Shown here: positions 1 to 64,000 of the stretch, piece after piece
How positions within the stretch are numbered: the first letter of the stretch is position 1
How the letters are laid out: each line of letters starts with the position of its first letter
Source of the DNA: Azospirillum brasilense
Lineage (GTDB): Bacteria > Pseudomonadota > Alphaproteobacteria > Azospirillales > Azospirillaceae
Length of the DNA: 64,000 nucleotides
NCBI RefSeq assembly: GCF_003349955.1
Contig: NZ_QLKQ01000027.1
Span: 1 to 64,000, forward strand
Direction: 5' to 3'
Program-made: the position numbers and the translations under genes
Notes under the pieces: model-generated
Databases searched by the model: none
What the model was told of the DNA's origin: nothing
Seen by the model: the letters and a program-made list of their open reading frames with translations, nothing else

Positions 1-112
1 CCCTAACCCTCCCCCGCTTCGCAGGGGAGGGGACCAATCTCCCTCTCCCGCGCAGCGGGGGAGGGAAGGGGCCCGCGGCGTCAGCCGTGGGAAGGGTGGG
101 GGCAACCGCTGC
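1..112. repeat. GC-rich palindromic intergenic repeat
   Basis: Two C-run/G-run hairpins lie back to back. The first (about 7-33) pairs CCCTCCCC with GGGGAGGG around a GCTTCGC-type loop. The second (about 39-69) pairs CTCCCTC with GAGGGAAG around GCGCAGC. A G-rich tail follows. This looks like the dispersed intergenic palindromes common in GC-rich proteobacteria. It lies just beyond the stop of the PPIase gene and could fold in its transcript, but there is no T-run, so I do not call a terminator. Copy number cannot be seen from one window. Confidence 0.5.
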
Positions 113-118
113 CGGACC

Positions 119-1084
119 TTAGTTCTTCTTCGGCTCTTCGGCCTTCGGAGCGCTCTGGGCCGGCGCGTCCGTGGCCGGCTCTTCCTTCGGCATCGGCGAG
201 CCGTCGAGCTGGAAGGTCTCGACCTTGGCGACCTTGCGCAGGTCGTCGACGACGTTGGTCACGATGTCCTTGCTGAGCTGCTGCTCGAGCTGCGGCTTCA
301 CCTCGTCCAGGGTCGGCTGCGGCTGGGTGCGCTTGTCCTCGACCTTGATGATGTGCCAGCCGAACTGCGTCTTCACCGGCTCCTTGCTCACCTCGCCCTT
401 CTTCATGGCGAAGGCGGCGTCGGCGAAGGGCTCGACCATCGTCTCCTTGGTGAAGTAGCCGAGGTCGCCGCCCTGCTCGGCGGCCACCGGGTCCTTCGAC
501 TTCTCCTTGGCCAGCTTGGCGAAGTCGCCGCCCTTCTTGAGCTGGGCGATGATCGCCTTGGCCTCGTCCTCCTTCTCGACGAGGATGTGGCTGGCCTTGA
601 CCTCTTCCTGGGCCGGGTTCTGCTTCAGGAAGGCCTGATAGGCCTCGTCCAGCTTGGCCGGGGTGATGCGCGACTGCACCTCCTTCTGGATGTAGGCGCG
701 CTGCACCGCGCGCTCCTCGGCGCGCTTGATCTCGTCCTTGACCTCCGGCGTGCCGGCGAGGTTGGCCTTGTAGCCGGCCTCGGCCACCAGCTTGGAGTTC
801 ACCAGCTGTTCGATCACCGCCGGGTAGATCATCTCCAGCGGCATCTGCTGCACCTGCGGCGGAAGCTGGGCGACCATGCGCTGGACGTCGGAGCGGTGGA
901 CCGCCTCGCCGTTGACGCGCGCCACCACCGGATCGGCGTCCGCCGTGGCGGGAGCGGCCTGCGCGGCGGGGGCGGGCGTGGCCGCGGGGGCCGGAGTCGG
1001 CGCCGGAGTCTGGGCGTGTGCGGCCAGAGCGAGGCCGCAGGCGGCCATCGACAGCAGGGCGGCGCGGAACACTCGATTCACCAT
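119..1084 (-). CDS. Exported parvulin-type peptidyl-prolyl cis-trans isomerase (PpiC/SurA family)
   Basis: A 321-residue protein expected to catalyse proline cis-trans isomerisation and assist folding of exported proteins in the periplasm. The N-terminus is a signal peptide with a hydrophobic stretch ending near AHA-Q. An Ala/Pro-rich linker follows, then a SurA-like helical region starting near 'VARVNGEAVHRSDV'. The central parvulin domain shows the signatures 'EVKASHILVE', 'GGDLGYFTKETMV' and 'TQFGWHIIKVED'. The C-terminus is a charged Pro/Lys tail. A longer reading frame starts upstream, but the ATG at 1084 gives the signal peptide directly and has an AAGGA ribosome site about 10 bases before it. 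It diverges from secA. The family is clear; a specific name (prsA, surA, ppiD-like) is not. Confidence 0.9.
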   Translation of the reverse strand: MVNRVFRAALLSMAACGLALAAHAQTPAPTPAPAATPAPAAQAAPATADADPVVARVNGEAVHRSDVQRMVAQLPPQVQQMPLEMIYPAVIEQLVNSKLVAEAGYKANLAGTPEVKDEIKRAEERAVQRAYIQKEVQSRITPAKLDEAYQAFLKQNPAQEEVKASHILVEKEDEAKAIIAQLKKGGDFAKLAKEKSKDPVAAEQGGDLGYFTKETMVEPFADAAFAMKKGEVSKEPVKTQFGWHIIKVEDKRTQPQPTLDEVKPQLEQQLSKDIVTNVVDDLRKVAKVETFQLDGSPMPKEEPATDAPAQSAPKAEEPKKN

Positions 1085-1425
1085 GGAGTCTTTTCCTTCC
1101 GGCGGATGTGTCTTGTCACGGTCAAGGGCATGACAGAACGTCTTATGATTGGCGGCGGCCGTTGATTTGGTGGCGGCTGTGCGGACGATCCGGCCCCGCG
1201 CCCGAATCCGCGGGGGATTAAGCATGGGTTCGCGGCGCGGGGCAAGCGGTCGTGATGCGCGGCCATGCCGCCGTCCTTCAGCCCCTTGCTTCGACCGTGT
1301 TCAAGGCGATATGGCGGCGGAACGGTGGTGCTTCCAGGGCGCGCCACACGCCGATCCCCGCCCCATGCAGGGCCGGCACCCCCACGATGCACCTCTCAAA
1401 GGGCCGGGCAAAGGGGCGGGTCTCG

Positions 1426-1454
1426 TTGACAGAAACTTGCTTCGGGCCTATGTG
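1426..1454 (+). promoter_or_regulatory. Sigma-70-type promoter of secA
   Basis: A perfect -35 TTGACA (1426-1431) is followed after 17 bases by TATGTG (1449-1454), about 50 bases before the secA start. It lies in the roughly 420-base divergent gap between the PPIase gene and secA, in which I see no gene. Match and spacing are seen in the sequence; activity is inferred. Confidence 0.6.
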
Positions 1455-1502
1455 AGACCGGTCAAAAAGCCGGCTTCACGACGTTCCACCCCCGAGGTTT
1501 TC

Positions 1503-4253
<2,751 letters not shown>

Positions 4254-4292
4254 GCGCCGCCGCGAAGAACGCCGTCAGGAGTGTTCTGGGAG

Positions 4293-4327
4293 GGGGCTGG
4301 GCCGCAGGGTCCGGCCCCTTTCCTTTT
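4293..4327 (+). terminator. Rho-independent terminator of secA
   Basis: An 8-bp stem, GGGGCTGG paired with CCGGCCCC (one G-T wobble), is followed by TTTCCTTTT, 40 bases after the secA stop and ahead of mscL. Confidence 0.6.
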
Positions 4328-4389
4328 GCGGTCCTGGAAACTTCGGCTGGGCTGTGGCGTTCTTCCCGACAACAAGCGGGAGCGCAGCC

Positions 4390-4836
4390 ATGTTGCAGGA
4401 ATTCAAGACCTTCATCAGCCGCGGCAATGTCGTGGAACTGGCCGTCGGCATCATCATCGGCGCGGCCTTCACCGGCATCGTCAACTCGCTGGTCAAGGAC
4501 ATGCTGATGCCGCCCATCGGCTGGATCATGGGCGGGATCGACTTCTCCAACTACTTCCTGAACCTGTCCGGCGGCCATTACGAGAGCCTGTCCGCGGCGG
4601 AGGCGGCGGGGGCGGCGACCATCAATTACGGCCGCTTCATCAACGCGCTCATCAACTTCTTCATCGTGGCGGGCGCGCTGTTCCTCATCGTGCGGCAGGT
4701 CAACCGCCTGCATTTCCTCCATGATTCCAAGCCGAAGGCGCCGCCCCGCCAGGAGGTGCTGCTGGAGGAGATCCGCGATGCGCTGCGCGCACGGCAGGCA
4801 CCCGCCTCGGGGGACACGACGCGACCGGGGGCGTGA
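4390..4836 (+). CDS. mscL: Large-conductance mechanosensitive channel MscL
   Basis: A 148-residue inner-membrane channel that opens under membrane tension to release solutes during hypo-osmotic shock. It begins '[20 protein letters not shown]', the conserved amphipathic N-terminus leading into TM1 ([17 protein letters not shown]). A periplasmic loop is followed by TM2 '[18 protein letters not shown]' and a charged cytoplasmic helix. Length and topology are normal. The ATG lies about 135 bases after secA, beyond the secA terminator, so it is probably transcribed separately or by read-through. Confidence 0.97.
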
Positions 4837-4846
4837 AAGAATCTTC

Positions 4847-4875
4847 TTGGATTGTGCAGCGCAACCCATTATGTA
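4847..4875 (+). promoter_or_regulatory. Possible promoter of the DEAD-box helicase gene
   Basis: TTGGAT (4847-4852), a 17-base spacer and TATGTA (4870-4875) lie just after mscL. The hexamers are only partly consensus. Starting here would give a leader of roughly 200 bases before the helicase start. Confidence 0.3.
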
Positions 4876-4899
4876 AGGCGTCTTGATCGCTGGAGGCTC

Positions 4900-4930
4900 G
4901 CGCGTCTCTTGAGCGAGACGCGCTTTGATA
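4900..4930 (+). terminator. Hairpin with short T tail in the helicase leader (terminator or attenuator)
   Basis: A perfect 9-bp stem (GCGCGTCTC at 4900-4908 with GAGACGCGC at 4915-4923) has a six-base loop and is followed by TTTGATATTT. It may terminate mscL transcripts. If the promoter at 4847 is real, it would instead sit in the helicase leader. A second perfect 6-bp hairpin with an AAAA loop lies at 5005-5020. Confidence 0.45.
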
Positions 4931-5089
4931 TTTCGGGATGGCCTTCCTTGGGACCCGGCCACCCGTAGCTTCGGACAGACGCCTCTCCCTCTTCCGACCT
5001 CCTCCCGGCGAAAACGCCGGCGTTCCACCGCTCACCATCCTGGTGCGGCGGCCGTGCGCCGTCTTGGTCCTGAGGAAAGGTTACCCTAC

Positions 5090-6613
5090 TTGTCGTCCAT
5101 CGAAATGACCGCCGCTGACGCCCTCGTTGTCGAGACCGTTGCCACCGAGGCCTCTGTCACCGAGACCGCCGTCGCCGACGCAACCGTGACCGACACCACC
5201 GACACCGTTACCCCCAACGCTTTCGCCGGGCTGGGCGTCCATCCGCTCGTCGTGAAGGCGCTGGAGGCGTTCGAGTACAACACCCCGACCCCGGTCCAGG
5301 CCGAGGCGATCCCGCCGGCCCTGGAAGGCCGCGACATCCTGGCGACCGCCGAGACGGGCACCGGCAAGACCGCCGCCTTCATGCTGCCGGCGCTGACCCG
5401 CACCGTCGAGCTGCCGCGCCTCGGCGTCGCCGCCCCGCGCGTGCTGGTTCTGGCCCCGACGCGTGAGCTGGCCAAGCAGGTCACCGACGCGGCGCGCAAG
5501 TACGCCAAGTTCATGAAGTACAACATCGTGGACGTGGTCGGCGGCATGCCCTACCGCGACCAGCTGCGCCTGCTGTCGCGCGCGGTCGATGTCATGGTCG
5601 CCACGCCGGGCCGTCTGCTCGACCACGTGTCGCGCAACCGCATCGACCTCAGCGCCGTCGAGGTGCTGATCCTGGACGAGGCGGACCGCATGCTCGACAT
5701 GGGCTTCCTGGACGATGTGGAAACCATCGCCAAATGCTGCCCGGACACCCGCCAGACGCTGCTGTTCACCGCCACGCTGGACCGCCGCATGGCCCAGCTC
5801 GCCGGTAACCTGCTGCGCAACCCGGTGCGCGTCGCCGTTGAAAGCGCCACCACCTCGGTGAACGTCGAGCAGCGCCTGCACCATGCCGACGACATGGACC
5901 ATAAGCGCCGCCTGCTGAAGCACTTCGCGGACCTGCCCGAGGTCGGCAAGGCGATCATCTTCGCCGCCACCAAGCGCGACGCCGATGCGCTGGCCGAGGA
6001 GCTGAGCGACGCCGGGCACGCCGCCGCCGCCCTGCACGGCGACATGGACCAGTTCAAGCGCAACCGCACGCTCCAGCGCCTGCGCACCGGTCAGGTCCGC
6101 CTGCTGGTGGCGACCGACGTGGCGGCGCGCGGCATCGACGTGCGCGACATCACCCACGTCATCAACTTCGACCTGCCGCGCTCGGCGGAGGACTATGTCC
6201 ACCGCATCGGCCGCACGGGCCGTGCGGGCGCCTCGGGCGTGGCGATCTCCTTCGCCGCCCGCGCCGACCGCGACGCCCTGTTCCGCATCGAGCGCTACAC
6301 CGGCACCCGCCTCGACATCCACGTCGTTCCGGGCCTGGAGCCGCAGCGTCCGTTCCAGACCGGCGGCGGCGGTCGTCCCACGGGCCGTCCGGGTGGGCGT
6401 CCGGGTGGCGGCAACGGCGGCGGCTACAACAAGAAGCCGTGGGTGCGCAACGCCAACGGCGGTGCCGAGGGCGGCAAGCCGAACGGCGCTCCGGGTGGCC
6501 GTCCGCAGGGCCGTCCGATGAACCGCAACGAGCCTGCCCGCAGCGAGCATGGTGGTCACGCCCGCCGCGACTCGCAGGGCGGCAAGCCGGCGCACCGGGC
6601 GTCCAAGTGGTAA
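5090..6613 (+). CDS. DEAD-box ATP-dependent RNA helicase (RhlE/DeaD type)
   Basis: A 507-residue RNA helicase that unwinds short duplexes during ribosome assembly, mRNA turnover or cold adaptation. All core motifs are visible: Q motif 'TPTPVQAEAIP', Walker A 'AETGTGKT', 'APTRELAKQ', 'LDEADRMLD', 'FTATL', 'ATDVAARGIDV' and 'HRIGRTGRAG'. The C-terminus is a Gly/Arg/Asn-rich tail typical of RhlE-like proteins. The usual call would be the ATG at 5105, but that has no ribosome site nearby. An in-frame TTG at 5090 lies 9 bases after AGGAAAGG, so I place the start there. The long leader with hairpins suggests post-transcriptional control, as for other DEAD-box genes. A terminator follows. Confidence 0.92.
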   Translation: MSSIEMTAADALVVETVATEASVTETAVADATVTDTTDTVTPNAFAGLGVHPLVVKALEAFEYNTPTPVQAEAIPPALEGRDILATAETGTGKTAAFMLPALTRTVELPRLGVAAPRVLVLAPTRELAKQVTDAARKYAKFMKYNIVDVVGGMPYRDQLRLLSRAVDVMVATPGRLLDHVSRNRIDLSAVEVLILDEADRMLDMGFLDDVETIAKCCPDTRQTLLFTATLDRRMAQLAGNLLRNPVRVAVESATTSVNVEQRLHHADDMDHKRRLLKHFADLPEVGKAIIFAATKRDADALAEELSDAGHAAAALHGDMDQFKRNRTLQRLRTGQVRLLVATDVAARGIDVRDITHVINFDLPRSAEDYVHRIGRTGRAGASGVAISFAARADRDALFRIERYTGTRLDIHVVPGLEPQRPFQTGGGGRPTGRPGGRPGGGNGGGYNKKPWVRNANGGAEGGKPNGAPGGRPQGRPMNRNEPARSEHGGHARRDSQGGKPAHRASKW

Positions 6614-6634
6614 CAGCGGTTCGCCGCTGACATG

Positions 6635-6669
6635 AAAAAGGCGCGGTCCTTCGGGATCGCGCCTTTTTT
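6635..6669 (+). terminator. Rho-independent terminator of the DEAD-box helicase gene
   Basis: The stem AAAAGGCGCGGTCC pairs with GGATCGCGCCTTTT (one G-T wobble) around a TTCG tetraloop and runs into six T residues. It begins 22 bases after the helicase stop. Confidence 0.85.
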
Positions 6670-6694
6670 CTTGGGCGGGTCGCGGCGTGGCGGG

Positions 6695-6865
6695 CAAGAC
6701 TTCACACGGATTTCACGGATCGATACACGGATTACACGGATTTTTTTTAATAATAGATATTGGAAACCTGTTTCTCTTGCGCGATGCACCAGGGATGGCA
6801 GTGGACGAATAAATAAAAATCCGTGTAATCCGTGAAATCGTCCGTGCAATCCGTGTGAAGTCTTG
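6695..6865. repeat. Long inverted repeat built of CACGGAT units
   Basis: Two 51-base arms (6695-6745 and 6815-6865) are inverted copies matching at about 45 of 51 positions by eye. Each carries four CACGGA-type units spaced about 10-11 bases apart. The 69-base centre is AT-rich and unrelated. The structure fills the gap between the convergent helicase and cobD genes. It resembles the 'cacGGATTacacGGAT' intergenic repeats dispersed in many bacterial genomes. It has no coding capacity and could act as a bidirectional transcription barrier or a small non-autonomous element. Confidence 0.75.
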
Positions 6866-6882
6866 TTCCCCGCACCCGCGCC

Positions 6883-7890
6883 TCACAACCCCGCGATCCC
6901 CCACAGCAGCAGCGCCACCAGCAGCGCCAGGATCAATCCGGCCACGGCGTAGACCGCCAGCGCCCGCCCGATGTCGGCGGCGGTGGCGCGGGCGCGGCCG
7001 TCGCCGATCCAGGGTTCGGTGATGACCACGCCGCCGTCGCGGTGCGGCCCGCCCAGCGCCAGACCCAGCGCGCCGGCCATGGCGGCGGTCGGCCAGCCCA
7101 TGTTGAGCGAGGCCGCCTTGCCGCCGTCCCGCATCATCGTGCGGAAGGCGCCGCCGGCCTTCGCTCCGGCAAAGGGCGCGGCCAGCGCCAGGAGAAGCGC
7201 GGCCAGCCGCGCCGGGATGGCGTTCAGCGCGTCGTCCAGCCGCGCCGCGGTCTGGCCGAAACGTTCGTGCCGCACGCCGGCGTGGCCCAGCGCGGTGTCG
7301 GCGCCGTCGACCACCGCCCAGACCAGCAGGCCGGGCACGCCCAGCAGGGCGTAGCCGAAAACCGGAGCCACCAGCTTGCGGGCGAAGCCCTTGGCGGCGG
7401 CCTCGATGGCGGCGCGGGCGATGCCGTGCTCGTCCAGGCTGAAGGCGTGGCGGCGGGTGAGGGGGGCGACGGCCTCCCGCGCCGGGGCGACGCCGCCCTT
7501 GTCCAGGGCGCGGCGCACCGCCCGCACCCGCGCCCAGGCGCTCCGCCCGCGCAGCGCGGCGAGGATCACCGCCAGTTCCAGCAGCCAGCCGCGGCTCTGC
7601 GCCCCGATCCGCTCGACGATCAGCCCGACGGCGACGGCGGCCAGCACGAGCGCCAGCACGACCAGCGCGCCGCGCAGCAGGCGGACGGTCTTGCCGCGCT
7701 CCACCCGGTTCAGCCGCCGGTCGGCCCAGGCGCAGACGCGCTGCGCCAGCGCCGCCGGGTCGGGCAGGACGCGGCCGATCTGGTCGCCCGCGGCGGCGTC
7801 GATGGCGAGGGCCAGCAGGAGCAGGAACAGCGGCCCCGGACCGTTCAGGGGGGCGGCGCCGAGGAGGGCGGTGAGCGGGGCGTCGCCCAT
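6883..7890 (-). CDS. cobD: Adenosylcobinamide-phosphate synthase CobD/CbiB
   Basis: A 335-residue membrane enzyme of cobalamin synthesis that attaches the aminopropanol (phosphate) arm to adenosylcobyric acid. Supporting features are multiple hydrophobic segments and the family signatures 'SLDEHGIARAAIEAAAKGFARKLVAPVFGYALLG' (given here only as a landmark around residues 155-190), 'DGADTALGH' and the C-terminal 'GWPTAAMAGALGLALGGPH'. Length is typical. It lies 7 bases after the ankyrin gene on the same strand, so the two are probably co-transcribed. No other cob gene lies nearby. Confidence 0.93.
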   Translation of the reverse strand: MGDAPLTALLGAAPLNGPGPLFLLLLALAIDAAAGDQIGRVLPDPAALAQRVCAWADRRLNRVERGKTVRLLRGALVVLALVLAAVAVGLIVERIGAQSRGWLLELAVILAALRGRSAWARVRAVRRALDKGGVAPAREAVAPLTRRHAFSLDEHGIARAAIEAAAKGFARKLVAPVFGYALLGVPGLLVWAVVDGADTALGHAGVRHERFGQTAARLDDALNAIPARLAALLLALAAPFAGAKAGGAFRTMMRDGGKAASLNMGWPTAAMAGALGLALGGPHRDGGVVITEPWIGDGRARATAADIGRALAVYAVAGLILALLVALLLWGIAGL

Positions 7891-7897
7891 CGCGGCC

Positions 7898-8461
7898 TCA
7901 GCGCGCGCCGGCCTGGCGCAGCAGGTTGGCCACGCGGGCGTTGCGGCTGTCCTGCGCCCAGCTCAGCGTCGTGCGGCCGGTGAAATCGGTGCGGTCGGCC
8001 TGCGCCCCGGCCTTCAGCAGCCGTTCCACCAGATCGACGCGACCATAGCGCGCCGCGGTCATCAGCGGGGTGATGCCCTGGCGGTTGTCCTGGTCGACCT
8101 TGGCGCCCTTGGCCAGCAGAAGGTCCACGGCCTCCGGCGTGTCGGCCTCCACCGCGTAGTGCAGCGGGGTGTTGCCGGCCTTGTCGGCGCGGTTGGGGTT
8201 GGCCCCGCCGTCCAGCAGCAGACGCACCAGCTCGGGATGGCCGTTGCCGATGGCCACCAGCAGGACGGGGCGCCCGGTGGAATCGACCTGATTCGGGTTC
8301 TCCCCCTTCAGCAGCAGCAGCCGCAGCGCGCTGGTGTCGTTGGACGTCACCGCCTTGACCATGGAGGGACCTTCCAGGAGGTTGATCTGGGCCAGGGCCG
8401 GCGCCGCGACGGGGGCGGTCAGGCCGAGGGCCAGCAGGCTGAGCATCAGCAACCGTTTCAT
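7898..8461 (-). CDS. Exported ankyrin-repeat protein
   Basis: A 187-residue protein with a signal peptide (MKRLLMLSLLALGLTAPVAA, cleaved near PALA-Q) and four to five ankyrin repeats. Repeat cores such as 'NTPLHYAVEADTPEAVDLLL' and 'GITPLMTAARYGRVDLVERL' are clear. It probably acts as a periplasmic protein-protein interaction scaffold; no partner can be named. It lies 7 bases upstream of cobD on the same strand. Confidence 0.88.
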   Translation of the reverse strand: MKRLLMLSLLALGLTAPVAAPALAQINLLEGPSMVKAVTSNDTSALRLLLLKGENPNQVDSTGRPVLLVAIGNGHPELVRLLLDGGANPNRADKAGNTPLHYAVEADTPEAVDLLLAKGAKVDQDNRQGITPLMTAARYGRVDLVERLLKAGAQADRTDFTGRTTLSWAQDSRNARVANLLRQAGAR

Positions 8462-8565
8462 GGCGCGTCCTTTTGTGCGATCCGTGTGTGATCCGTCTTT
8501 CGGCCGGGGATACTATCCAGTTTGGCCCGGTTTGGCGACGGCGTCCCGCTGCAATGGAGCCGCCC

Positions 8566-8712
8566 ATGGTCCGCAACCCGCTCGCCCGCCACATTGCCCT
8601 GTTCCTGGCGGTGAAGGCCGCGCTGATCGCGCTGGGCCTGTGGTGGTTCCTCGGCGCCATGCCGGAGCCGCGCGGCGTGGTGACTCCGCCCGCCGCCGCG
8701 GCAAAGCCCTGA
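8566..8712 (+). CDS. Small single-pass membrane protein resembling CydP
   Basis: A 48-residue peptide with a positively charged start (MVRNPLARHI), one transmembrane helix (ALFLAVKAALIALGLWWFLG) and a Pro/Ala tail. The pattern R-x-I-A-x-x-L-A-x-K followed by a Trp-rich helix resembles the small cytochrome oxidase subunit CydP. No cydAB gene is nearby, so the name is a resemblance only. The ATG at 8566 has GGAG six bases upstream; an ATG at 8554 would add four residues. Confidence 0.6.
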   Translation: MVRNPLARHIALFLAVKAALIALGLWWFLGAMPEPRGVVTPPAAAAKP

Positions 8713-8795
8713 CGCCGCCGGGTCTGCGAACGGGAACCTCCGCTCGGCGGCCATGGTTGAACAGCGACCGGGAAGCGCAACAGGGGAAGACCGCC

Positions 8796-9401
8796 ATGAC
8801 CTTCGAAAGCGATGCGAACGCGAACCGCTCCGCCAGCCATCTGCGCGGCGCCGTGCGCGAGGCCGTGGGCATCTTCGCCAGCCGCGACTCCCTGCAAAAG
8901 GTCGTCGACGAGCTGACCCTGGCCGGGTTCCAGCGCCATGAGCTGAGCGTGCTCGCCAACGACGAGACCATCCGCGACCATCTCGGCCATGTGCCGGAGC
9001 GGGCGGAGGACATCGCCCACGACCCCGACGCGCCGCGCCAGTCCTACGTCTCGCCGGAGGATGTCGGCAGCGTGAAGGGCGTGGCGGTCGGCTTCCCGGC
9101 CTATGTTGGGGCGATCCTGGCGACCGGTGCCGTCCTGGCGACCGGCGGCACGGCCCTGGCGGCGGCAGCCGCCGCCGCGGCGGCGGGGGTGGGCGGCGGC
9201 GCCATGGGCTCGGTCATGTCGAACTGGCTGACCGACAAGCGCAACGAGCCGATGCTCCAGCACCTCGACAAGGGCGGCATCCTGCTCTGGGTCAATCTGG
9301 CCGACGCCGGGCGCGAGCAGCAGGCGCTGGAGATCATGAACCGCCACGCCTCCCAGCCGGTGGAGGTGCATGAGGTGGCGCAGTCCGGCTCCGAGACCTG
9401 A
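8796..9401 (+). CDS. Stress-protein-like protein with hydrophobic glycine/alanine segment
   Basis: A 201-residue protein. The N-terminal part (about 20-60, 'AVGIFASRDSLQKVVDELT' then 'LAGFQRHELSVLANDETI') resembles the YflT/general-stress-17M-like domain. Next comes an acidic linker, then a long Ala/Gly-rich hydrophobic segment (about 100-145) that could be a membrane hairpin. The C-terminal region ends with 'GGILLWVNLADAGREQQALEIM', again like a sensor of the same fold. A GGGGAAGA ribosome site precedes the ATG. It stands between the CydP-like peptide and a UreH-like membrane protein on the same strand. Function unknown. Confidence 0.8.
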   Translation: MTFESDANANRSASHLRGAVREAVGIFASRDSLQKVVDELTLAGFQRHELSVLANDETIRDHLGHVPERAEDIAHDPDAPRQSYVSPEDVGSVKGVAVGFPAYVGAILATGAVLATGGTALAAAAAAAAAGVGGGAMGSVMSNWLTDKRNEPMLQHLDKGGILLWVNLADAGREQQALEIMNRHASQPVEVHEVAQSGSET

Positions 9402-9505
9402 GCCCGAAGACCGGCCCGGCGCGGGCTGGAGCGCGTTGACTCAGGTCATGGCCTTCGCGGCGGGCTTCCCCTATACACGGGCGGTCTTCCAACCGGAGGT
9501 CCGCC

Positions 9506-10273
9506 TTGGACGCCCATTCGGCCCTAACGCTTCTCGACGCCGGCCTCAACCAGTGCGCCGTCGTGATCGACCGCGACGGCGGGCTGCTGGTCGCGCTGCT
9601 GACCGCCGGGCTGGTCGGGGGATCGACCCATTGCGCGGGCATGTGCGGCCCCTTCGTGCTGGCCCAGGTCACCGCCCGGCTGGAGCAGGTCCCGGCCTCG
9701 CGGATGAGCGAGTTCCACCGGTTGGCCGGGGCGGCGGTGCTGCCCTACCATCTGGGGCGCGGCACCAGCTACACACTGATCGGCGCGGCGGCGGCGATGG
9801 TCGCCGGCCATGTCGGGGCGCTGCCGGGCTTGAAATGGCTGTCAGTGGCGCTGCTGGCCTTCGCGGCGCTGTTCTTCCTCGGCTATGCGGTGAAGGGGCT
9901 GACCGCCTGGGTGCCCAAGCTCGACGGCGCGGCGCAGCGCTGGTGGGGCGACCGGGTGTCCCGGCTGGCCCGCCCGCTGTTCGGCAACCCCACGGGCTGG
10001 CGCGGCTACGGGCTGGGGCTGGCGCTCGGCTTCATCCCCTGCGGTCTTCTCTACGGCGCCGTGGCGGTGGCCGCGGCCAGCGGCAGCGCGCTGACCGGCG
10101 CGCTGGGCATGGCGGCCTTCGCGCTGGGCACGCTGCCGAGCCTGCTGGCGGTCGGCCTCGCCGGGCATCTGGCGGGGCGCACCTGGCGCTCCGCGGTGGC
10201 GCGGGCGGCGCCGGTCATCATGGTGGTGAACGCCGGGGTGCTGGGCTGGATGGCGGTCCGGATGATCGGGTGA
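9506..10273 (+). CDS. Membrane protein of the UreH/DsbD-like (TauE/SafE-related) transporter family
   Basis: A 255-residue inner-membrane protein with about six hydrophobic segments. The signature 'STHCAGMCGPFVLAQ' near residues 35-50 and the second-half motif 'GLALGFIPCGLLYGA' match the UreH-type cytochrome-biogenesis-like family, often linked to copper handling or cbb3 oxidase assembly. The start is TTG at 9506, eight bases after CCGGAGG. The paired Cys/Pro motifs suggest metal or thiol transfer, but the substrate is not known. Confidence 0.85.
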   Translation: MDAHSALTLLDAGLNQCAVVIDRDGGLLVALLTAGLVGGSTHCAGMCGPFVLAQVTARLEQVPASRMSEFHRLAGAAVLPYHLGRGTSYTLIGAAAAMVAGHVGALPGLKWLSVALLAFAALFFLGYAVKGLTAWVPKLDGAAQRWWGDRVSRLARPLFGNPTGWRGYGLGLALGFIPCGLLYGAVAVAAASGSALTGALGMAAFALGTLPSLLAVGLAGHLAGRTWRSAVARAAPVIMVVNAGVLGWMAVRMIG

Positions 10274-10291
10274 CCGCCGTCCCGCTCTGGA

Positions 10292-11188
10292 TTACCGGAG
10301 CTTTTCCGCCGACCCCTTCAGCGCCTCGCCCAGCGGGACCTCGCCGCAGCCGGGCTTGAGCGGCTGCTGCTGGCTCTCGTGCGGCGACCAGCCGGCGAGG
10401 TAAAGGATCTGGAAGGTCGCCTCGATGCGGCCGTCCGGCTCGGCGTAGCGCTCGGCGTAGCGGCGGGCGGCGTCGAACAGCAGGGCGCGGGTGGCCGGCA
10501 CCTTGCGGCGGGCCAGCACGGCGTTGGTCTCGCCCATGCCGCGCAGGTCGCGCATCAGGCGGAAGGCGTCGCTGTAGGTGACGGTGATGACGTCGCTGTC
10601 CACCACCGGCAGGGCGAAGCCGGCGCGCTGCATCAGCCCGCCGACGTCGCGGATCTCGGCGAAGGGCGACACGCGGGGCGACACGCCGCCGGCCACCTCC
10701 ATCTCCGCCTCGTACAGGCAGCGGCGCAGCTCCAGCAGCGTCTCCCCGCCCAGCATGGCCGCGCAGAAGAAGCCGTCGGGCTTCAGCGCCTGCCGCACCT
10801 GGACCAGCGCGCCCGGCAGGTCGTTGACCCAGTGGAGGCTGAGGTTGCTGACCACGAGGTCGAAGGTCTCCGGCACGAAGGGCAGGAACTCCTCGTCGGC
10901 GGCGACGGCCAGCGGACCGGCCCGCCGGGCGAAGCCGGGGGCGAGGTCGCAGGCCACCAGCGTCTCGACGCCCTTGCGCCCGCGCAGCGTCCGCCCCATC
11001 ACCCCGTCGTGGGCGCCGAGGTCGAGCGCGGTGGGAAAGGGCCGGGCCACGTCCTCCAGCCGGTCGACGAGGCGTTCGGCGACCTCCTCGAACAGGAAGG
11101 CGTGCTCGGCAAAGGCGGGGACGGCGCGGTCGCGGCGGCGGCGGACGAGCGCGCGGTCGAAGACGGTCATGCTGTCGGGCGTGGTCAT
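10292..11188 (-). CDS. SAM-dependent methyltransferase, BioC/NDUFAF5-like
   Basis: A 298-residue class I methyltransferase. Motif I is 'ALDLGAHDGVMGR' near residue 55; 'FDLVVSNLSLHWVNDLPGAL' and 'LKPDGFFCAAMLGGETLLEL' follow, as in BioC and in mitochondrial NDUFAF5, which acts in complex I assembly. The C-terminus with 'TVTYSDAFRLMRDLRGMGETN' is shared with the NDUFAF5 group of alphaproteobacteria. It is convergent with the UreH-like gene and diverges from fliQ. Substrate unproven. Confidence 0.88.
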   Translation of the reverse strand: MTTPDSMTVFDRALVRRRRDRAVPAFAEHAFLFEEVAERLVDRLEDVARPFPTALDLGAHDGVMGRTLRGRKGVETLVACDLAPGFARRAGPLAVAADEEFLPFVPETFDLVVSNLSLHWVNDLPGALVQVRQALKPDGFFCAAMLGGETLLELRRCLYEAEMEVAGGVSPRVSPFAEIRDVGGLMQRAGFALPVVDSDVITVTYSDAFRLMRDLRGMGETNAVLARRKVPATRALLFDAARRYAERYAEPDGRIEATFQILYLAGWSPHESQQQPLKPGCGEVPLGEALKGSAEKLR

Positions 11189-11280
11189 GCCCGCAATATA
11201 GCCCAGCCCCGGCGGGCTACAACCATCGGCGAAAGGGCGCCGTCGTGCTATGGTCGGCCGCGAACCTGCGGGAGCTTGCC

Positions 11281-11547
11281 ATGGGCATCGAGGAAGCCAT
11301 CGGCGCCACCTACGAGGCGCTGATCGTCATCATCAAGATCACCACCCCGGTCCTCGTCGTCACCACGGTGCTCGGCATGCTGCTGACCATTTTCCAGCAG
11401 GCGACCAACATCAACGAATCGACGTTGCAGCAGGACCTGAAGATCTTCGCGACGCTGGCCATCCTGTTCATCACCGGCCCGGCGATCTACATCGCGCTGC
11501 GCGACTACACCTTCGTGATCTTCGACCGCATCGCCGGCCTGAACTGA
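11281..11547 (+). CDS. fliQ: Flagellar export apparatus protein FliQ, away from other flagellar genes
   Basis: An 88-residue protein with two hydrophobic helices. 'TTPVLVVTTVLGMLLTIFQ', the signature 'QATNINESTLQQDLKI' and a second helix 'LAILFITGPAIYIALRDY' match FliQ/SctS in length and layout. FliQ forms part of the export gate with FliP and FliR in the inner membrane. No fliP, fliR or flhB gene is in the window. The ATG has GGGAG upstream; an earlier in-frame start (11245) is less likely. It is followed by comF after 25 bases. Confidence 0.88.
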   Translation: MGIEEAIGATYEALIVIIKITTPVLVVTTVLGMLLTIFQQATNINESTLQQDLKIFATLAILFITGPAIYIALRDYTFVIFDRIAGLN

Positions 11548-11572
11548 CCTGAACGGAGAGGGGCGTGCCGCC

Positions 11573-12316
11573 ATGGCCCTTCCGCAGCGGCTGGCGACCA
11601 GGGTTCTGGGGGGGATTCTCGACACGCTGCTGCCGCCGCGCTGCCTGTGCTGCGGCGGAGCGGTGGACCGGCAGGGCGGGCTGTGCGCGCCGTGCTGGAG
11701 CGGCTTGACCTTCATCGCGCCGCCCGCTTGCGCCTGTTGTGGCACGCCCTTCGACTTCGCGCTGGAGGGGGAGCCGCTGTGCGGCGCCTGCATCGCCGAA
11801 CCGCCGCTCTTCGCCCGTGCCCGCGCCGTCCTGGCCTACGACGACGGCAGCCGCCCGCTGGTCCTGGGATTCAAGCACGGCGACCGCATCCACGCCGCCG
11901 CGGCCTACGGCGCCTGGATGGCCCGCGCCGGGGCGGAGCTGCTGGCCGACGCCGACCTGCTGGCCCCGGTGCCGCTGCACCGCCTTCGGCTGTTCCGGCG
12001 CCGCTACAACCAGGCGGCCCTGCTCGCCCAGGCGGCGGGCCGGCAGGCCGGGCGCCCGGTGATTCCCGACCTGCTGGTCCGCCGCCGCTCCACCCCGTCG
12101 CAGGGCGGGCTCGACCGCTCGGGGCGGCGGCGGAACGTCCAGGGGGCCTTCGCGGTCCGGCCGGGGCTGGAGGCGCGGGTGGCCGGCAAGCGCATCGTGC
12201 TGGTCGACGACGTGCTGACCACCGGGGCCACCCTGTCGGAATGCGCGCGGGTTCTGCGGCGCGCCGGGGCGGAGCGGGTGGACGCGCTGACCCTGGCGCG
12301 CGTCGTCAAGACGTGA
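11573..12316 (+). CDS. comF: ComF-family phosphoribosyltransferase-like protein
   Basis: A 247-residue protein with an N-terminal double zinc ribbon (CLCCGG, CAPCW, CACCG, CGAC) and a C-terminal type I phosphoribosyltransferase fold with the PRPP motif 'IVLVDDVLTTGATLSEC'. ComF proteins assist DNA uptake and later processing of transforming DNA; in many alphaproteobacteria the cellular role is unclear. Length is normal. It precedes grxC by about 90 bases. Confidence 0.92.
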   Translation: MALPQRLATRVLGGILDTLLPPRCLCCGGAVDRQGGLCAPCWSGLTFIAPPACACCGTPFDFALEGEPLCGACIAEPPLFARARAVLAYDDGSRPLVLGFKHGDRIHAAAAYGAWMARAGAELLADADLLAPVPLHRLRLFRRRYNQAALLAQAAGRQAGRPVIPDLLVRRRSTPSQGGLDRSGRRRNVQGAFAVRPGLEARVAGKRIVLVDDVLTTGATLSECARVLRRAGAERVDALTLARVVKT

Positions 12317-12347
12317 GCCGGGAACGGGAGCCATGACAACGTGACGG

Positions 12348-12377
12348 GTGACGCCGTGCGGCGGTTGATCTTATAAC
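12348..12377 (+). promoter_or_regulatory. Possible promoter of grxC
   Basis: GTGACG (12348-12353), an 18-base spacer and a good -10 TATAAC (12372-12377) lie 29 bases before the grxC ATG. The -35 is weak. Confidence 0.4.
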
Positions 12378-12405
12378 CGTTCAAAACAGCCAAGGAGCCC
12401 TCCGC

Positions 12406-12669
12406 ATGGCCGACGTCGTCATCTACACCACGCCCTTCTGCCCCTATTGCTCGCGCGCGAAGCGTCTGCTCGACAGCAAGGGGGTGGCGTACGAGGAGAT
12501 CGACCTCTACATGCATCCGGGCCGCCGCGAGGAGATGGTGCAGCGCGCCGAGGGGCGGATGACCGTCCCGCAGGTCTTCATCGACGGCAAGCCCTACGGC
12601 GGCTCCGACGACATCCACGCGCTGGACCGCGCCGGCAAGCTCGACCCGATCCTGGGAATCGGGGGATGA
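12406..12669 (+). CDS. grxC: Glutaredoxin 3 (GrxC)
   Basis: An 87-residue dithiol glutaredoxin using glutathione to reduce protein disulfides. The active site is Cys12-Pro-Tyr-Cys15; the cis-proline loop 'TVPQVFIDGK' and the GSH-binding 'GGSDDIHALD' are present. An AAGGAG ribosome site precedes the ATG. The stop overlaps the start of the next gene (ATGA), so the two are translationally coupled. Confidence 0.97.
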   Translation: MADVVIYTTPFCPYCSRAKRLLDSKGVAYEEIDLYMHPGRREEMVQRAEGRMTVPQVFIDGKPYGGSDDIHALDRAGKLDPILGIGG

Positions 12670-13502
12670 GCGGCGTCCTGAAGGCCGCCTGCGTCCAGGT
12701 CAACGCGGGCACGGAAATCCTTCCGAACCTTCAGGCGGCGGGCGAACTGGTCCGCCGGGCGCGCGACGCCGGGGCGGACTTCATCGCCCTGCCCGAGAAT
12801 GTCAGCATGATCGTCCAGGGCCGCGCCAAGGTGCTGGAGCGGGTGAGGACGGCCGACGAGCATCCGGCGATCCCCTTCTTCGCCGATCTGGCGCGGGAGA
12901 CCGGGGCCTGGCTGCTCGCCGGGACTCTGGGCGTCCTGCTCGACGACGGGCGGGTGGCCAACCGCAGCTATCTGTTCGACGCCGGGGGGCGGGCCGTCGC
13001 CCATTACGACAAGCTCCACATGTTCGACGTGGACCTGAAGGGCGGGGAGAGCTACCGCGAATCCGCCACCTTCCGGCCCGGCGACCGCGCGGTCCTGGCG
13101 GCGACGCCCTGGGGCGGGGTGGGGATGACCGTCTGCTACGACCTGCGCTTCGCCTATCTCTACCGGGCGCTGGCCCAGGCGGGGGCGGCGATCCTGACGG
13201 TGCCGGCGGCCTTCACGGTGCCGACCGGGCGGGCGCACTGGCACACGCTGCTGCGCGCCCGCGCCATCGAGACGGGCTGCTTCGTCCTCGCCCCGGCCCA
13301 GACCGGCAGCCACGACCAGGGGCGGCTGACCTACGGCCATTCCCTGATCGTCGCCCCCTGGGGCGAGGTGCTGGCCGACGCCGAGGAGGCGGTGGGCTTC
13401 GTCCTGGCGGAGCTGGACATGGCCCGCGTCGAGGAGGCCCGCCGCATGGTGCCGGCCCTGAGCCACGACCGGGCCTTTACGGTGGAGCGGGTCGGCTTCT
13501 GA
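12666..13502 (+). CDS. Carbon-nitrogen hydrolase, Nit1/NIT family (deaminated glutathione amidase-like)
   Basis: A 278-residue nitrilase-superfamily amidase. The catalytic Glu is in 'ALPENVS' (Glu44), the Lys in 'YDKLHMFD' and the Cys in '[10 protein letters not shown]'. The 'HMFD' context and length match the Nit1-type amidases that repair deaminated glutathione. The ATGA overlap with grxC fits a glutathione-linked role. The exact substrate is inferred from family and context. Confidence 0.9.
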
Positions 13503-13529
13503 TACGGTTCGGGCGGCACCGGGAAGGGG

Positions 13530-14108
13530 TCAGAGCAGCGTGTGTTCGACCAGGATCTTGGTGCCGATGCCGAGCAGGGCGAGGCCGCCGAGGACCTCCG
13601 CCTTGCGGCCGAGCAGCGGGCCGGCCTTGCGCCCGATCAGCACGCCGCCGAAGGCCATGACCGCGGTCACCAGACCGATGATGACGCAGGCCTGGACGAT
13701 GTTTACGTCGACCACGGCGAGGCTGACGCCGACCGCGCTGGCGTCGATGCTGGTCGCCAGCGCGGTGAGGACGAGCTGCATCGGGCCGAGCTGGCTTTTG
13801 CGCGTCGGCTGTTCCCCGGACTCCGGCGCGGCTTCCGGTCTCATGCCCTGGCGGATCATGTTGCCGCCGACCAGGGCGAGCAGCCCGAAGGCGACCCAAT
13901 GGTCGACGCTGGCGATCCACGCGCTGACGGCGACGCCGACCATCCAGCCCAGCGCCGGGGTGATCGCTTCGAAGAAGCCGAAATAGGCGCCGACGCGCAG
14001 CGCGTCGACCAGCCGCGCTCGCTCGCTCGCCGCACCCTTGCCGATGGCGGCGGCGAAGGCGTCCACCGACAGGCTGAAGCCGAGAAGCAGAAGAGTGGTT
14101 GCGGTCAA
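13530..14108 (-). CDS. mntP: Manganese efflux pump MntP
   Basis: A 192-residue membrane exporter of Mn2+ with six hydrophobic segments in two related halves. The conserved acidic motifs are 'LSVDAFAAAIGKGA' and 'TSIDASAVGVSLAV'. A longer frame begins at 14288, but it would translate straight through a riboswitch. The TTG at 14108 gives the normal MntP N-terminus and length, and is preceded by AGGGGA eight bases upstream. It is probably controlled by the Mn2+ riboswitch in its leader. Confidence 0.93.
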   Translation of the reverse strand: MTATTLLLLGFSLSVDAFAAAIGKGAASERARLVDALRVGAYFGFFEAITPALGWMVGVAVSAWIASVDHWVAFGLLALVGGNMIRQGMRPEAAPESGEQPTRKSQLGPMQLVLTALATSIDASAVGVSLAVVDVNIVQACVIIGLVTAVMAFGGVLIGRKAGPLLGRKAEVLGGLALLGIGTKILVEHTLL

Positions 14109-14171
14109 ACCGGAAATCCCCTGGGCCAAGACGGACCGACGGCGCGACGGTCCCATGGCCCTCAGGGACGT

Positions 14172-14294
14172 CGCGCCGTTGGTCTCACCAAGCCCGGTCC
14201 CGCCGGTGCCGTCTGCGCCACGGTCGCCTGGACCGAGTCTGTTGACGCAGGCTCCTTCGCGGCGTGGCGAAGGACGGTTACTCCCCAAAAACGC
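14172..14294 (-). promoter_or_regulatory. yybP-ykoY-type manganese riboswitch in the mntP leader
   Basis: Reading the minus strand, the leader shows the class hallmarks in order: GGGGAGTA (near 14286-14279), a CCTTCGC/GCGAAGG hairpin, then GCGTCAACA, a long variable arm, and the closing GGTGAGACCAA (near 14190-14179). These two conserved internal strands and their order match the yybP-ykoY Mn2+ aptamer that precedes mntP in other proteobacteria. Downstream, GGCGCGACG can pair with CGTCGCGCC, and an overlapping GGACCG/CGGTCC hairpin lies just before the ribosome site. That looks like a switching platform acting on translation. Recognised by eye; no covariance model was run. Confidence 0.85.
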
Positions 14295-14300
14295 GGGCGG

Positions 14301-14329
14301 ACCCTAGCGGCCCCGTTTCCAAGCGTCAA
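14301..14329 (-). promoter_or_regulatory. Promoter of the mntP riboswitch transcript
   Basis: On the minus strand TTGACG (14329-14324) is followed after 17 bases by TAGGGT (14306-14301). The expected start point, near 14294, falls right at the beginning of the riboswitch. Confidence 0.55.
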
Positions 14330-14372
14330 TTCATGTGAACAGCTATTGAAATATTTGTAATGTTCCGCGCCG

Positions 14373-15005
14373 TCAGGCCGGCAGGGGGCGCGGTTCCGGG
14401 TCGCCGTCCAGGCCGCTTCCGGCCTCCAGGTCGTTGACGGCGCACAGCCGCTGCACCACCGCGGCCTTGGGCGAGGCGACCTCGCCATGCTCGTAGGCGA
14501 CGACCTGGAGACGCCCGCGCGCCACCTCCAGAAGCTCGCCGTTGCGCAGCAGGAAGGCGGGGGAGGCGGGGCGGCCGAAGCGGGCGTTGCCCAGGGCGAA
14601 GGTCTCATAAAGGAGAAGGCCGCCGGGCTCCAGCGCGTCGAGGATGGCCGGGAACAGCGGGCGGTGCAGGTAGTTGGTCACCACGATCGCGGCGAAGCGG
14701 CGGTCGCGCAGCAGCGGCACCGGCGCTCCGCTCTCCAGGTCGGCCTCCACCAGCTCCACCCCCGCCGTCCCGGACAGGTCGGCCACCCCGCGCAGGTCGC
14801 GGTCCAGCCCGACCACCGGGTGGTTGCGCGCCTGGAACAGCCGCAGGTGCCGCCCCGACCCGCAGGCGAGGTCGAGGACCGGCCCGCCCGCCCGCACCAG
14901 CGGCGCGAAGCGCGCGACCCAGGGGGAGGGCGGGCTGATCGCGGCGTGCGGCGACGCGGAGGTGGAAGGCGGTGTGGACGGCGGTGTGGACGGCGGTGTG
15001 GACAA
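14373..15005 (-). CDS. Class I SAM-dependent methyltransferase
   Basis: A 210-residue protein. Motif I 'VLDLACGSGRHLRLF' lies near residue 43, then 'VVGLDRDLRGV', 'VELVEADLESG' and 'FAAIVVTNYLHRPLFPAIL', a methyltransferase of the TehB/UbiE-like type. The first 15 residues are a Ser-Thr-Pro-Pro repeat coded by three 12-base repeats, and the start is TTG at 15005 with only a distant GGGAG. No ATG is available before the fold, so the start is uncertain. Substrate unknown. Confidence 0.8.
   Translation of the reverse strand: MSTPPSTPPSTPPSTSASPHAAISPPSPWVARFAPLVRAGGPVLDLACGSGRHLRLFQARNHPVVGLDRDLRGVADLSGTAGVELVEADLESGAPVPLLRDRRFAAIVVTNYLHRPLFPAILDALEPGGLLLYETFALGNARFGRPASPAFLLRNGELLEVARGRLQVVAYEHGEVASPKAAVVQRLCAVNDLEAGSGLDGDPEPRPLPA
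14968..15003. repeat. 12-base tandem repeat, three copies
   Basis: Three perfect copies of GGCGGTGTGGAC encode the repeated Ser-Thr-Pro-Pro at the N-terminus of the methyltransferase on the minus strand. The copy number could vary between strains without breaking the frame. Confidence 0.8.
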
Positions 15006-15136
15006 GGGACGAACGCTCCCGCTCTTTCATGACGCGTGTTTGACCGAGACGCCGGCGTCGTGCTGAACTGGCAAGCGGTCACCGACCGTATATCATGACC
15101 ATCCGTTCTTCTCATCCTGGAGCATCCGACGGGGAC

Positions 15137-15661
15137 ATGATCCTCTTCGTTCTGAAATGCACGGCCGACCACCGGTTCGAAGCCTGGTTCCGCAACGGCG
15201 ACGCCTACGAGACGCAGGCCGCCGCCAAAGCCATCGCCTGCCCGGTCTGCGGCGACCCGCACATCACCAAAGCCCCGATGGCCCCGCGCATCGCCAAGGG
15301 CGGGCGCTCCAGGGAGGAGGCCCCCCGGGACGGCGGCCCGCCGGAGGCGGCGCCCGAAGCGGCGGGCGGCGGCGGGGCTCCGGCCGCTCCCCCGGCGCCC
15401 GCAACGCCCGCCGTGCTGGCGGAGCTGCGCGAGCGCTTCGCGGCGGAAGTCATGCGTCATTTGACGGAAGTTCGCCGCACGGTTGAAACGAATTGCGATT
15501 ACGTCGGGGATCGCTTCGCTGAAGAGGCGCGGCGCATCCATTATGGCGAAACCGATCCGCGCGGAATCTACGGCGAGGCCACCGACAAGGAAGCGGAGGA
15601 GTTGAAGGAGGAAGGTGTGACTTTTGGTCGCATACCTTGGCTTCCGCGCACCAATTCTTAA
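15137..15661 (+). CDS. DUF1178 family protein
   Basis: A 174-residue protein of a family conserved in alphaproteobacteria, function unknown. It begins 'MILFVLKCTADHRFEAWF', has a Cys pair 'CPVCGDPHITKAPMAPRIAK', a Pro/Ala-rich linker of variable length, and the conserved C-terminal block 'CDYVGDRFAEEARRIHYGE' ending 'GIPWLP'-like. An upstream in-frame ATG at 15095 exists, but the family starts at 15137. No partner is evident from neighbours. Confidence 0.88.
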   Translation: MILFVLKCTADHRFEAWFRNGDAYETQAAAKAIACPVCGDPHITKAPMAPRIAKGGRSREEAPRDGGPPEAAPEAAGGGGAPAAPPAPATPAVLAELRERFAAEVMRHLTEVRRTVETNCDYVGDRFAEEARRIHYGETDPRGIYGEATDKEAEELKEEGVTFGRIPWLPRTNS

Positions 15662-15879
15662 GCCCACGCTTCACAATATTTCGTGCACCCCTTGCCCTTT
15701 CGCTGCCATGGGTTAGTGAACGAACCTCCGGAACAACGGCCGCGGGCTGCGTCAAGGCGCTTTTTAGCGGTTGGCCTGCATCAAAGTTGTTGACGGGATA
15801 GTTCGTTACAAAGACCATATGGCCCGAGTGTCTAATATGACCTTGCAAAAATCGCTCGGCACTCGCGAGGGGACGCACT

Positions 15880-16182
15880 ATGAAAGAAAACGCTCAGAGG
15901 ATTCTCGCGAATCCCAAGTTTCAGGAGCTGGTGCAGAAGCGTAGCGCATTCGCGTGGACGCTTTCGATCGCCATGCTCGTCATCTACTTCGGCTTCATCC
16001 TGCTGGTCGCCTTCGGCAAGGGGTTCCTGGGTACCCCGATCGGCAGCGGCGTGACCACCTGGGGTATCCCCGTCGGCCTCTTCACCATCATCTCGGCGTT
16101 CATCCTGACCGGCATCTACGTGCATCGGGCGAACGGCGAGTTCGATGAGCTGAACCGGCAGATCATGGAGGAGTCGAAGTGA
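15880..16182 (+). CDS. DUF485 membrane protein (YjcH), partner of ActP
   Basis: A 100-residue inner-membrane protein with two transmembrane helices (about 24-46 and 60-82) after a cytoplasmic '[19 protein letters not shown]' segment. DUF485 proteins sit upstream of acetate/solute:sodium symporters, probably as accessory subunits. Here the stop codon overlaps the actP start, so the two are coupled. The 220-base gap upstream must hold the promoter; I see no convincing match (a TTGACG at 15790 lacks a good -10). Confidence 0.93.
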
Positions 16183-17900
16183 TGCGTTCGCTGGTCAATC
16201 GTGTGGGCGTCGCGGCCGTCGCGGCCGGCGCGCTCATCCCCGCGTCGGTGCACGCGGCGGCGGTCGAAGGCCCGGTCCAGAAGCAGGCGACGAATTTCGA
16301 AGCGATCGTCATGTTCCTGGTCTTCGTGCTGGCCACGCTCGGCATCACCTACTGGGCGGCGCGCCGCACGAAGTCGGCGAAGGACTTCTACGCCGCGGGC
16401 GGCGGCATCACCGGCTTCCAGAACGGCCTCGCCATCGCCGGCGACTACATGTCGGCGGCGTCCTTCCTCGGCATCGCCGGCCTCGTCTACACCTCCGGCT
16501 TCGACGGCCTGATCTTCTCGGTGGGCTGGCTGGTCGGCTGGCCGATCATCCTGTTCCTGGTCGCTGAGCGCCTGCGCAACCTCGGCAAGTACACCTTCGC
16601 CGACGTCGCCTCCTACCGCTTCCAGCAGACCCCGATGCGCACGATGGCCGCCTGCGGCTCGCTCGCCACGGTGACCTTCTACCTGATCGCCCAGATGGTC
16701 GGCGCCGGCAAGCTGATCCAGCTGCTGTTCGGCATGGACTACCTGTGGGCGGTGGTGATCGTCGGCGTCCTGATGATCGCCTACGTGACCTTCGGCGGCA
16801 TGCTCGCCACCACCTGGGTGCAGATCATCAAGGCGGTGCTGCTGCTGTCGGGCGCCTCCTTCATGGCCTTCGCGGTGCTCGCCAAGTTCGGCTTCAGCCC
16901 GGAGGCGATGTTCTCCACGGCCGTGCAGGTCCACCCGAAGGCGACCGGTATCATGGCGCCGGGCGCCCTCATCACCGACCCGGTCTCGGCAATCTCGCTG
17001 GGCATGGCGCTGATGTTCGGCACCGCCGGCCTGCCGCACATCCTGATGCGCTTCTTCACGGTGTCGGACGCCAAGGAGGCCCGCAAGTCGGTGTTCTACG
17101 CCACCGGCTTCATCGGCTACTTCTACATCCTGACCTTCATCATCGGCTTCGGCGCCATCGTGCTGCTGCTGGCCCCGGACGCCACCGGCGCCTATCCGTT
17201 CCTCGACGCGGCCAAGCTGGCGGCGGCGGGTGGCAAGCCCAACCCGTCGATGATCATCGGCGGCTCCAACATGGCGGCCATCCACACCGCGCACGCGGTG
17301 GGCGGCGACCTGTTCTTCGGCTTCATCTCGGCCGTGGCCTTCGCCACCATCCTCGCGGTGGTCGCGGGCCTGACGCTGGCCGGCGCCTCGGCCGTGTCGC
17401 ACGACCTGTACGCCTCGGTGATCGCCAAGGGCCGTGCGTCGGAGCATGACGAGATCCGCGTGTCGAAGATCACCACCGTGGTCATCGGCATCGTCTCGAT
17501 CTTCCTCGGCATCGCCTTCGAGAACCAGAACGTGGCCTTCATGGTCGGCCTCGCCTTCGTGATCGCGGCCTCGGCGAACTTCCCGGTTCTGCTGATGTCG
17601 ATGTTCTGGAGCCGGATGACCACCCGTGGCGCCGTTCTCGGCGGCTGGATCGGGCTGGTCTCGTCGGTCAGCCTGCTGATCATGGGCCCGACCGTGTGGA
17701 AGTCGGTGCTGGGCAACCCGGCCGCCCTCTTCCCGTACGACAACCCGGGCGTCTTCACCATCCCGCTGTCGTTCCTGGCGATCTGGTTCTTCTCGATCAC
17801 CGACAACAGCAAGGCCGCGCAGGACGAGCGCGAGGCCTACAAGGCCCAGTACATCCGGTCGCAGACCGGCCTGGGCGCCGAAGGGGCTTCCGCTCACTAA
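16182..17900 (+). CDS. actP: Cation/acetate symporter ActP
   Basis: A 572-residue sodium:solute symporter (SSF family) importing acetate and similar short-chain acids. It has an N-terminal signal-like segment ending '[10 protein letters not shown]', then about 13 transmembrane helices. SSF signatures include '[20 protein letters not shown]' and '[18 protein letters not shown]'. The start is the ATG overlapping the stop of the DUF485 gene (TGATG); GTG at 16179 is an alternative. A strong terminator follows, then the DUF294/CBS gene, a grouping seen with actP in other proteobacteria. Confidence 0.95.
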
Positions 17901-17951
17901 AGCGAATGGTCGCACCCGCCTTCCGCAGATGAAGGGGCTGGTGTAATCTTC

Positions 17952-17989
17952 AAGGCGCCTCAAGACCGCGGTCTTGGGGCGCCTTTTTT
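17952..17989 (+). terminator. Rho-independent terminator of actP
   Basis: A near-perfect 16-bp stem (AAGGCGCC-CAAGACC with GGTCTTG-GGCGCCTT) is followed by six T residues. It lies about 50 bases after actP and 30 bases before the next gene. Confidence 0.9.
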
Positions 17990-18018
17990 ATTCACCCCAC
18001 CGGTTCGTGGAGCGGCTT

Positions 18019-19836
18019 TTGTCCGACGCCTTCGATTTTTCCGTTCCGCCCTTCGACCGCCTGACGGCGGAGCAGCGGCAGCGGCTCGCCGCCGCGCTCG
18101 ACCTCGGCGTCTACGCGCGGGACGGGGTGATCCTGAGCCGGGACGAGCCGGCGGATTGCCTGTTCGTGGTGCGGCAGGGGCTGGTCCACGAACGCCGGGG
18201 CGGCGAGGTGGTGGCGGTGCACGGCGCCCACGACAGCTTCGACCTCCAGGCGCTGTTCTCCGACGGGCAGGCGCGCAGTTTCGTCGCGGCGGAGGACACG
18301 CTGTGCGATCTGGTGCCGCGCCCGATCCTTCTCGAACTGGCGCACGAGAACGCCGCCTTCGGCGCGGTGATCCAGCAGGGCTTCGCCGACCGGCTGAGCG
18401 CACTGGCCAACGAGCGGTCCAACCGCGAAACCGCCGCGCTGACCATGGCGCGCATCCGGCAGGCCTACCTCCGCCCACCGGTCTTCGTCGAGGCCGGGGC
18501 GTCCCTGCGCGACGCGGCGGCGGCGATGAAGCGGGACCAGGCGAGCAGCGTTCTGGTCCGCGACGGCGATCCCGGAAAGGGCGGCCGTGTCGGCATCCTG
18601 ACCGGCACCGACCTGCGCGACCTCGTGGTGCTGGAGGGGCGGCCGGTGGACAGCCCGGTCGGGCCGCTCGCCCGCTACGAGCTGCTGGCGCTGGACCGCG
18701 ACGACCTGCTGTTCAACGCGCTGATCCTGATGACCAAGCATTCGGTGCGCCGTCTGGTCGTCACCGAGCAGGGCGCGGTCGTCGGCCTGCTGGAGCAGAC
18801 CGACCTGCTGGCCGTCCTGTCCAACCATTCCCAGGTCGTCGCTCTCAAGGTCGACCACGCCGCCACGCCGGAGGATCTGGGCCGGGCCAGCCAGGACATC
18901 GTCGGGCTGATCCGCACGCTGCACGGCACGGGCGTCAAGGTGTCCTTCATCGCCGACCTCGTGACCGAGCTGAACCGCAAGATCTTCCGCCGCCTGTTCG
19001 AACTGCTGGCGCCGCCCGACCTGCTGGCCAACTCCTGCCTGATCGTGATGGGCAGCGAGGGGCGGGGCGAGCAGCTTCTGAAGACCGATCAGGACAACGG
19101 GCTGATCCTGCGCGACGGCTACGACTGCCCGTCGCTGCCGCAGGTGACCGACGCCTTCACCCGCCATCTGGTGGCGTTCGGCTATCCGCCCTGCCCGGGG
19201 CGCATCATGGTGTCCAACCCGGACTGGACGCGCCCGCTGGCGCTCTACAAGGATTCCCTCTTCCACTGGATCCACCGCCCCGACGAGGCGGCGCAGATGA
19301 ACCTCGCCATCTTCTACGACGCGGCGGCGGTGGCCGGGGACGCCAGCCTGCTGGCCGAGGCGAAGGGCTACCTGCTCGGCCGGCTGCAGGACAACCAGAT
19401 GTTCTTCACCGCCTTCGCCCGCCCGGCGCTCGCCTTCGACACGCCGTCGGGCCTGTTCGGCGGCCTGTTCGAGCGGCGGCGCAGCGAGGCGGTGGACATC
19501 AAGAAGGCCGGCATCTTCCCCATCGTCCACGGCGTCCGCGCGCTGGCGCTGGAGAAGCACATGGCCGAGACCAACACGACCGAGCGCATCTGGGCGCTCG
19601 CCGACCAGGGCGTTCTCGACCGCGGCATGGCGGGCGAGCTGGCCGACGCCTTCACCTTCCTGTCCACGCTGCGGCTGAAGGCCGGGCTCGACGGCAGCGT
19701 GTCCGGCACCCAGACCGACAACCTCGTCCGCACGGAGTCCCTGGGCAAGCTCGACCGCGACCAGTTCAAGGACTGTCTGGCCCTGGTGAAGAAGTTCAAG
19801 GAACTGATCGCCTACCACTTCCACTTGAACCACTGA
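18019..19836 (+). CDS. DUF294/CBS-domain putative nucleotidyltransferase with cyclic-nucleotide-binding-like domain
   Basis: A 605-residue multidomain signalling protein. Residues about 1-130 form a cNMP-binding-like domain, about 145-270 a CBS pair ('ASSVLVRDGD', 'VGILTGTDLRDLVV', 'VVGLLEQTDLL'), and about 320-460 a GlnD-like nucleotidyltransferase domain (DUF294) with 'IVMGSEGRGEQLLKTDQDNGLI'. A DUF294 C-terminal helical domain ends the protein. The G-S-E-G-R and D-x-D elements look intact, unlike pseudo-enzymes. The TTG at 18019 has GTGGAG six bases upstream; GTG at 18007 is an alternative. Its place after actP suggests regulation of acetate uptake or a linked response. Confidence 0.87.
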   Translation: MSDAFDFSVPPFDRLTAEQRQRLAAALDLGVYARDGVILSRDEPADCLFVVRQGLVHERRGGEVVAVHGAHDSFDLQALFSDGQARSFVAAEDTLCDLVPRPILLELAHENAAFGAVIQQGFADRLSALANERSNRETAALTMARIRQAYLRPPVFVEAGASLRDAAAAMKRDQASSVLVRDGDPGKGGRVGILTGTDLRDLVVLEGRPVDSPVGPLARYELLALDRDDLLFNALILMTKHSVRRLVVTEQGAVVGLLEQTDLLAVLSNHSQVVALKVDHAATPEDLGRASQDIVGLIRTLHGTGVKVSFIADLVTELNRKIFRRLFELLAPPDLLANSCLIVMGSEGRGEQLLKTDQDNGLILRDGYDCPSLPQVTDAFTRHLVAFGYPPCPGRIMVSNPDWTRPLALYKDSLFHWIHRPDEAAQMNLAIFYDAAAVAGDASLLAEAKGYLLGRLQDNQMFFTAFARPALAFDTPSGLFGGLFERRRSEAVDIKKAGIFPIVHGVRALALEKHMAETNTTERIWALADQGVLDRGMAGELADAFTFLSTLRLKAGLDGSVSGTQTDNLVRTESLGKLDRDQFKDCLALVKKFKELIAYHFHLNH

Positions 19837-19880
19837 CCCTGAACCACCGACCCGCCGGGCGCGCGGGGAGAGGAGGCGGC

Positions 19881-20450
19881 ATGCCGACCGAAACCATTGC
19901 CAGCGTGGTCGCCAACGGGGGGGCGCCGTCCGTTCCGGCGATGTCCGAGCATCCCGACCGCGCCCTGCTGCTGTCGGGGGAGGAAACCGGGGAGCGGGTG
20001 GCGATCCATTGCGAGGCCACCTCCTTCGACGCGGCCACGGCCGATCTGCGCAGCGTCGCGGCGCTGCGCATCCGCGGCGGGCGCGTCTTGACCAGCCAGC
20101 GCCTGATCCTCTCCTTCTGGCCCACCGAACCGGCGGAACCCGCCCTGTCCCGTCTGCTGGCCTTCATCGGCAACCGGCCGCTGGTCGGCTATTACCTGGA
20201 TTTCACCGTGGGGCTTCTCGACCGGCTGGTGCAGCCGATGGTCGGCATGGCCCTGCCGAACCCGCGCATCGAGGTGTCCAGCCTCTATTACGGCCGCAAG
20301 GCCAAGGCGCCCGGCAAATACGCGGTCGATCTGCGGCTGGACAGCATCCTGCGCGACCTCGACCTGCCGCCGCGCGCCGGGGAGGACGCCTACGCCAGCG
20401 CGCTCGCGTCCGCCATGGTCTATCTGCGCCTGGAGCCGCCGCGGCCCTGA
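19881..20450 (+). CDS. Degenerate DnaQ-like 3'-5' exonuclease domain protein
   Basis: A 189-residue protein with a very strong ribosome site (GGAGAGGAGG). The sequence order 'VAIHCEATSFDAATADLRSV' - 'LLAFIGNRPLVGYYLDFTVG' - 'RAGEDAYASALASAMVYL' mirrors ExoI, ExoII and ExoIII of DnaQ-family exonucleases that accompany DUF294/CBS genes beside actP. However, the first catalytic Asp of D-x-E is His here (H-C-E), and the ExoIII His is not obvious. It may be inactive or act as a regulator. It follows the DUF294 gene by 44 bases. Confidence 0.72.
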   Translation: MPTETIASVVANGGAPSVPAMSEHPDRALLLSGEETGERVAIHCEATSFDAATADLRSVAALRIRGGRVLTSQRLILSFWPTEPAEPALSRLLAFIGNRPLVGYYLDFTVGLLDRLVQPMVGMALPNPRIEVSSLYYGRKAKAPGKYAVDLRLDSILRDLDLPPRAGEDAYASALASAMVYLRLEPPRP

Positions 20451-20474
20451 CGCCGCTCCTCAGGCCGTCCCCCT

Positions 20475-22184
20475 TCAGGCGGCTTTCGTCTGGGTCTTGG
20501 CGAGGGTCGGCACCGACACGACGAAGCGGGTGCCCGGCCCGCCGTCCGGCTGGCGGTCGATGGTCACCTGCGCCCCGGCCTGCTGGGCCAGCGCCCGCAC
20601 CAGAACCAGCCCCAGCCCGCTCTGGCGCTTGTCGGTCGCGCGGTTCTGGGAGGCGGACGGATCGGGCGGCAGGCCGGTGCCGTCGTCGCGCACCACCATC
20701 CGCATGCCCTCGCTCCCCTCCGGCAGCAGTTCGACCGTGATCGTGCCGGGGTGGCCGAGGGGGAAGGCGTGGAGCAGGGCGTTGGACACCAGCTCGCTGG
20801 CGATCAGCGCGAGCGGCGTGGCCTGATCGACGTCCAGGCTCCAGGGGCGGGGGGCGTTCACCGTCAGCCGCGCCCCGGTCGGGTTGGTCGAGCGGACCAG
20901 CCCGTCGCAGAGCTGGCGCAGGTAGTCGGCGAAGTCGATGCGCGCCGGCTGGTCGGAGCGGTAGAGCAGCTCCTGCATCAGGCTCATGCACTGGATGCGG
21001 CGCAGGCTCTCGTCGAAGGCGCGGCGGGCCGGCTCGTCGATGCGGGCCGCCTGAAGGCGCAACAGGCTGCAGATGACCTGAAGGTTGTTCTTCACCCGGT
21101 GCTGGACCTCCTTCAGCAGGACCTCCTTGTCGGTCACCGCCGTTTCGAGCTGGGCGTTGGTCTGTTCCAGCTCCGCCGTGCGCTGGTGGACCCGCTCCTC
21201 CAGCGTGTCGTAGGCGTGCTGGAGCGCGCTTTCCGCCTGCCGCTCCCGCCGGGCGCGTTGCAGGGCCATCCCGCCGATCACCGACACCGCGGCCAGCGCG
21301 GCCAGCGCGTAGGAGATGTAGGTCCAGAGCTGCCCGTGCCAGCGCTCCATGACGCTGCTCACCGGGATGGCGACCTCGGCGGTGACGGGCACGCTGTCCA
21401 CCCGGCGCAGCGCGGTGATCTCCGGCTCGCCGGCGGCCTCCGCCGGGGCGCTGTCGGTGGCGTCCGGCCCCTGGGTCTCGCGCAGCAGCACCGTGCCGTC
21501 GGCGCGGCGCAGGGTGATGGAGCGGGCGTAGTCGAAATCGAAGCTCTTGTAGATGTCGCGGACGTAGCGCGGCGAGACGGCGACCAGGGCGACGCCGCGG
21601 AATTGCCCCGGTGCCGCGGCCAGCGGGCGCGAGAGCAGGATCAGCGGCTCCTGGCTGTAGCGGCTGTCGTCCAGTGCGGTGATGAAGAGGTTCCCCCCCG
21701 CCGCGCTGCCGCCCGCCCGCTGGGCCAGGAAATAGTCGCGGTCAGCGACGGTCATCGCCGGGGTGGGAAAACGGCGGGTGGTCAGGACGGCGTTCCCCTC
21801 CGCGTCGAACAGCCAGATCGACACCAGATAGGGCGTGCCCCGGACCAGCGCCGCGTAGCGCTCCCAGGCCGCGCGGTCGGTGGGCAGCGGGGCGTCCGCC
21901 GGGCCGGCGAGCTGGACCGCCTGTTTCAGGATCAGGTCGCTGGTCTCCACCAGCCGGGCCGCGTGCTCGGCCACCAGCAGGCTGGCGTTGCCGGCGGTGT
22001 CCTGGGCGTGCTGCAGGGCCGCCGCCCGGTCGCGCAGCGCGAAGCTGGCCGACAGGCCGAGCGTCAGCAGCAGCGCCACCGCGCAGACCATCAGCACCAG
22101 CGCCGATCCCGGCATCCGGTAGAGCAGGGGGGAACCTTTGGATCGCAGGGCGCGCAGGGGCATGGGAAAGAGGCCGTTGAGCAT
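20475..22184 (-). CDS. Membrane sensor histidine kinase with HisKA_2/HWE-type core
   Basis: A 569-residue kinase. TM1 is about residues 22-45, a periplasmic Cache-like sensor covers about 50-280 ('ERYAALVRGTPYLVSIWLFD', 'TVADRDYFLAQRAGG'), and TM2 is about 290-310. A coiled coil follows, then 'KEVLLKEVQHRVKNNLQVICSLLRLQ', the HisKA_2 phospho-acceptor His, and an ATPase domain with 'LALIASELVSNALLHAF' and 'VRDDGTGLPP'. Start at ATG 22184 is favoured because an upstream frame overlaps the divergent mtnA start; ATG 22163 is possible. No response regulator gene is adjacent. Confidence 0.85.
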   Translation of the reverse strand: MLNGLFPMPLRALRSKGSPLLYRMPGSALVLMVCAVALLLTLGLSASFALRDRAAALQHAQDTAGNASLLVAEHAARLVETSDLILKQAVQLAGPADAPLPTDRAAWERYAALVRGTPYLVSIWLFDAEGNAVLTTRRFPTPAMTVADRDYFLAQRAGGSAAGGNLFITALDDSRYSQEPLILLSRPLAAAPGQFRGVALVAVSPRYVRDIYKSFDFDYARSITLRRADGTVLLRETQGPDATDSAPAEAAGEPEITALRRVDSVPVTAEVAIPVSSVMERWHGQLWTYISYALAALAAVSVIGGMALQRARRERQAESALQHAYDTLEERVHQRTAELEQTNAQLETAVTDKEVLLKEVQHRVKNNLQVICSLLRLQAARIDEPARRAFDESLRRIQCMSLMQELLYRSDQPARIDFADYLRQLCDGLVRSTNPTGARLTVNAPRPWSLDVDQATPLALIASELVSNALLHAFPLGHPGTITVELLPEGSEGMRMVVRDDGTGLPPDPSASQNRATDKRQSGLGLVLVRALAQQAGAQVTIDRQPDGGPGTRFVVSVPTLAKTQTKAA

Positions 22185-22329
22185 CGAAGGTCGTGGCTTT
22201 CGTGGCGGACCAACACTTTTTTGCAGGCTCCTGTTCCCTGGGTACGCCCGTTGAACCGCGCCGCGCCACCCCCTATTGTCGCGCCGGGCCGAAAGGCCGA
22301 AGCGGCATCGAGCGCGGGGAGTATGGCGT

Positions 22330-23439
22330 ATGAGGATCGACGGCACGGCCTACCGGACCATCTGGCCGGCGCAGGACGGCTGGGCGGTGGAGATCATCGA
22401 CCAGACGCGGATGCCCCATGATTTCGCCGTCGCGCGGCTGACCAGCCTGGAGGAGGCCGCCCACGCCATCCGCGCCATGCTGGTGCGCGGGGCGCCGCTG
22501 ATCGGGGCGACCGCCGCCTACGGCGTCGCGCTGGCCATGCGGGCCGACCCGTCCGACGCGGCGCTGGAGGCGGCCCATGCCCGGCTGCTCGCCACCCGTC
22601 CGACCGCGGTCAACCTGCGCTGGGCGCTGGAGCGGATGCGCGCCCGTCTGGCGCCGCTGCCGCCCGCCGCCCGCGCCGCGGCCGCCTACGCCGAGGCCGC
22701 CGCCGTCTGCGACGAGGACGTCGCGATCAACTGCGCCATCGGGGAGCATGGCGCCGCCCTGATCCGCGAGGCCGCCCGCCGCAAGGCGCCGGGGGAGCCG
22801 GTGAACGTGCTGACCCACTGCAACGCCGGCTGGCTCGCCACCGTCGATTGGGGGACCGCGCTGGCCCCGGTCTATGTCGCCTTCGAGGAGGGCATCCGCC
22901 TGCATGTCTGGGTGGACGAGACGCGCCCGCGCAACCAGGGCGCCAGCCTGACCGCCTGGGAGCTGAACCGCCACGGCGTGCCCCACACGGTGGTGGTCGA
23001 CAACACCGGCGGCCACCTGATGCAGCACGGCAGGGTCGACCTGTGCATCGTCGGCACCGACCGCACCACGGCGACCGGCGACGTCTGCAACAAGATCGGA
23101 ACCTACCTGAAGGCCTTGGCCGCCCACGACAACGGTGTGCCCTTCTACGTCGCGCTGCCCTCGCCGACCATCGACTGGGGCATGGCCGACGGGGTGAGGG
23201 AAATCCCCATCGAGGAGCGCGACGCCCGCGAGGTGACCGAGCTGACCGGCATCACCGCCGATGGACGGATCGAAACCATCCGCGTCACCCCGGCCGGCAG
23301 CCCGGCGGTCAATTACGGCTTCGACGTCACCCCGGCCCGTCTGGTCACCGGCTTGGTGACCGAGCGCGGCGTCTGCCCGGCGAGCCGCGAGGGGCTGCTG
23401 GGCCTGTTCCCGGAGCAGGGCGGCGGCGCGGCGCGCTGA
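22330..23439 (+). CDS. mtnA: S-methyl-5-thioribose-1-phosphate isomerase MtnA
   Basis: A 369-residue aldose-ketose isomerase of methionine salvage, converting methylthioribose-1-P to methylthioribulose-1-P. Signatures include '[20 protein letters not shown]', '[20 protein letters not shown]' with the catalytic Cys, '[18 protein letters not shown]', '[11 protein letters not shown]' and '[18 protein letters not shown]' with the catalytic Asp. GGGGAG lies 10 bases upstream of the ATG. No other mtn gene is in the window. Confidence 0.96.
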
Positions 23440-23461
23440 CGCCCTCGTTCCGAAAAGCCGC

Positions 23462-23923
23462 CTACGCCGCGGCGACGACGAGCAGGGCGATGGTCAGCGC
23501 CACCGCGTCCTCGATCAGCGCCGCCGGCCGGTCGCGGCCGAAGGCGGCGGCCAAGCGCCGGCGCGCCTCATAGAACAGGAGCGTGCCGGCGCCCGCGCCC
23601 AGCCCGCCGGCGATCAGGCCGGGAACCCACGCGCCCGCGTTCGCGCCGATGGCCGCACCCGCGATGGCGCCGCCGGCGATGCGGCTGGCGAAGGGGAAGG
23701 GGAGCTTGCGGCTGGGGGTGGTCGGCAGCTTGTCGGTGACCAGCTCCCCCAGGGCCATGGCGGTGAAGACCCAGGGCGAGACCGGGTGGCCGAGGAAGAA
23801 CAGCCAGCTTCCCGACAGGTCGAGCCAACCGCCGTAGGCGGCCCAGGAGACCGCCGCCGGACCCAGCAGGGTGCGCGAACCGGACACGGCGCCGATCAGC
23901 GCGGCGAGCAACAGGACGGTCAT
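23462..23923 (-). CDS. DUF4126-type small membrane protein
   Basis: A 153-residue protein with four to five hydrophobic segments, starting 'MTVLLLAALIGAVSGSRTLLG'. It contains 'ALGELVTDKLPTTPSRKLPFPFASRIAGGAIAG', typical of DUF4126 proteins (given as landmark, residues about 57-90). Function unknown. It lies 13 bases downstream of the aldehyde dehydrogenase gene on the same strand, so it may be co-transcribed with it. Confidence 0.82.
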   Translation of the reverse strand: MTVLLLAALIGAVSGSRTLLGPAAVSWAAYGGWLDLSGSWLFFLGHPVSPWVFTAMALGELVTDKLPTTPSRKLPFPFASRIAGGAIAGAAIGANAGAWVPGLIAGGLGAGAGTLLFYEARRRLAAAFGRDRPAALIEDAVALTIALLVVAAA

Positions 23924-23936
23924 CGGGGGCTCCGCG

Positions 23937-25409
23937 TCAATCGGTCGAACGGTTGCGAAGACGGTGGATCAGGGTCCGGACCGCCCCGGCGCGACCGCCG
24001 GGACCGCCGTGGAGCAGGCGGATCGCCGCCAGCATCAGCGCCGCGTCGCCGTCGCGCGGCGGGTCGGTGTGGAAAAGCCGCCGGCCGCGCCGCACCGAGA
24101 CGGCCTTCACCCGAGTCATCTCCAGCAGCCCTTCGGCGCCGCGCGTGACGCCCCAGCCGCTGGCGCGCCGTCCGCCAAAGGGCAGGCGGGGGTCGGCGGT
24201 CGGCACGATCAGGTCGTTGACCGTCACCGTCCCGGCGTCCAGCCGCCCGGCCAGCGCGCAGGCCGCCTCCTCCGGCCCGAAGACCGAGGCGCCGAGCGCG
24301 TAGGGGCTCTGCGCGGCGGCCTCCAGCGCCTCCGCCATGTCGCGGACCGGCACCAGCGACAGGATGGGGGCGAACAGCTCCTCGCGCAGCAGCGCCATGC
24401 CCGGCCGCGCGTCGGCCACGATCAGCGGCGCCATCGCCGGGTCGGCGTCCTCGGGCAGCGGACCGAGCGGGCGTGCGCCTTCCGCCATCGCCGCGCGGAC
24501 CAGCCCGGTCAGCCGCCGCCGCACCGGCAGGGGCACCGCCGCCGGCGGGATCGCCGCCACGCAGGCGGTCAGGGCACCCTCCAGCTCGGTCGCCAGGGCG
24601 CGCGGCACGAAGACCCGGCGCGGCGCGATGCAGGTGGCGGAGCCGTTCAGGCGCAGGCCGAAGGCCAGAGCGCGGGCGACCGTGCCGAGGTCGGCCCCCG
24701 GCAGGACGAACACCGCGTCGTTCCCCGACAATTCCATGGTTGAGGGCACCAGCCCGTCGGCGAGCTGGCGGGCCACCGCCCGGCCGGTGGCGGCCGATCC
24801 GGTCAGCACCAGCTTGTCGATGCCGGCGGCGATCGCGTCGGACACCGCGTCGGGGGACTCGTCCAGAAGCTGGAACAGGCCGTCCGGCAGGCCGGCCTCG
24901 GCCAGCCAGTCGGCCAGCCGCTCCATCGGCGCCGAGCAGCCGGGCGCCGGCTTGATCAGCACCGTGTTCCCGGCGGTCAGCGCCTGGAGCGCCTGCACCC
25001 CCGGCAACAGCAGCGGGTAGTTGGACGGGCCGACGATCAGGACGGTGCCGAACGGCTCCCGCCGCACCTCCGCCGCGACGCCGAACAGCCAGACCGGACG
25101 GCCGCGCGCTCCCAGGCGTCGCGGCGCCAGCAGCGCGGCGGCCTCGCGTTCCAGGAAACGGCAGGCCTCGGCCAGCGGCAAAACCTCCGCGCTCAGGCTC
25201 TCGGCGGCGCTGCGTCCGGGGCGGGTCGCCAGCGTTCGCACAAGCTCCTCCGCATCCGCCGCGATGCGGCGGCGGACGGTGCGGATGATGGACAGTCTTT
25301 CGCCTGTATTGCCGCCGGCCCACGCCGCGCGCGCAGATGAAAATGGATCGCCGCTCCCGCTTGTCCAAGGGGCTACACCTGGAGAGGTGGCATTGTGGCT
25401 GTGATCCAT
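23937..25409 (-). CDS. Aldehyde dehydrogenase, carotenoid-locus type
   Basis: A 490-residue NAD(P)-dependent aldehyde dehydrogenase. Motifs: 'VLIVGPSNYPLLLPGVQALQ', 'LTGSAATGRAVARQLA', catalytic Glu in 'TMELSGNDAVFVLPGA', catalytic Cys in 'NGSATCIAPRRVFVP', and C-terminal 'ADPRLPFGGRRASGWG'. It is divergent from, and head-to-head with, the carotenoid desaturase genes. In staphyloxanthin-type pathways such an enzyme oxidises the carotenoid aldehyde to the acid; that role here is inferred from position. The ATG at 25409 overlaps an alternative GTG start of the next gene on the other strand. Confidence 0.88.
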   Translation of the reverse strand: MDHSHNATSPGVAPWTSGSGDPFSSARAAWAGGNTGERLSIIRTVRRRIAADAEELVRTLATRPGRSAAESLSAEVLPLAEACRFLEREAAALLAPRRLGARGRPVWLFGVAAEVRREPFGTVLIVGPSNYPLLLPGVQALQALTAGNTVLIKPAPGCSAPMERLADWLAEAGLPDGLFQLLDESPDAVSDAIAAGIDKLVLTGSAATGRAVARQLADGLVPSTMELSGNDAVFVLPGADLGTVARALAFGLRLNGSATCIAPRRVFVPRALATELEGALTACVAAIPPAAVPLPVRRRLTGLVRAAMAEGARPLGPLPEDADPAMAPLIVADARPGMALLREELFAPILSLVPVRDMAEALEAAAQSPYALGASVFGPEEAACALAGRLDAGTVTVNDLIVPTADPRLPFGGRRASGWGVTRGAEGLLEMTRVKAVSVRRGRRLFHTDPPRDGDAALMLAAIRLLHGGPGGRAGAVRTLIHRLRNRSTD

Positions 25410-25472
25410 TCCCGGTCCATGTTCGTAACTGCCTTCACACAAGTCGGCAGCTTGGGAGCGTTTGGCAAGCGG

Positions 25473-27026
25473 ATGGAACGGCAAGTCGTGATCATTGGCG
25501 CTGGGCCCGGTGGATTGGCATCCGCGATGCTCCTGGCGCTCACCGGGGCGAAGGTCACCGTGCTGGAACGGCAGGACCGCGTCGGCGGCCGGTCGGCCGG
25601 CTTCGCGCTCGACGGGTACCGCTTCGACAGCGGCCCGACCTTCTTCCTCTATCCCCGCATCCTGGAGGAGATCTTCGAGGCCTGCGGGCGCCGCCTGTCG
25701 GACGAGGTCGATCTGATCCGCCTCGACCCGCTCTACCGGCTGGTCTTCGAGGCCGGCGGGGAGCTGCGGGTCCACGCCGAGATGAAGGCGCTGATGGCGG
25801 AGATCGCGCGCCTCAACCCGCGCGACGCCCAGGGGCTGCCGCGCTTCCTGGCCGACAACCGGGCGAAGATGGAGCTGTTCCGCCCGATCCTGGAGACCGA
25901 CTTCTCCAGCCCCTGGGCGCTGGCCTCGCTGCCGATGCTGAAGGCGCTGGGACGGCTCTCGCCGCAGCGTTCGGTCGACCGCGACCTGTCCCGTTACTTC
26001 CAGGACCCGCGCGTCCGCCTCGCTTTTTCCTTCCAGAGCAAGTATCTGGGCATGTCGCCCTTCCGCTGCCCCAGCCTGTTCACCATTCTCTCCTTCCTGG
26101 AGCACGAGCACGGGGTCTTCCACCCGCGCGGCGGCACTGAGGCGGTGATGGAGGCGATGCGGCGGGTGGCCGAAAGCCTCGGCGTCACCGTGCGGCTGAA
26201 CGAGACGGTGCGCCACATCCGCTTCCAGGGCCGCCGCGCCGTCGGGGTGCGGACGGAGGCCGGCGAGTATCCGGCCGACGCGCTGGTCATCAACGCCGAC
26301 TTCGCCCGCGCGATGACCACGCTGGTGCCCGACGACCTGCGCCGCCGCTGGACCGACGCCCGCATCGCCACCAAGAAATTCTCCTGCTCCACCTTCATGC
26401 TCTATCTCGGGATCGAAGGGCGGATGGAGGGGCTGGACCACCACACCGTCTATCTGGCGGAGGATTACGCCCGCAACCTCGCCGAGATCGAGGACGGCCG
26501 CGAGATGCCGCGCCGCCCATCGATCTACGTGCAGAACGCCTGCGTCACCGACCCGGACTTGGCTCCGCCCGGCGGCAGCACCCTCTACATCCTGGTGCCG
26601 GTCGGCCACCAGCGCGGCCACATCGACTGGGCGGCCGAGGCGCCGCGCTACCGCCGCCTCGTGCTCGACCGGCTGGCCGGCTTCGGGCTGACCGACCTGG
26701 AGCGGCGCATCCGGGTGGAGCGGGTGGTGACGCCGGCCGACTGGGACCGCCAGTTCGCGGTGCACCGCGGCGCCACCTTCAATCTGGCGCACAGCCTCGA
26801 CCAGATGCTCCACCTGCGTCCGCACAACCGGTTCGAGGATCTGGACGGCGTCTATCTGGTGGGCGGCGGCACCCATCCCGGCAGTGGCCTGCCGGTGATC
26901 TTCGAAGGCGCGCGCATCACGTCGCGGCTGCTGGCCTCGGAGCTGGGGCTGCCGACGCCCTGGCGCAGCGAAACCATGGGACTGTCCGGCCTGCCCAAGC
27001 GGGCCGTAGCGGGGGGATTGGCATGA
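25473..27026 (+). CDS. CrtP/CrtN-like carotenoid desaturase or oxidase (phytoene desaturase family)
   Basis: A 517-residue FAD protein starting 'MERQVVIIGAGPGGLASAML', the dinucleotide-binding motif, followed by 'VTVLERQDRVGGRSAGFALDGYRFDSGPTFF' region and a C-terminal FAD site 'DLDGVYLVGGGTHPGSGLPV'. It belongs to the CrtI/CrtN/CrtP flavoenzymes acting on carotenoid backbones at the membrane. In C30 loci one paralogue desaturates and the other oxidises terminal methyls; which is which cannot be set by eye. A GTG at 25395 with GGAGAGG seven bases upstream would add 26 residues and overlap the divergent gene. ATGA overlap with the next gene. Confidence 0.85.
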   Translation: MERQVVIIGAGPGGLASAMLLALTGAKVTVLERQDRVGGRSAGFALDGYRFDSGPTFFLYPRILEEIFEACGRRLSDEVDLIRLDPLYRLVFEAGGELRVHAEMKALMAEIARLNPRDAQGLPRFLADNRAKMELFRPILETDFSSPWALASLPMLKALGRLSPQRSVDRDLSRYFQDPRVRLAFSFQSKYLGMSPFRCPSLFTILSFLEHEHGVFHPRGGTEAVMEAMRRVAESLGVTVRLNETVRHIRFQGRRAVGVRTEAGEYPADALVINADFARAMTTLVPDDLRRRWTDARIATKKFSCSTFMLYLGIEGRMEGLDHHTVYLAEDYARNLAEIEDGREMPRRPSIYVQNACVTDPDLAPPGGSTLYILVPVGHQRGHIDWAAEAPRYRRLVLDRLAGFGLTDLERRIRVERVVTPADWDRQFAVHRGATFNLAHSLDQMLHLRPHNRFEDLDGVYLVGGGTHPGSGLPVIFEGARITSRLLASELGLPTPWRSETMGLSGLPKRAVAGGLA

Positions 27027-28564
27027 CGGATCGGATCGCGGTGATCGGCGGCGGCCTGGGCGGGCTGGCGTCGGCGGTGGTTCTGGCGGCGCGCGGCCAC
27101 AAGGTGGTGCTTCTGGAGAAGAACGGCTGGGTCGGCGGCAAGGCGGCGGTTCTGGAGGAGGGCGGCTTCCGCTTCGACATGGGGCCGACCATCCTGACGG
27201 TGCCGCGCGTCCTGCGCCGCATCCTGGCGGAGGCCGGCTGCGACCTCGACCGCGAGCTGGAGCTGGTCCGGCTGGAGCCGCAATGGCGCTGCTTCTTCGA
27301 CGACGGCACGGTGCTGGACCTGTCGGAGAACATCGGCGCGATGGCCGCGGAGCTTGACCGGCTGACCCCCGGCCGCGGCGCCGGGGAGGGCTACCGCCGC
27401 TTCCAGGCCTTGTCGGAGCGTCTGCACGGCATCTCCGAACGCTTCTTCTTCTGGAAGTCGGTGGAGGATCTTGGCGACACGCTGAAGCTCCGCGACAGCA
27501 TGAACGCCGGCACCCTGTCGGACGTGCTGGCGCTGCGCATGGGCAGCACGGTGGCCGGCACCATCCGCAGCCACGTCCCCGACGCGCGCGCCGCCCAGAT
27601 GCTCGACCATTTCACCCAGTATGTCGGCTCGTCCCCCTACGGCTCCCCGGCGGTGCTCTGCGCCATCGCCCACATGCAGACCAACGACGGCGTCTGGTAC
27701 CCGATGGGCGGCACCCGCGCCGTTCCGCTGGCGCTGGAGCGGGTGGCCCGGCGCCTCGGCGTCGAGATCCGCACCGGCACCGGCGTGCGCCGGCTGGAGG
27801 TGACCGGCAAGCGCGTCACCGCCGTCGAGACCGAGGGCGGGGAGCGCATCCCGGTGTCGGCGGTGGTCTCCAACATGGATTCCGTCCGCACCTACGAGGA
27901 ACTGGTGGGCGGCGCCCCGGCCAAGCGCTTCCGCAAGCGCCGCCGCTACGAGCCGGCCTGCTCGGGCGTGGTCTTCTATCTCGGGCTCGACCGCGGCTAC
28001 GAGCATCTGCTGCACCACGACTTCGTCTTCTCCCGCGATCCGGCCGAGGAGTTCGACTGGATCTACCGCCGCGGGGAGCCGGCGCCCGACCCGACCTGCT
28101 ACATCGCCGCCCCCGCCCGCACCGAGCCCGGCGTGGCGCCGCCGGGGGGCGAGGCGCTCTACGTCCTGGTCCACACCCCCTACCTGCGGCCGCACCACGA
28201 CTGGTCGCGGATGCTGCCGGACTACCGCCGCGTGGTCTTCGACAAGCTGAAGCGCACCGCCGGCATGGTCGACCTGGAAGAGCGCATCCGCGTCGAGCGC
28301 GTCCTGACCCCGCAGGACATCCACGACCGCTACCGCGTTCTGAACGGCGCCATCTATGGGTTGGCCAGCCACGGCCGCTTCATGGGCGCCTTCAAGCCGG
28401 GCAACCGTTCGCGCGACGTGGAGGGGCTGTATCTGGCCGGCGGGGCCGCCCATCCGGGACCCGGCATGCCGATGGTGCTGATGTCCGGCTGGATCGCCGC
28501 CGATAGCCTGGACCAGGACCTGCGGAGCGGAGCGCGCGACGGCGACCTGCGCGCCGTCGCCTGA
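27023..28564 (+). CDS. CrtN-like carotenoid desaturase (phytoene desaturase family)
   Basis: A 513-residue FAD-dependent desaturase, paralogue of the preceding gene. FAD motif 'IAVIGGGLGGLASAVVLAAR', then 'EKNGWVGGKAAVLEEGGFRF', 'MGPTILTVPRVLRRIL', 'GVWYPMGGTRAVPLALERVA' and C-terminal 'EGLYLAGGAAHPGPGMPMVL', all typical of CrtN/CrtI. It is translationally coupled to the gene before it through ATGA. With no phytoene synthase or CrtM in the locus, the substrate may be squalene or dehydrosqualene made elsewhere; this is inferred. Confidence 0.87.
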   Translation: MTDRIAVIGGGLGGLASAVVLAARGHKVVLLEKNGWVGGKAAVLEEGGFRFDMGPTILTVPRVLRRILAEAGCDLDRELELVRLEPQWRCFFDDGTVLDLSENIGAMAAELDRLTPGRGAGEGYRRFQALSERLHGISERFFFWKSVEDLGDTLKLRDSMNAGTLSDVLALRMGSTVAGTIRSHVPDARAAQMLDHFTQYVGSSPYGSPAVLCAIAHMQTNDGVWYPMGGTRAVPLALERVARRLGVEIRTGTGVRRLEVTGKRVTAVETEGGERIPVSAVVSNMDSVRTYEELVGGAPAKRFRKRRRYEPACSGVVFYLGLDRGYEHLLHHDFVFSRDPAEEFDWIYRRGEPAPDPTCYIAAPARTEPGVAPPGGEALYVLVHTPYLRPHHDWSRMLPDYRRVVFDKLKRTAGMVDLEERIRVERVLTPQDIHDRYRVLNGAIYGLASHGRFMGAFKPGNRSRDVEGLYLAGGAAHPGPGMPMVLMSGWIAADSLDQDLRSGARDGDLRAVA

Positions 28565-28578
28565 CGGGCGGGCCGGGC

Positions 28579-29400
28579 ATGGGAGACGACGGGTTGAGGG
28601 ACGATCCGGTCGCGCTGCGCTCACCGGCGCTCTGCCGCTTCTTCGGCGCCGTCATGGCGCGGCGGATGCGACGCGACTTCCACGCGCTGCGGCTGGCCCG
28701 GCCGGGCTGGCCGGACCTGCCGGCGGACCGGCCGGTGATCGTCTGCCTGAACCACCCGTCCTGGTGGGACCCCGCCTTGCTGATCGTGATGGGGACGACC
28801 CGCTACCGCGACCGGCCGGGCTACGGCCCCATCGACGCGGCGATGCTGCGCCGTTACCGCTTCATGGCCCGCATCGGCCTGTTCGGGGTCGAGCCGGGCC
28901 GGGCCGGGGCCGCCGCCTTCCTGCGCCACGGCCGAAACATCCTGGCCGACCGGCGCTCCATGCTGTGGATCACCGCCGAGGGCGCCTTCACCGACCCGCG
29001 CCGCCGCCCGGTCCACCTGCGGCCGGGCATCGCCCATCTGGTGCGCCGCGCGCCGGAGGCTGTGGTGGTGCCGCTCGCCGTGGAATACCCGTTCTGGGAC
29101 GAGAGCACGCCGGAGGCGCTGGCCCGCTTCGGCGAGCCCGTGGATGCCTCCGCCTTCGCCGGCCAGCCGGTGCCGGAGATCGCCACCGCGCTGGAACATC
29201 GGTTGGAGGCGGTGATGGACGCGCTGGCGCTCGACGCGCAGAGCCGCGACCCGGCGCGCTTCCGGACGCTGATCGACGGTTCGGCGGGGGTCGGCGGCGT
29301 CTACGACCTGTGGCGCCGGGCGCGGGCCTGGGCCGTCGGGCAGCGCTTCACCCCCGCGCATGGTGACGCATCCCACAAGGAAGAGGTTCCCCGCCGATGA
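28579..29400 (+). CDS. PlsC-like acyltransferase of the carotenoid locus
   Basis: A 273-residue 1-acyl-glycerol-phosphate acyltransferase-type protein. The catalytic NHx4D motif is 'NHPSWWD' near residue 55; 'WITAEGAFTDP' corresponds to the substrate-binding block (usually F-P-E-G, here T-A-E-G), and 'VVVPLAVEYPFW' follows. In a glyco-carotenoid pathway such an enzyme would acylate the sugar (CrtO-like role). It is coupled to the glycosyltransferase by an ATGA overlap. Role inferred from context. Confidence 0.82.
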   Translation: MGDDGLRDDPVALRSPALCRFFGAVMARRMRRDFHALRLARPGWPDLPADRPVIVCLNHPSWWDPALLIVMGTTRYRDRPGYGPIDAAMLRRYRFMARIGLFGVEPGRAGAAAFLRHGRNILADRRSMLWITAEGAFTDPRRRPVHLRPGIAHLVRRAPEAVVVPLAVEYPFWDESTPEALARFGEPVDASAFAGQPVPEIATALEHRLEAVMDALALDAQSRDPARFRTLIDGSAGVGGVYDLWRRARAWAVGQRFTPAHGDASHKEEVPRR

Positions 29401-30548
29401 GCGTCCTCACGCTGCTGGCCGCTCTGTCGCTGGCGCTCGCCCTGCTGCCGCTGGGGCTGGGCCTCGTGAACCTGTGCCTCTACCGCCGCCCGAGGGCCGA
29501 GCCGCCGCCGGACGCCGCCGTCAGCATCCTGATCCCCGCCCGCAACGAGGAGGCCACCATCGCCGCCGCGGTGCGGGCGGCGCTGTCCAGCCGCGGCGTG
29601 ACGGTGGAGGTGGTTGTGCTGGACGACCATTCCACCGACCGCACGGCGGCGATCGTCCGCGACCTCGCCGCCGGCGACCCGCGCCTGCGTTTGGAGACGG
29701 CGCCCCCGCTGCCGCCGGGCTGGTCGGGCAAGCAGCACGCCTGCCAGGCGCTCGCCGGGCTGGCGCGGCACCCGGTGCTTCTGTTCCAGGACGCCGACGT
29801 GCGGCTGGCCCCGGACGCCGCCCGGCGGACCTGCGGCGCGCTTCTGGCGGGCAAGGCGGGGCTGGTCAGCGGTTTCCCGCGCCAGGAGACCGGCACCCTG
29901 GCCGAGGCGCTGGTGATTCCGCTGATCCATGTGCTTCTGCTCGGCTATCTCCCCATGGTCGGGATGCGCTGGTCGGCCAGCCCCGGCTTTGCCGCCGCCT
30001 GCGGCCAGCTGATCGCGGTGCGGCGGGATGCTTATGAGAAGGCTGGCGGCCACGCCGCCATTGCCACGTCGCTGCACGACGGGGTGACTCTGCCGCGGGC
30101 CTTCCGCCGGGCGGGGCAGGGCACCGACCTGTTCGACGCGACCGGCCTCGCCCGCTGCCGGATGTACCGCGGCTGGCGGGAGGTGTGGTCCGGCTTCTCG
30201 AAGAACGCGACGGAGGGCATGGCGACCCCGGTCGCCCTGCCGGTCTGGACCCTGCTGCTGTTCGGCGGCCATGTCCTGCCCTGGCTGCTGCTGGGCTGCG
30301 CGGCGCTGGTCCCGCTGCCGGATATGGTCGTCGCCCTGGCGGCGCTGGCCGTGGCGGCGGGGCTGGCGTTCCGCTTGCTGCTGGCCGTGCGTTTCCGTCA
30401 GAGTCTTGTCGGTGCGCTGCTCCACCCCATGGGCATCCTGATCCTGCTGGCGATCCAATGGTCGGCGCTGCTGCGCGCCCGCCGGGGGCGCCCGGCGGAA
30501 TGGCGGGGGCGCGCCTATCCGTCCACCTCACGAACGGGTGCACCATGA
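29397..30548 (+). CDS. Membrane family 2 glycosyltransferase of the carotenoid locus (CrtQ-like)
   Basis: A 383-residue glycosyltransferase with an N-terminal membrane segment, a GT-A domain ('AVSILIPARNEEATIAAAVR', 'EVVVLDDHSTDRTA', 'VLLFQDADVRL') and three C-terminal transmembrane helices. 'PPGWSGKQHACQALA' is seen in CrtQ-like and hopene-associated glycosyltransferases. Expected to add a sugar to a carotenoid acid or alcohol at the inner membrane. ATGA overlaps on both sides tie it to the acyltransferase and to the DUF2141 gene. Confidence 0.83.
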   Translation: MSVLTLLAALSLALALLPLGLGLVNLCLYRRPRAEPPPDAAVSILIPARNEEATIAAAVRAALSSRGVTVEVVVLDDHSTDRTAAIVRDLAAGDPRLRLETAPPLPPGWSGKQHACQALAGLARHPVLLFQDADVRLAPDAARRTCGALLAGKAGLVSGFPRQETGTLAEALVIPLIHVLLLGYLPMVGMRWSASPGFAAACGQLIAVRRDAYEKAGGHAAIATSLHDGVTLPRAFRRAGQGTDLFDATGLARCRMYRGWREVWSGFSKNATEGMATPVALPVWTLLLFGGHVLPWLLLGCAALVPLPDMVVALAALAVAAGLAFRLLLAVRFRQSLVGALLHPMGILILLAIQWSALLRARRGRPAEWRGRAYPSTSRTGAP

Positions 30549-31021
30549 CTCACGGGCAGTTCCGGAACGCTCGCCGCTTGGCCGCCGGTGGATGGCTGGC
30601 GGCGTTGGGGTTCGCGGCGTTGGCATTCGGTCTTGCGGCCCCGGCCAGCGCCGCCGACCTTGCCATCACCGTCGCCAACGTCGCGAACGGGCAGGGGAAG
30701 GTGCTGGTCGCGGTGTGCACGCCGGAGACCTTCCTGGGACCCAACTGCCCCTACACCGCGGCGGAACCGGCGCGGCCGGGCAGCGTCACCGTGGTGGTGC
30801 ACAAGGTGCCGCCCGGCACCTACGCCGTGCAGTCCTTTCATGACGAGAACCAGAATCTCGAACTCGACCGCAACTTCCTCGGCCTGCCGAAGGAGGGGGT
30901 CGGCTTCAGCAACGACGCCCCCATGCGCTTCGGCCCGCCGCGCTACGCCGACGCCGCCCTGACGGTCGCCGAGCCGGTGACGCGCACGACGCTGACCCTG
31001 CGCTACTTTGTCGAGCGCTGA
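30545..31021 (+). CDS. Exported DUF2141 protein
   Basis: A 158-residue protein with a signal peptide (hydrophobic core about 15-35, cleaved near ASA-A) and a DUF2141 beta-sandwich domain: 'GKVLVAVCTPETFLG', 'VPPGTYAVQSFHDENQNLEL', 'GLPKEGVGFSNDAP'. The family is common beside carotenoid genes but has no established activity. It is the last gene of the carotenoid operon (ATGA overlap with the glycosyltransferase). Confidence 0.9.
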   Translation: MTHGQFRNARRLAAGGWLAALGFAALAFGLAAPASAADLAITVANVANGQGKVLVAVCTPETFLGPNCPYTAAEPARPGSVTVVVHKVPPGTYAVQSFHDENQNLELDRNFLGLPKEGVGFSNDAPMRFGPPRYADAALTVAEPVTRTTLTLRYFVER

Positions 31022-31034
31022 GTGTCTTCCGTTT

Positions 31035-31658
31035 TCAGAGCACCGGCACCAGACGCCGCCGCCGGGGCGGCGGGTTGCCGCCCTTGCAGGGGCTGTAGCC
31101 GCCGGGCGCCAGCTGCCCGAACGTGATGCCGGTGGCCGTGGCGATGTCGGCCAGCCGCTCCAGCCCCAGAACGCGGGTGGCGGCAAGCGCGATGCGCCCG
31201 CAGGCCTCGGCGTCGCTGCCGGCGTGGTGGTGGTCGAGCGCGATTCCGAGATGGTCGGCCAGATAATTCAGCTTGTGCGCGGCCAGCTGCGGCCACGCCT
31301 TGCGCGCCAGCACCACGGTGCACAGGTAGCGGCAGGCCGGCCATTCCAGCCCGTAATCGTCCAGCGTGTGGCGCAGCACGCTGATGTCGAAGGAAGCGTT
31401 GTGGGCCAGCACCAGACGGCCCTCCAGCCGGCGGGCGAAGCGGTGCCAGACCTCGGGGAACTCCGGCGCGCCGGCGACATCCTCCGCCCGCAGGCCGTGG
31501 ACGGCGGTGTTGAAGGGGTTGAAGCGCATCTCCCGCGGGCGGATCAGATGCTCCTCCGTCTCCACCACGCGCCCGTCCTCGATCCAGGCGACGCCGATGG
31601 AGCAGGCGCTGGTCCGCGATTCGTTGGCGGTTTCGAAGTCGATGGCGACAGCCTGCAT
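31035..31658 (-). CDS. DnaQ-family 3'-5' exonuclease
   Basis: A 207-residue exonuclease with intact ExoI 'AIDFETANESRTSACSIG' (D-x-E), ExoII 'VLAHNASFDISVLRHTL' and ExoIII 'HHAGSDAEACGRIAL' motifs. The C-terminus carries a basic Pro/Arg-rich tail and a lone Cys. It resembles the alphaproteobacterial DNA polymerase III epsilon-like proteins not fused to a polymerase. It lies 11 bases downstream of the NUDIX gene on the same strand. Confidence 0.9.
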   Translation of the reverse strand: MQAVAIDFETANESRTSACSIGVAWIEDGRVVETEEHLIRPREMRFNPFNTAVHGLRAEDVAGAPEFPEVWHRFARRLEGRLVLAHNASFDISVLRHTLDDYGLEWPACRYLCTVVLARKAWPQLAAHKLNYLADHLGIALDHHHAGSDAEACGRIALAATRVLGLERLADIATATGITFGQLAPGGYSPCKGGNPPPRRRRLVPVL

Positions 31659-31669
31659 GACGTCGTTCC

Positions 31670-32260
31670 TCAACCCAGGATCAGGCGGGTGACGTCCGCG
31701 GGCAGGTCGCCGTCGAGCGCCATCAGACGGACCCTCATCAGGCAGGCCACCGCGATGGCGTCGGTGATCTCCCCGCGCTTGACCATGGCGTAGGCCTCCG
31801 CGAAGGGGACGTGGCGCAGCTGCAGGACCTCCGTTTCCTCCGGTTCGGCCTGCCCCTGCTCGATCCCCCAGGCGAGAAAGCAATGGGCGGTCTCGTCGGT
31901 GATGCTGTTGGACAGGTGCATGGTCAGGATCGGCAGCCAGTGGCGGGCGGTCTGGCCGGTTTCCTCCAGCAGCTCGCGCCTGGCCGACTCCACCGGGTCG
32001 ACGCCCTTCTTGCCGCCGCCCTCCGGGATCTCCCAGCTGTACTGTTCCAAGGGGAAGCGGTACTGGCCGACCAGAGTGACGCGGCCCTGGTCGTCGATGG
32101 GAACCACACCGGTCGCCAGATTCTGGGCGTGCATGACTCCGTAGATGCCGGGGTTGCCGAGCGGGGTCAGCACGTCGTGCTCCACCACCCGCATCCACGG
32201 ATTCTCGTAGATCGGCTTGGTCGTCAGGACGGTCCAGGGGTTGCCGGTCTTGTGCGGCAC
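31670..32260 (-). CDS. NUDIX hydrolase (ADP-ribose pyrophosphatase-like)
   Basis: A 196-residue NUDIX protein. The Nudix box 'GGGKKGVDPVESARRELLEE' supplies the catalytic R-E-x2-E-E, though the first Glu of the canonical box is Val. 'GVVPIDDQGRVTLVGQYRFP' is the usual preceding strand of ADP-ribose hydrolases. The GTG at 32260 has AGGAG seven bases upstream, so I reject the longer frame to 32449. It probably forms an operon with the exonuclease. Confidence 0.88.
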   Translation of the reverse strand: MPHKTGNPWTVLTTKPIYENPWMRVVEHDVLTPLGNPGIYGVMHAQNLATGVVPIDDQGRVTLVGQYRFPLEQYSWEIPEGGGKKGVDPVESARRELLEETGQTARHWLPILTMHLSNSITDETAHCFLAWGIEQGQAEPEETEVLQLRHVPFAEAYAMVKRGEITDAIAVACLMRVRLMALDGDLPADVTRLILG

Positions 32261-32581
32261 GCCGGTGCTCCTAAAGCGGTGTGTGGGCGGGCTGAGGAGG
32301 TGCTGGGGCGGAACTATAGGCATTGCGGGGCCATGCTGCAACGCGGCGCGCTTCGGCCGCCGCGCCGTACGCCGGGGTCGGGACCGCCGGCGCTGTATGT
32401 TTCGGAAATATTTCACAGTTAGATAAAATTTTCGCAACAGTTCGTGCAAGTCCTCTTTAACTGTTCGTGCTGGTTACTTGACTCCCCGACTGTTGAGGTC
32501 TACCTCTATATTGTGCGGTATCCGTTGATGCCGGCGGTCGCCGTCCTTCATGGGGCAGCAATTTTGGAAACGCAGCGCCGG

Positions 32582-33601
32582 ATGCGGCACAATTTTCAGG
32601 ATAGGGAGCGCTGGCGCAATCCCGACTGGCGGACGAAATTCGTCGCTTGGTGGGAAGGCTACGACCTTGCCGCCCTGTCCCGGCTGGCCCGCGCCGCCCC
32701 CGCCTCCCGCCTGCCGCTGCGCGGCCCGGTGGCGGCGCTGGGTTCCGCCGCGCCCGCCGGCGCCCTGCCGCCCGAGGCGGCGCGGCCCGATGCCGACCTG
32801 GAACGGCTGGAGAACCTGCAACTCGACCGCCAGGGCGAACCGGTCTGGTCGGTCGCCCGCACGGAAGGGGCGCAGATGCTGTGGGGCCAGGACTGCGTCG
32901 GTCCCGGCGACTCGCAATGGATGGTCGAATCCGTCCGCTCCTTCGGGCTGAACCCGGCCAAGAGCGTGCTCGACCTCTCGGCGGGGCTGGGCGGGCCGGC
33001 GCGCGGCATCGTCGACAGCTACGACACCTGGGTGACCGGGCTGGAGATGTCGCCCCTGCTGGCCAAGCTGGGGATGGAGCGGTCGAAGGCTTTGGGCGTG
33101 TCGAAGAAGGCGCCGATCGGCCATTACGACCCCGAGCATTTCAACCAGGCGGGCTCCTTCGACCTCGTGCTGGCCGACCGGGTGATGCACCGGGTGCGCG
33201 ACAAGGAGAATTTCCTCGACCGCATCAGCGAGTGCGTCAAGCCGAAGGGCGGCGTGCTGCTGTTCGATTACGTGATCGAGGGCACCCCGTCCTCCTGGGA
33301 GAGCTGGAACGGCTGGCGCGACTCCGAGCCGCTGGAGGTCTATCCCTGGTCGGCCACCCGCATGGCCGACGAGCTGACCCAGCGCAACCTCGACCTGCGC
33401 ATATCCGAGGACCTGACCCAGTTCCACCGCCGTCAGGCCGTCGATCGGGTGCGCCGCCTGGGCGAGGCGCTGAAGACCGCCGCCCCAGAGCCCCGCGTGC
33501 TCAAGGCGCTGGCCCGCGAACTGGCGCTGTGGTGGTCGCGCCTGCGCGTGCTGGGCAGCGGCCTGCGCTTCTGCCGCTATGTGGCGATGCGTCCGACCTG
33601 A
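32582..33601 (+). CDS. SAM-dependent methyltransferase
   Basis: A 339-residue protein. An N-terminal region 'WRTKFVAWWEGYDLAAL' and an Ala/Pro-rich linker precede a class I methyltransferase domain (motif I-like 'VLDLSAGLGGPARGIVD', 'VTGLEMSPLLAK', 'FDLVLADRVMHRVRDKENFL', 'LKPKGGVLLFDYVI'-type block). This layout resembles the phosphoethanolamine/sarcosine methyltransferase-like proteins of alphaproteobacteria. Substrate unknown. Starts at 32528 and 32444 are also in frame; none has a good ribosome site, so the start is uncertain. The 320 bases upstream are AT-rich and probably hold its promoter. Confidence 0.78.
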   Translation: MRHNFQDRERWRNPDWRTKFVAWWEGYDLAALSRLARAAPASRLPLRGPVAALGSAAPAGALPPEAARPDADLERLENLQLDRQGEPVWSVARTEGAQMLWGQDCVGPGDSQWMVESVRSFGLNPAKSVLDLSAGLGGPARGIVDSYDTWVTGLEMSPLLAKLGMERSKALGVSKKAPIGHYDPEHFNQAGSFDLVLADRVMHRVRDKENFLDRISECVKPKGGVLLFDYVIEGTPSSWESWNGWRDSEPLEVYPWSATRMADELTQRNLDLRISEDLTQFHRRQAVDRVRRLGEALKTAAPEPRVLKALARELALWWSRLRVLGSGLRFCRYVAMRPT

Positions 33602-33608
33602 AGGACTC

Positions 33609-34937
33609 CTAATCGCAGGCGCGCGGTTCGATCTTGCGCTCCGCCGCGAAGCGCCGGGCCGACTCCGCCACCAGCTTGCGGATCAGGGTGCGGCGCGGCT
33701 CGATGGGGCCGGAGACGTCCAGCCAGCGCTCCCCGTCCCACTGCTGCACATGCAGCGGCACGATCCCCTCATGGTCGGCGCAGGTGATGCGCAGCGGCTG
33801 CATGAAGCCGTCCAGCCCCAGCGCGGCCAGCCGGTCGGCGGTCAGGTCCAAATGGTCGAAGCCCCAGGCGACCTGCGCCCCGGTCAGCGGCCGGCGCCCG
33901 TACTTGCCCTGCGCGGTGCGGATGGCCTCGACCAGGACGGCGGCGTTGAAGACCCCACGATTGTACAGCACCGTGCCGATCTGGCCGGGATCGCCGGTTC
34001 CCAGCCCACGGGCGTGGACCTGTTCGCGGATGGCGCGGATCACCGGCAGGTCACTCCCGGCGGCGTGGAAGGCGACCGCCTTGTAGCCGACCGCGGCGGC
34101 GCCGACCGGCCGGACGTCCAGTTCCGACCCGGCCCACCAGACGCCGATCATGCGGTCGGCGGGATAGCCGGCGGCGGCGGCCTCGCGCAGGGCGGTGGAG
34201 TTCTGCACCCCCCAGCCCCACAGGATCACGTAGTCGGGCCGGTAGTGGCGGGCGATCTGCGTCCAGACGGCGCGCTGGTCCAGCCCCGGCGGGGCGACCG
34301 GGAAGCTGCGCATCTCGAAGCCCAGCGGGCCGCGCAGCGCCTCCAGCATGGGCAGCGGCTCCTTGCCGAAGGCGCTGTCGTGATAGACGTAGGCGATCTT
34401 CCGCCCGCGCAGCCGCTCGGTTCCGCCCAACTCCGTTGCGATGTGGCTGATTGCGGCGTCGATGCCCGTCCAATAGCTGGCCGGGGCGTTGATGGCGTAG
34501 GGGAAGACCCGCCCGTCGGACACGTCCGCCCGCCCGTAGCCGGAGGAGAAGACCGGGATGCGGTCGGCCGCCCCGCGCTCGATCAGGGCGTAGGTGATGC
34601 CGGTGGACAGCGGCAGGACGGCGGCGGCGCCGGTCGGCCCCTTGGCCTTCAGCCGCTCGTAGCAGTCCACCCCGCGGTCGGTGTTGTAGCCGGTGTCGCA
34701 CTCCTCCCAGGCGATGGGCACGCCGCCGATGCCGCCATCGCGCCGGTTGACCAGCGTCAGATAGTCGGCCACCCCGTCGGCCAGCGGGATGCCGTAGGGC
34801 GCGTAGGGGCCGCTGCGGTAGACGAGGTGCGGGAAGAACTGCGCCCCTTGCGGCGACTCCGGGGCGGCCTCGGCCGGGGCGCACAGCACCGCCACCGCCA
34901 GGGCCACCGCCGCCAAAGCTGGGGCGCGCCATGCCAT
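33609..34937 (-). CDS. ABC-type branched-chain amino-acid-like substrate-binding protein
   Basis: A 442-residue periplasmic binding protein with a signal peptide (AWRAPALAAVALAVAVLCAP) and the Leu/Ile/Val-binding fold: 'DGVADYLTLVNRRDGGIGGV', 'DTGYNTDRGVDCYERL', 'GRKIAYVYHDSAFGKEPLPM'. A GGAGGAAA ribosome site precedes the ATG at 34937. No permease or ATPase genes adjoin it, so it may be an orphan receptor or serve a transporter elsewhere. Ligand unknown. It diverges from acnA. Confidence 0.9.
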   Translation of the reverse strand: MAWRAPALAAVALAVAVLCAPAEAAPESPQGAQFFPHLVYRSGPYAPYGIPLADGVADYLTLVNRRDGGIGGVPIAWEECDTGYNTDRGVDCYERLKAKGPTGAAAVLPLSTGITYALIERGAADRIPVFSSGYGRADVSDGRVFPYAINAPASYWTGIDAAISHIATELGGTERLRGRKIAYVYHDSAFGKEPLPMLEALRGPLGFEMRSFPVAPPGLDQRAVWTQIARHYRPDYVILWGWGVQNSTALREAAAAGYPADRMIGVWWAGSELDVRPVGAAAVGYKAVAFHAAGSDLPVIRAIREQVHARGLGTGDPGQIGTVLYNRGVFNAAVLVEAIRTAQGKYGRRPLTGAQVAWGFDHLDLTADRLAALGLDGFMQPLRITCADHEGIVPLHVQQWDGERWLDVSGPIEPRRTLIRKLVAESARRFAAERKIEPRACD

Positions 34938-35184
34938 TCCGTTTCCTCCACCCGTCGCGCGCCGGGCCGTCCGCCCGTCCGCGTGTTTATCATTTCCCGC
35001 GATTCTAGTACGGACCGGCCCCGTTTCGCACGAAGAGAGCGCAGCCCCCACGCTTGCGCTTGCCTGCCCTTTGCACGGCGCCGTTTGAAGGGGGGCGGGA
35101 CCGGCACTAAATCAGGCGGTTGAGACATGCGGAAACCACGGCCGCCGCCCGGCCGGTCCGCCAATAACGCGAAGGAGGGGTACC

Positions 35185-37875
<2,691 letters not shown>

Positions 37876-37933
37876 CGGAAACCGGCGCAGTGGGGGGCGA
37901 CACCGCCTTCCCGCTGCGCGGCGTTCTTGTGCC

Positions 37934-39844
37934 TCACTCTCCGTATGCCGGATCGGGGGCGCGCAGAATCTCCTGGATGCTCTGCACGATCAGGGTGCTG
38001 CCGTGGGCCGAGAAATGGCCCTGGTCCAGGAAATAGAAGCCCTCCTTATCCCTGATCCGGCAGAGCGGAAGGGCCTTGCAGGGGTCGGGGTCGCAGAAAT
38101 AGTCGGAGGTGTCGACGAACCGCGCGCCCCGCGTCGCGGCGATGACCGGCTGGTCGGCGGCTTGCCCGGTGATCGAATAGGCGCGCTCCGACTTCATGAA
38201 ATAGGTGTGGTCGTAGGGGTTGCGGAAGCGGAACACCGGGCTCTGCCCCAGCACGACGATGCGGATGCCCCGGTTCCGCAGCGCCTCCACGGTCTCGTGC
38301 AGGCGGCGGAGATCGAGCGCGTTGGTGTCCATGTACCATTCCCACCGCGCCGCCATGATGACGATGCGGATGCCGTTGCGATCGATGAGTTCATCGACGC
38401 GACGGTTGAACTCCTGGCAATTCGGGCGGGCGTTGACCGGCAGATCCTTGATGGGCGGGCAGCCGGACGCCGTGTACTGCACGATGTTGAAGGGCAGGGT
38501 GTCGGCGACGGTCTGAAGCCCCGGCACGTAATGGGCGGCGAAGGAATCCCCCCAGAGCAGGGCGGTGGGAGCCTCCGCCTTCGGCGAACCGATCCGGCAA
38601 TTCTCCAGGCCCGGCCACGCCTCGGGCGGCTGGTCGGTTTCGAGGAAGCAGGTGTGTTCCTTGTAGAGTTCCCGCCCTGAGATGTCCTGCGGCGCGTAGT
38701 CGGTGAAGCGCTGCGGCAGCCCGTCGGACAGATGACCGAGCAGCCCGACCCCCGCCAGCCCGGCCATGACCCAGCCGGTCCGCGCGAAGACCTTGGACGG
38801 CCGGCGGTCGGACTGCACACCCGGCGCTGCCCTGGGCTTGCGGAAGGGAACCTCGATCAGCCGCCAGGACAGCAGGGACACCGCGGCGATGGCCGCGAGA
38901 AGGATCAGCGTCTCCTTGGTGGTCAGGTCCCGCCCTTTGTAGAACCGCGCGAAGACCATCAGCGGCCAATGCCAGATGTACATGGAGTAGGAGATCAGGC
39001 CGATGAAGACCATGGGGCGCAGAGTCAGCATTCTCCCGACCGCCGTCGGACCGCTCCGCCCGGCATGGATGACCAGCGCCGCGCCCAGGCAGGGCAGCAG
39101 CGCGGCGTAGCCCGGAAAGGCCGTGGCCTCGGACAGGGCGAACACGCTGACGAGGATCAGGGCGGCGCCGACCGCGCAGGCCAGTTCCCGCACCGCGCGG
39201 CTGCGGCTGTCCGGAACGGCGCCGAAGGCGAGAAGGGCGCCCAGCACCAGTTCCCACAGCCGGGGCGGCAGCAGGTAGAAGGCCGCCACCGGATGATCCC
39301 GCACCAGCGACACCCCCAGGGCGAAGGACGCCGTCGCCGCCGCCAGCAGAACGGCGCCCCACACCGAACGCCTGTATGGAAGCAGGGCCAGCACGGCGAG
39401 GGGAAAGACGATGTAGAATTGCTGCTCCACCCCCAGCGACCAGGTGTGGAGAAGCGGGTTCATCTCCGCCGCGTTCTCGAAATAACCGGACTTCAGATAA
39501 TAGACGATGTTGGACGAGAACAGCGTGGTCGCCGCGAGGTTCTGGGAAAAGCTCTTCAACTCCTGGGGCGACAGCAGGAACAGGGCGAGCACCGCGGTGA
39601 CCGCCAGCGCCGCGAACAGTGCGGGAAGGATTCGACGGATGCGGCGGACATAGAAGTCGGCGAGGGAAAAGCGGCCGCGCTGCGTGTCGTTCAGAACGAT
39701 CGAGCCGATGAGGTAGCCGGAAATCACGAAGAACACATCGACGCCGACGTATCCGCCGCTGAACAGGGAAAACTTCGCGTGGAACAGCAGAACCGAAAGG
39801 ATCGATACCGCGCGAAGGCCGTCGATGTCGGGGCGGTACGTCAT
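37934..39844 (-). CDS. OafA/YrhL-type O-acyltransferase with C-terminal SGNH domain
   Basis: A 636-residue membrane enzyme. Residues about 1-370 form an acyltransferase-3 domain ('YRPDIDGLRAVSILSVLLFH', 'FFVISGYLIG', 'FYVRRIRRILPALF', 'HTWSLGVEQQFY') with about ten TM helices. The C-terminal part carries an SGNH esterase-like domain ('ALLWGDSFAAHYVPGLQT', and 'DQGHFSAHGS' as catalytic D-x-x-H). Such proteins O-acetylate lipopolysaccharide, exopolysaccharide or peptidoglycan in the periplasm. ATG 39844 gives the standard N-terminus. Convergent with acnA. Confidence 0.92.
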   Translation of the reverse strand: MTYRPDIDGLRAVSILSVLLFHAKFSLFSGGYVGVDVFFVISGYLIGSIVLNDTQRGRFSLADFYVRRIRRILPALFAALAVTAVLALFLLSPQELKSFSQNLAATTLFSSNIVYYLKSGYFENAAEMNPLLHTWSLGVEQQFYIVFPLAVLALLPYRRSVWGAVLLAAATASFALGVSLVRDHPVAAFYLLPPRLWELVLGALLAFGAVPDSRSRAVRELACAVGAALILVSVFALSEATAFPGYAALLPCLGAALVIHAGRSGPTAVGRMLTLRPMVFIGLISYSMYIWHWPLMVFARFYKGRDLTTKETLILLAAIAAVSLLSWRLIEVPFRKPRAAPGVQSDRRPSKVFARTGWVMAGLAGVGLLGHLSDGLPQRFTDYAPQDISGRELYKEHTCFLETDQPPEAWPGLENCRIGSPKAEAPTALLWGDSFAAHYVPGLQTVADTLPFNIVQYTASGCPPIKDLPVNARPNCQEFNRRVDELIDRNGIRIVIMAARWEWYMDTNALDLRRLHETVEALRNRGIRIVVLGQSPVFRFRNPYDHTYFMKSERAYSITGQAADQPVIAATRGARFVDTSDYFCDPDPCKALPLCRIRDKEGFYFLDQGHFSAHGSTLIVQSIQEILRAPDPAYGE

Positions 39845-40305
39845 GGGACCCGCAAGGTTTGGGTGGAACGGAGACGCGGGTCGGCGGTCCCGAACCCGGT
39901 TCTGCGGCGGGAGGCGAGCGGCGATGGGCGCAGGGATGTCCTGTCGGGCGAGGGATCGCAGCGGTTCCGATCCCCCGACCATCCGATGATGTCGATGAAG
40001 ACTATGGAGAGCGATGCGGAATTATCAGCGTAAGGTTTGCGCTGGTTATCACTTGGGTTGCATCAGCCTTTTCAGTGTGATTGATGGAAAAATCCCCGTG
40101 AATTCGATGGTATGGCATCGCAGTCGGGTCTTGAAGGGAATTCTTGAATGAATGTCCTTAGGGTATCGACATTTCGAGTGATCTAACAAAGATACGAAGG
40201 TAATCGACGGCGGATGGGGTAGAGGAGGCATCCGTTATTGTGTGGGATGTCTGAGATCGGGTCGGGCTTTCACAACGAAGTCGTGTGCTCGTTGGGGGGG
40301 ATTGG
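39845..40305. other. Non-coding gap, partly AT-rich
   Basis: About 460 bases between the O-acyltransferase start and the LytTR gene stop. The half from about 40020 to 40230 is clearly less GC-rich than its surroundings. I see no convincing gene, RNA or repeat. It must hold the acyltransferase promoter. Confidence 0.5.
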
Positions 40306-41151
40306 TCACGGCCCCGCCTTCTCCACCCAGCCCGCCTTGCGGACCGCCGCCGCGTAACTGCGGCTGACCGGCACGCGCAGGCCGTTGCGCAGGACCAGCA
40401 CCAGCTTGCCGTCCGGCTTGCGCTCCACCCCGGCGACGGCCGCGGCGGCGACCCAGTGGGAGCGGTGGACCTGCATCCCCTCCAGCCCGGCCAGCTCGGC
40501 GATGGCGTCGCGCAGCCGCATCAGGATCAGGTCGCTGCCCTCCGCCGTGTAGGCGCGGACGTAATGGTCCTCCATCTCCAGCGCCAGCAGGTCCCGGCCG
40601 AGCCGCGCCGGCAGGCGGGCGAGGAAGGCGGGCTCCGGCCGCTCCGCCGGGGATGATGCCGGCGCGTCGTCCGGGACGAACGGGGATGGCGGCGGCGTGG
40701 GGCCGGCGAGAAGCCCGCGGTCGCGCAGCTCCAGCCAGACCGGAATGGCCGACACCAGCAGGGTGACGAGGACGACGTAGACGAACAGCTCCGCCAGCCC
40801 CAGCGGGCGCAGGAAGTCCATCCCGCGCAAGGTCCTTTCAAGCAGCGCCACGGTGAACGTCATCAGCGCCGCCACCGCCAGGACCACCCCGGCCAACGTG
40901 GCGCGCCACGCTCCCGCCCGCTCCCGCAGCCGATGGCCGGCGGCCAGGGTCAGAAGCTCGAAGGCGAGGCCGCCCAGCCCGATCAGCCCGATCCAGTAGG
41001 CCAGCCGCTGCGCCAGCGTCAGATCGGCGAAGGTGCCGAAGGGACCGAGCAGGGCCAGCACCAGCGCCGCGCCGAGCAGCACCGGCAGCCGCCGCCCCAT
41101 CAGCCGGCGGCGGTAGGGCGTGCGGGGCTGTCCGATCGCGGGCGTGTCCAT
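40306..41151 (-). CDS. Membrane-anchored LytTR-family DNA-binding protein
   Basis: A 281-residue protein with four hydrophobic helices (about 20-145), a Pro-rich linker and a C-terminal LytTR DNA-binding domain: 'LLALEMEDHYVRAYTAEGSD', 'MQVHRSHWVAAAAVAGVERK', 'LRVPVSRSYAAAVRKAGW'. The class is a membrane-tethered transcription regulator without a receiver domain. It lies 14 bases downstream of the uncharacterised gene 41166-42269 on the same strand, so the two are probably an operon. Targets unknown. Confidence 0.88.
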   Translation of the reverse strand: MDTPAIGQPRTPYRRRLMGRRLPVLLGAALVLALLGPFGTFADLTLAQRLAYWIGLIGLGGLAFELLTLAAGHRLRERAGAWRATLAGVVLAVAALMTFTVALLERTLRGMDFLRPLGLAELFVYVVLVTLLVSAIPVWLELRDRGLLAGPTPPPSPFVPDDAPASSPAERPEPAFLARLPARLGRDLLALEMEDHYVRAYTAEGSDLILMRLRDAIAELAGLEGMQVHRSHWVAAAAVAGVERKPDGKLVLVLRNGLRVPVSRSYAAAVRKAGWVEKAGP

Positions 41152-41165
41152 GGCGGCGCGCACGG

Positions 41166-42269
41166 TCACGCGCTGGCGGAGCGGGCGGACTGTTCCAGCG
41201 ACTTGATGTGGGACAGGCCGGGCAGGATTTCCGACTTCACGAACTCCATGCGCCGGTTCGGGCCGCCGCCGCCGCGGGCGAAGCGGGCCTTCCACAGGTC
41301 CATCTTCACCGCCAGACCGCACAGCACGCCGCCGATGGTGACGTGGTGGGAGGCGATCAGCTCGCGGATGGAATGGAAGGTCTCGGCGTTGATGTCGCGC
41401 CAGAAGTCCTTGGACCGGTTGTCGAAGCTCTCGAACCGCCCGGTGATCGAGGTCGAGATGTCGGTCAGGTCGCGGCTGATCTCGTCGAGCATGCGCATCT
41501 GCCGGGCGTCGCGCTTGACCTCGGTGGAGCTGCGGATCTCGGCCATCCAGGAAAGGAAGCGCTGGATCTCCGGGACGATGTCGTCCAGGCATTTCTTGAA
41601 ATAGGCCAGCGACAGGAAGATGTCGCCGTATTCCTCGAGGAACTGCGGGATCTCACCCAGCTCGATGTCCAGCCGGTCGGCCATCATGCGCAGGTTGCGC
41701 AGCGCCTCGTCCCGGTTGGGATTGGAGAACATGCCGATGATGTCCTTCACGTCCTGGACCTGCATGTCCTCGGACCCGTAGACATACTCGACCAGCGGGC
41801 GCGTGAAGACGCGCATGTAGTTGGTCAGCTCCTCCTTCTTGCGGTCGGACAGGGTCAGCGACTCGATGCTGTTGACATCGATGTTCATCCGCCGCAGTTC
41901 GATGCGGGAGGTGTAGACGTCGAAGCTGGAGGCGGCGGCGATCTTCTCGATCTTGACGAGGTCGCGCTCCACCTCCTCCTTGTAGGATTCGAAATAGGCG
42001 GTGAGATGGCGCGGCGAAACCTGCCCGCTGCCGGTCTGGACGTCGTGGAACATCTCCACGACGGTCTGCAACCGCACATTCTTGATCAGGCGGGCGTGCT
42101 GGAGCCCCGGCGTCTCCAGCGGGATGGCCGACAGCGGCATGATGTGCAGCGCGTCGCGGGCCTCGTCCTCCCACTGCTTGCGCCGGCCGCCGCCCTGGGG
42201 GCGGGCGGACTTGTCTCCCGCACCCTCGGCCACGGCCTCGCTGGTGTCTGCCCCGTCGCTCAATGCCAT
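41166..42269 (-). CDS. Uncharacterised, largely helical cytoplasmic protein
   Basis: A 367-residue protein I do not recognise. It lacks a signal peptide or TM segment and is predicted helical with charged, heptad-like stretches ('TAYFESYKEEVERDLVKIEKI', 'DEISRDLTDISTSITGRFES'). The C-terminus contains 'RFARGGGGPNRRMEFVK'. Regular spacing of charged residues suggests a scaffold or signalling adaptor, but no motif assigns activity. The ATG at 42269 sits right after GGGGAG; a TTG at 42263 would be better spaced. Operon with the membrane LytTR gene. Confidence 0.75.
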   Translation of the reverse strand: MALSDGADTSEAVAEGAGDKSARPQGGGRRKQWEDEARDALHIMPLSAIPLETPGLQHARLIKNVRLQTVVEMFHDVQTGSGQVSPRHLTAYFESYKEEVERDLVKIEKIAAASSFDVYTSRIELRRMNIDVNSIESLTLSDRKKEELTNYMRVFTRPLVEYVYGSEDMQVQDVKDIIGMFSNPNRDEALRNLRMMADRLDIELGEIPQFLEEYGDIFLSLAYFKKCLDDIVPEIQRFLSWMAEIRSSTEVKRDARQMRMLDEISRDLTDISTSITGRFESFDNRSKDFWRDINAETFHSIRELIASHHVTIGGVLCGLAVKMDLWKARFARGGGGPNRRMEFVKSEILPGLSHIKSLEQSARSASA

Positions 42270-42406
42270 CTCCCCGCAAGCCGGCGCCCATCCGCCCGCT
42301 TGGCCACTGTCGCGGTCCCCCACAAGGATAGCGGGTTGAGGGGGGCAGGCAAGGGTTGAAGGGGGCGTCCCGGAGCAATGTCATAGCACCGGTCGTACAG
42401 AAACGA

Positions 42407-42437
42407 AAAGGGCCGGTCCGCGATGGACCGGCCCTTT
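42407..42437 (-). terminator. Rho-independent terminator for the DUF1150 gene
   Basis: A perfect 13-bp stem (AAAGGGCCGGTCC with GGACCGGCCCTTT) and 5-base loop. On the minus strand it runs into TTTTCGTTT, about 60 bases after the DUF1150 stop. Confidence 0.75.
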
Positions 42438-42499
42438 CGCAACCTCCGGAGAGGCTGCGGCAAAACGTCCGGGCGTCAGAGACACGACGCCCCCGGGCG

Positions 42500-42739
42500 T
42501 CAGTGGACGCTCAGCGGCTCCATGTCGTTCTGGCGGACGGTGGCGAAGGCCACGTCGCGCTCGGCCAGCACCGTCAGCGGCGTGCCGTCGGCGGCGTGGA
42601 CGGAGAAGGCCGGGGCGTCGTCGACGGTCACCGGCCGGACATAGGCCACATGGTCCAGCCCGAAGCCGGCGAAATCCTGGGGCGACAGTTGGCGCAGGTA
42701 GGCGGCGGCCTTGTCGGAGTCGATGTCGAAGCTGTTCAT
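42500..42739 (-). CDS. DUF1150 family small protein
   Basis: A 79-residue cytoplasmic protein of a family restricted to alphaproteobacteria: 'QDFAGFGLDHVAYVRPV', 'FSVHAADGTPLTVLAERDVA'. Function unknown. It follows the hsp20 gene by about 60 bases on the same strand, a pairing known in this class, so it may be heat-induced. AAAGGA precedes the ATG. Confidence 0.9.
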   Translation of the reverse strand: MNSFDIDSDKAAAYLRQLSPQDFAGFGLDHVAYVRPVTVDDAPAFSVHAADGTPLTVLAERDVAFATVRQNDMEPLSVH

Positions 42740-42798
42740 GACGCGGTCCTTTGGACGAATCGGTCGAGGAGGTGTGGGCGGCGGAGCGCGCAGACCGG

Positions 42799-43278
42799 TC
42801 AGGCGTCGCCGCGGTCGGGCGCGACGTCGATGGTCTGCGGTCCGGCGGTGCCGCTGGCGGCCTGGGCGGGCTGCTCGATCTTGATGGTGCGGACCTTGGG
42901 TTCCGGCAGGGGCCGCTTCAGGTCGATGTTGAGCAGGCCGTTGTCGAGGGAGGCGCCGACGACCTCGATCCCCTCCGCCAGCACGAAGCTGCGCTGGAAC
43001 TGGCGGGCGGCGATGCCGCGGTGCAGGTAGATGCGCGAGCGGTCGTCGGTCTGGCGGCCGCGGATGACGAGCTGGTTGTCCTCGATCTGGACCGACAGGT
43101 CCTCGGAGGTGAAGCCGGCCACGGCCAGCGTGATGCGCAGGCCCTCGTCCCCGATCTGTTCGATGTTGTAGGGCGGATAGCCTTCCGCGGAGTTCTTGGC
43201 GATGCGGTCCAGCGTGCGCTCGAACTGGTCGAAGCCCAGGAGCAGCGGACTGTTGAAGAGCGAAAGACGTGTCGTCAC
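42799..43278 (-). CDS. Small heat-shock protein Hsp20 (IbpA type)
   Basis: A 159-residue holdase chaperone of the alpha-crystallin family that binds unfolding proteins. The N-terminal 'FERTLDRIAKNSAEGYPPYN' is followed by the core domain 'EDLSVQIEDNQLVIRGRQTDD' and 'ASLDNGLLNIDLKRPLPE' with the G-x-L motif. The GTG at 43278 has GAGGAGG upstream; the longer frame is rejected. The SD can pair with an upstream CCTC in a short hairpin, so a thermometer is possible. It probably shares a transcript with DUF1150. Confidence 0.93.
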   Translation of the reverse strand: MTTRLSLFNSPLLLGFDQFERTLDRIAKNSAEGYPPYNIEQIGDEGLRITLAVAGFTSEDLSVQIEDNQLVIRGRQTDDRSRIYLHRGIAARQFQRSFVLAEGIEVVGASLDNGLLNIDLKRPLPEPKVRTIKIEQPAQAASGTAGPQTIDVAPDRGDA

Positions 43279-43382
43279 GGCGCATCCTCCTCGAGAGGCG
43301 AGCGAGTTGCACATTGGGCCCGTTTCCGGCGCCCGGCTGGCTGGCGGCCCGAAAGGGGAAGCTCGGCGCCGCCTCGTCATAG

Positions 43383-43409
43383 ATTGGGGTAGGCCGCCCG
43401 GCGGTCAAG
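43383..43409 (-). promoter_or_regulatory. Sigma-32-like heat-shock promoter of hsp20
   Basis: Minus strand: CTTGAC (43409-43404), 14 bases, then CCCCAAT (43389-43383), close to the RpoH pattern CTTGAA-N13/14-CCCCAT. It lies about 100 bases before the hsp20 GTG. Confidence 0.5.
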
Positions 43410-43502
43410 GTTCGCCGTTGCGGCAAAGCGCCCGCGCGCGTTCGGCGGCGCAACCGGAGCGCAGAATCAGGGCGGGGATCAGGGCGGGGATCAGGCCGGG
43501 AA

Positions 43503-43928
43503 TCAGGTCAGGGGATTGGCGGCCGGTGCCGTGAAGACGAAGCGCCGGCTCGACCAGTAGTTCCAGGCGAAGGTGACGGCGGTCGCCGCGATCTTGGCGG
43601 CCAGCGGCGGAACGGTGGGGACCAGCAGGCCGACCACCAGAGTGGACAGCCCCAGCCCGACCAGGTTGAAGGCCAGGAACAGCGGCAGGCGGCGGGCCAT
43701 CGGGGCCGCCTCCCGGCGCATCCGGAAGGTCCAGCTGCGGTTCAGCAGGAAGCTGCACAGCACGCCGGCGCCGTAGCCCACGGCGTTGGCGGCCAGGACG
43801 GGGACGCCGGCCAGCGACACCAGCGCCAGGAACAGCGCAAAATCCACCCCGGTGTTCAGCAGACCGACCACGGCGAAGCGGATGGCCGTCCAGGGAGCGG
43901 CGCGCCGCCGGCCTTCCGTGCCGCTCAA
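43503..43928 (-). CDS. GtrA-family membrane protein
   Basis: A 141-residue protein with four TM helices: 'AIRFAVVGLLNTGVDFALFL', 'LAANAVGYGAGVLCSFLLNR', 'FNLVGLGLSTLVVGLLV' and 'KIAATAVTFAWNYWSSRRFV'. GtrA proteins flip undecaprenyl-phosphate-glucose for O-antigen or other surface glycan decoration. The start is a TTG (43928) overlapping the stop of the GtrB-like gene, because no ATG precedes the first TM helix. The two clearly work together. Confidence 0.87.
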   Translation of the reverse strand: MSGTEGRRRAAPWTAIRFAVVGLLNTGVDFALFLALVSLAGVPVLAANAVGYGAGVLCSFLLNRSWTFRMRREAAPMARRLPLFLAFNLVGLGLSTLVVGLLVPTVPPLAAKIAATAVTFAWNYWSSRRFVFTAPAANPLT

Positions 43929-45016
43929 CGGTTGGCCCCGCTGTTGACCTCGATGCGGGAGAAGGCCCCGGCGGCCGCGGCGATGCCGGTCCCCAGGGGC
44001 ACCGTGGCGGGGGCCGGCGCGGCCGGCACCCCGGCTTCGACGGCGGTTTGATGGGCGGCCAGGGCGTCCGGATGACGGGCGATGCGGTCCACCACGAACA
44101 GCGGTCGCTGCTTCGTCTCCATGTAGAGCCGCCCCAGATACTCGCCGAGCACGCCGAGGATCAGAAGCTGGGTGCTGCCCAGCACCAGCGAGACGACCAT
44201 CACGCTGGTCCAGCCGGGGACCGTCGCGTGCTGCGACCAGCTTACCAGCGCGTAGCCCAGCGCCAGCACCGCGCACAGCGCGAAGAAGAAGCCGATGTAG
44301 GAGGCGGCGCGCAGCGGCTTGATGGAGAAGCTGGTGATGGCGTCCACCGCGAAGCGGATCATCTTGCCCAGCGGGTACTTGGTCTCGCCGACAGCGCGGG
44401 CCTGCCGGTCGTAGGGCAGCGGTTCCTGCTTCAGCCCGATCCAGCTCACCATGCCGCGGATGAAGCGGTGCTGCTCCGGCATGGCGTTCAGCACCTCCAG
44501 GGCGCGGCGGCTCATCAGGCGGAAGTCGCCGGTGTCCTTGGGGATCTCGATGTCGACCAGCCGGTCGAGCAGGCGGTAGAACAGCGCCGCCGTGCCCTTC
44601 TTGAACCAGGTCTCGCCGTCGCGGGCCATGCGGGTGCCGTAGACCACGTCGGCCCCGGCGTCCATGCGGGCCATCATGGTGGTCAGCAACTCCGGCGGGT
44701 CCTGAAGGTCGGCGTCGATGATCAGGATGCGCTCGCCCCGGCAGACATGAAGGCCGGCGGTCAAAGCGAGCTGGTGGCCGTGGTTGCGCGACAGCCGCAC
44801 CCCCGTCACCGCCGGGTCGTCGCGCACCAGACCGGCGATGCGGCCCCAGGTGCCGTCCCGCGACCCGTCGTCCACCAGGATCAGCTCATAGCTCTCCCCG
44901 ACCTCGGCGCGGCAGGCCGCGGACACCCGGCGGTGCAATTCGCCGATCCCCTCGGCCTCGTTGTAGCAGGGAACCACCACGGACAACCGCGGGGCCCCGG
45001 CAACGGCGTGCTGCAT
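43925..45016 (-). CDS. GtrB-like polyprenyl-phosphate glycosyltransferase
   Basis: A 363-residue GT2 enzyme with a cytoplasmic GT-A domain ('RLSVVVPCYNEAEGIGELHR', 'ELILVDDGSRDGTWGRI', 'ILIIDADLQDPPELLTTMM', 'DTGDFRLMSRRALEVLNAM') and two C-terminal TM helices. It is expected to load a sugar onto undecaprenyl phosphate at the inner face. It is followed at once by GtrA. The sugar and acceptor are unknown. ATG 45016 has GGGAGAAGG upstream. Confidence 0.92.
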   Translation of the reverse strand: MQHAVAGAPRLSVVVPCYNEAEGIGELHRRVSAACRAEVGESYELILVDDGSRDGTWGRIAGLVRDDPAVTGVRLSRNHGHQLALTAGLHVCRGERILIIDADLQDPPELLTTMMARMDAGADVVYGTRMARDGETWFKKGTAALFYRLLDRLVDIEIPKDTGDFRLMSRRALEVLNAMPEQHRFIRGMVSWIGLKQEPLPYDRQARAVGETKYPLGKMIRFAVDAITSFSIKPLRAASYIGFFFALCAVLALGYALVSWSQHATVPGWTSVMVVSLVLGSTQLLILGVLGEYLGRLYMETKQRPLFVVDRIARHPDALAAHQTAVEAGVPAAPAPATVPLGTGIAAAAGAFSRIEVNSGANR

Positions 45017-45619
45017 GAACCTTCTCCCGTTACCGCCTCCCGTCCCCGCCACAGCCCTGATAGCCGCCCCGATGGTCGTCCCATCCCCGGCTTTCACGGC
45101 GTGAAACCCATCGGAGGACCCCTTCGGGCGAGAGCGCAGTCTTCGGGCGACACCGGCGCGGTACCGCCGGTATCCCGCTTGCCAACGGGATCGCAGGCCC
45201 TTTTGCCCCGCCGGAATTCGGTACTAACCCGGTCATACACCCGTCCCGCCGGCCCGGTTGGCGGAAGTCCCCGGAACGTCACAGGCCTATGGCATTTGCA
45301 ACGATTGCCGGTGCGGGCGGGGTGCCCCGAAAGGCGTGGTGCGGCGCGGAAAGCGGGGCTTTTCCCCTCCCGCGGCGGAGGCGCCCCGCCACCCCGGACG
45401 GCGATGCCGAGCGGGGTGCCTCCGCCGGGCTGCCCATGACGGGCGACCACCTCCGGAGCGGCATGCCCCTTGCGTGAAACCGGCGAAAGGGCGGACCGGA
45501 ACGCAGCGGCATCCGCCCGCGTGACGGGAATGCGTCGCACGATGCGAATCCGCGTCGCGCCACACAGGCAAAATGCAAAACGGGATCGCCAGAGGGTTGC
45601 GATGGCCAGGGGGGATGCG
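45017..45619. other. Divergent non-coding region
   Basis: About 600 bases between divergent genes. It is GC-rich with several short palindromes (for example GGAAA with TTTTCC around 45349-45367). No gene, known riboswitch or clear promoter was recognised; promoters for both flanking genes are expected here. Confidence 0.45.
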
Positions 45620-48259
45620 ATGACCATGGTTTCCAGCGAACTGCTGCTCGGGCTGGCGCAGAACATTGGACTGTTCGCGGTCGTGGCGGTCGTCTTCCTG
45701 CAGATACGCAGCCGCGCCGCCGGCTGGCCGGCGCCGCTGGCCAATGTCCTGCTCGGCCTGATGTTCGGCGGGGTGGCGGTGCTGGGCATGGCCGATCCGG
45801 TGCGGGTGGCGCCGGGCCTGTTCATCGACGCGCGCAACGTCATCGTCGGGCTGGCCGGCCCGTTCGGCGGTCCTCTGGCCGGGGGGGCGGCGGCGGCGGT
45901 GTCCGGTGCCTTCCGCGTCTGGATGGGCGGTCCGGGAGCGGTGGCGGGAGTCACCTCGTTGGCCGGTGCGGGGCTGATCGGCGTCCTGGTGGCGGCGGCG
46001 GCGCGCCGGAGCGGGCGGTTCGGCAACGCGCACCTGACCGCGCTGGCCCTGCTGGTGACGGTGATGGCGCCCTTCAGCTTCCTGCTGCTGCCCCCCGACA
46101 TGGCGCGCCGGCTGATGGACACCGCTCTGGTGCCGCTGAGTCTCGGCAACCTCTTCGGCACGCTGGCGCTGGGCACCTTCCTGCGCAAGGAGCAGGAGCG
46201 CCTCGATCTCCAGATCGCCCTCACCGAAAGCCAGCGCCGCTTCACCGCGACGGTGGCGAACCTGCCGGGCGGCGTGTATCAGCGGGTGCTCGGGGCGGAC
46301 GGCCGGCTGCGCTTTCCCTACTGCAGCCCCGGCTTCTTCCAGGTGATGGGCCTGCCGCCGACGGAGCGGGTGACGATGGAGGCGCTGAGCCGCATCCTCC
46401 ATCCCGATGACCGTCCGCGCGTCTACGCCTCGATCCACGCCTCCGCCGAGACGCTGGCCCCGTGGAATCTCGAATACCGGATCGTCCGGTCCGACGGCGA
46501 GATCCGTTGGATCAGCGCCTCCAGCCGCGCCGTCCGGCGCGACAACGGCGACATCGTGTGGGATGGGATCGTCACCGACGTGACCGAGGCCAAGCGCAAC
46601 GAGCAGGCGCTGATCCAGGCCCGTCTGGACGCCGAGGCGGCCAGCCGCGCCAAGGCCGAGTTCCTGGCGACCATGAGTCACGAGATGCGCACGCCGCTGA
46701 ACGGCATCCTGGGCTTCGCCAGCCTGCTGCTGGACGAGGATCTGACGCCCCGGCAGAACCACCACGCCCGTCTGGTGCGCGACGCCGGGCGGTCGCTTCT
46801 GACGGTGATCGAGGATGTGCTGGACTTCTCCCGCATCGAGGCGGGGCGGCTGGTGCTGAACGACACCCCCTTCGCCATCCGCGACCTGATCGCCAACTGC
46901 GCGGCGGTGCTGCGCCTGGAGGCCGAGGCGAAGGGGCTGACGCTGCACGCCGCCGTCGCGCCGGACGTCCCGGACTGGCTGAGCGGCGATCCCGACCGGC
47001 TGCGGCAGGTGGTTCTGAACCTGCTGGCCAACGCGGTGAAGTTCACCGAGCATGGCGGCATCGGCCTGACCATCGTGAAGAACGCCGATACCCCCGCCGG
47101 GCCCCATCTGACGATCAGCGTCACCGACACCGGGATCGGCATTCCGCCCGACCGGCAGGGCCAACTGTTCCAGCGTTTCAGCCAGATCGACCGGTCGCGC
47201 GGCGGCACCGGCCTGGGCCTCGCCATCAGCCGCCGGCTGGTGGAGATGATGGGCGGGACGGTCGGGGTGCAGAGCCAGGCGGGCGTCGGGTCCACCTTCT
47301 GGCTGTCGCTGGTGCTTCCGGAATCCGCTCCGCCGGTCCGGGGTCGCGCCCCGTGCGCGGCGGACCTCCTGATCCGCCTGCGCCGCCCGTTGCGCATCCT
47401 TCTGGCCGAGGATCTGGCCATGAACCGCGAACTGACCGTGGCCATGCTGCTGGGAGCCGGCCACCGGGTGGACACCGTCGTCAACGGACGGCAGGCCGTG
47501 GAGGCGGTTCAGCGCGGCGTCTACGATCTCGTGCTGATGGACGTGCACATGCCGGAGATGGACGGTCACGCCGCCACGCGGGCGATTCGCGCCCTGCCGC
47601 CGCCGGTGGGGGCCATCCCGATCCTGGCGATGAGCGCCAGCGCCCTGCCCGACGAGGTCCGGCGCTGCCACGACGCCGGCATGAACGGCCACATCGCCAA
47701 GCCGGTGGACCGGGCCGTCATGCTGGACGCCATCGATCATGCGGTGGGCGATCATGCGGCGGGCGATCATGCGGCGGGCGACCCCGTCCGGCATGGTCCG
47801 GCCCCGGCGGTCCCGATGGCCGCGATGGGAGGGAGCGCGGTGTCCAGGACCGTGGCGGAGCCGATCCCGCTCCGTCAGCCGCTCGATCCGGCGATGCTGC
47901 GCCAGCTGGCCGACGAGGTGGGGGAGGACGCCTGCGCCGGTCTGGCCGCCGTGTTCCTCGACGAGCTTCCCCGGCGGACGAGCCACCTGCGCGCGGGCGG
48001 CTCATCCACCGGCGTGGCGGCGGAGGCGCAGGCGCTGATCGCGCCGTCGGCCCGCCTGGGGCTGGTCCGTCTGGCGTCCGCCTGCCGGGCGCTTTGCGCC
48101 GCCCTCCGCGCGGGGCGCCGGGATGAGGCGGCGGGGTTGGTCGCCAGCGTCCTGGATGCGGCGGAGGAGGGGGCGTGGGCCCTGCGCGAGGCCCTGCCCG
48201 CCGATCGGGCGGAGGCCCTTTCCAAGTCTCTTGCGAAGGACATCGTCCGGACGCCATAA
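45620..48259 (+). CDS. Hybrid histidine kinase with LytS-type 5TMR sensor
   Basis: An 879-residue membrane kinase. Residues about 1-190 form a 5TM-5TMR_LYT sensor ('NVIVGLAGPFGGPLAGGAAA'), then a PAS/PAC domain (about 205-340), HisKA with His354 in 'FLATMSHEMRTP', HATPase ('NLLANAVKFTEHG', 'DTGIGIPPDRQG', '[14 protein letters not shown]') and a receiver with Asp641 ('VLMDVHMPEMDG'). The C-terminal region (about 760-870) looks like an HPT domain, but the phospho-accepting His position is Gln804 (AEAQALIAPSARLG). ATG 45620 has GGGGGGAT upstream. A second hybrid kinase follows at once. Confidence 0.88.
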   Translation: MTMVSSELLLGLAQNIGLFAVVAVVFLQIRSRAAGWPAPLANVLLGLMFGGVAVLGMADPVRVAPGLFIDARNVIVGLAGPFGGPLAGGAAAAVSGAFRVWMGGPGAVAGVTSLAGAGLIGVLVAAAARRSGRFGNAHLTALALLVTVMAPFSFLLLPPDMARRLMDTALVPLSLGNLFGTLALGTFLRKEQERLDLQIALTESQRRFTATVANLPGGVYQRVLGADGRLRFPYCSPGFFQVMGLPPTERVTMEALSRILHPDDRPRVYASIHASAETLAPWNLEYRIVRSDGEIRWISASSRAVRRDNGDIVWDGIVTDVTEAKRNEQALIQARLDAEAASRAKAEFLATMSHEMRTPLNGILGFASLLLDEDLTPRQNHHARLVRDAGRSLLTVIEDVLDFSRIEAGRLVLNDTPFAIRDLIANCAAVLRLEAEAKGLTLHAAVAPDVPDWLSGDPDRLRQVVLNLLANAVKFTEHGGIGLTIVKNADTPAGPHLTISVTDTGIGIPPDRQGQLFQRFSQIDRSRGGTGLGLAISRRLVEMMGGTVGVQSQAGVGSTFWLSLVLPESAPPVRGRAPCAADLLIRLRRPLRILLAEDLAMNRELTVAMLLGAGHRVDTVVNGRQAVEAVQRGVYDLVLMDVHMPEMDGHAATRAIRALPPPVGAIPILAMSASALPDEVRRCHDAGMNGHIAKPVDRAVMLDAIDHAVGDHAAGDHAAGDPVRHGPAPAVPMAAMGGSAVSRTVAEPIPLRQPLDPAMLRQLADEVGEDACAGLAAVFLDELPRRTSHLRAGGSSTGVAAEAQALIAPSARLGLVRLASACRALCAALRAGRRDEAAGLVASVLDAAEEGAWALREALPADRAEALSKSLAKDIVRTP
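47735..47779. repeat. 15-base tandem repeat, three copies, inside a kinase gene
   Basis: Three near-identical copies of GATCATGCGGCGGGC (one base change in the first) encode repeated Asp-His-Ala-Ala/Val-Gly in the linker between the receiver and the degenerate HPT region. Confidence 0.85.
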
Positions 48260-48264
48260 TTACC

Positions 48265-51200
48265 ATGCGCGGCAATTTTCTCTCCTCCGGCGTGCGCCGG
48301 ATTGTGCGGACACCGGTGATGGACGAAGCTTTCCTGACGACGGAGGGGCCCGCCGCGGCCACCCGCACGCGGCTGCGGACCTTGCTGACGACCATCGTCG
48401 GGGTGATCACCCTGTTCGGAGTCGGCCTGTGGGGGGTGGCCACCTGGGCCGACCGCGACGAGGCGGTGAGCCATGCCCGCGACCGGACGCTGAGCGCCGC
48501 CCGCCTGCTGCACGAGCATGTGCGCCGCACCGTCGCCACCAGCGACCTCGTTTTGCAGCGCGTGGACGACCGGCTGCGCGTGCGGGAGATGGATTCGGTC
48601 GCGCGCGACCTGCCGCTGTGGCAGGAACTGCGCGCCATGGCCGATGCCATACCGGAGATCAGCGCCATCTGGATTCACGACGCCGCCGGAAGCGGGCTGC
48701 TGACCACCCGTCAGTTCCCGGCGCCGCCGATGAACAACACCGACCGCGCCTTCTTCCAGGCCCACCGGAACGGCGAGGCGTTCCACATCGGCGGGATGAT
48801 CCGGGGCCGCCTGTCGGGCAAGCCGACCTTCACCATCAGCCGTCGCATCGGGACCGTGGAGAATTTCCAGGGCGTCGCCAACATCGCCGTGGACCTGGAT
48901 TATTTCCGGTTCTTCTTCGAGGGGCTGAACATCGGCCGCGGGGGAGCGGTCGCCGTCTACCGCGAGGACGGGACCCTGCTGTTCAGCCTGTCCGGCCAGG
49001 ACAGCGGCGCACCGCCGTCCGCGGCATCATCGGACCTGCCGCTGGTCGCCCCGCCGATGGACGAGGCGCCGCGGTCCACCGGCGGCACGATCTTCAGCCG
49101 GTCCCCGGTGGACGGGTCGGAGCGGATCGTCGCCAATCTGCGGGTCCAGGACCTGCCGCTGATCGTTCAGGTCGGCATGTCGCAGGACGAGGCGCTGACC
49201 CCCTGGCGCGAGCGCACGATCCACGGCGGCCTGCTGGTTCTGCTGGCGGTGGCCGCCTGCGCCGCGCTGGCGATGGCGGCGGCGCGCAGCCTGTCGCGCG
49301 AGGAGGTGGGACGCCGCCGGCTGGCCGAGACGAACGCCGACCTGGACGCCACCGCCCGCAGCCTGGAACAGGCCAACCGCGCCTTCGCCGGGGCCAACCG
49401 GCGGCTGAACCTGATCCTGCAATCCGCGTCGGAAGGCATCTGCGGCGTCGACCGGGACGAGCGGATCACCTTCGCCAACCCCGCCGCCTGCGCGCTGACC
49501 GGCTACAGCAACGAGGAGATGCTGGGCCGCAGCCTGCATGTGCTGCTGCACCACACCCGCGCCGACGGCACGCCGGCGCCGACCATCGACTGCCCGGTCT
49601 TCGAGGTTCTGCGCACCGGCGAGGCGCGGGGCGGCTCGGAGGACATCTACTGGCGCAAGGACGGCACCAGCTTCCCCGTGGAGTTCGCGGCGTCGCCCAT
49701 GCTGGAGGACGGGCGGGTCGAGGGCGCCGTCGTCGTCTTCCACGAGATCGCCGAGCGCAAGCGGGCCGAGGTCGCGCTGCGCCAGGCCAAATCCGTGGCC
49801 GAGGCGGCCAGCCGCGCCAAGAGCGAATTCCTGGCCAACATGAGCCATGAGATCCGCACGCCGATGAACGCCATCCTGGGTCTGGTCCATCTGATCCAGC
49901 AGACCGACCTGTCGTCGCGGCAGCGCGATTACGCTCAGAAGATCCGCGTCTCGGCGCAGTCGCTGCTCGGCATCCTGAACGACATCCTGGACTTCTCCAA
50001 GGTCGAGGCCGGCAAGCTGGAGCTGGAGCGGGTGGAGTTCCGCCTGGACGACCTGCTGCAGAACCTGGCGGTGATCATCGGCGCGGCGGCCCAGGACAAG
50101 GACATCGAGGTCCTGTTCTCGGTCGGGCCGGAGGTTCCGCTCGACCTCGTCGGCGATCCGCTGCGTTTGCAGCAGGTGCTCATCAACCTCGCCGGCAACG
50201 CCATCAAGTTCACCGAAGCGGGGGAGGTGGTGGTGTCGGTCCGCGCCGTCGAGGTGACGGAGGATCGGACGGTCCTGGCCTTCTCGATCCGCGACACCGG
50301 CATCGGCATCGACGCCGATCAGAAGGAGCGGCTGTTCCAGGCCTTCAGCCAGGCCGACAGCTCCACCACTCGGCGCTACGGCGGCACCGGCCTGGGGTTG
50401 GCCATCTGCACGCGTCTGGTCGCCCTGATGGGCGGCGTGATGGACGTGTCGAGCGAGCCGGGCCAGGGCAGCGATTTTCATTTCACCGCCGTGTTCGGCA
50501 ACGCCGCCTTCGGGCTGGCCGGCATGGCGGGCGCCGGGCGGGCGGGGGAGCGTCCGCTGCGCTCCCGCGTGGTGCCGCGCGGCCTGTCCGTGCTGGTGGT
50601 GGACGACAACCTCACCGCGCGCGAGGTGCTGGGCGAGCTGGTCACGTCCTTCGGCTGGCGGACGTCGCTCTGCGCGTCGGGAGCCGAGGCGATCGCGGAG
50701 CTGGAGCGCGCGACCGCCGAGGGGACGCCCTACGACATCGTGCTGATGGATTGGAAGATGCCGGGGATGGACGGGCTGGAGACCTCCCGCCGCATCCGCG
50801 ACGACGGGCTGGTCAAGGCCCCGGTCATCATCGTGGTTTCCGCCTTCGGGCGGGAGCGGATGGGCGCCGGAGCGGGCGGCGAGGGGCTGGAGGGGCTGGC
50901 CCTCGGCGGTGCGCTGGTCAAGCCGGTCACCGCCTCCTCGCTGCTCGACGCGGTGATCGACGCCTATGGGCGCGGCGCCGGGGGCGACGCGGCGGAGGCG
51001 ACGCCGCTGCACGCCTGCGCGGCGCATCCCGCCGGCTTCCTCCGGCCGCAGCCGCTGCGCCCCCTGTTCGGGCACCGCCTGCTGCTGGTGGAGGACAACA
51101 GCATCAGCCAGGAGGTGGCCCGCGAGATCCTGGAGCGCGCCGGCGCCCGCGTCACCCTGGCCGGCAACGGCTACGAGGCCGTCGCCTGCGTCGAGGAGGC

Positions 51201-52191
51201 TGACCCGCCCTTCGACCTTGTGCTGATGGATGTGCAGATGCCGGAGATGGACGGATTCGAGGCGACGCGCCGGCTGCGCGCCCGGCCCGCCGGGCAGGGG
51301 TTGCCGATCATCGCCATGACCGCCAGCGCCCTGCCGTCCGACCGCCAGCGTTGCCTGGACGGCGGCATGGACGACCACATCGCCAAGCCGATCGACGTGG
51401 AGCAGCTGTTCTCCGTGGTGACGCGCTGGCTCGGCCAGCCGGCGGGGGGGGCGGCAGCCGGTGGTATAGTGGCCGGCGGTTTGGCGGCGGGCGTGCCGCT
51501 GCTGCCCAAGCCCATGCCGTCCGCGGCCCGTGCGGCGCTTCCCGCCGAGTTGCCGGGCATCGACGTGAAGGACGCGCTGCACCGGCTCGACGGCGATGTG
51601 GGGCTGTTCCGCAAGTTCGTCACCGATTTCGCCCGGACCTATGACGGCGTGGCGGACGGCATCGCCGTCGCCCTGGCCTCGGGGGATCTGCCGCGGGCCA
51701 AGGCGCTGGGGCACGAGCTGAAGAGCCTCGCGGGCAACATCGGCGCCCGCACGCTGTCCGCCGCCGCGGACGCCGTGCAGGTCGCCGCCTTCCGCGGCGA
51801 CGGCGCGGCGGCGGCGGCGCAGCTGCCGGTCCTCCGCGCGGAGCTGGAGGCGGTGCTGGACTCCGCCGCCCGGCTGGCCGTTGCGCCGGGGCGCGCCCAT
51901 GGCGGGGTTTCCGGTGGCGGGTCCGGTGATGCCGGCGGTGGTGGTGGGGAACCGGCGATGGACATCCAGACGCTGGAACCCATGCTGGACCGTTTCCTGC
52001 GGCTGCTGCGCGACAGCAACTTCGCCGCCGCGGAGGAGTTCGCCGTTCTGGCGCCGCCATTGGCCGACTGGATCGATCCGGTGTCGATGAAGGCGCTGTC
52101 GTCGGCGGTCGATGGCCTCGACTTTACAAAGGCTCAAGGAATCTTGCGCAGGATCATGCTGGACCTCGGCCTGTCCCTGCCGGCCGACTGA
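48265..52191 (+). CDS. Hybrid histidine kinase with Cache-like sensor, two receivers and HPT
   Basis: A 1308-residue phosphorelay protein. TM1 lies near residues 36-57, then a periplasmic Cache-like sensor (about 65-300, '[20 protein letters not shown]'), TM2 near 325, and a PAS domain. HisKA has His528 ('[12 protein letters not shown]'), followed by HATPase, receiver 1 (Asp829, '[11 protein letters not shown]'), receiver 2 (Asp989, '[11 protein letters not shown]') and an HPT with His1150 ('[13 protein letters not shown]'). The sensor is of the same type as that of the kinase at 20475. ATG 48265 lies 5 bases after the previous stop; ATG 48319 is possible and neither has a clear ribosome site. 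It is followed by a REC-GGDEF gene. Confidence 0.88.
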
Positions 52192-52245
52192 CCCGCTTCG
52201 CTCCCGCACACCGCCTTCCGGGAACCCGTCCTCCAGGAACCGATC

Positions 52246-53166
52246 ATGACCGATGCGCGCCCCAAGATCCTGGTCGTCGACGACATCCCGTCGAACGTGC
52301 ATGTGCTGAGCCGCATCCTGAAGGATGACAACGACATCTATTTCGCCACCGACGGGTCGAAGGCCCTGGAGCTGGCGCAGTCGCGGCTGCCCGACCTCGT
52401 TCTGCTGGACATCATGATGCCGGGCATGGACGGCTACGAGGTCTGTTCCCGGCTCAAGGCCGATCCGATCACCCGCGACATCCCGGTCATCTTCATCTCG
52501 GCCAAGAGCGAGGTGGAGGACGAGACCTATGGGCTCGAGGTCGGCGCCATCGACTTCATCTCCAAGCCGATCAGCCCGCCCATCGTCAAGGCCCGCGTGC
52601 GCAACCATCTGCTGCTGAAGCGGCAGACCGATCTGCTGCGCACCCTGTCCTTCAACGACGGTCTGACCGGCATCGCCAACCGCCGCCGCTTCGACGAGGT
52701 GCTGCTGCGCGAATGGCGGCGCTGCGGGCGGGCGCAGCTTCCGCTGTCGCTGATCATGCTCGATGTCGACCAGTTCAAACCCTACAACGACCATTACGGC
52801 CATCAGGCGGGCGACGAATGCCTGCGCGCCGTGGCCCAGCTCCTGGCCGAACAGATGATGAGGCCGGGCGACCTGATCGCCCGCTACGGCGGCGAGGAGT
52901 TCGTCTGCCTGCTTCCCGAAACCGACGAGGAGGGGGCGGTCCAGGTGGCCGAGCGCCTGCGCCAGACGGTGACCGGGCAGCGCCTGCCCCACGCGGCGTC
53001 CCATGTCGCCGACCACATCACCATCAGCCTGGGCGTGGGCACCGCCCGTCCGCTGCTGGACGACACCCCCGACCGGCTGACCCAGCTCGCCGACGGCCTG
53101 CTCTACGAGGCCAAGCGCGCTGGCCGCAACCGTGTGTGCAGCGGCGGTGTGGAGGTTGCGGTATAA
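52246..53166 (+). CDS. Response regulator diguanylate cyclase (REC-GGDEF)
   Basis: A 306-residue cytoplasmic enzyme making c-di-GMP. The receiver domain has Asp55 ('LLDIMMPGMDGYEVCSRLK'), then GGDEF with active site GGEEF at 215-219 and an intact inhibitory I-site R-P-G-D at 206-209 five residues before it. Layout is PleD-like with one receiver. It follows the second hybrid kinase by 54 bases on the same strand, so it is the likely output of that phosphorelay. Inference on pairing; the cyclase motifs are seen. Confidence 0.94.
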   Translation: MTDARPKILVVDDIPSNVHVLSRILKDDNDIYFATDGSKALELAQSRLPDLVLLDIMMPGMDGYEVCSRLKADPITRDIPVIFISAKSEVEDETYGLEVGAIDFISKPISPPIVKARVRNHLLLKRQTDLLRTLSFNDGLTGIANRRRFDEVLLREWRRCGRAQLPLSLIMLDVDQFKPYNDHYGHQAGDECLRAVAQLLAEQMMRPGDLIARYGGEEFVCLLPETDEEGAVQVAERLRQTVTGQRLPHAASHVADHITISLGVGTARPLLDDTPDRLTQLADGLLYEAKRAGRNRVCSGGVEVAV

Positions 53167-53198
53167 GGGGCCGACCTGAAGGCATCACGGGTGCAGCC

Positions 53199-54431
53199 AT
53201 GAGTTCGGCCAGAGCCGGCGACGACCGCGCGATTGGAGACCGGCGCCCTTTTGCAGCGACTCCGCCCGATGTGCGCGGGCGCGGCTTCTCCAGCCGCGCC
53301 TCCCTGCCGGTCATGGAAGGCTGGATCGACGCCGCCGTCACGCCTTTGCCGCCGCGCGCCGTGGCGCTCGCCGACCTCGCCGCGGCCCTGGCGGAGGGCG
53401 TGGTTCTCGCCGCGCCGCTGACCGCGCCGGGAGACTGGCCGCCCGCCGACCGGGCCGCCCGCGACGGGGTGGCGGTGGCCTCCAGCGACACGCTGGGCGC
53501 CGGTTCCTACAACCCGGTTCCGCTGCCGGGCGCCGTGACGGTCGCGGCGGGGGAGCCGATGCCGCCGGGAACCGACGCCATCCTGCCCGTCGAATGCATC
53601 CAGACCGACGGCCCCTTCATCGAGGCGCTGAACAGCGCCGCCCCCGGTGACGGGGTGGAGCGGCGGGGGGAGGGCCTGCGCGCCGGGACCGTCCTGATGA
53701 CGGCCGGGCACCGGCTGCGCCCGCAGGATCTCGGACTGCTCGCCGCGCTGGGGATCGGCACGGTGCGCGCTGGCGGCCGCCCACGGGTGCGGGTCGTTCT
53801 TGCGGGGGGGCCGCGCTCCGGTCCCGAGACGCTGGGCGCCATGCTGACCACGCTGGTGGCGCGGGACGGCGGCGTGGTTGAGCTGGTCGGGCCGCTGCCG
53901 GCGGACCGCGCCGCCCTGGCCGCCGCCTACGCGGCCCCCGGCGCAGACCTGCTGATCTCCGCCGGGCGCACCGGAGTGGGGGGGGACGACGTGGCCCCGC
54001 TGGCATTGGCCGACGCGGGGCAACTCGCCCGGCACGGCGTGGCCCTGCGCCCCGGCGATTCGGCGGCGCTCGGGATGGCCGGCGGCGTGCCCGCCGTGCT
54101 GCTGCCCGGCGAGCCGATGGCCTGCCTGACGGCCTATGAGCTGCTGGCCGGGCGGGCGGTGCGCCGCTTGGCCGGGCGGGACCCGGCGCTGCCGCACCCG
54201 GCGGTTCCGGCCGTGACGGTGCGCAAGCTGGTGTCGGAGATCGGCTGCACCGAACTGTACCGCGTGCGCCGGACGGCGGATGGGCTGGTCGAGCCGGTCG
54301 CCTCGCCGCAGCGGCCGGGGCTGGCCGGGGCGGTGCTGGCCGACGGCTTCGTGCTGATCCCGGCGGACAGCGAGGGCGTCCCCGCCGGGGCGACCGTGAC
54401 CCTGCGCTGTTTTGACGGTACAAGTCTCTGA
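53199..54431 (+). CDS. MoeA-like molybdopterin molybdotransferase family protein (divergent)
   Basis: A 410-residue protein with MoeA organisation: N-terminal 'DRAARDGVAVASSDTLGAGS' (usual S-A-M-D-G-Y-A altered), 'PGTDAILPVECIQTDG', then an MPT-binding domain with 'DLLISAGRTGVGGDDVAPLA' and 'LPGEPMACLTAYELLAGRAV'. Core motifs are degraded relative to classical MoeA (for instance no S-G-G-x-S-x-G), so molybdate insertion is uncertain. It is immediately upstream of a second MoeA gene, so the two may work as a pair. Confidence 0.83.
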   Translation: MSSARAGDDRAIGDRRPFAATPPDVRGRGFSSRASLPVMEGWIDAAVTPLPPRAVALADLAAALAEGVVLAAPLTAPGDWPPADRAARDGVAVASSDTLGAGSYNPVPLPGAVTVAAGEPMPPGTDAILPVECIQTDGPFIEALNSAAPGDGVERRGEGLRAGTVLMTAGHRLRPQDLGLLAALGIGTVRAGGRPRVRVVLAGGPRSGPETLGAMLTTLVARDGGVVELVGPLPADRAALAAAYAAPGADLLISAGRTGVGGDDVAPLALADAGQLARHGVALRPGDSAALGMAGGVPAVLLPGEPMACLTAYELLAGRAVRRLAGRDPALPHPAVPAVTVRKLVSEIGCTELYRVRRTADGLVEPVASPQRPGLAGAVLADGFVLIPADSEGVPAGATVTLRCFDGTSL

Positions 54432-54456
54432 ACAGAATCAAGCGAGGGGGGAGGGC

Positions 54457-56427
54457 GTGTCCAACCAGGACATCCGGCGTTTTGTCGCCCAGGCGGCCCG
54501 GCAGGAGCAGTTTCTCGAGGTGGTCGGCCGCGACGAGGCCGAGGCGCGCTTCCGCCGCCATCTCGACCTGACGCCCAAGGGGGCGGAGACGGTGCGGCTG
54601 GGCGCCGCGCTGGGCCGCGTGCTGGCCGCCGACGTGGTGGCGGAGGTCGACGTCCCCGGCTTCGACCGTTCCTCGGTGGACGGCTTCGCGGTGCGCGCCG
54701 CCGACACCCAGGGGGCGGGCGAGGACACGCCGGTCGTGCTGCGCCTGAACGACGAGGTGCTGTCGGCCGGGCGCGTCCCGGCGCTGACCGTCGCCCCCGG
54801 AACGGCGACGGTGCTCGCCACCGGCGGCATGCTGCCGCGCGGCGCCGACGCCGTGGTGATGGTGGAGCACACCGAGTCGCACGAGGACGGCGACGCCCTC
54901 CTGGTGGCGATCCGCAAGCCGGTGGTGCCCGGCGCCTTCATCGCCGCCGCCGGGTCGGACATCGGGCGCGGCGAGACGGTGATGCGCCGCGGGCAGGTGC
55001 TGACCTCCCGCGAGATCGGCGTGCTGGCGGCCATCGGGCGGGCCGAGGTGTCGGTGGTCCGCCGCCCCCGCGTGGCGATCCTCTCCACCGGCGACGAGAT
55101 CGTCGCGCCCGGCGCGCCGATCCGCCCCGGCGCCGTCTATGACTCGAACGCCGCCGTCCTCGCCGCCGCGGTGGAGGAGCTGGGCGGGGAGGCGGTCCGG
55201 CTGGGCATCGCCCGCGACGACGAGGCGGAACTGGCCCCGCTGGTCGAGCAGGGTCTGGCCTGCGACGCGCTTCTGCTGTCGGGCGGCACGTCGAAGGGGG
55301 CGGGCGATCTGTCCCACCGCATCATCAGCCGCCTGACCGATCCGGGGATCGTTGCGCACGGCGTCGCGCTGAAGCCCGGCAAGCCTCTGTGCCTGGCCGT
55401 AACGAAAGGCAAGCCGGTGGTGGTCCTGCCCGGCTTCCCGACCTCCGCCATGTTCACCTTCCACGAGTTCGTCGCCCCGGTGCTGCGCGCGCTGGCCGGT
55501 CTGCCGCCCGCGGCGACGGAGAGCGTGGGCGCGACGGTGCCGATGAGGTTGGGATCGGAACGGGGCCGGACCGAATATGTGATGGTCTCGCTGGTGCGCG
55601 GGACGGACGGCGGGCTGGCGGCCTATCCGCTGTCCAAGGGCTCCGGCGCGGTGACCGCCTTCAGCGCCGCGGACGGCTTCATCGCCGTCGACCCGCAGGC
55701 CGAGGCGGTGGAGGCCGGCACCCCGGTCTCGGTCCAGCGCATCGGGCGCGACACCCGTCCCGCCGACCTGATCGTGATCGGCAGCCATTGCGTCGGGCTG
55801 GACGCCATCACCGGCCAACTGGTCGGGGAAGGGCTGACGGTCAAGGCGCTGAACGTCGGCTCGATGGGCGGCCTCGCCGCCGCCCGGCGCGGCGAGTGCG
55901 ACGTGGCGGCCATCCACCTGATGGACCCGAAGAGCGGGGAGTACAACCGCCCCTTCCTGACCCCGGCGCTCGGCCTCGTGACCGGCTACCGCCGCCTTCA
56001 GGGCATCGTCTTCCGCAAGGGCGATGTTCGTTTCGAAGGCAGAACGGCCGAGGAGGCCGGTTTGGCGGCGGCGCGGGACCCTGACTGCATCCTGGTCAAC
56101 CGCAACGCCGGCAGCGGCACGCGCATCCTGACCGACCGGCTGCTCGGGGCGGCGCGCCCCACCGGCTACTGGTCGCAGGCCAAGTCGCACAACGCCGTGG
56201 CGGTGGCGGTGGCCCAGGGCCGCGCCGACTGGGGCGTCGCCATCGAGAGCGTCGCCACCCTCTACGGGCTGGGCTTCCTGCCCCTGCAGGCGGAGCATTA
56301 CGACTTCGTGATCCCCAACGACCGCCGGGACCGGCCGGCGGTCCAGCGCTTCCTGGCGGCGCTGGCCGATCCGGCGGTGCGGGAGAAGCTGACGGCGCTC
56401 GGCTTCACCGTTCCGGAAGCGGAATGA
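54457..56427 (+). CDS. MoeA fused to a periplasmic-binding-like domain
   Basis: A 656-residue fusion. Residues about 40-420 are classical MoeA: 'GFDRSSVDGFAVRAADTQGA', 'LPRGADAVVMVEHTE', 'VAILSTGDEIVAPG', 'LLLSGGTSKGAGDLSHRI', 'VVLPGFPTSAMFTF'. Residues about 440-650 are a PBP-like domain ('LIVIGSHCVGLDAITGQLVG', 'DPDCILVNRNAGSGTRILTDR', 'WGVAIESVATLYGLGFLPLQ') as in LysR/ModA-type sensors. It has no signal peptide, so the domain is cytoplasmic and probably senses molybdate, tungstate or cofactor. GTG 54457 has GAGGGGGGAG upstream. It overlaps the convergent pirin gene by 23 bases. Confidence 0.9.
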   Translation: MSNQDIRRFVAQAARQEQFLEVVGRDEAEARFRRHLDLTPKGAETVRLGAALGRVLAADVVAEVDVPGFDRSSVDGFAVRAADTQGAGEDTPVVLRLNDEVLSAGRVPALTVAPGTATVLATGGMLPRGADAVVMVEHTESHEDGDALLVAIRKPVVPGAFIAAAGSDIGRGETVMRRGQVLTSREIGVLAAIGRAEVSVVRRPRVAILSTGDEIVAPGAPIRPGAVYDSNAAVLAAAVEELGGEAVRLGIARDDEAELAPLVEQGLACDALLLSGGTSKGAGDLSHRIISRLTDPGIVAHGVALKPGKPLCLAVTKGKPVVVLPGFPTSAMFTFHEFVAPVLRALAGLPPAATESVGATVPMRLGSERGRTEYVMVSLVRGTDGGLAAYPLSKGSGAVTAFSAADGFIAVDPQAEAVEAGTPVSVQRIGRDTRPADLIVIGSHCVGLDAITGQLVGEGLTVKALNVGSMGGLAAARRGECDVAAIHLMDPKSGEYNRPFLTPALGLVTGYRRLQGIVFRKGDVRFEGRTAEEAGLAAARDPDCILVNRNAGSGTRILTDRLLGAARPTGYWSQAKSHNAVAVAVAQGRADWGVAIESVATLYGLGFLPLQAEHYDFVIPNDRRDRPAVQRFLAALADPAVREKLTALGFTVPEAE

Positions 56428-57307
56428 ACTCCGTCTCGCCGGGAACGGCGTCGAACCGGCCAGCCTTCCATTCGGCCTTGGCCTGTTCGATGCGGTCCTG
56501 GCGGCTGGAGACGAAGTTCCACCAGATGTGACGCGGGCCGTCCATCACGGCGCCGCCCAGCAGGATCAGGCGGGCGGCGGTTTCGGCCTCCACCGTCACC
56601 GCGTCGCCGGGGCGCAGCACCAGCAGCCGCCCGGACTCGAAGCGGTCGCCGTGGATGGTGACGGTGCCGTCGGCGATGTAGAGCGCCCGCTCCTCCGTCT
56701 CGCGGTCGATGGGCAGGCGGGCGCCGGCGTCCAGCGACGCATCGACGTACAGCGTGTCCCACAGCGTGTTCATGGGCGAACGTACACCGTACGCCTCGCC
56801 CGCGACGACGCGCAGCCGCTTGCCCTCGCCCTCGACCACCGGCAGCTCGTCGGCGCCGAGATGGACGAAGGCGGGGTCGGTCTCCTCATGGGTCTTCGGC
56901 AGGGCGACCCAGGACTGGATGCCCGACAGCAGCCGGTCGCGGCCGCGCTCGTCGGTGGCGGAGCGTTCGGAATGGGCGATGCCGCGCCCGGCGGTCATCC
57001 AGTTCACCGCCCCCGGACGGATCGGCAGGACGGTGCCCAGGCTGTCGCGGTGCAGGATCTCGCCGTCGAACAGGTAGGTGACGGTGGCCAGCCCGATGTG
57101 CGGGTGGGGGCGCACGTCGATGCCCGCCCCGGCCTTGAGGATCGCCGGTCCCATCTGGTCGAGGAAGACGAAGGGCCCGACCATCCGCTTGCGGACGGAG
57201 GGCAGGGCGCGCCGCACCTCGAACCCGCCGATGTCGCTGGTGCGCGGAACGACCACCGTTTCCAGCCAGCCGTCCGGAGACTCGGTCGATGTTGGCGCCG
57301 TCGTCAT
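56405..57307 (-). CDS. Pirin family protein
   Basis: A 300-residue bicupin. The metal site is visible as 'VRPHPHIGLATVTYLFDGEI' and the later 'GIAHSERS' His; 'PSVRKRMVGPFVFLDQMGP' is the family start. Pirins bind iron and may act as quercetinase-like dioxygenases or redox cofactors. ATG 57307 has GGGAGG upstream. Its 3' end overlaps the MoeA-PBP gene on the other strand by 23 bases. Confidence 0.95.
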   Translation of the reverse strand: MTTAPTSTESPDGWLETVVVPRTSDIGGFEVRRALPSVRKRMVGPFVFLDQMGPAILKAGAGIDVRPHPHIGLATVTYLFDGEILHRDSLGTVLPIRPGAVNWMTAGRGIAHSERSATDERGRDRLLSGIQSWVALPKTHEETDPAFVHLGADELPVVEGEGKRLRVVAGEAYGVRSPMNTLWDTLYVDASLDAGARLPIDRETEERALYIADGTVTIHGDRFESGRLLVLRPGDAVTVEAETAARLILLGGAVMDGPRHIWWNFVSSRQDRIEQAKAEWKAGRFDAVPGETEFIPLPER

Positions 57308-57395
57308 GCTGTCCTCCCGTTCGCGAAACCTGTGCCCAATGGTGGGTGCCACCAACAGGTGGGGACCGGCGCCGCGAATGGGAGGGGGAAAGCGT

Positions 57396-57674
57396 TCAGT
57401 GCTTGGGGGTGCCGCAGCCGCCGCTTCCGCAGCCGCAGCCGCCGGCCGGGGCGGTGACGTGGATGGCCCCGCGCGCCGTGGCCAGCAGCACGTCCAGCGG
57501 GATGCCGGTGGCCTTGGCGAGATCGTTCAGGCTGGCGCTGTCGGGCACGCCGACTCCGGGGTTGAAGACCGGGTGGATCTGCGCCAGCCGGCCCACGGCG
57601 TCCGGATCGACGGCGTTCAGCGCGCCCAGGGTGGTCTCGCCGGTCAGGGTGTTGGCGATCAGGATGTCGGCCAT
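57396..57674 (-). CDS. DUF1858-like small protein with Cys/Gly-rich tail
   Basis: A 92-residue protein. The body has a DUF1858-type pattern ('LGALNAVDPDAVGRLAQIHP' and 'ASLNDLAKATGIPLDVLLAT') and the tail is 'GGCGCGSGGCGTPKH', with four closely spaced cysteines and a His that could bind a metal or Fe-S cluster. Function unknown. The ATG at 57674 lacks a clear ribosome site, but the protein starts well there. Confidence 0.75.
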   Translation of the reverse strand: MADILIANTLTGETTLGALNAVDPDAVGRLAQIHPVFNPGVGVPDSASLNDLAKATGIPLDVLLATARGAIHVTAPAGGCGCGSGGCGTPKH

Positions 57675-57803
57675 GGCGTGTCCGAAGCGGGAGGAAAGGG
57701 GAATCGGCGGAAGCCGACGGTGCCGCCCGACCAAAGAGCGTTCCTTGACGCCTGTCAAGACGATGACGGCGGCCGGGCTGGCAAGACGCGGAGGGCTGAA
57801 ACG

Positions 57804-57839
57804 CCGAAGGGCCCGCGCGGTGATGCGCGGGCCCTTCGG
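57804..57839 (-). terminator. Terminator of tRNA-Ala
   Basis: A perfect 15-bp GC-rich stem (CCGAAGGGCCCGCGC and complement) with a six-base loop, five bases beyond the tRNA 3' end on the minus strand; CGTTTC follows. Confidence 0.75.
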
Positions 57840-57844
57840 GTGTT

Positions 57845-57920
<76 letters not shown>

Positions 57921-58062
57921 GAAACTCTGGGTGGCGAGCCTTGCGGCCTGCCTCGGTGGAGCGGGATATTGGTCAGGACGGGGGGGCGATGCAAGAGAAA
58001 AATTCGCCCCTACCCACCTTTTTTCCACCCCACCGCACCCCTCTTTCCTAGGGGAGCGCGGA

Positions 58063-58458
58063 TCAGCGCTCCTCCTCGTCCTCGCCTTCGACGTCGACGA
58101 CCTCGTCCATGTCGTCCTCGCCCAGTTCCGAGGTGTCCTCGATCAGGACATCGTCCTCGTCCTCGGGCGTCTCGTCGGTTTCCTCGATGTCGTCGACGGA
58201 CACATCGTCCTCGACCTCGTCGAGTTCCGTCGACTCCTCGTCCTCGGTCTCGGTCTCGGCGTCCTCGTCCGAGGAGACCACCGGGGCCTTCTTGACATCG
58301 TCAACCGGCGCCGGGCGCGCCTTGCGGGACTTCAGCAACGCCTCGGGATCGAACTGCGCTCCGCAGCTCGGGCACACCGGCGGGTCCTTGCGCAGATCGT
58401 AATAGCGCGCGCCACAGCTCGGGCAGATGCGCTTGACGCCCCATTCGGGTTTGGCCAC
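58063..58458 (-). CDS. TIGR02300/FYDLN-type acidic zinc-ribbon protein
   Basis: A 131-residue protein. The N-terminus is a zinc ribbon 'CPSCGARYYDLRKDPPVCPS' with two C-P-S-C pairs and the Y-Y-D-L core of FYDLN-type proteins. The remainder is an almost wholly acidic tail (Asp/Glu runs). The family is conserved in alphaproteobacteria and unassigned; the tail suggests nucleic-acid mimicry or a protein-binding role. The start at 58458 is standard. Confidence 0.92.
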   Translation of the reverse strand: MAKPEWGVKRICPSCGARYYDLRKDPPVCPSCGAQFDPEALLKSRKARPAPVDDVKKAPVVSSDEDAETETEDEESTELDEVEDDVSVDDIEETDETPEDEDDVLIEDTSELGEDDMDEVVDVEGEDEEER

Positions 58459-58673
58459 GCCTCGTCCTCCGTCACGTTCCTAGGGAATGCCCAATTCGGG
58501 AATTGCATGAATTACAAGCCGCGCCCTTTGCCACGCCAGCGGGCGCTTGTCAAAAAAAAGTTCGCGGAATGCCGCCGGCAAACTGGCGGGGCCGGCGACC
58601 GGTGCCAAACTTCACCCTGCGGTGGTCCTCCGGGCCGCCGGCCAGGATACCATGAGAATGGGGGAGGAACCCG

Positions 58674-60464
58674 ATGCCGAACCTGCTGTCCCGCCGCTGG
58701 CGGGCGCTGCTGTCCGCCGGCCTGCTGGCGGCGCTGCCGCTGGAGGCCGCAGCCCAGACGCCGTCATCCGCGGCGCCGACCACGACTCCTTCCGCGGCGG
58801 GTGACGTGGCGCCGGAGCGCGCGACCGGACGGGGCAGCCGCAGCCTCGACACCGCCACGCGCCACATGGTGGCCGCCGCGAATCCGCTGGCGGCGGAGGC
58901 CGGGCGGGAGATCCTGCGGGCGGGCGGCAGCGCGGTGGACGCGGCGATCGCCGTGCAGCTCGTCCTCAATCTGGTGGAACCGCAAAGCTCCGGAGTCGGG
59001 GGCGGCGCCTTCCTGGTCCATTACGATGCCGCAACGAAGGCGGTGACCTCCCTCGACGGGCGCGAGACCGCGCCGGCCGCGGCGACTCCGGAGCGTTTCC
59101 TGGGGGCGGACGGCAAGCCGATGCCCTTCTACGACGCGGTGGTCGGCGGGCGGTCCGTCGGGGTGCCGGGCACGGTGATGCTGCTGGAGCACGCCCACCG
59201 CGCGCATGGCAAACTGCCCTGGCCCCGCCTGTTCGAGCGCGCCATCGCGCTGGCCGAGGACGGCTTCACGGTCAGCCCGCGGCTGAACGGCCAGCTGGCC
59301 ATGGAAAAGCACCTGCCGGGCAGCCCCACGGCGCGCGCCTATTTCTACCAGCCGGACGGCACGCCCTGGCCGGTCGGCCATGTGCTGAGGAATCCGGAGT
59401 TCGCGGCGACGCTGCGGGCCATCGCCGAGAAGGGCTCCGCCGCCTTCTACGAGGGTCCGATCGCCGCCGATATCGTCAAGGCGGTGACCGGCCACCCCAC
59501 CAACCCCGGCGACATGACCGAGGCCGACCTGAAGGCCTACCGGGTGAAGGAGCGGGAACCGGTCTGCGGGTCCTACCGTGTCTACACCCTGTGCGGCATG
59601 GGGCCGCCCAGCTCCGGCGGGGTCGCGGTGCTGCAGATGCTGGCCGTCCTGGAAGGGCGCGACATGGCCGCCACCCGCAACGATCCGGCGCTGGCCGCCC
59701 ATTGGCTGTCGGAGGCCGGGCGACTCGCCTTCGCCGACCGCGGCCTCTATCTGGCCGACCCGGACTTCGTGACGGTGCCGGTGAAGGGGCTGCTCGACCG
59801 CGGCTATCTGGCGGGCCGCGCCGCGCTGGTCGGCGAGCGGTCGATGGGCAAGGCCCAGCCGGGCGAGCCGCCCTTCCGGGAAGGCCGCGCCTGGGGCTTC
59901 GCCGAGGCCGAGGAGCATGGCACCAGCCACATCTCCGTGGTCGACGGGGCGGGCAACGCCGTCGCCATGACCACCACCATCGAGGACGGCTTCGGCTCCC
60001 GCCTGATGGTGCGCGGCTTCCTGCTGAACAACGAGCTGACCGACTTCGCCTTCACCCCGACGGAGGACGGCAAGCCGGTCGCCAACCGGGTGGAGCCGGG
60101 CAAGCGCCCGCGCAGCTCGATGGCGCCGACGCTGGTCTTCCGCGACGGCGCCCTGGTGGCCTCGGTGGGGTCGCCGGGCGGCAGCAACATCATCAATTAC
60201 GTGGGCAAGACGCTGGTCGCGCTGCTCGATTGGAACCTCGACCCGCAGGCCGCGGTGGACGCCCCCAACTTTGGCAGCCGCAACGGCCCGACCGAGCTGG
60301 AGCAGGGCACCGAGGCGGAGGGCTGGATCGCGGCGCTGGAGGCTCGGGGCCACACGGTCAAGGCGATGGAACTGACCTCCGGCACCCAGGCGATCGTGGT
60401 GACCGGCCAGGGGCTGTCCGGCGGTGCGGACACCCGGCGCGAGGGGGTGGCGGTCGGCGACTGA
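58674..60464 (+). CDS. ggt: Gamma-glutamyltransferase (Ggt)
   Basis: A 596-residue exported Ntn-hydrolase that cleaves glutathione and other gamma-glutamyl compounds in the periplasm. A signal peptide ends near AAAQT. The autoprocessing nucleophile is Thr417 in 'EEHGTSHISVVD', splitting the protein into large and small subunits. Other blocks are 'SGVGGGAFLVHYD', 'GPPSSGGVAVLQML' and 'RPRSSMAPTLVF' (binding Ser-Ser). The ribosome site GGGGGAGGAA precedes the ATG. It is monocistronic as far as seen. Confidence 0.95.
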   Translation: MPNLLSRRWRALLSAGLLAALPLEAAAQTPSSAAPTTTPSAAGDVAPERATGRGSRSLDTATRHMVAAANPLAAEAGREILRAGGSAVDAAIAVQLVLNLVEPQSSGVGGGAFLVHYDAATKAVTSLDGRETAPAAATPERFLGADGKPMPFYDAVVGGRSVGVPGTVMLLEHAHRAHGKLPWPRLFERAIALAEDGFTVSPRLNGQLAMEKHLPGSPTARAYFYQPDGTPWPVGHVLRNPEFAATLRAIAEKGSAAFYEGPIAADIVKAVTGHPTNPGDMTEADLKAYRVKEREPVCGSYRVYTLCGMGPPSSGGVAVLQMLAVLEGRDMAATRNDPALAAHWLSEAGRLAFADRGLYLADPDFVTVPVKGLLDRGYLAGRAALVGERSMGKAQPGEPPFREGRAWGFAEAEEHGTSHISVVDGAGNAVAMTTTIEDGFGSRLMVRGFLLNNELTDFAFTPTEDGKPVANRVEPGKRPRSSMAPTLVFRDGALVASVGSPGGSNIINYVGKTLVALLDWNLDPQAAVDAPNFGSRNGPTELEQGTEAEGWIAALEARGHTVKAMELTSGTQAIVVTGQGLSGGADTRREGVAVGD

Positions 60465-60551
60465 TCGCGGGAACCGCGCATCGCTCGCATCGTCCTGCCC
60501 GCTGTGCTAGGTACTCCGCCCTGGTCACATTCTTGTCTGGGGAGCCCTCCC

Positions 60552-61883
60552 ATGCTGCAGGCGAAGCCGCTTCGCTCATCCTCCACCGGCGCGCTGGCCG
60601 GCACCATCCGCGTGCCGGGCGACAAGTCGATTTCGCACCGGTCGCTGATGCTGGGCGCCGTTGCGGTGGGCGAGACCGTCATCCACGGCCTGCTGGAAGG
60701 GGAGGACGTGCTGAACACCGCCGCCGCCATGCGTCTGCTCGGCGCCCAGGCGGAGCGCGGCGGGGACGGCGTGTGGCGCGTGCGCGGCGTCGGTCTGGGC
60801 GGCCTGGCGGAGCCGGCGCAGGTGCTCGACATGGGCAACAGCGGCACGGCGGCGCGCCTGCTGATGGGTCTCGTCGCGTCGCACCCGATCACCTGCGTCT
60901 TCACCGGCGACGCCTCGCTGAACAAGCGCCCGATGGCCCGCGTGACCGGCCCACTGGAGCAGATGGGCGCGCGCTTCGTCGGACGGTCCGGCGGGCGGCT
61001 GCCGCTGGCCGTGGTCGGCAGCGACCGCACCGTTCCGATCACCTACCGCCTGCCGGTGGCCTCCGCCCAGGTGAAGTCGGCGATCATCCTCTGCGGCCTG
61101 AACACCGCCGGCACCACCACCGTGATCGAGGCGGAGCCGACCCGCGACCACACCGAGCTGATGCTGCGCCATTTCGGCGCCACCGTGACGACCGAGCGGA
61201 TGGAGGACGGTGCGCTCGCCGTGTCCGTCGTCGGCCAGCCGGAGCTGACCGGACGCGAGATCGTCGTGCCCGCCGACCCCAGCTCCGCCGCCTTCCCGGC
61301 GGTCGCGGCGCTGCTGCGCCCCGGCTCGGAGCTGCTGCTGCCGGGCGTCGGCATGAACCCGCGCCGCACCGGCCTCTACGACACGCTGGTCGAGATGGGC
61401 GCGAACATCGCCTTCGAGAACCGCCGCGACGAGGCGGGCGAGCCGGTGGCCGACCTGCGGGTCAAGCACGGTCCCCTCAAGGGCATCGTTGTCCCGGCGG
61501 ACCGCGCCCCCAGCATGATCGACGAGTACCCGATCCTCGCCGCCGCCGCCGCCTGCGCGGAAGGCACCACCGTCATGCTCGGCCTGAAGGAGCTGCGCGT
61601 GAAGGAGAGCGACCGCCTCGCCATGGTCGCCGACGGGCTGACCAAGTGCGGCGTGAAGGTCGAGGTCGGGGCCGACGACAGCCTGACCGTCTACGGCACC
61701 GGCACGCCGCCGCAGGGCGGCGCCACCGTCGCCACCGCCATGGACCACCGCATCGCCATGAGCTTCCTGGTGCTGGGCATGGCCACGGCCGAGCCGGTGC
61801 AGGTGGACGACGGCGCCTTCATCGACACCAGCTTCCCCGGCTTCGTCGCCCTGATGAACGGAGTCGGCGCGAAAATCTCATAG
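60552..61883 (+). CDS. aroA: 3-phosphoshikimate 1-carboxyvinyltransferase (EPSP synthase) AroA
   Basis: A 443-residue enzyme of the shikimate pathway joining PEP and shikimate-3-phosphate. Signatures are '[19 protein letters not shown]', '[17 protein letters not shown]', '[20 protein letters not shown]', and the catalytic '[14 protein letters not shown]'. This is the class typical of alphaproteobacteria ('GNSGTAARL', Ala next to the loop Gly). GGGGAG lies upstream of the ATG. Its 3' end abuts the AT-rich insert; the last residues 'GVGAKIS' are short and AT-leaning. It is normally followed by cmk. Confidence 0.97.
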
Positions 61884-61979
61884 GCTACGGAATTGCATAA
61901 GAGAAAATGCTGTGCTTACTTGTCTATCCAATAAGTCTCGATTGGATGATATCGCAGCATACTATAGTGTGGTGAGGAA

Positions 61980-62324
61980 ATGATGGGTGGACTGGCTGAA
62001 TCGCAATTATTAGGTTATGCGAGATGCGGGACCGATCAAGAGGCCATCGACAGTAAGGCAATAAGAAAGCTCATTTCATGTCTTTGCAGTGAGTTTCCCG
62101 GGAAAATCGAAGCAAAAAAATACGCAATAGGGAATAACTATTATTGGGAGGTTCATTTAAATGGTCAGAATGATAGGAGGCCAAAGCAAATAATCGAAGG
62201 AACCATTCATGTTGCTGAGAAAAAAGGGTTTTTCCAAGAATGGATAACGGACCAGTTTCGTGATTGGTTCCCAGCGAAGAAATGCGCAATTACATTTGTC
62301 GATTGTTGCGCTCGTCGGTTGTAA
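61980..62324 (+). CDS. Unknown protein A of the AT-rich insert
   Basis: A 114-residue, mostly soluble protein I do not recognise. It has 'GTDQEAIDSKAIRKLISCLC', a central 'NNYYWEVHLNGQND', 'IEGTIHVAEKKGFFQEWITD' and a Cys-rich end 'FVDCCARRL'. GTGAGGAA lies right before tandem ATG codons (61980 and 61983). A TACTATAG element about 15 bases upstream may be a -10. It is the first gene of the insert and 39 bases before the next. A toxin, antitoxin or effector role is possible but not shown. Confidence 0.72.
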   Translation: MMGGLAESQLLGYARCGTDQEAIDSKAIRKLISCLCSEFPGKIEAKKYAIGNNYYWEVHLNGQNDRRPKQIIEGTIHVAEKKGFFQEWITDQFRDWFPAKKCAITFVDCCARRL

Positions 62325-62363
62325 ATCCAATCTCTTCTGTCGAAGAACCCAGGGGGGCGTTTT

Positions 62364-63299
62364 ATGAGTTTCTTATATTACGCAGAGTACAAAGAGTTTG
62401 ATGATGTATTCCGCTTATCGGTTTCTGGATTTCCAGATTCCGTCGCGTATGGTGTCGTTGGAAAAGATGATCCGAGCCAATTAGCACAGGATCTGCTTTT
62501 GGTTGGTATTGAGTCTTGTATCAGGAATAGGGAAGCTATTCCGTGTCCATCTCACGAGCCTGATGGTGTTTATTATTCTGTTTGTCTTAAGAAAGAGAAG
62601 GTGATAGAGATAATTAACTCACTTATTCTGGATTTAAGAAATCCCAAGAATACTATTGTTGTAAATAAAGAAGAAATTGCTGAGGATCAGCAGAAAAACT
62701 TTTCTTTCTCAGTAGCAAAGATAAATATACAAGGTCTTACGAATATTGCCACCGAAAAGATGGCGGAGGATGATGCGAAAAAATTTGTTGTAAAGGGTTC
62801 AATGGTTAGCGATGAGTTTGTTAATAGCAATGAAGCAAAAAAAGACAGCATTGGTGGCTTTAAGGGTGTGATCGAGAAAATATACGAATTGGCGTTTAGG
62901 CAATACAGTATAAAGATAAAGCAGAAAATCATTGGAAGGTCGATGCATGCGCCTGTTCTGGGGGTGCTTGATAATTTAGAAGAGAAAGATAATCAAGCAA
63001 GCTTTGCTATGCTCTGTCGGGGTGTTCAGCCTGATCGTTCATGGTTGGTGGTGCCCACTTTCGGTTCGAGTGGTAAAGCAGGTGATGCTGTCTATCACGA
63101 ACATGAAGGGAAAGCCACAGACATTGACATGGTTGTAATGGATAGAAACTTTAGAGAATTTCTGGCTTGGTCTTGTGAGGTGCAGCACAAGACCAAAAAA
63201 CTCCATAAGTCTCCTCATTCGCTTGGAAAGCCTTTAGCGTCAAGTGATTGCAAGTCGCCGATGCAGTTGTACGAATCTCTGTCAACCAATGCTGGATAG
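62364..63299 (+). CDS. Unknown protein B of the AT-rich insert, HicB-like N-terminus
   Basis: A 311-residue protein. Residues about 10-95 resemble HicB antitoxins: 'FRLSVSGFPDSVAYGVVGKD', then 'SQLAQDLLLVGIESCIRNRE', 'AIPCPS', and 'VYYSVCLKKEKVIEIINSLI' in the same order as the strand-strand-helix-'IPxPS'-K-V-helix layout. No HicA partner follows. The rest is a unique domain ('LTNIATEKMAEDDAKKFVVK', 'RQYSIKIKQKIIGRSMHAPV', 'SWLVVPTFGSSGKAGDAVYH', 'IDMVVMDRNFREFLAWSCEV'). AGGGGGG precedes the ATG. HicB likeness is by eye and moderate; the function is unknown. Confidence 0.75.
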   Translation: MSFLYYAEYKEFDDVFRLSVSGFPDSVAYGVVGKDDPSQLAQDLLLVGIESCIRNREAIPCPSHEPDGVYYSVCLKKEKVIEIINSLILDLRNPKNTIVVNKEEIAEDQQKNFSFSVAKINIQGLTNIATEKMAEDDAKKFVVKGSMVSDEFVNSNEAKKDSIGGFKGVIEKIYELAFRQYSIKIKQKIIGRSMHAPVLGVLDNLEEKDNQASFAMLCRGVQPDRSWLVVPTFGSSGKAGDAVYHEHEGKATDIDMVVMDRNFREFLAWSCEVQHKTKKLHKSPHSLGKPLASSDCKSPMQLYESLSTNAG

Positions 63300-63342
63300 A
63301 TGGCTTTGCTGTAAGTTTTCCTAGCTGGGAGAGGAGAAAGAA

Positions 63343-63654
63343 ATGTCTTCGAAGATTGGTGAGAGCAAGAGCATTGATAAGATTTATGAGCTTCTAGAGC
63401 TGTACCAGAGAGTTGATGTGTTTTCAGTTGGTAATGGGGTGAAATGGAAGCGGGGGCTCAGGAATAGAATTAAACCGGAGTACAATGAATTTGCTGTTGT
63501 TGCTGAGATAAGGTCGGAGCCTTTCTTTGATGAGCAAGAGGGGGCTGGCTCTATGTATTATAGGGAGCCGCTTGATCTCCGAATAGCAATTTCTGACGAG
63601 GATGGCGATCTGCAGTTCCTTTGGGTTGACTCGCGGCGCTTCGAAAAAATATGA
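63343..63654 (+). CDS. Unknown protein C of the AT-rich insert
   Basis: A 103-residue protein that looks like a compact beta-rich domain: 'VFSVGNGVKWKRGLRNRIKP', 'EFAVVAEIRSEPFFDEQEG', 'YYREPLDLRIAISDEDGDLQ' and 'WVDSRRFEKI'. The G-x-x-V-x-W-K-x-G-L-x-N-R start and D-S-R-R-F-E end remind me of a small uncharacterised family on plasmids and integrative elements; confidence in that is low. GGAGAGGAG precedes the ATG. It is the third gene of the insert, 37 bases before cmk. Confidence 0.75.
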   Translation: MSSKIGESKSIDKIYELLELYQRVDVFSVGNGVKWKRGLRNRIKPEYNEFAVVAEIRSEPFFDEQEGAGSMYYREPLDLRIAISDEDGDLQFLWVDSRRFEKI

Positions 63655-63690
63655 CTTTGAGCCGAAAGTTATCCAGGAAGCCTTTTTGTA

Positions 63691-64000
63691 GTGAGCATGC
63701 TTAAATCTCTCATCATCACCATCGACGGCCCCGCCGCCGCGGGCAAGGGCACGCTGTCCAAGCGGGTCGCCCGGGCCTACGGCTTCGCGCATCTCGACAC
63801 CGGGGCGCTCTACCGCGCGGTCGGCGTCAGCGTCCTGCGCGCGGGCGGCGACCCGGCCGATGCGGAGGCCGCGGCCCGGGCCGCCCGCGCGCTGCGGCCG
63901 GACGACGGCATCCTGAACGACCCGGCCCTGCGCAACGACGAGGCGGCGCAGGCGGCCTCCAAGGTGGCCGCGGTGCCGGCGGTGCGGGCCGCCCTGCTCG
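63691..64000 (+). CDS. cmk: Cytidylate kinase Cmk (partial, window ends inside)
   Basis: The first 103 residues are visible; the gene continues beyond the window. The P-loop is '[17 protein letters not shown]' and '[12 protein letters not shown]' binds the nucleotide, so it is a (d)CMP kinase. The start may be GTG 63691, ten bases after GGAAG, or ATG 63697. Its first codons (LKSLIITI) are AT-leaning, close to the insert boundary. Confidence 0.95.

Follow-up and report, generated by a model that had tools for sequence, protein, structure and literature searches.

An AT-rich foreign insert between aroA and cmk in Azospirillum brasilense and its small protein of a phage and plasmid family

The last part of a 64,000-nucleotide stretch of Azospirillum brasilense DNA (assembly GCF_003349955.1, contig NZ_QLKQ01000027.1, positions 1 to 64,000, forward strand; hereafter, the window) holds an AT-rich segment at 61884-63690, placed between aroA and cmk and containing three open reading frames, which we call A, B and C. 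A first-pass annotation made from the sequence had described it as an island of three unfamiliar genes and had proposed a new defence or toxin-antitoxin system. The locus thus raises the question of where this DNA came from, how it entered a junction of core genes, and whether its products resemble such a system.

Composition and reading frames of the insert

An AT-rich foreign insert between aroA and cmk is real. The GC content of 61884-63690 is 0.422, compared with 0.697 for the whole window, 0.725 for the upstream flank aroA (60552..61883, + strand; 83-99% protein identity to aroA of genus relatives) and 0.767 for the start of the downstream flank cmk (63691..64000, + strand, running on to 64365, with an ATG at 63697). 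GC at third codon positions is 0.41 in A, 0.39 in B and 0.50 in C, and about 0.95 in the neighbouring genes, so the sharp drop in GC described earlier holds.

ORF A (61980..62324, 114 aa), ORF B (62364..63299, 311 aa) and ORF C (63343..63654, 103 aa) lie on the + strand, co-directional with aroA and cmk, and together cover 88% of 61884-63690. Each is preceded by purine-rich sequence that, judged by eye, is able to serve as a ribosome site. With 324 codons, the open stretch of B is longer than any seen when the island was sampled 1000 times by a Markov model (276 codons at most), and its GC by codon position (0.50, 0.34, 0.39) is coding-like. Open stretches as long as those of A and C appeared in 376 and 556 of the 1000 samples, respectively, so length alone proves neither. 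On sequence grounds C, unlike A, is secured as a gene by its homologues; the coding status of A is uncertain because its length is common by chance, and A could be either a gene or an open frame that arose by chance. Of the earlier description of three genes in one direction with their own ribosome sites, the three forward frames and purine-rich leaders therefore stand, but A is uncertain as a gene.

Searches with A against Pfam, PADLOC, NCBIfam and PHROGs at E up to 10 returned no family at a credible E, and none of the viral contigs contained it. A match to DUF928 (E 0.037) was at chance level, and those to plasmids (best E 0.1, Rhizobium) and phages (0.6) were taken as chance. In a phmmer search of PDB, A matched a designed repeat protein with E 2e-6, a value summed over four repeats, none of which fell below 27 alone, as well as FGF23 at E 0.8 and worse; both were judged to be chance.

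Hydropathy points to no membrane segment in any of the three ORFs (highest mean over 19 residues, 0.93), and Rfam gave nothing at its gathering score in 60000-64000. Scans for promoters and terminators gave counts near shuffle means (4 vs 2.0 and 1 vs 2.2, respectively), and a simple scan of 61600-64000 found no forward terminator-like site. The arrangement TTGGAT-15-TATAGT at 61942-61968, noticed by eye, was rejected as a promoter because its spacer is too short. The insert genes would be transcribed together, either from their own leader or from aroA, with read-through into cmk.

The aroA-cmk junction across the genus

For 42 genus relatives we measured how far the aroA stop lies from the base that aligns with the start of cmk in the window. 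These are the 45 genus genomes minus the window's own, G043, whose aroA is not within 8 kb upstream of cmk, and G029, whose aroA and cmk are on different contigs; G022 and G013 were counted once each. The distance was at most 73 bp, and often negative, in 39 of them. The three wider gaps were 186 bp in G013, 990 bp in G022 and 1,496 bp in G005, so that 4 of the 43 measured genomes, the window included, have at least 186 bp at this place. We also observed that in G043 aroA lies about 18 kb downstream of cmk, and the aroA-cmk order is thus broken there.

G005 and G022 carry unrelated cargo between the same core genes. The G005 insert has a GC of 0.60 and one 410-aa ORF (L052:6669-7898) with no Pfam match, the start of which fits what we take to be a lipoprotein-like pattern; a GC-rich hairpin with a T run, seen by eye, follows aroA in this genome. 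In G022 (L054; GC 0.62), a predicted membrane protein, for which the only match was PycTM at E 0.049, below its cut-off, is followed by a gene for ribosomal protein S15 (Pfam E 2.4e-32). The 186 bp of G013 are a GC-rich spacer. None of these three has a significant DNA match to the window's insert beyond the flanks. Within the genus, both G022 and G013 are remote from the window (aroA identity of 86% and 83%, respectively).

At E 0.001, B and C were absent from the other 44 genus genomes. A and B joined were absent from the other 81 of the 82 family genomes searched, the search returning their own place plus a match at E 0.044 elsewhere in the same genome. Among 385 genomes of the class, the joined query matched 12 others at E 0.007-0.08 through scattered query stretches, which we took as chance. 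The view that foreign DNA occupies a conserved junction was thus borne out, and comparison of the locus across relatives, which had been suggested as a check, found that the insert is not present in all of them at the same site. The further suggestion that the operon keeps its cargo from being lost is conjecture; most relatives have a closed junction, a few have other DNA in it, and these few inserts among 45 genomes fall short of a statistical definition of a hotspot.

The ends of the foreign DNA were placed by loss of homology to relatives (blastn to the junctions of three relatives, ends compared) together with composition. Homology with G005 and G013 reaches 61870 and 61877 on the left and resumes at 63706 on the right. 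The foreign stretch is therefore about 61877..63705, approximate to a few bases, and the last aroA codons and the first cmk codons are altered. The window's aroA product ends in GAKIS and stop, and that of G005 reads GARISMG; GAKIAGA or GAKIAGV and stop is found in 8 of the 12 closest measured relatives. Similarly, cmk begins with MLKSLII in the window, MPSLII in G005 and MSSSLII in the distant G013, with MGLVI in 7 of the 12 closest relatives.

The aroA and cmk trees, built from 45 and 44 sequences, respectively, after duplicate loci and sequences below 90% of full length had been omitted, both place G005 as sister to the window (support of 0.93 and 0.91). This agreement on the nearest relative gives no apparent sign of flank exchange. 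Together with the altered ends, the sister placement would fit a single ancestral opening of the junction shared by the window and G005, with contents that later came to differ, and the junction was perhaps already open in their common ancestor. However, the altered ends are weak evidence for one opening, because SLII also occurs in the distant G013 and IS near the aroA end also occurs in distant relatives (L037, L057, L062, L066 and L067); they may be old or convergent marks. The alternative is that the junction tolerates DNA and received independent insertions, those of the window and G005 being unlinked. The contents of the inserts are unrelated, two of the wider junctions are in genomes remote from the window, and the ends common to the window and G005 partly recur far away in the genus, all of which agree with separate events; against this, each of the two gene trees has these genomes as sisters, and each genome has an insert. 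We give separate events a little under an even chance.

As to the route of entry, Pfam, PADLOC, NCBIfam and PHROGs revealed no recombinase, integrase, transposase or other mobility family in A-C, and there is no tRNA at the insert site, the only tRNA of the window being at 57845-57920. The 7-bp sequence AAATCTC is directly repeated at the two edges (61873..61879 and 63703..63709, both + strand) and could be the mark of a transposition-like event. The repeat is weak, since shuffling the two 30-bp edges gave a repeat of 7 bp in 41 of 2000 trials, and no longer edge repeat was found. The insert may have arrived without an integrase of its own, through homologous recombination within the core genes on either side or through end joining at short homology.

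We favour, with a probability of roughly 0.65, the reading that the insert is accessory DNA gained horizontally in the lineage of this species, at a junction that holds unrelated gene-bearing inserts in two other members of the genus.

Protein C, its family and its gene company

Protein C was the one product for which we found a family. Using tblastn, we detected relatives on six plasmid records (four Halomonas, one Vreelandella and one Thiodictyon) with 29-37% identity and a best E of 4e-14 (NZ_CP040453.1), and weak matches at E 0.1-1 in twelve phage records, in which the same phages partly appear under two accessions. Of 43 candidate stretches of viral contigs, a six-row profile (A1) identified 5 as relatives, and a repeat scan recovered four of the same five contigs. 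Among 398 genomes of the phylum, the profile matched three others, one of which (G358) encodes the same protein as profile row L005; in 385 genomes of the class, it matched C's own place and G048, whose sequence is itself a profile row. As a single query, C had no confirmed match in genome or viral contigs, in a search that needs exact short peptides and so covers close relatives only. The statement that none of the three proteins matches a known family consequently stood for A and B and failed for C.

An alignment of twelve rows (A3) showed conservation of F27, W35, N41, V53, S70, E75, L77, D96 and R99 (P0003 numbering). In PHROGs, C matched phrog_37886 at E 0.0026; this group was matched by 4 of 9 family members and phrog_22456 by 3 of 9, and both are function-unassigned. 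Single members matched a virion structural protein (1.3e-4) and a ferredoxin family (7.7e-4). Matches of C to AtcA (E 0.096) and to three PHROGs (0.09-0.33) were at chance level.

AlphaFold2, run on six rows of the family, predicted a helix followed by a five-stranded barrel (pLDDT 80). In a viral structure library searched with Foldseek, the best match to this model was Q6V7R3 of Burkholderia phage Bcep22 (E 2.2e-7), followed by an uncultured phage and Klebsiella phage Pylas. Against PDB, alignment of the barrel with VIA-align gave best Z scores of 7.3 (9l93_A, rmsd 2.0, 60 aligned), 7.2 (NdhS) and 6.9 (NusG), with none of 993 chains at Z 8, and the best Foldseek E was 0.046. The profile matched nothing among PDB sequences at E 1, and phmmer found nothing there for B or C. 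We take these best-scoring barrels to be SH3-like, and the modelled barrel of C is probably SH3-like as well. Those parts of a report on a Bcep22-like phage that were available (PMC9144972) gave no function for C's relative.

We compared the neighbourhoods of C relatives at 15 loci, which include five of the six plasmid and three of the twelve phage matches. Genes for SSB, RdgC, ParA/ParB, a DnaC-like protein or a helicase were near the C relative in 7 of the 15. On four Halomonas plasmids (L004, L005, L007 and L008), it is located between a gene for a DsbC-like/thioredoxin-fold protein and RdgC, with SSB upstream, and three of these plasmids also have ParA and ParB. In phage CSP3 the C relative is three genes after a DnaC-like gene, at L017 it overlaps the end of the SSB gene, and at L016 it comes after a Pam3 gp34-like gene and before an ORF judged by eye to be helicase-like. 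No replication or recombination neighbour was recognised at the other 8 loci, seven of which are L010, L011, L013, L014, L015, L073 and L074, with their ORFs partly tested. From this partial gene company and the fold, C would be a small protein that binds, or serves as an adaptor to, nucleic acid or a protein of replication or recombination.

Two further features of these plasmids were observed. Directly 3' of the C relative, the four Halomonas plasmids encode similar proteins of 121-124 aa, compared by eye (L004:6312-6677, L005:6339-6707, L007:6282-6656 and L008:6288-6656); the L004 copy had no Pfam match, and no counterpart was seen in the window. On the Thiodictyon plasmid (L006:6261-12243), the genes after the C relative encode a double-AAA ATPase (Pfam AAA E 5.4e-41) and then a very large hypothetical protein, and these two are possibly a separate system.

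Such a family history could also mean that the insert is the remnant of a phage or plasmid segment that is now functionless. This would accommodate the relatives of C on plasmids and phages, the orphan status of A and B, and the AT-rich DNA. However, B keeps a frame of 311 codons with coding-like composition at its codon positions, so decay is not advanced, and at E 0.01 neither 72,556 plasmid nor 50,697 phage records gave a match to the insert DNA. We consider a functionless remnant unlikely and retain the reading of accessory DNA acquired by this lineage. If that reading is true, the locus adds a minor case of genes gained between two core genes where no mobile element can be recognised, and it draws attention to a protein family of phages and plasmids that is scattered and has no name.

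Protein B, the HicB question and known systems

The first-pass annotation had noted a HicB-like start in B. With hhalign, residues ~1-64 of B scored 31.3 against a HicB profile built from 11 of 15 PF15919 matches from relatives, with near-duplicates dropped; the maximum of 200 shuffles was 21.2, and A and C scored 9.5 and 16.3, respectively. Five held-out true HicB proteins scored 66-96, part of this gap being due to length, since B aligns over about 64 columns. In a HMMER search with a home-made HicB profile, B came first of 1370 ORFs, itself included, ahead by 1.8 bits. The aligned part ends in an IPxPS stretch. Nevertheless, Pfam at E 10 did not report HicB in B, nor did a PF15919 search of the genome at E 0.001, and thus the HicB-like start survives as a weak signal, covering residues ~1-65, that the standard searches do not report. 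A remote kinship of the N-terminus with HicB, which has a partial RNase H-like domain, is plausible from these profile comparisons. The HicB-like part may be a protein-binding module that is not tied to HicA.

In all other respects B is an orphan. Searches of plasmids, phages, 45 genus genomes and 398 genomes of the phylum found its own place alone, as did a search of genome and viral contigs that needs exact short peptides and so covers close relatives only, and for the region beyond the HicB-like part no relative was found. In Pfam, PADLOC, NCBIfam and PHROGs, B had matches at chance level alone, among them phrog_24803 (E 0.072), and a single-sequence structure model had a pLDDT of 36, too low to use.

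The earlier remark that there is no HicA neighbour was confirmed. Pfam at E 10 found no HicA in A, B or C, and their hhalign scores against a HicA profile (5 of 7 HicA matches) were reached by 45, 14 and 7 of 60 shuffles, respectively; a held-out HicA control gave E 9.7e-19. At E 0.001, the window's genome has no HicA, which is present in 6 of 21 searched genomes. Because A-C do not match HicA and the genome is without a HicA match, the insert is not a HicAB module. The genome has one HicB-family match elsewhere (L088, at G000:C101:16194-16403; PF15919 E 1.1e-7), and similar genes, typed as near-duplicates, occur in other genus genomes. Given this one HicB-family match and no HicA, a solitary HicB-like gene is not unusual there.

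We weighed the proposal of a new toxin-antitoxin or anti-phage module, in which B would neutralise or sense and A or C would be its partner or toxin, against these results. The first 65 residues of B beat every shuffle against the HicB profile, and the three co-directional ORFs are of foreign composition. In addition, long HicB proteins (216-356 residues) that have no domain for binding DNA are known from classes to which an adjacent hicA belongs by definition, and the same source mentions solitary hicB genes (PMC10865869, in the sections available). On the other hand, PADLOC gave no match for A, B or C at E 10, the HicA scores of all three are within the range of shuffles in a genome without HicA, PF15919 does not report B, and A is perhaps not a gene. 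Protein C is of a phage and plasmid family, and its 15 loci contain no relative of A or B, the best match being a chance match to B at E 0.77. The module is therefore not supported; we regard it as quite unlikely, and what credit we leave it comes from B's HicB-like start alone. Very improbable, finally, is the bolder notion that B is a new immune or conflict protein, joining a HicB-like sensor to a novel effector region of ~210 residues and served by C as a phage-derived small-barrel adaptor, in a recombinase-free cargo site where related species swap such modules; if B were an effector with a HicB-like sensor, the HicB fold would extend beyond HicA control.

We therefore return to accessory DNA gained horizontally and compare the locus with three known systems. 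Among the papers listed on Azospirillum aroA/cmk, genomic islands and defense systems, we saw nothing on the aroA-cmk junction. Hotspots of gene turnover between core genes, without recognisable mobile elements and with their contents turned over via recombination in the adjoining core genes, have been described (PMC5635113, as far as its text was available). The present junction differs from these in that the 4 genomes with additional DNA are a small share of those measured, and is like them in that related species have different DNA between aroA and cmk, with no integrase or tRNA seen.

Like HicB antitoxins, B has ~64 N-terminal residues that align with the family and end in IPxPS; unlike them, it scores much lower, has no HicA adjoining or in the genome, and is otherwise unmatched. 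Among the long HicB classes in the accessible part of PMC10865869, the 311 aa of B are between the lengths of classes 7 and 8, but in class 8, which comes nearest to B in length, the HicB fold is C-terminal rather than N-terminal. B is thus not filed as HicB.

A third likeness to described proteins is that of C to the phrog_37886 and phrog_22456 relatives, such as Q6V7R3 of Bcep22 and the Halomonas plasmid proteins. Whereas C is chromosomal and stands beside two orphans, it has the conserved barrel positions in common with them.
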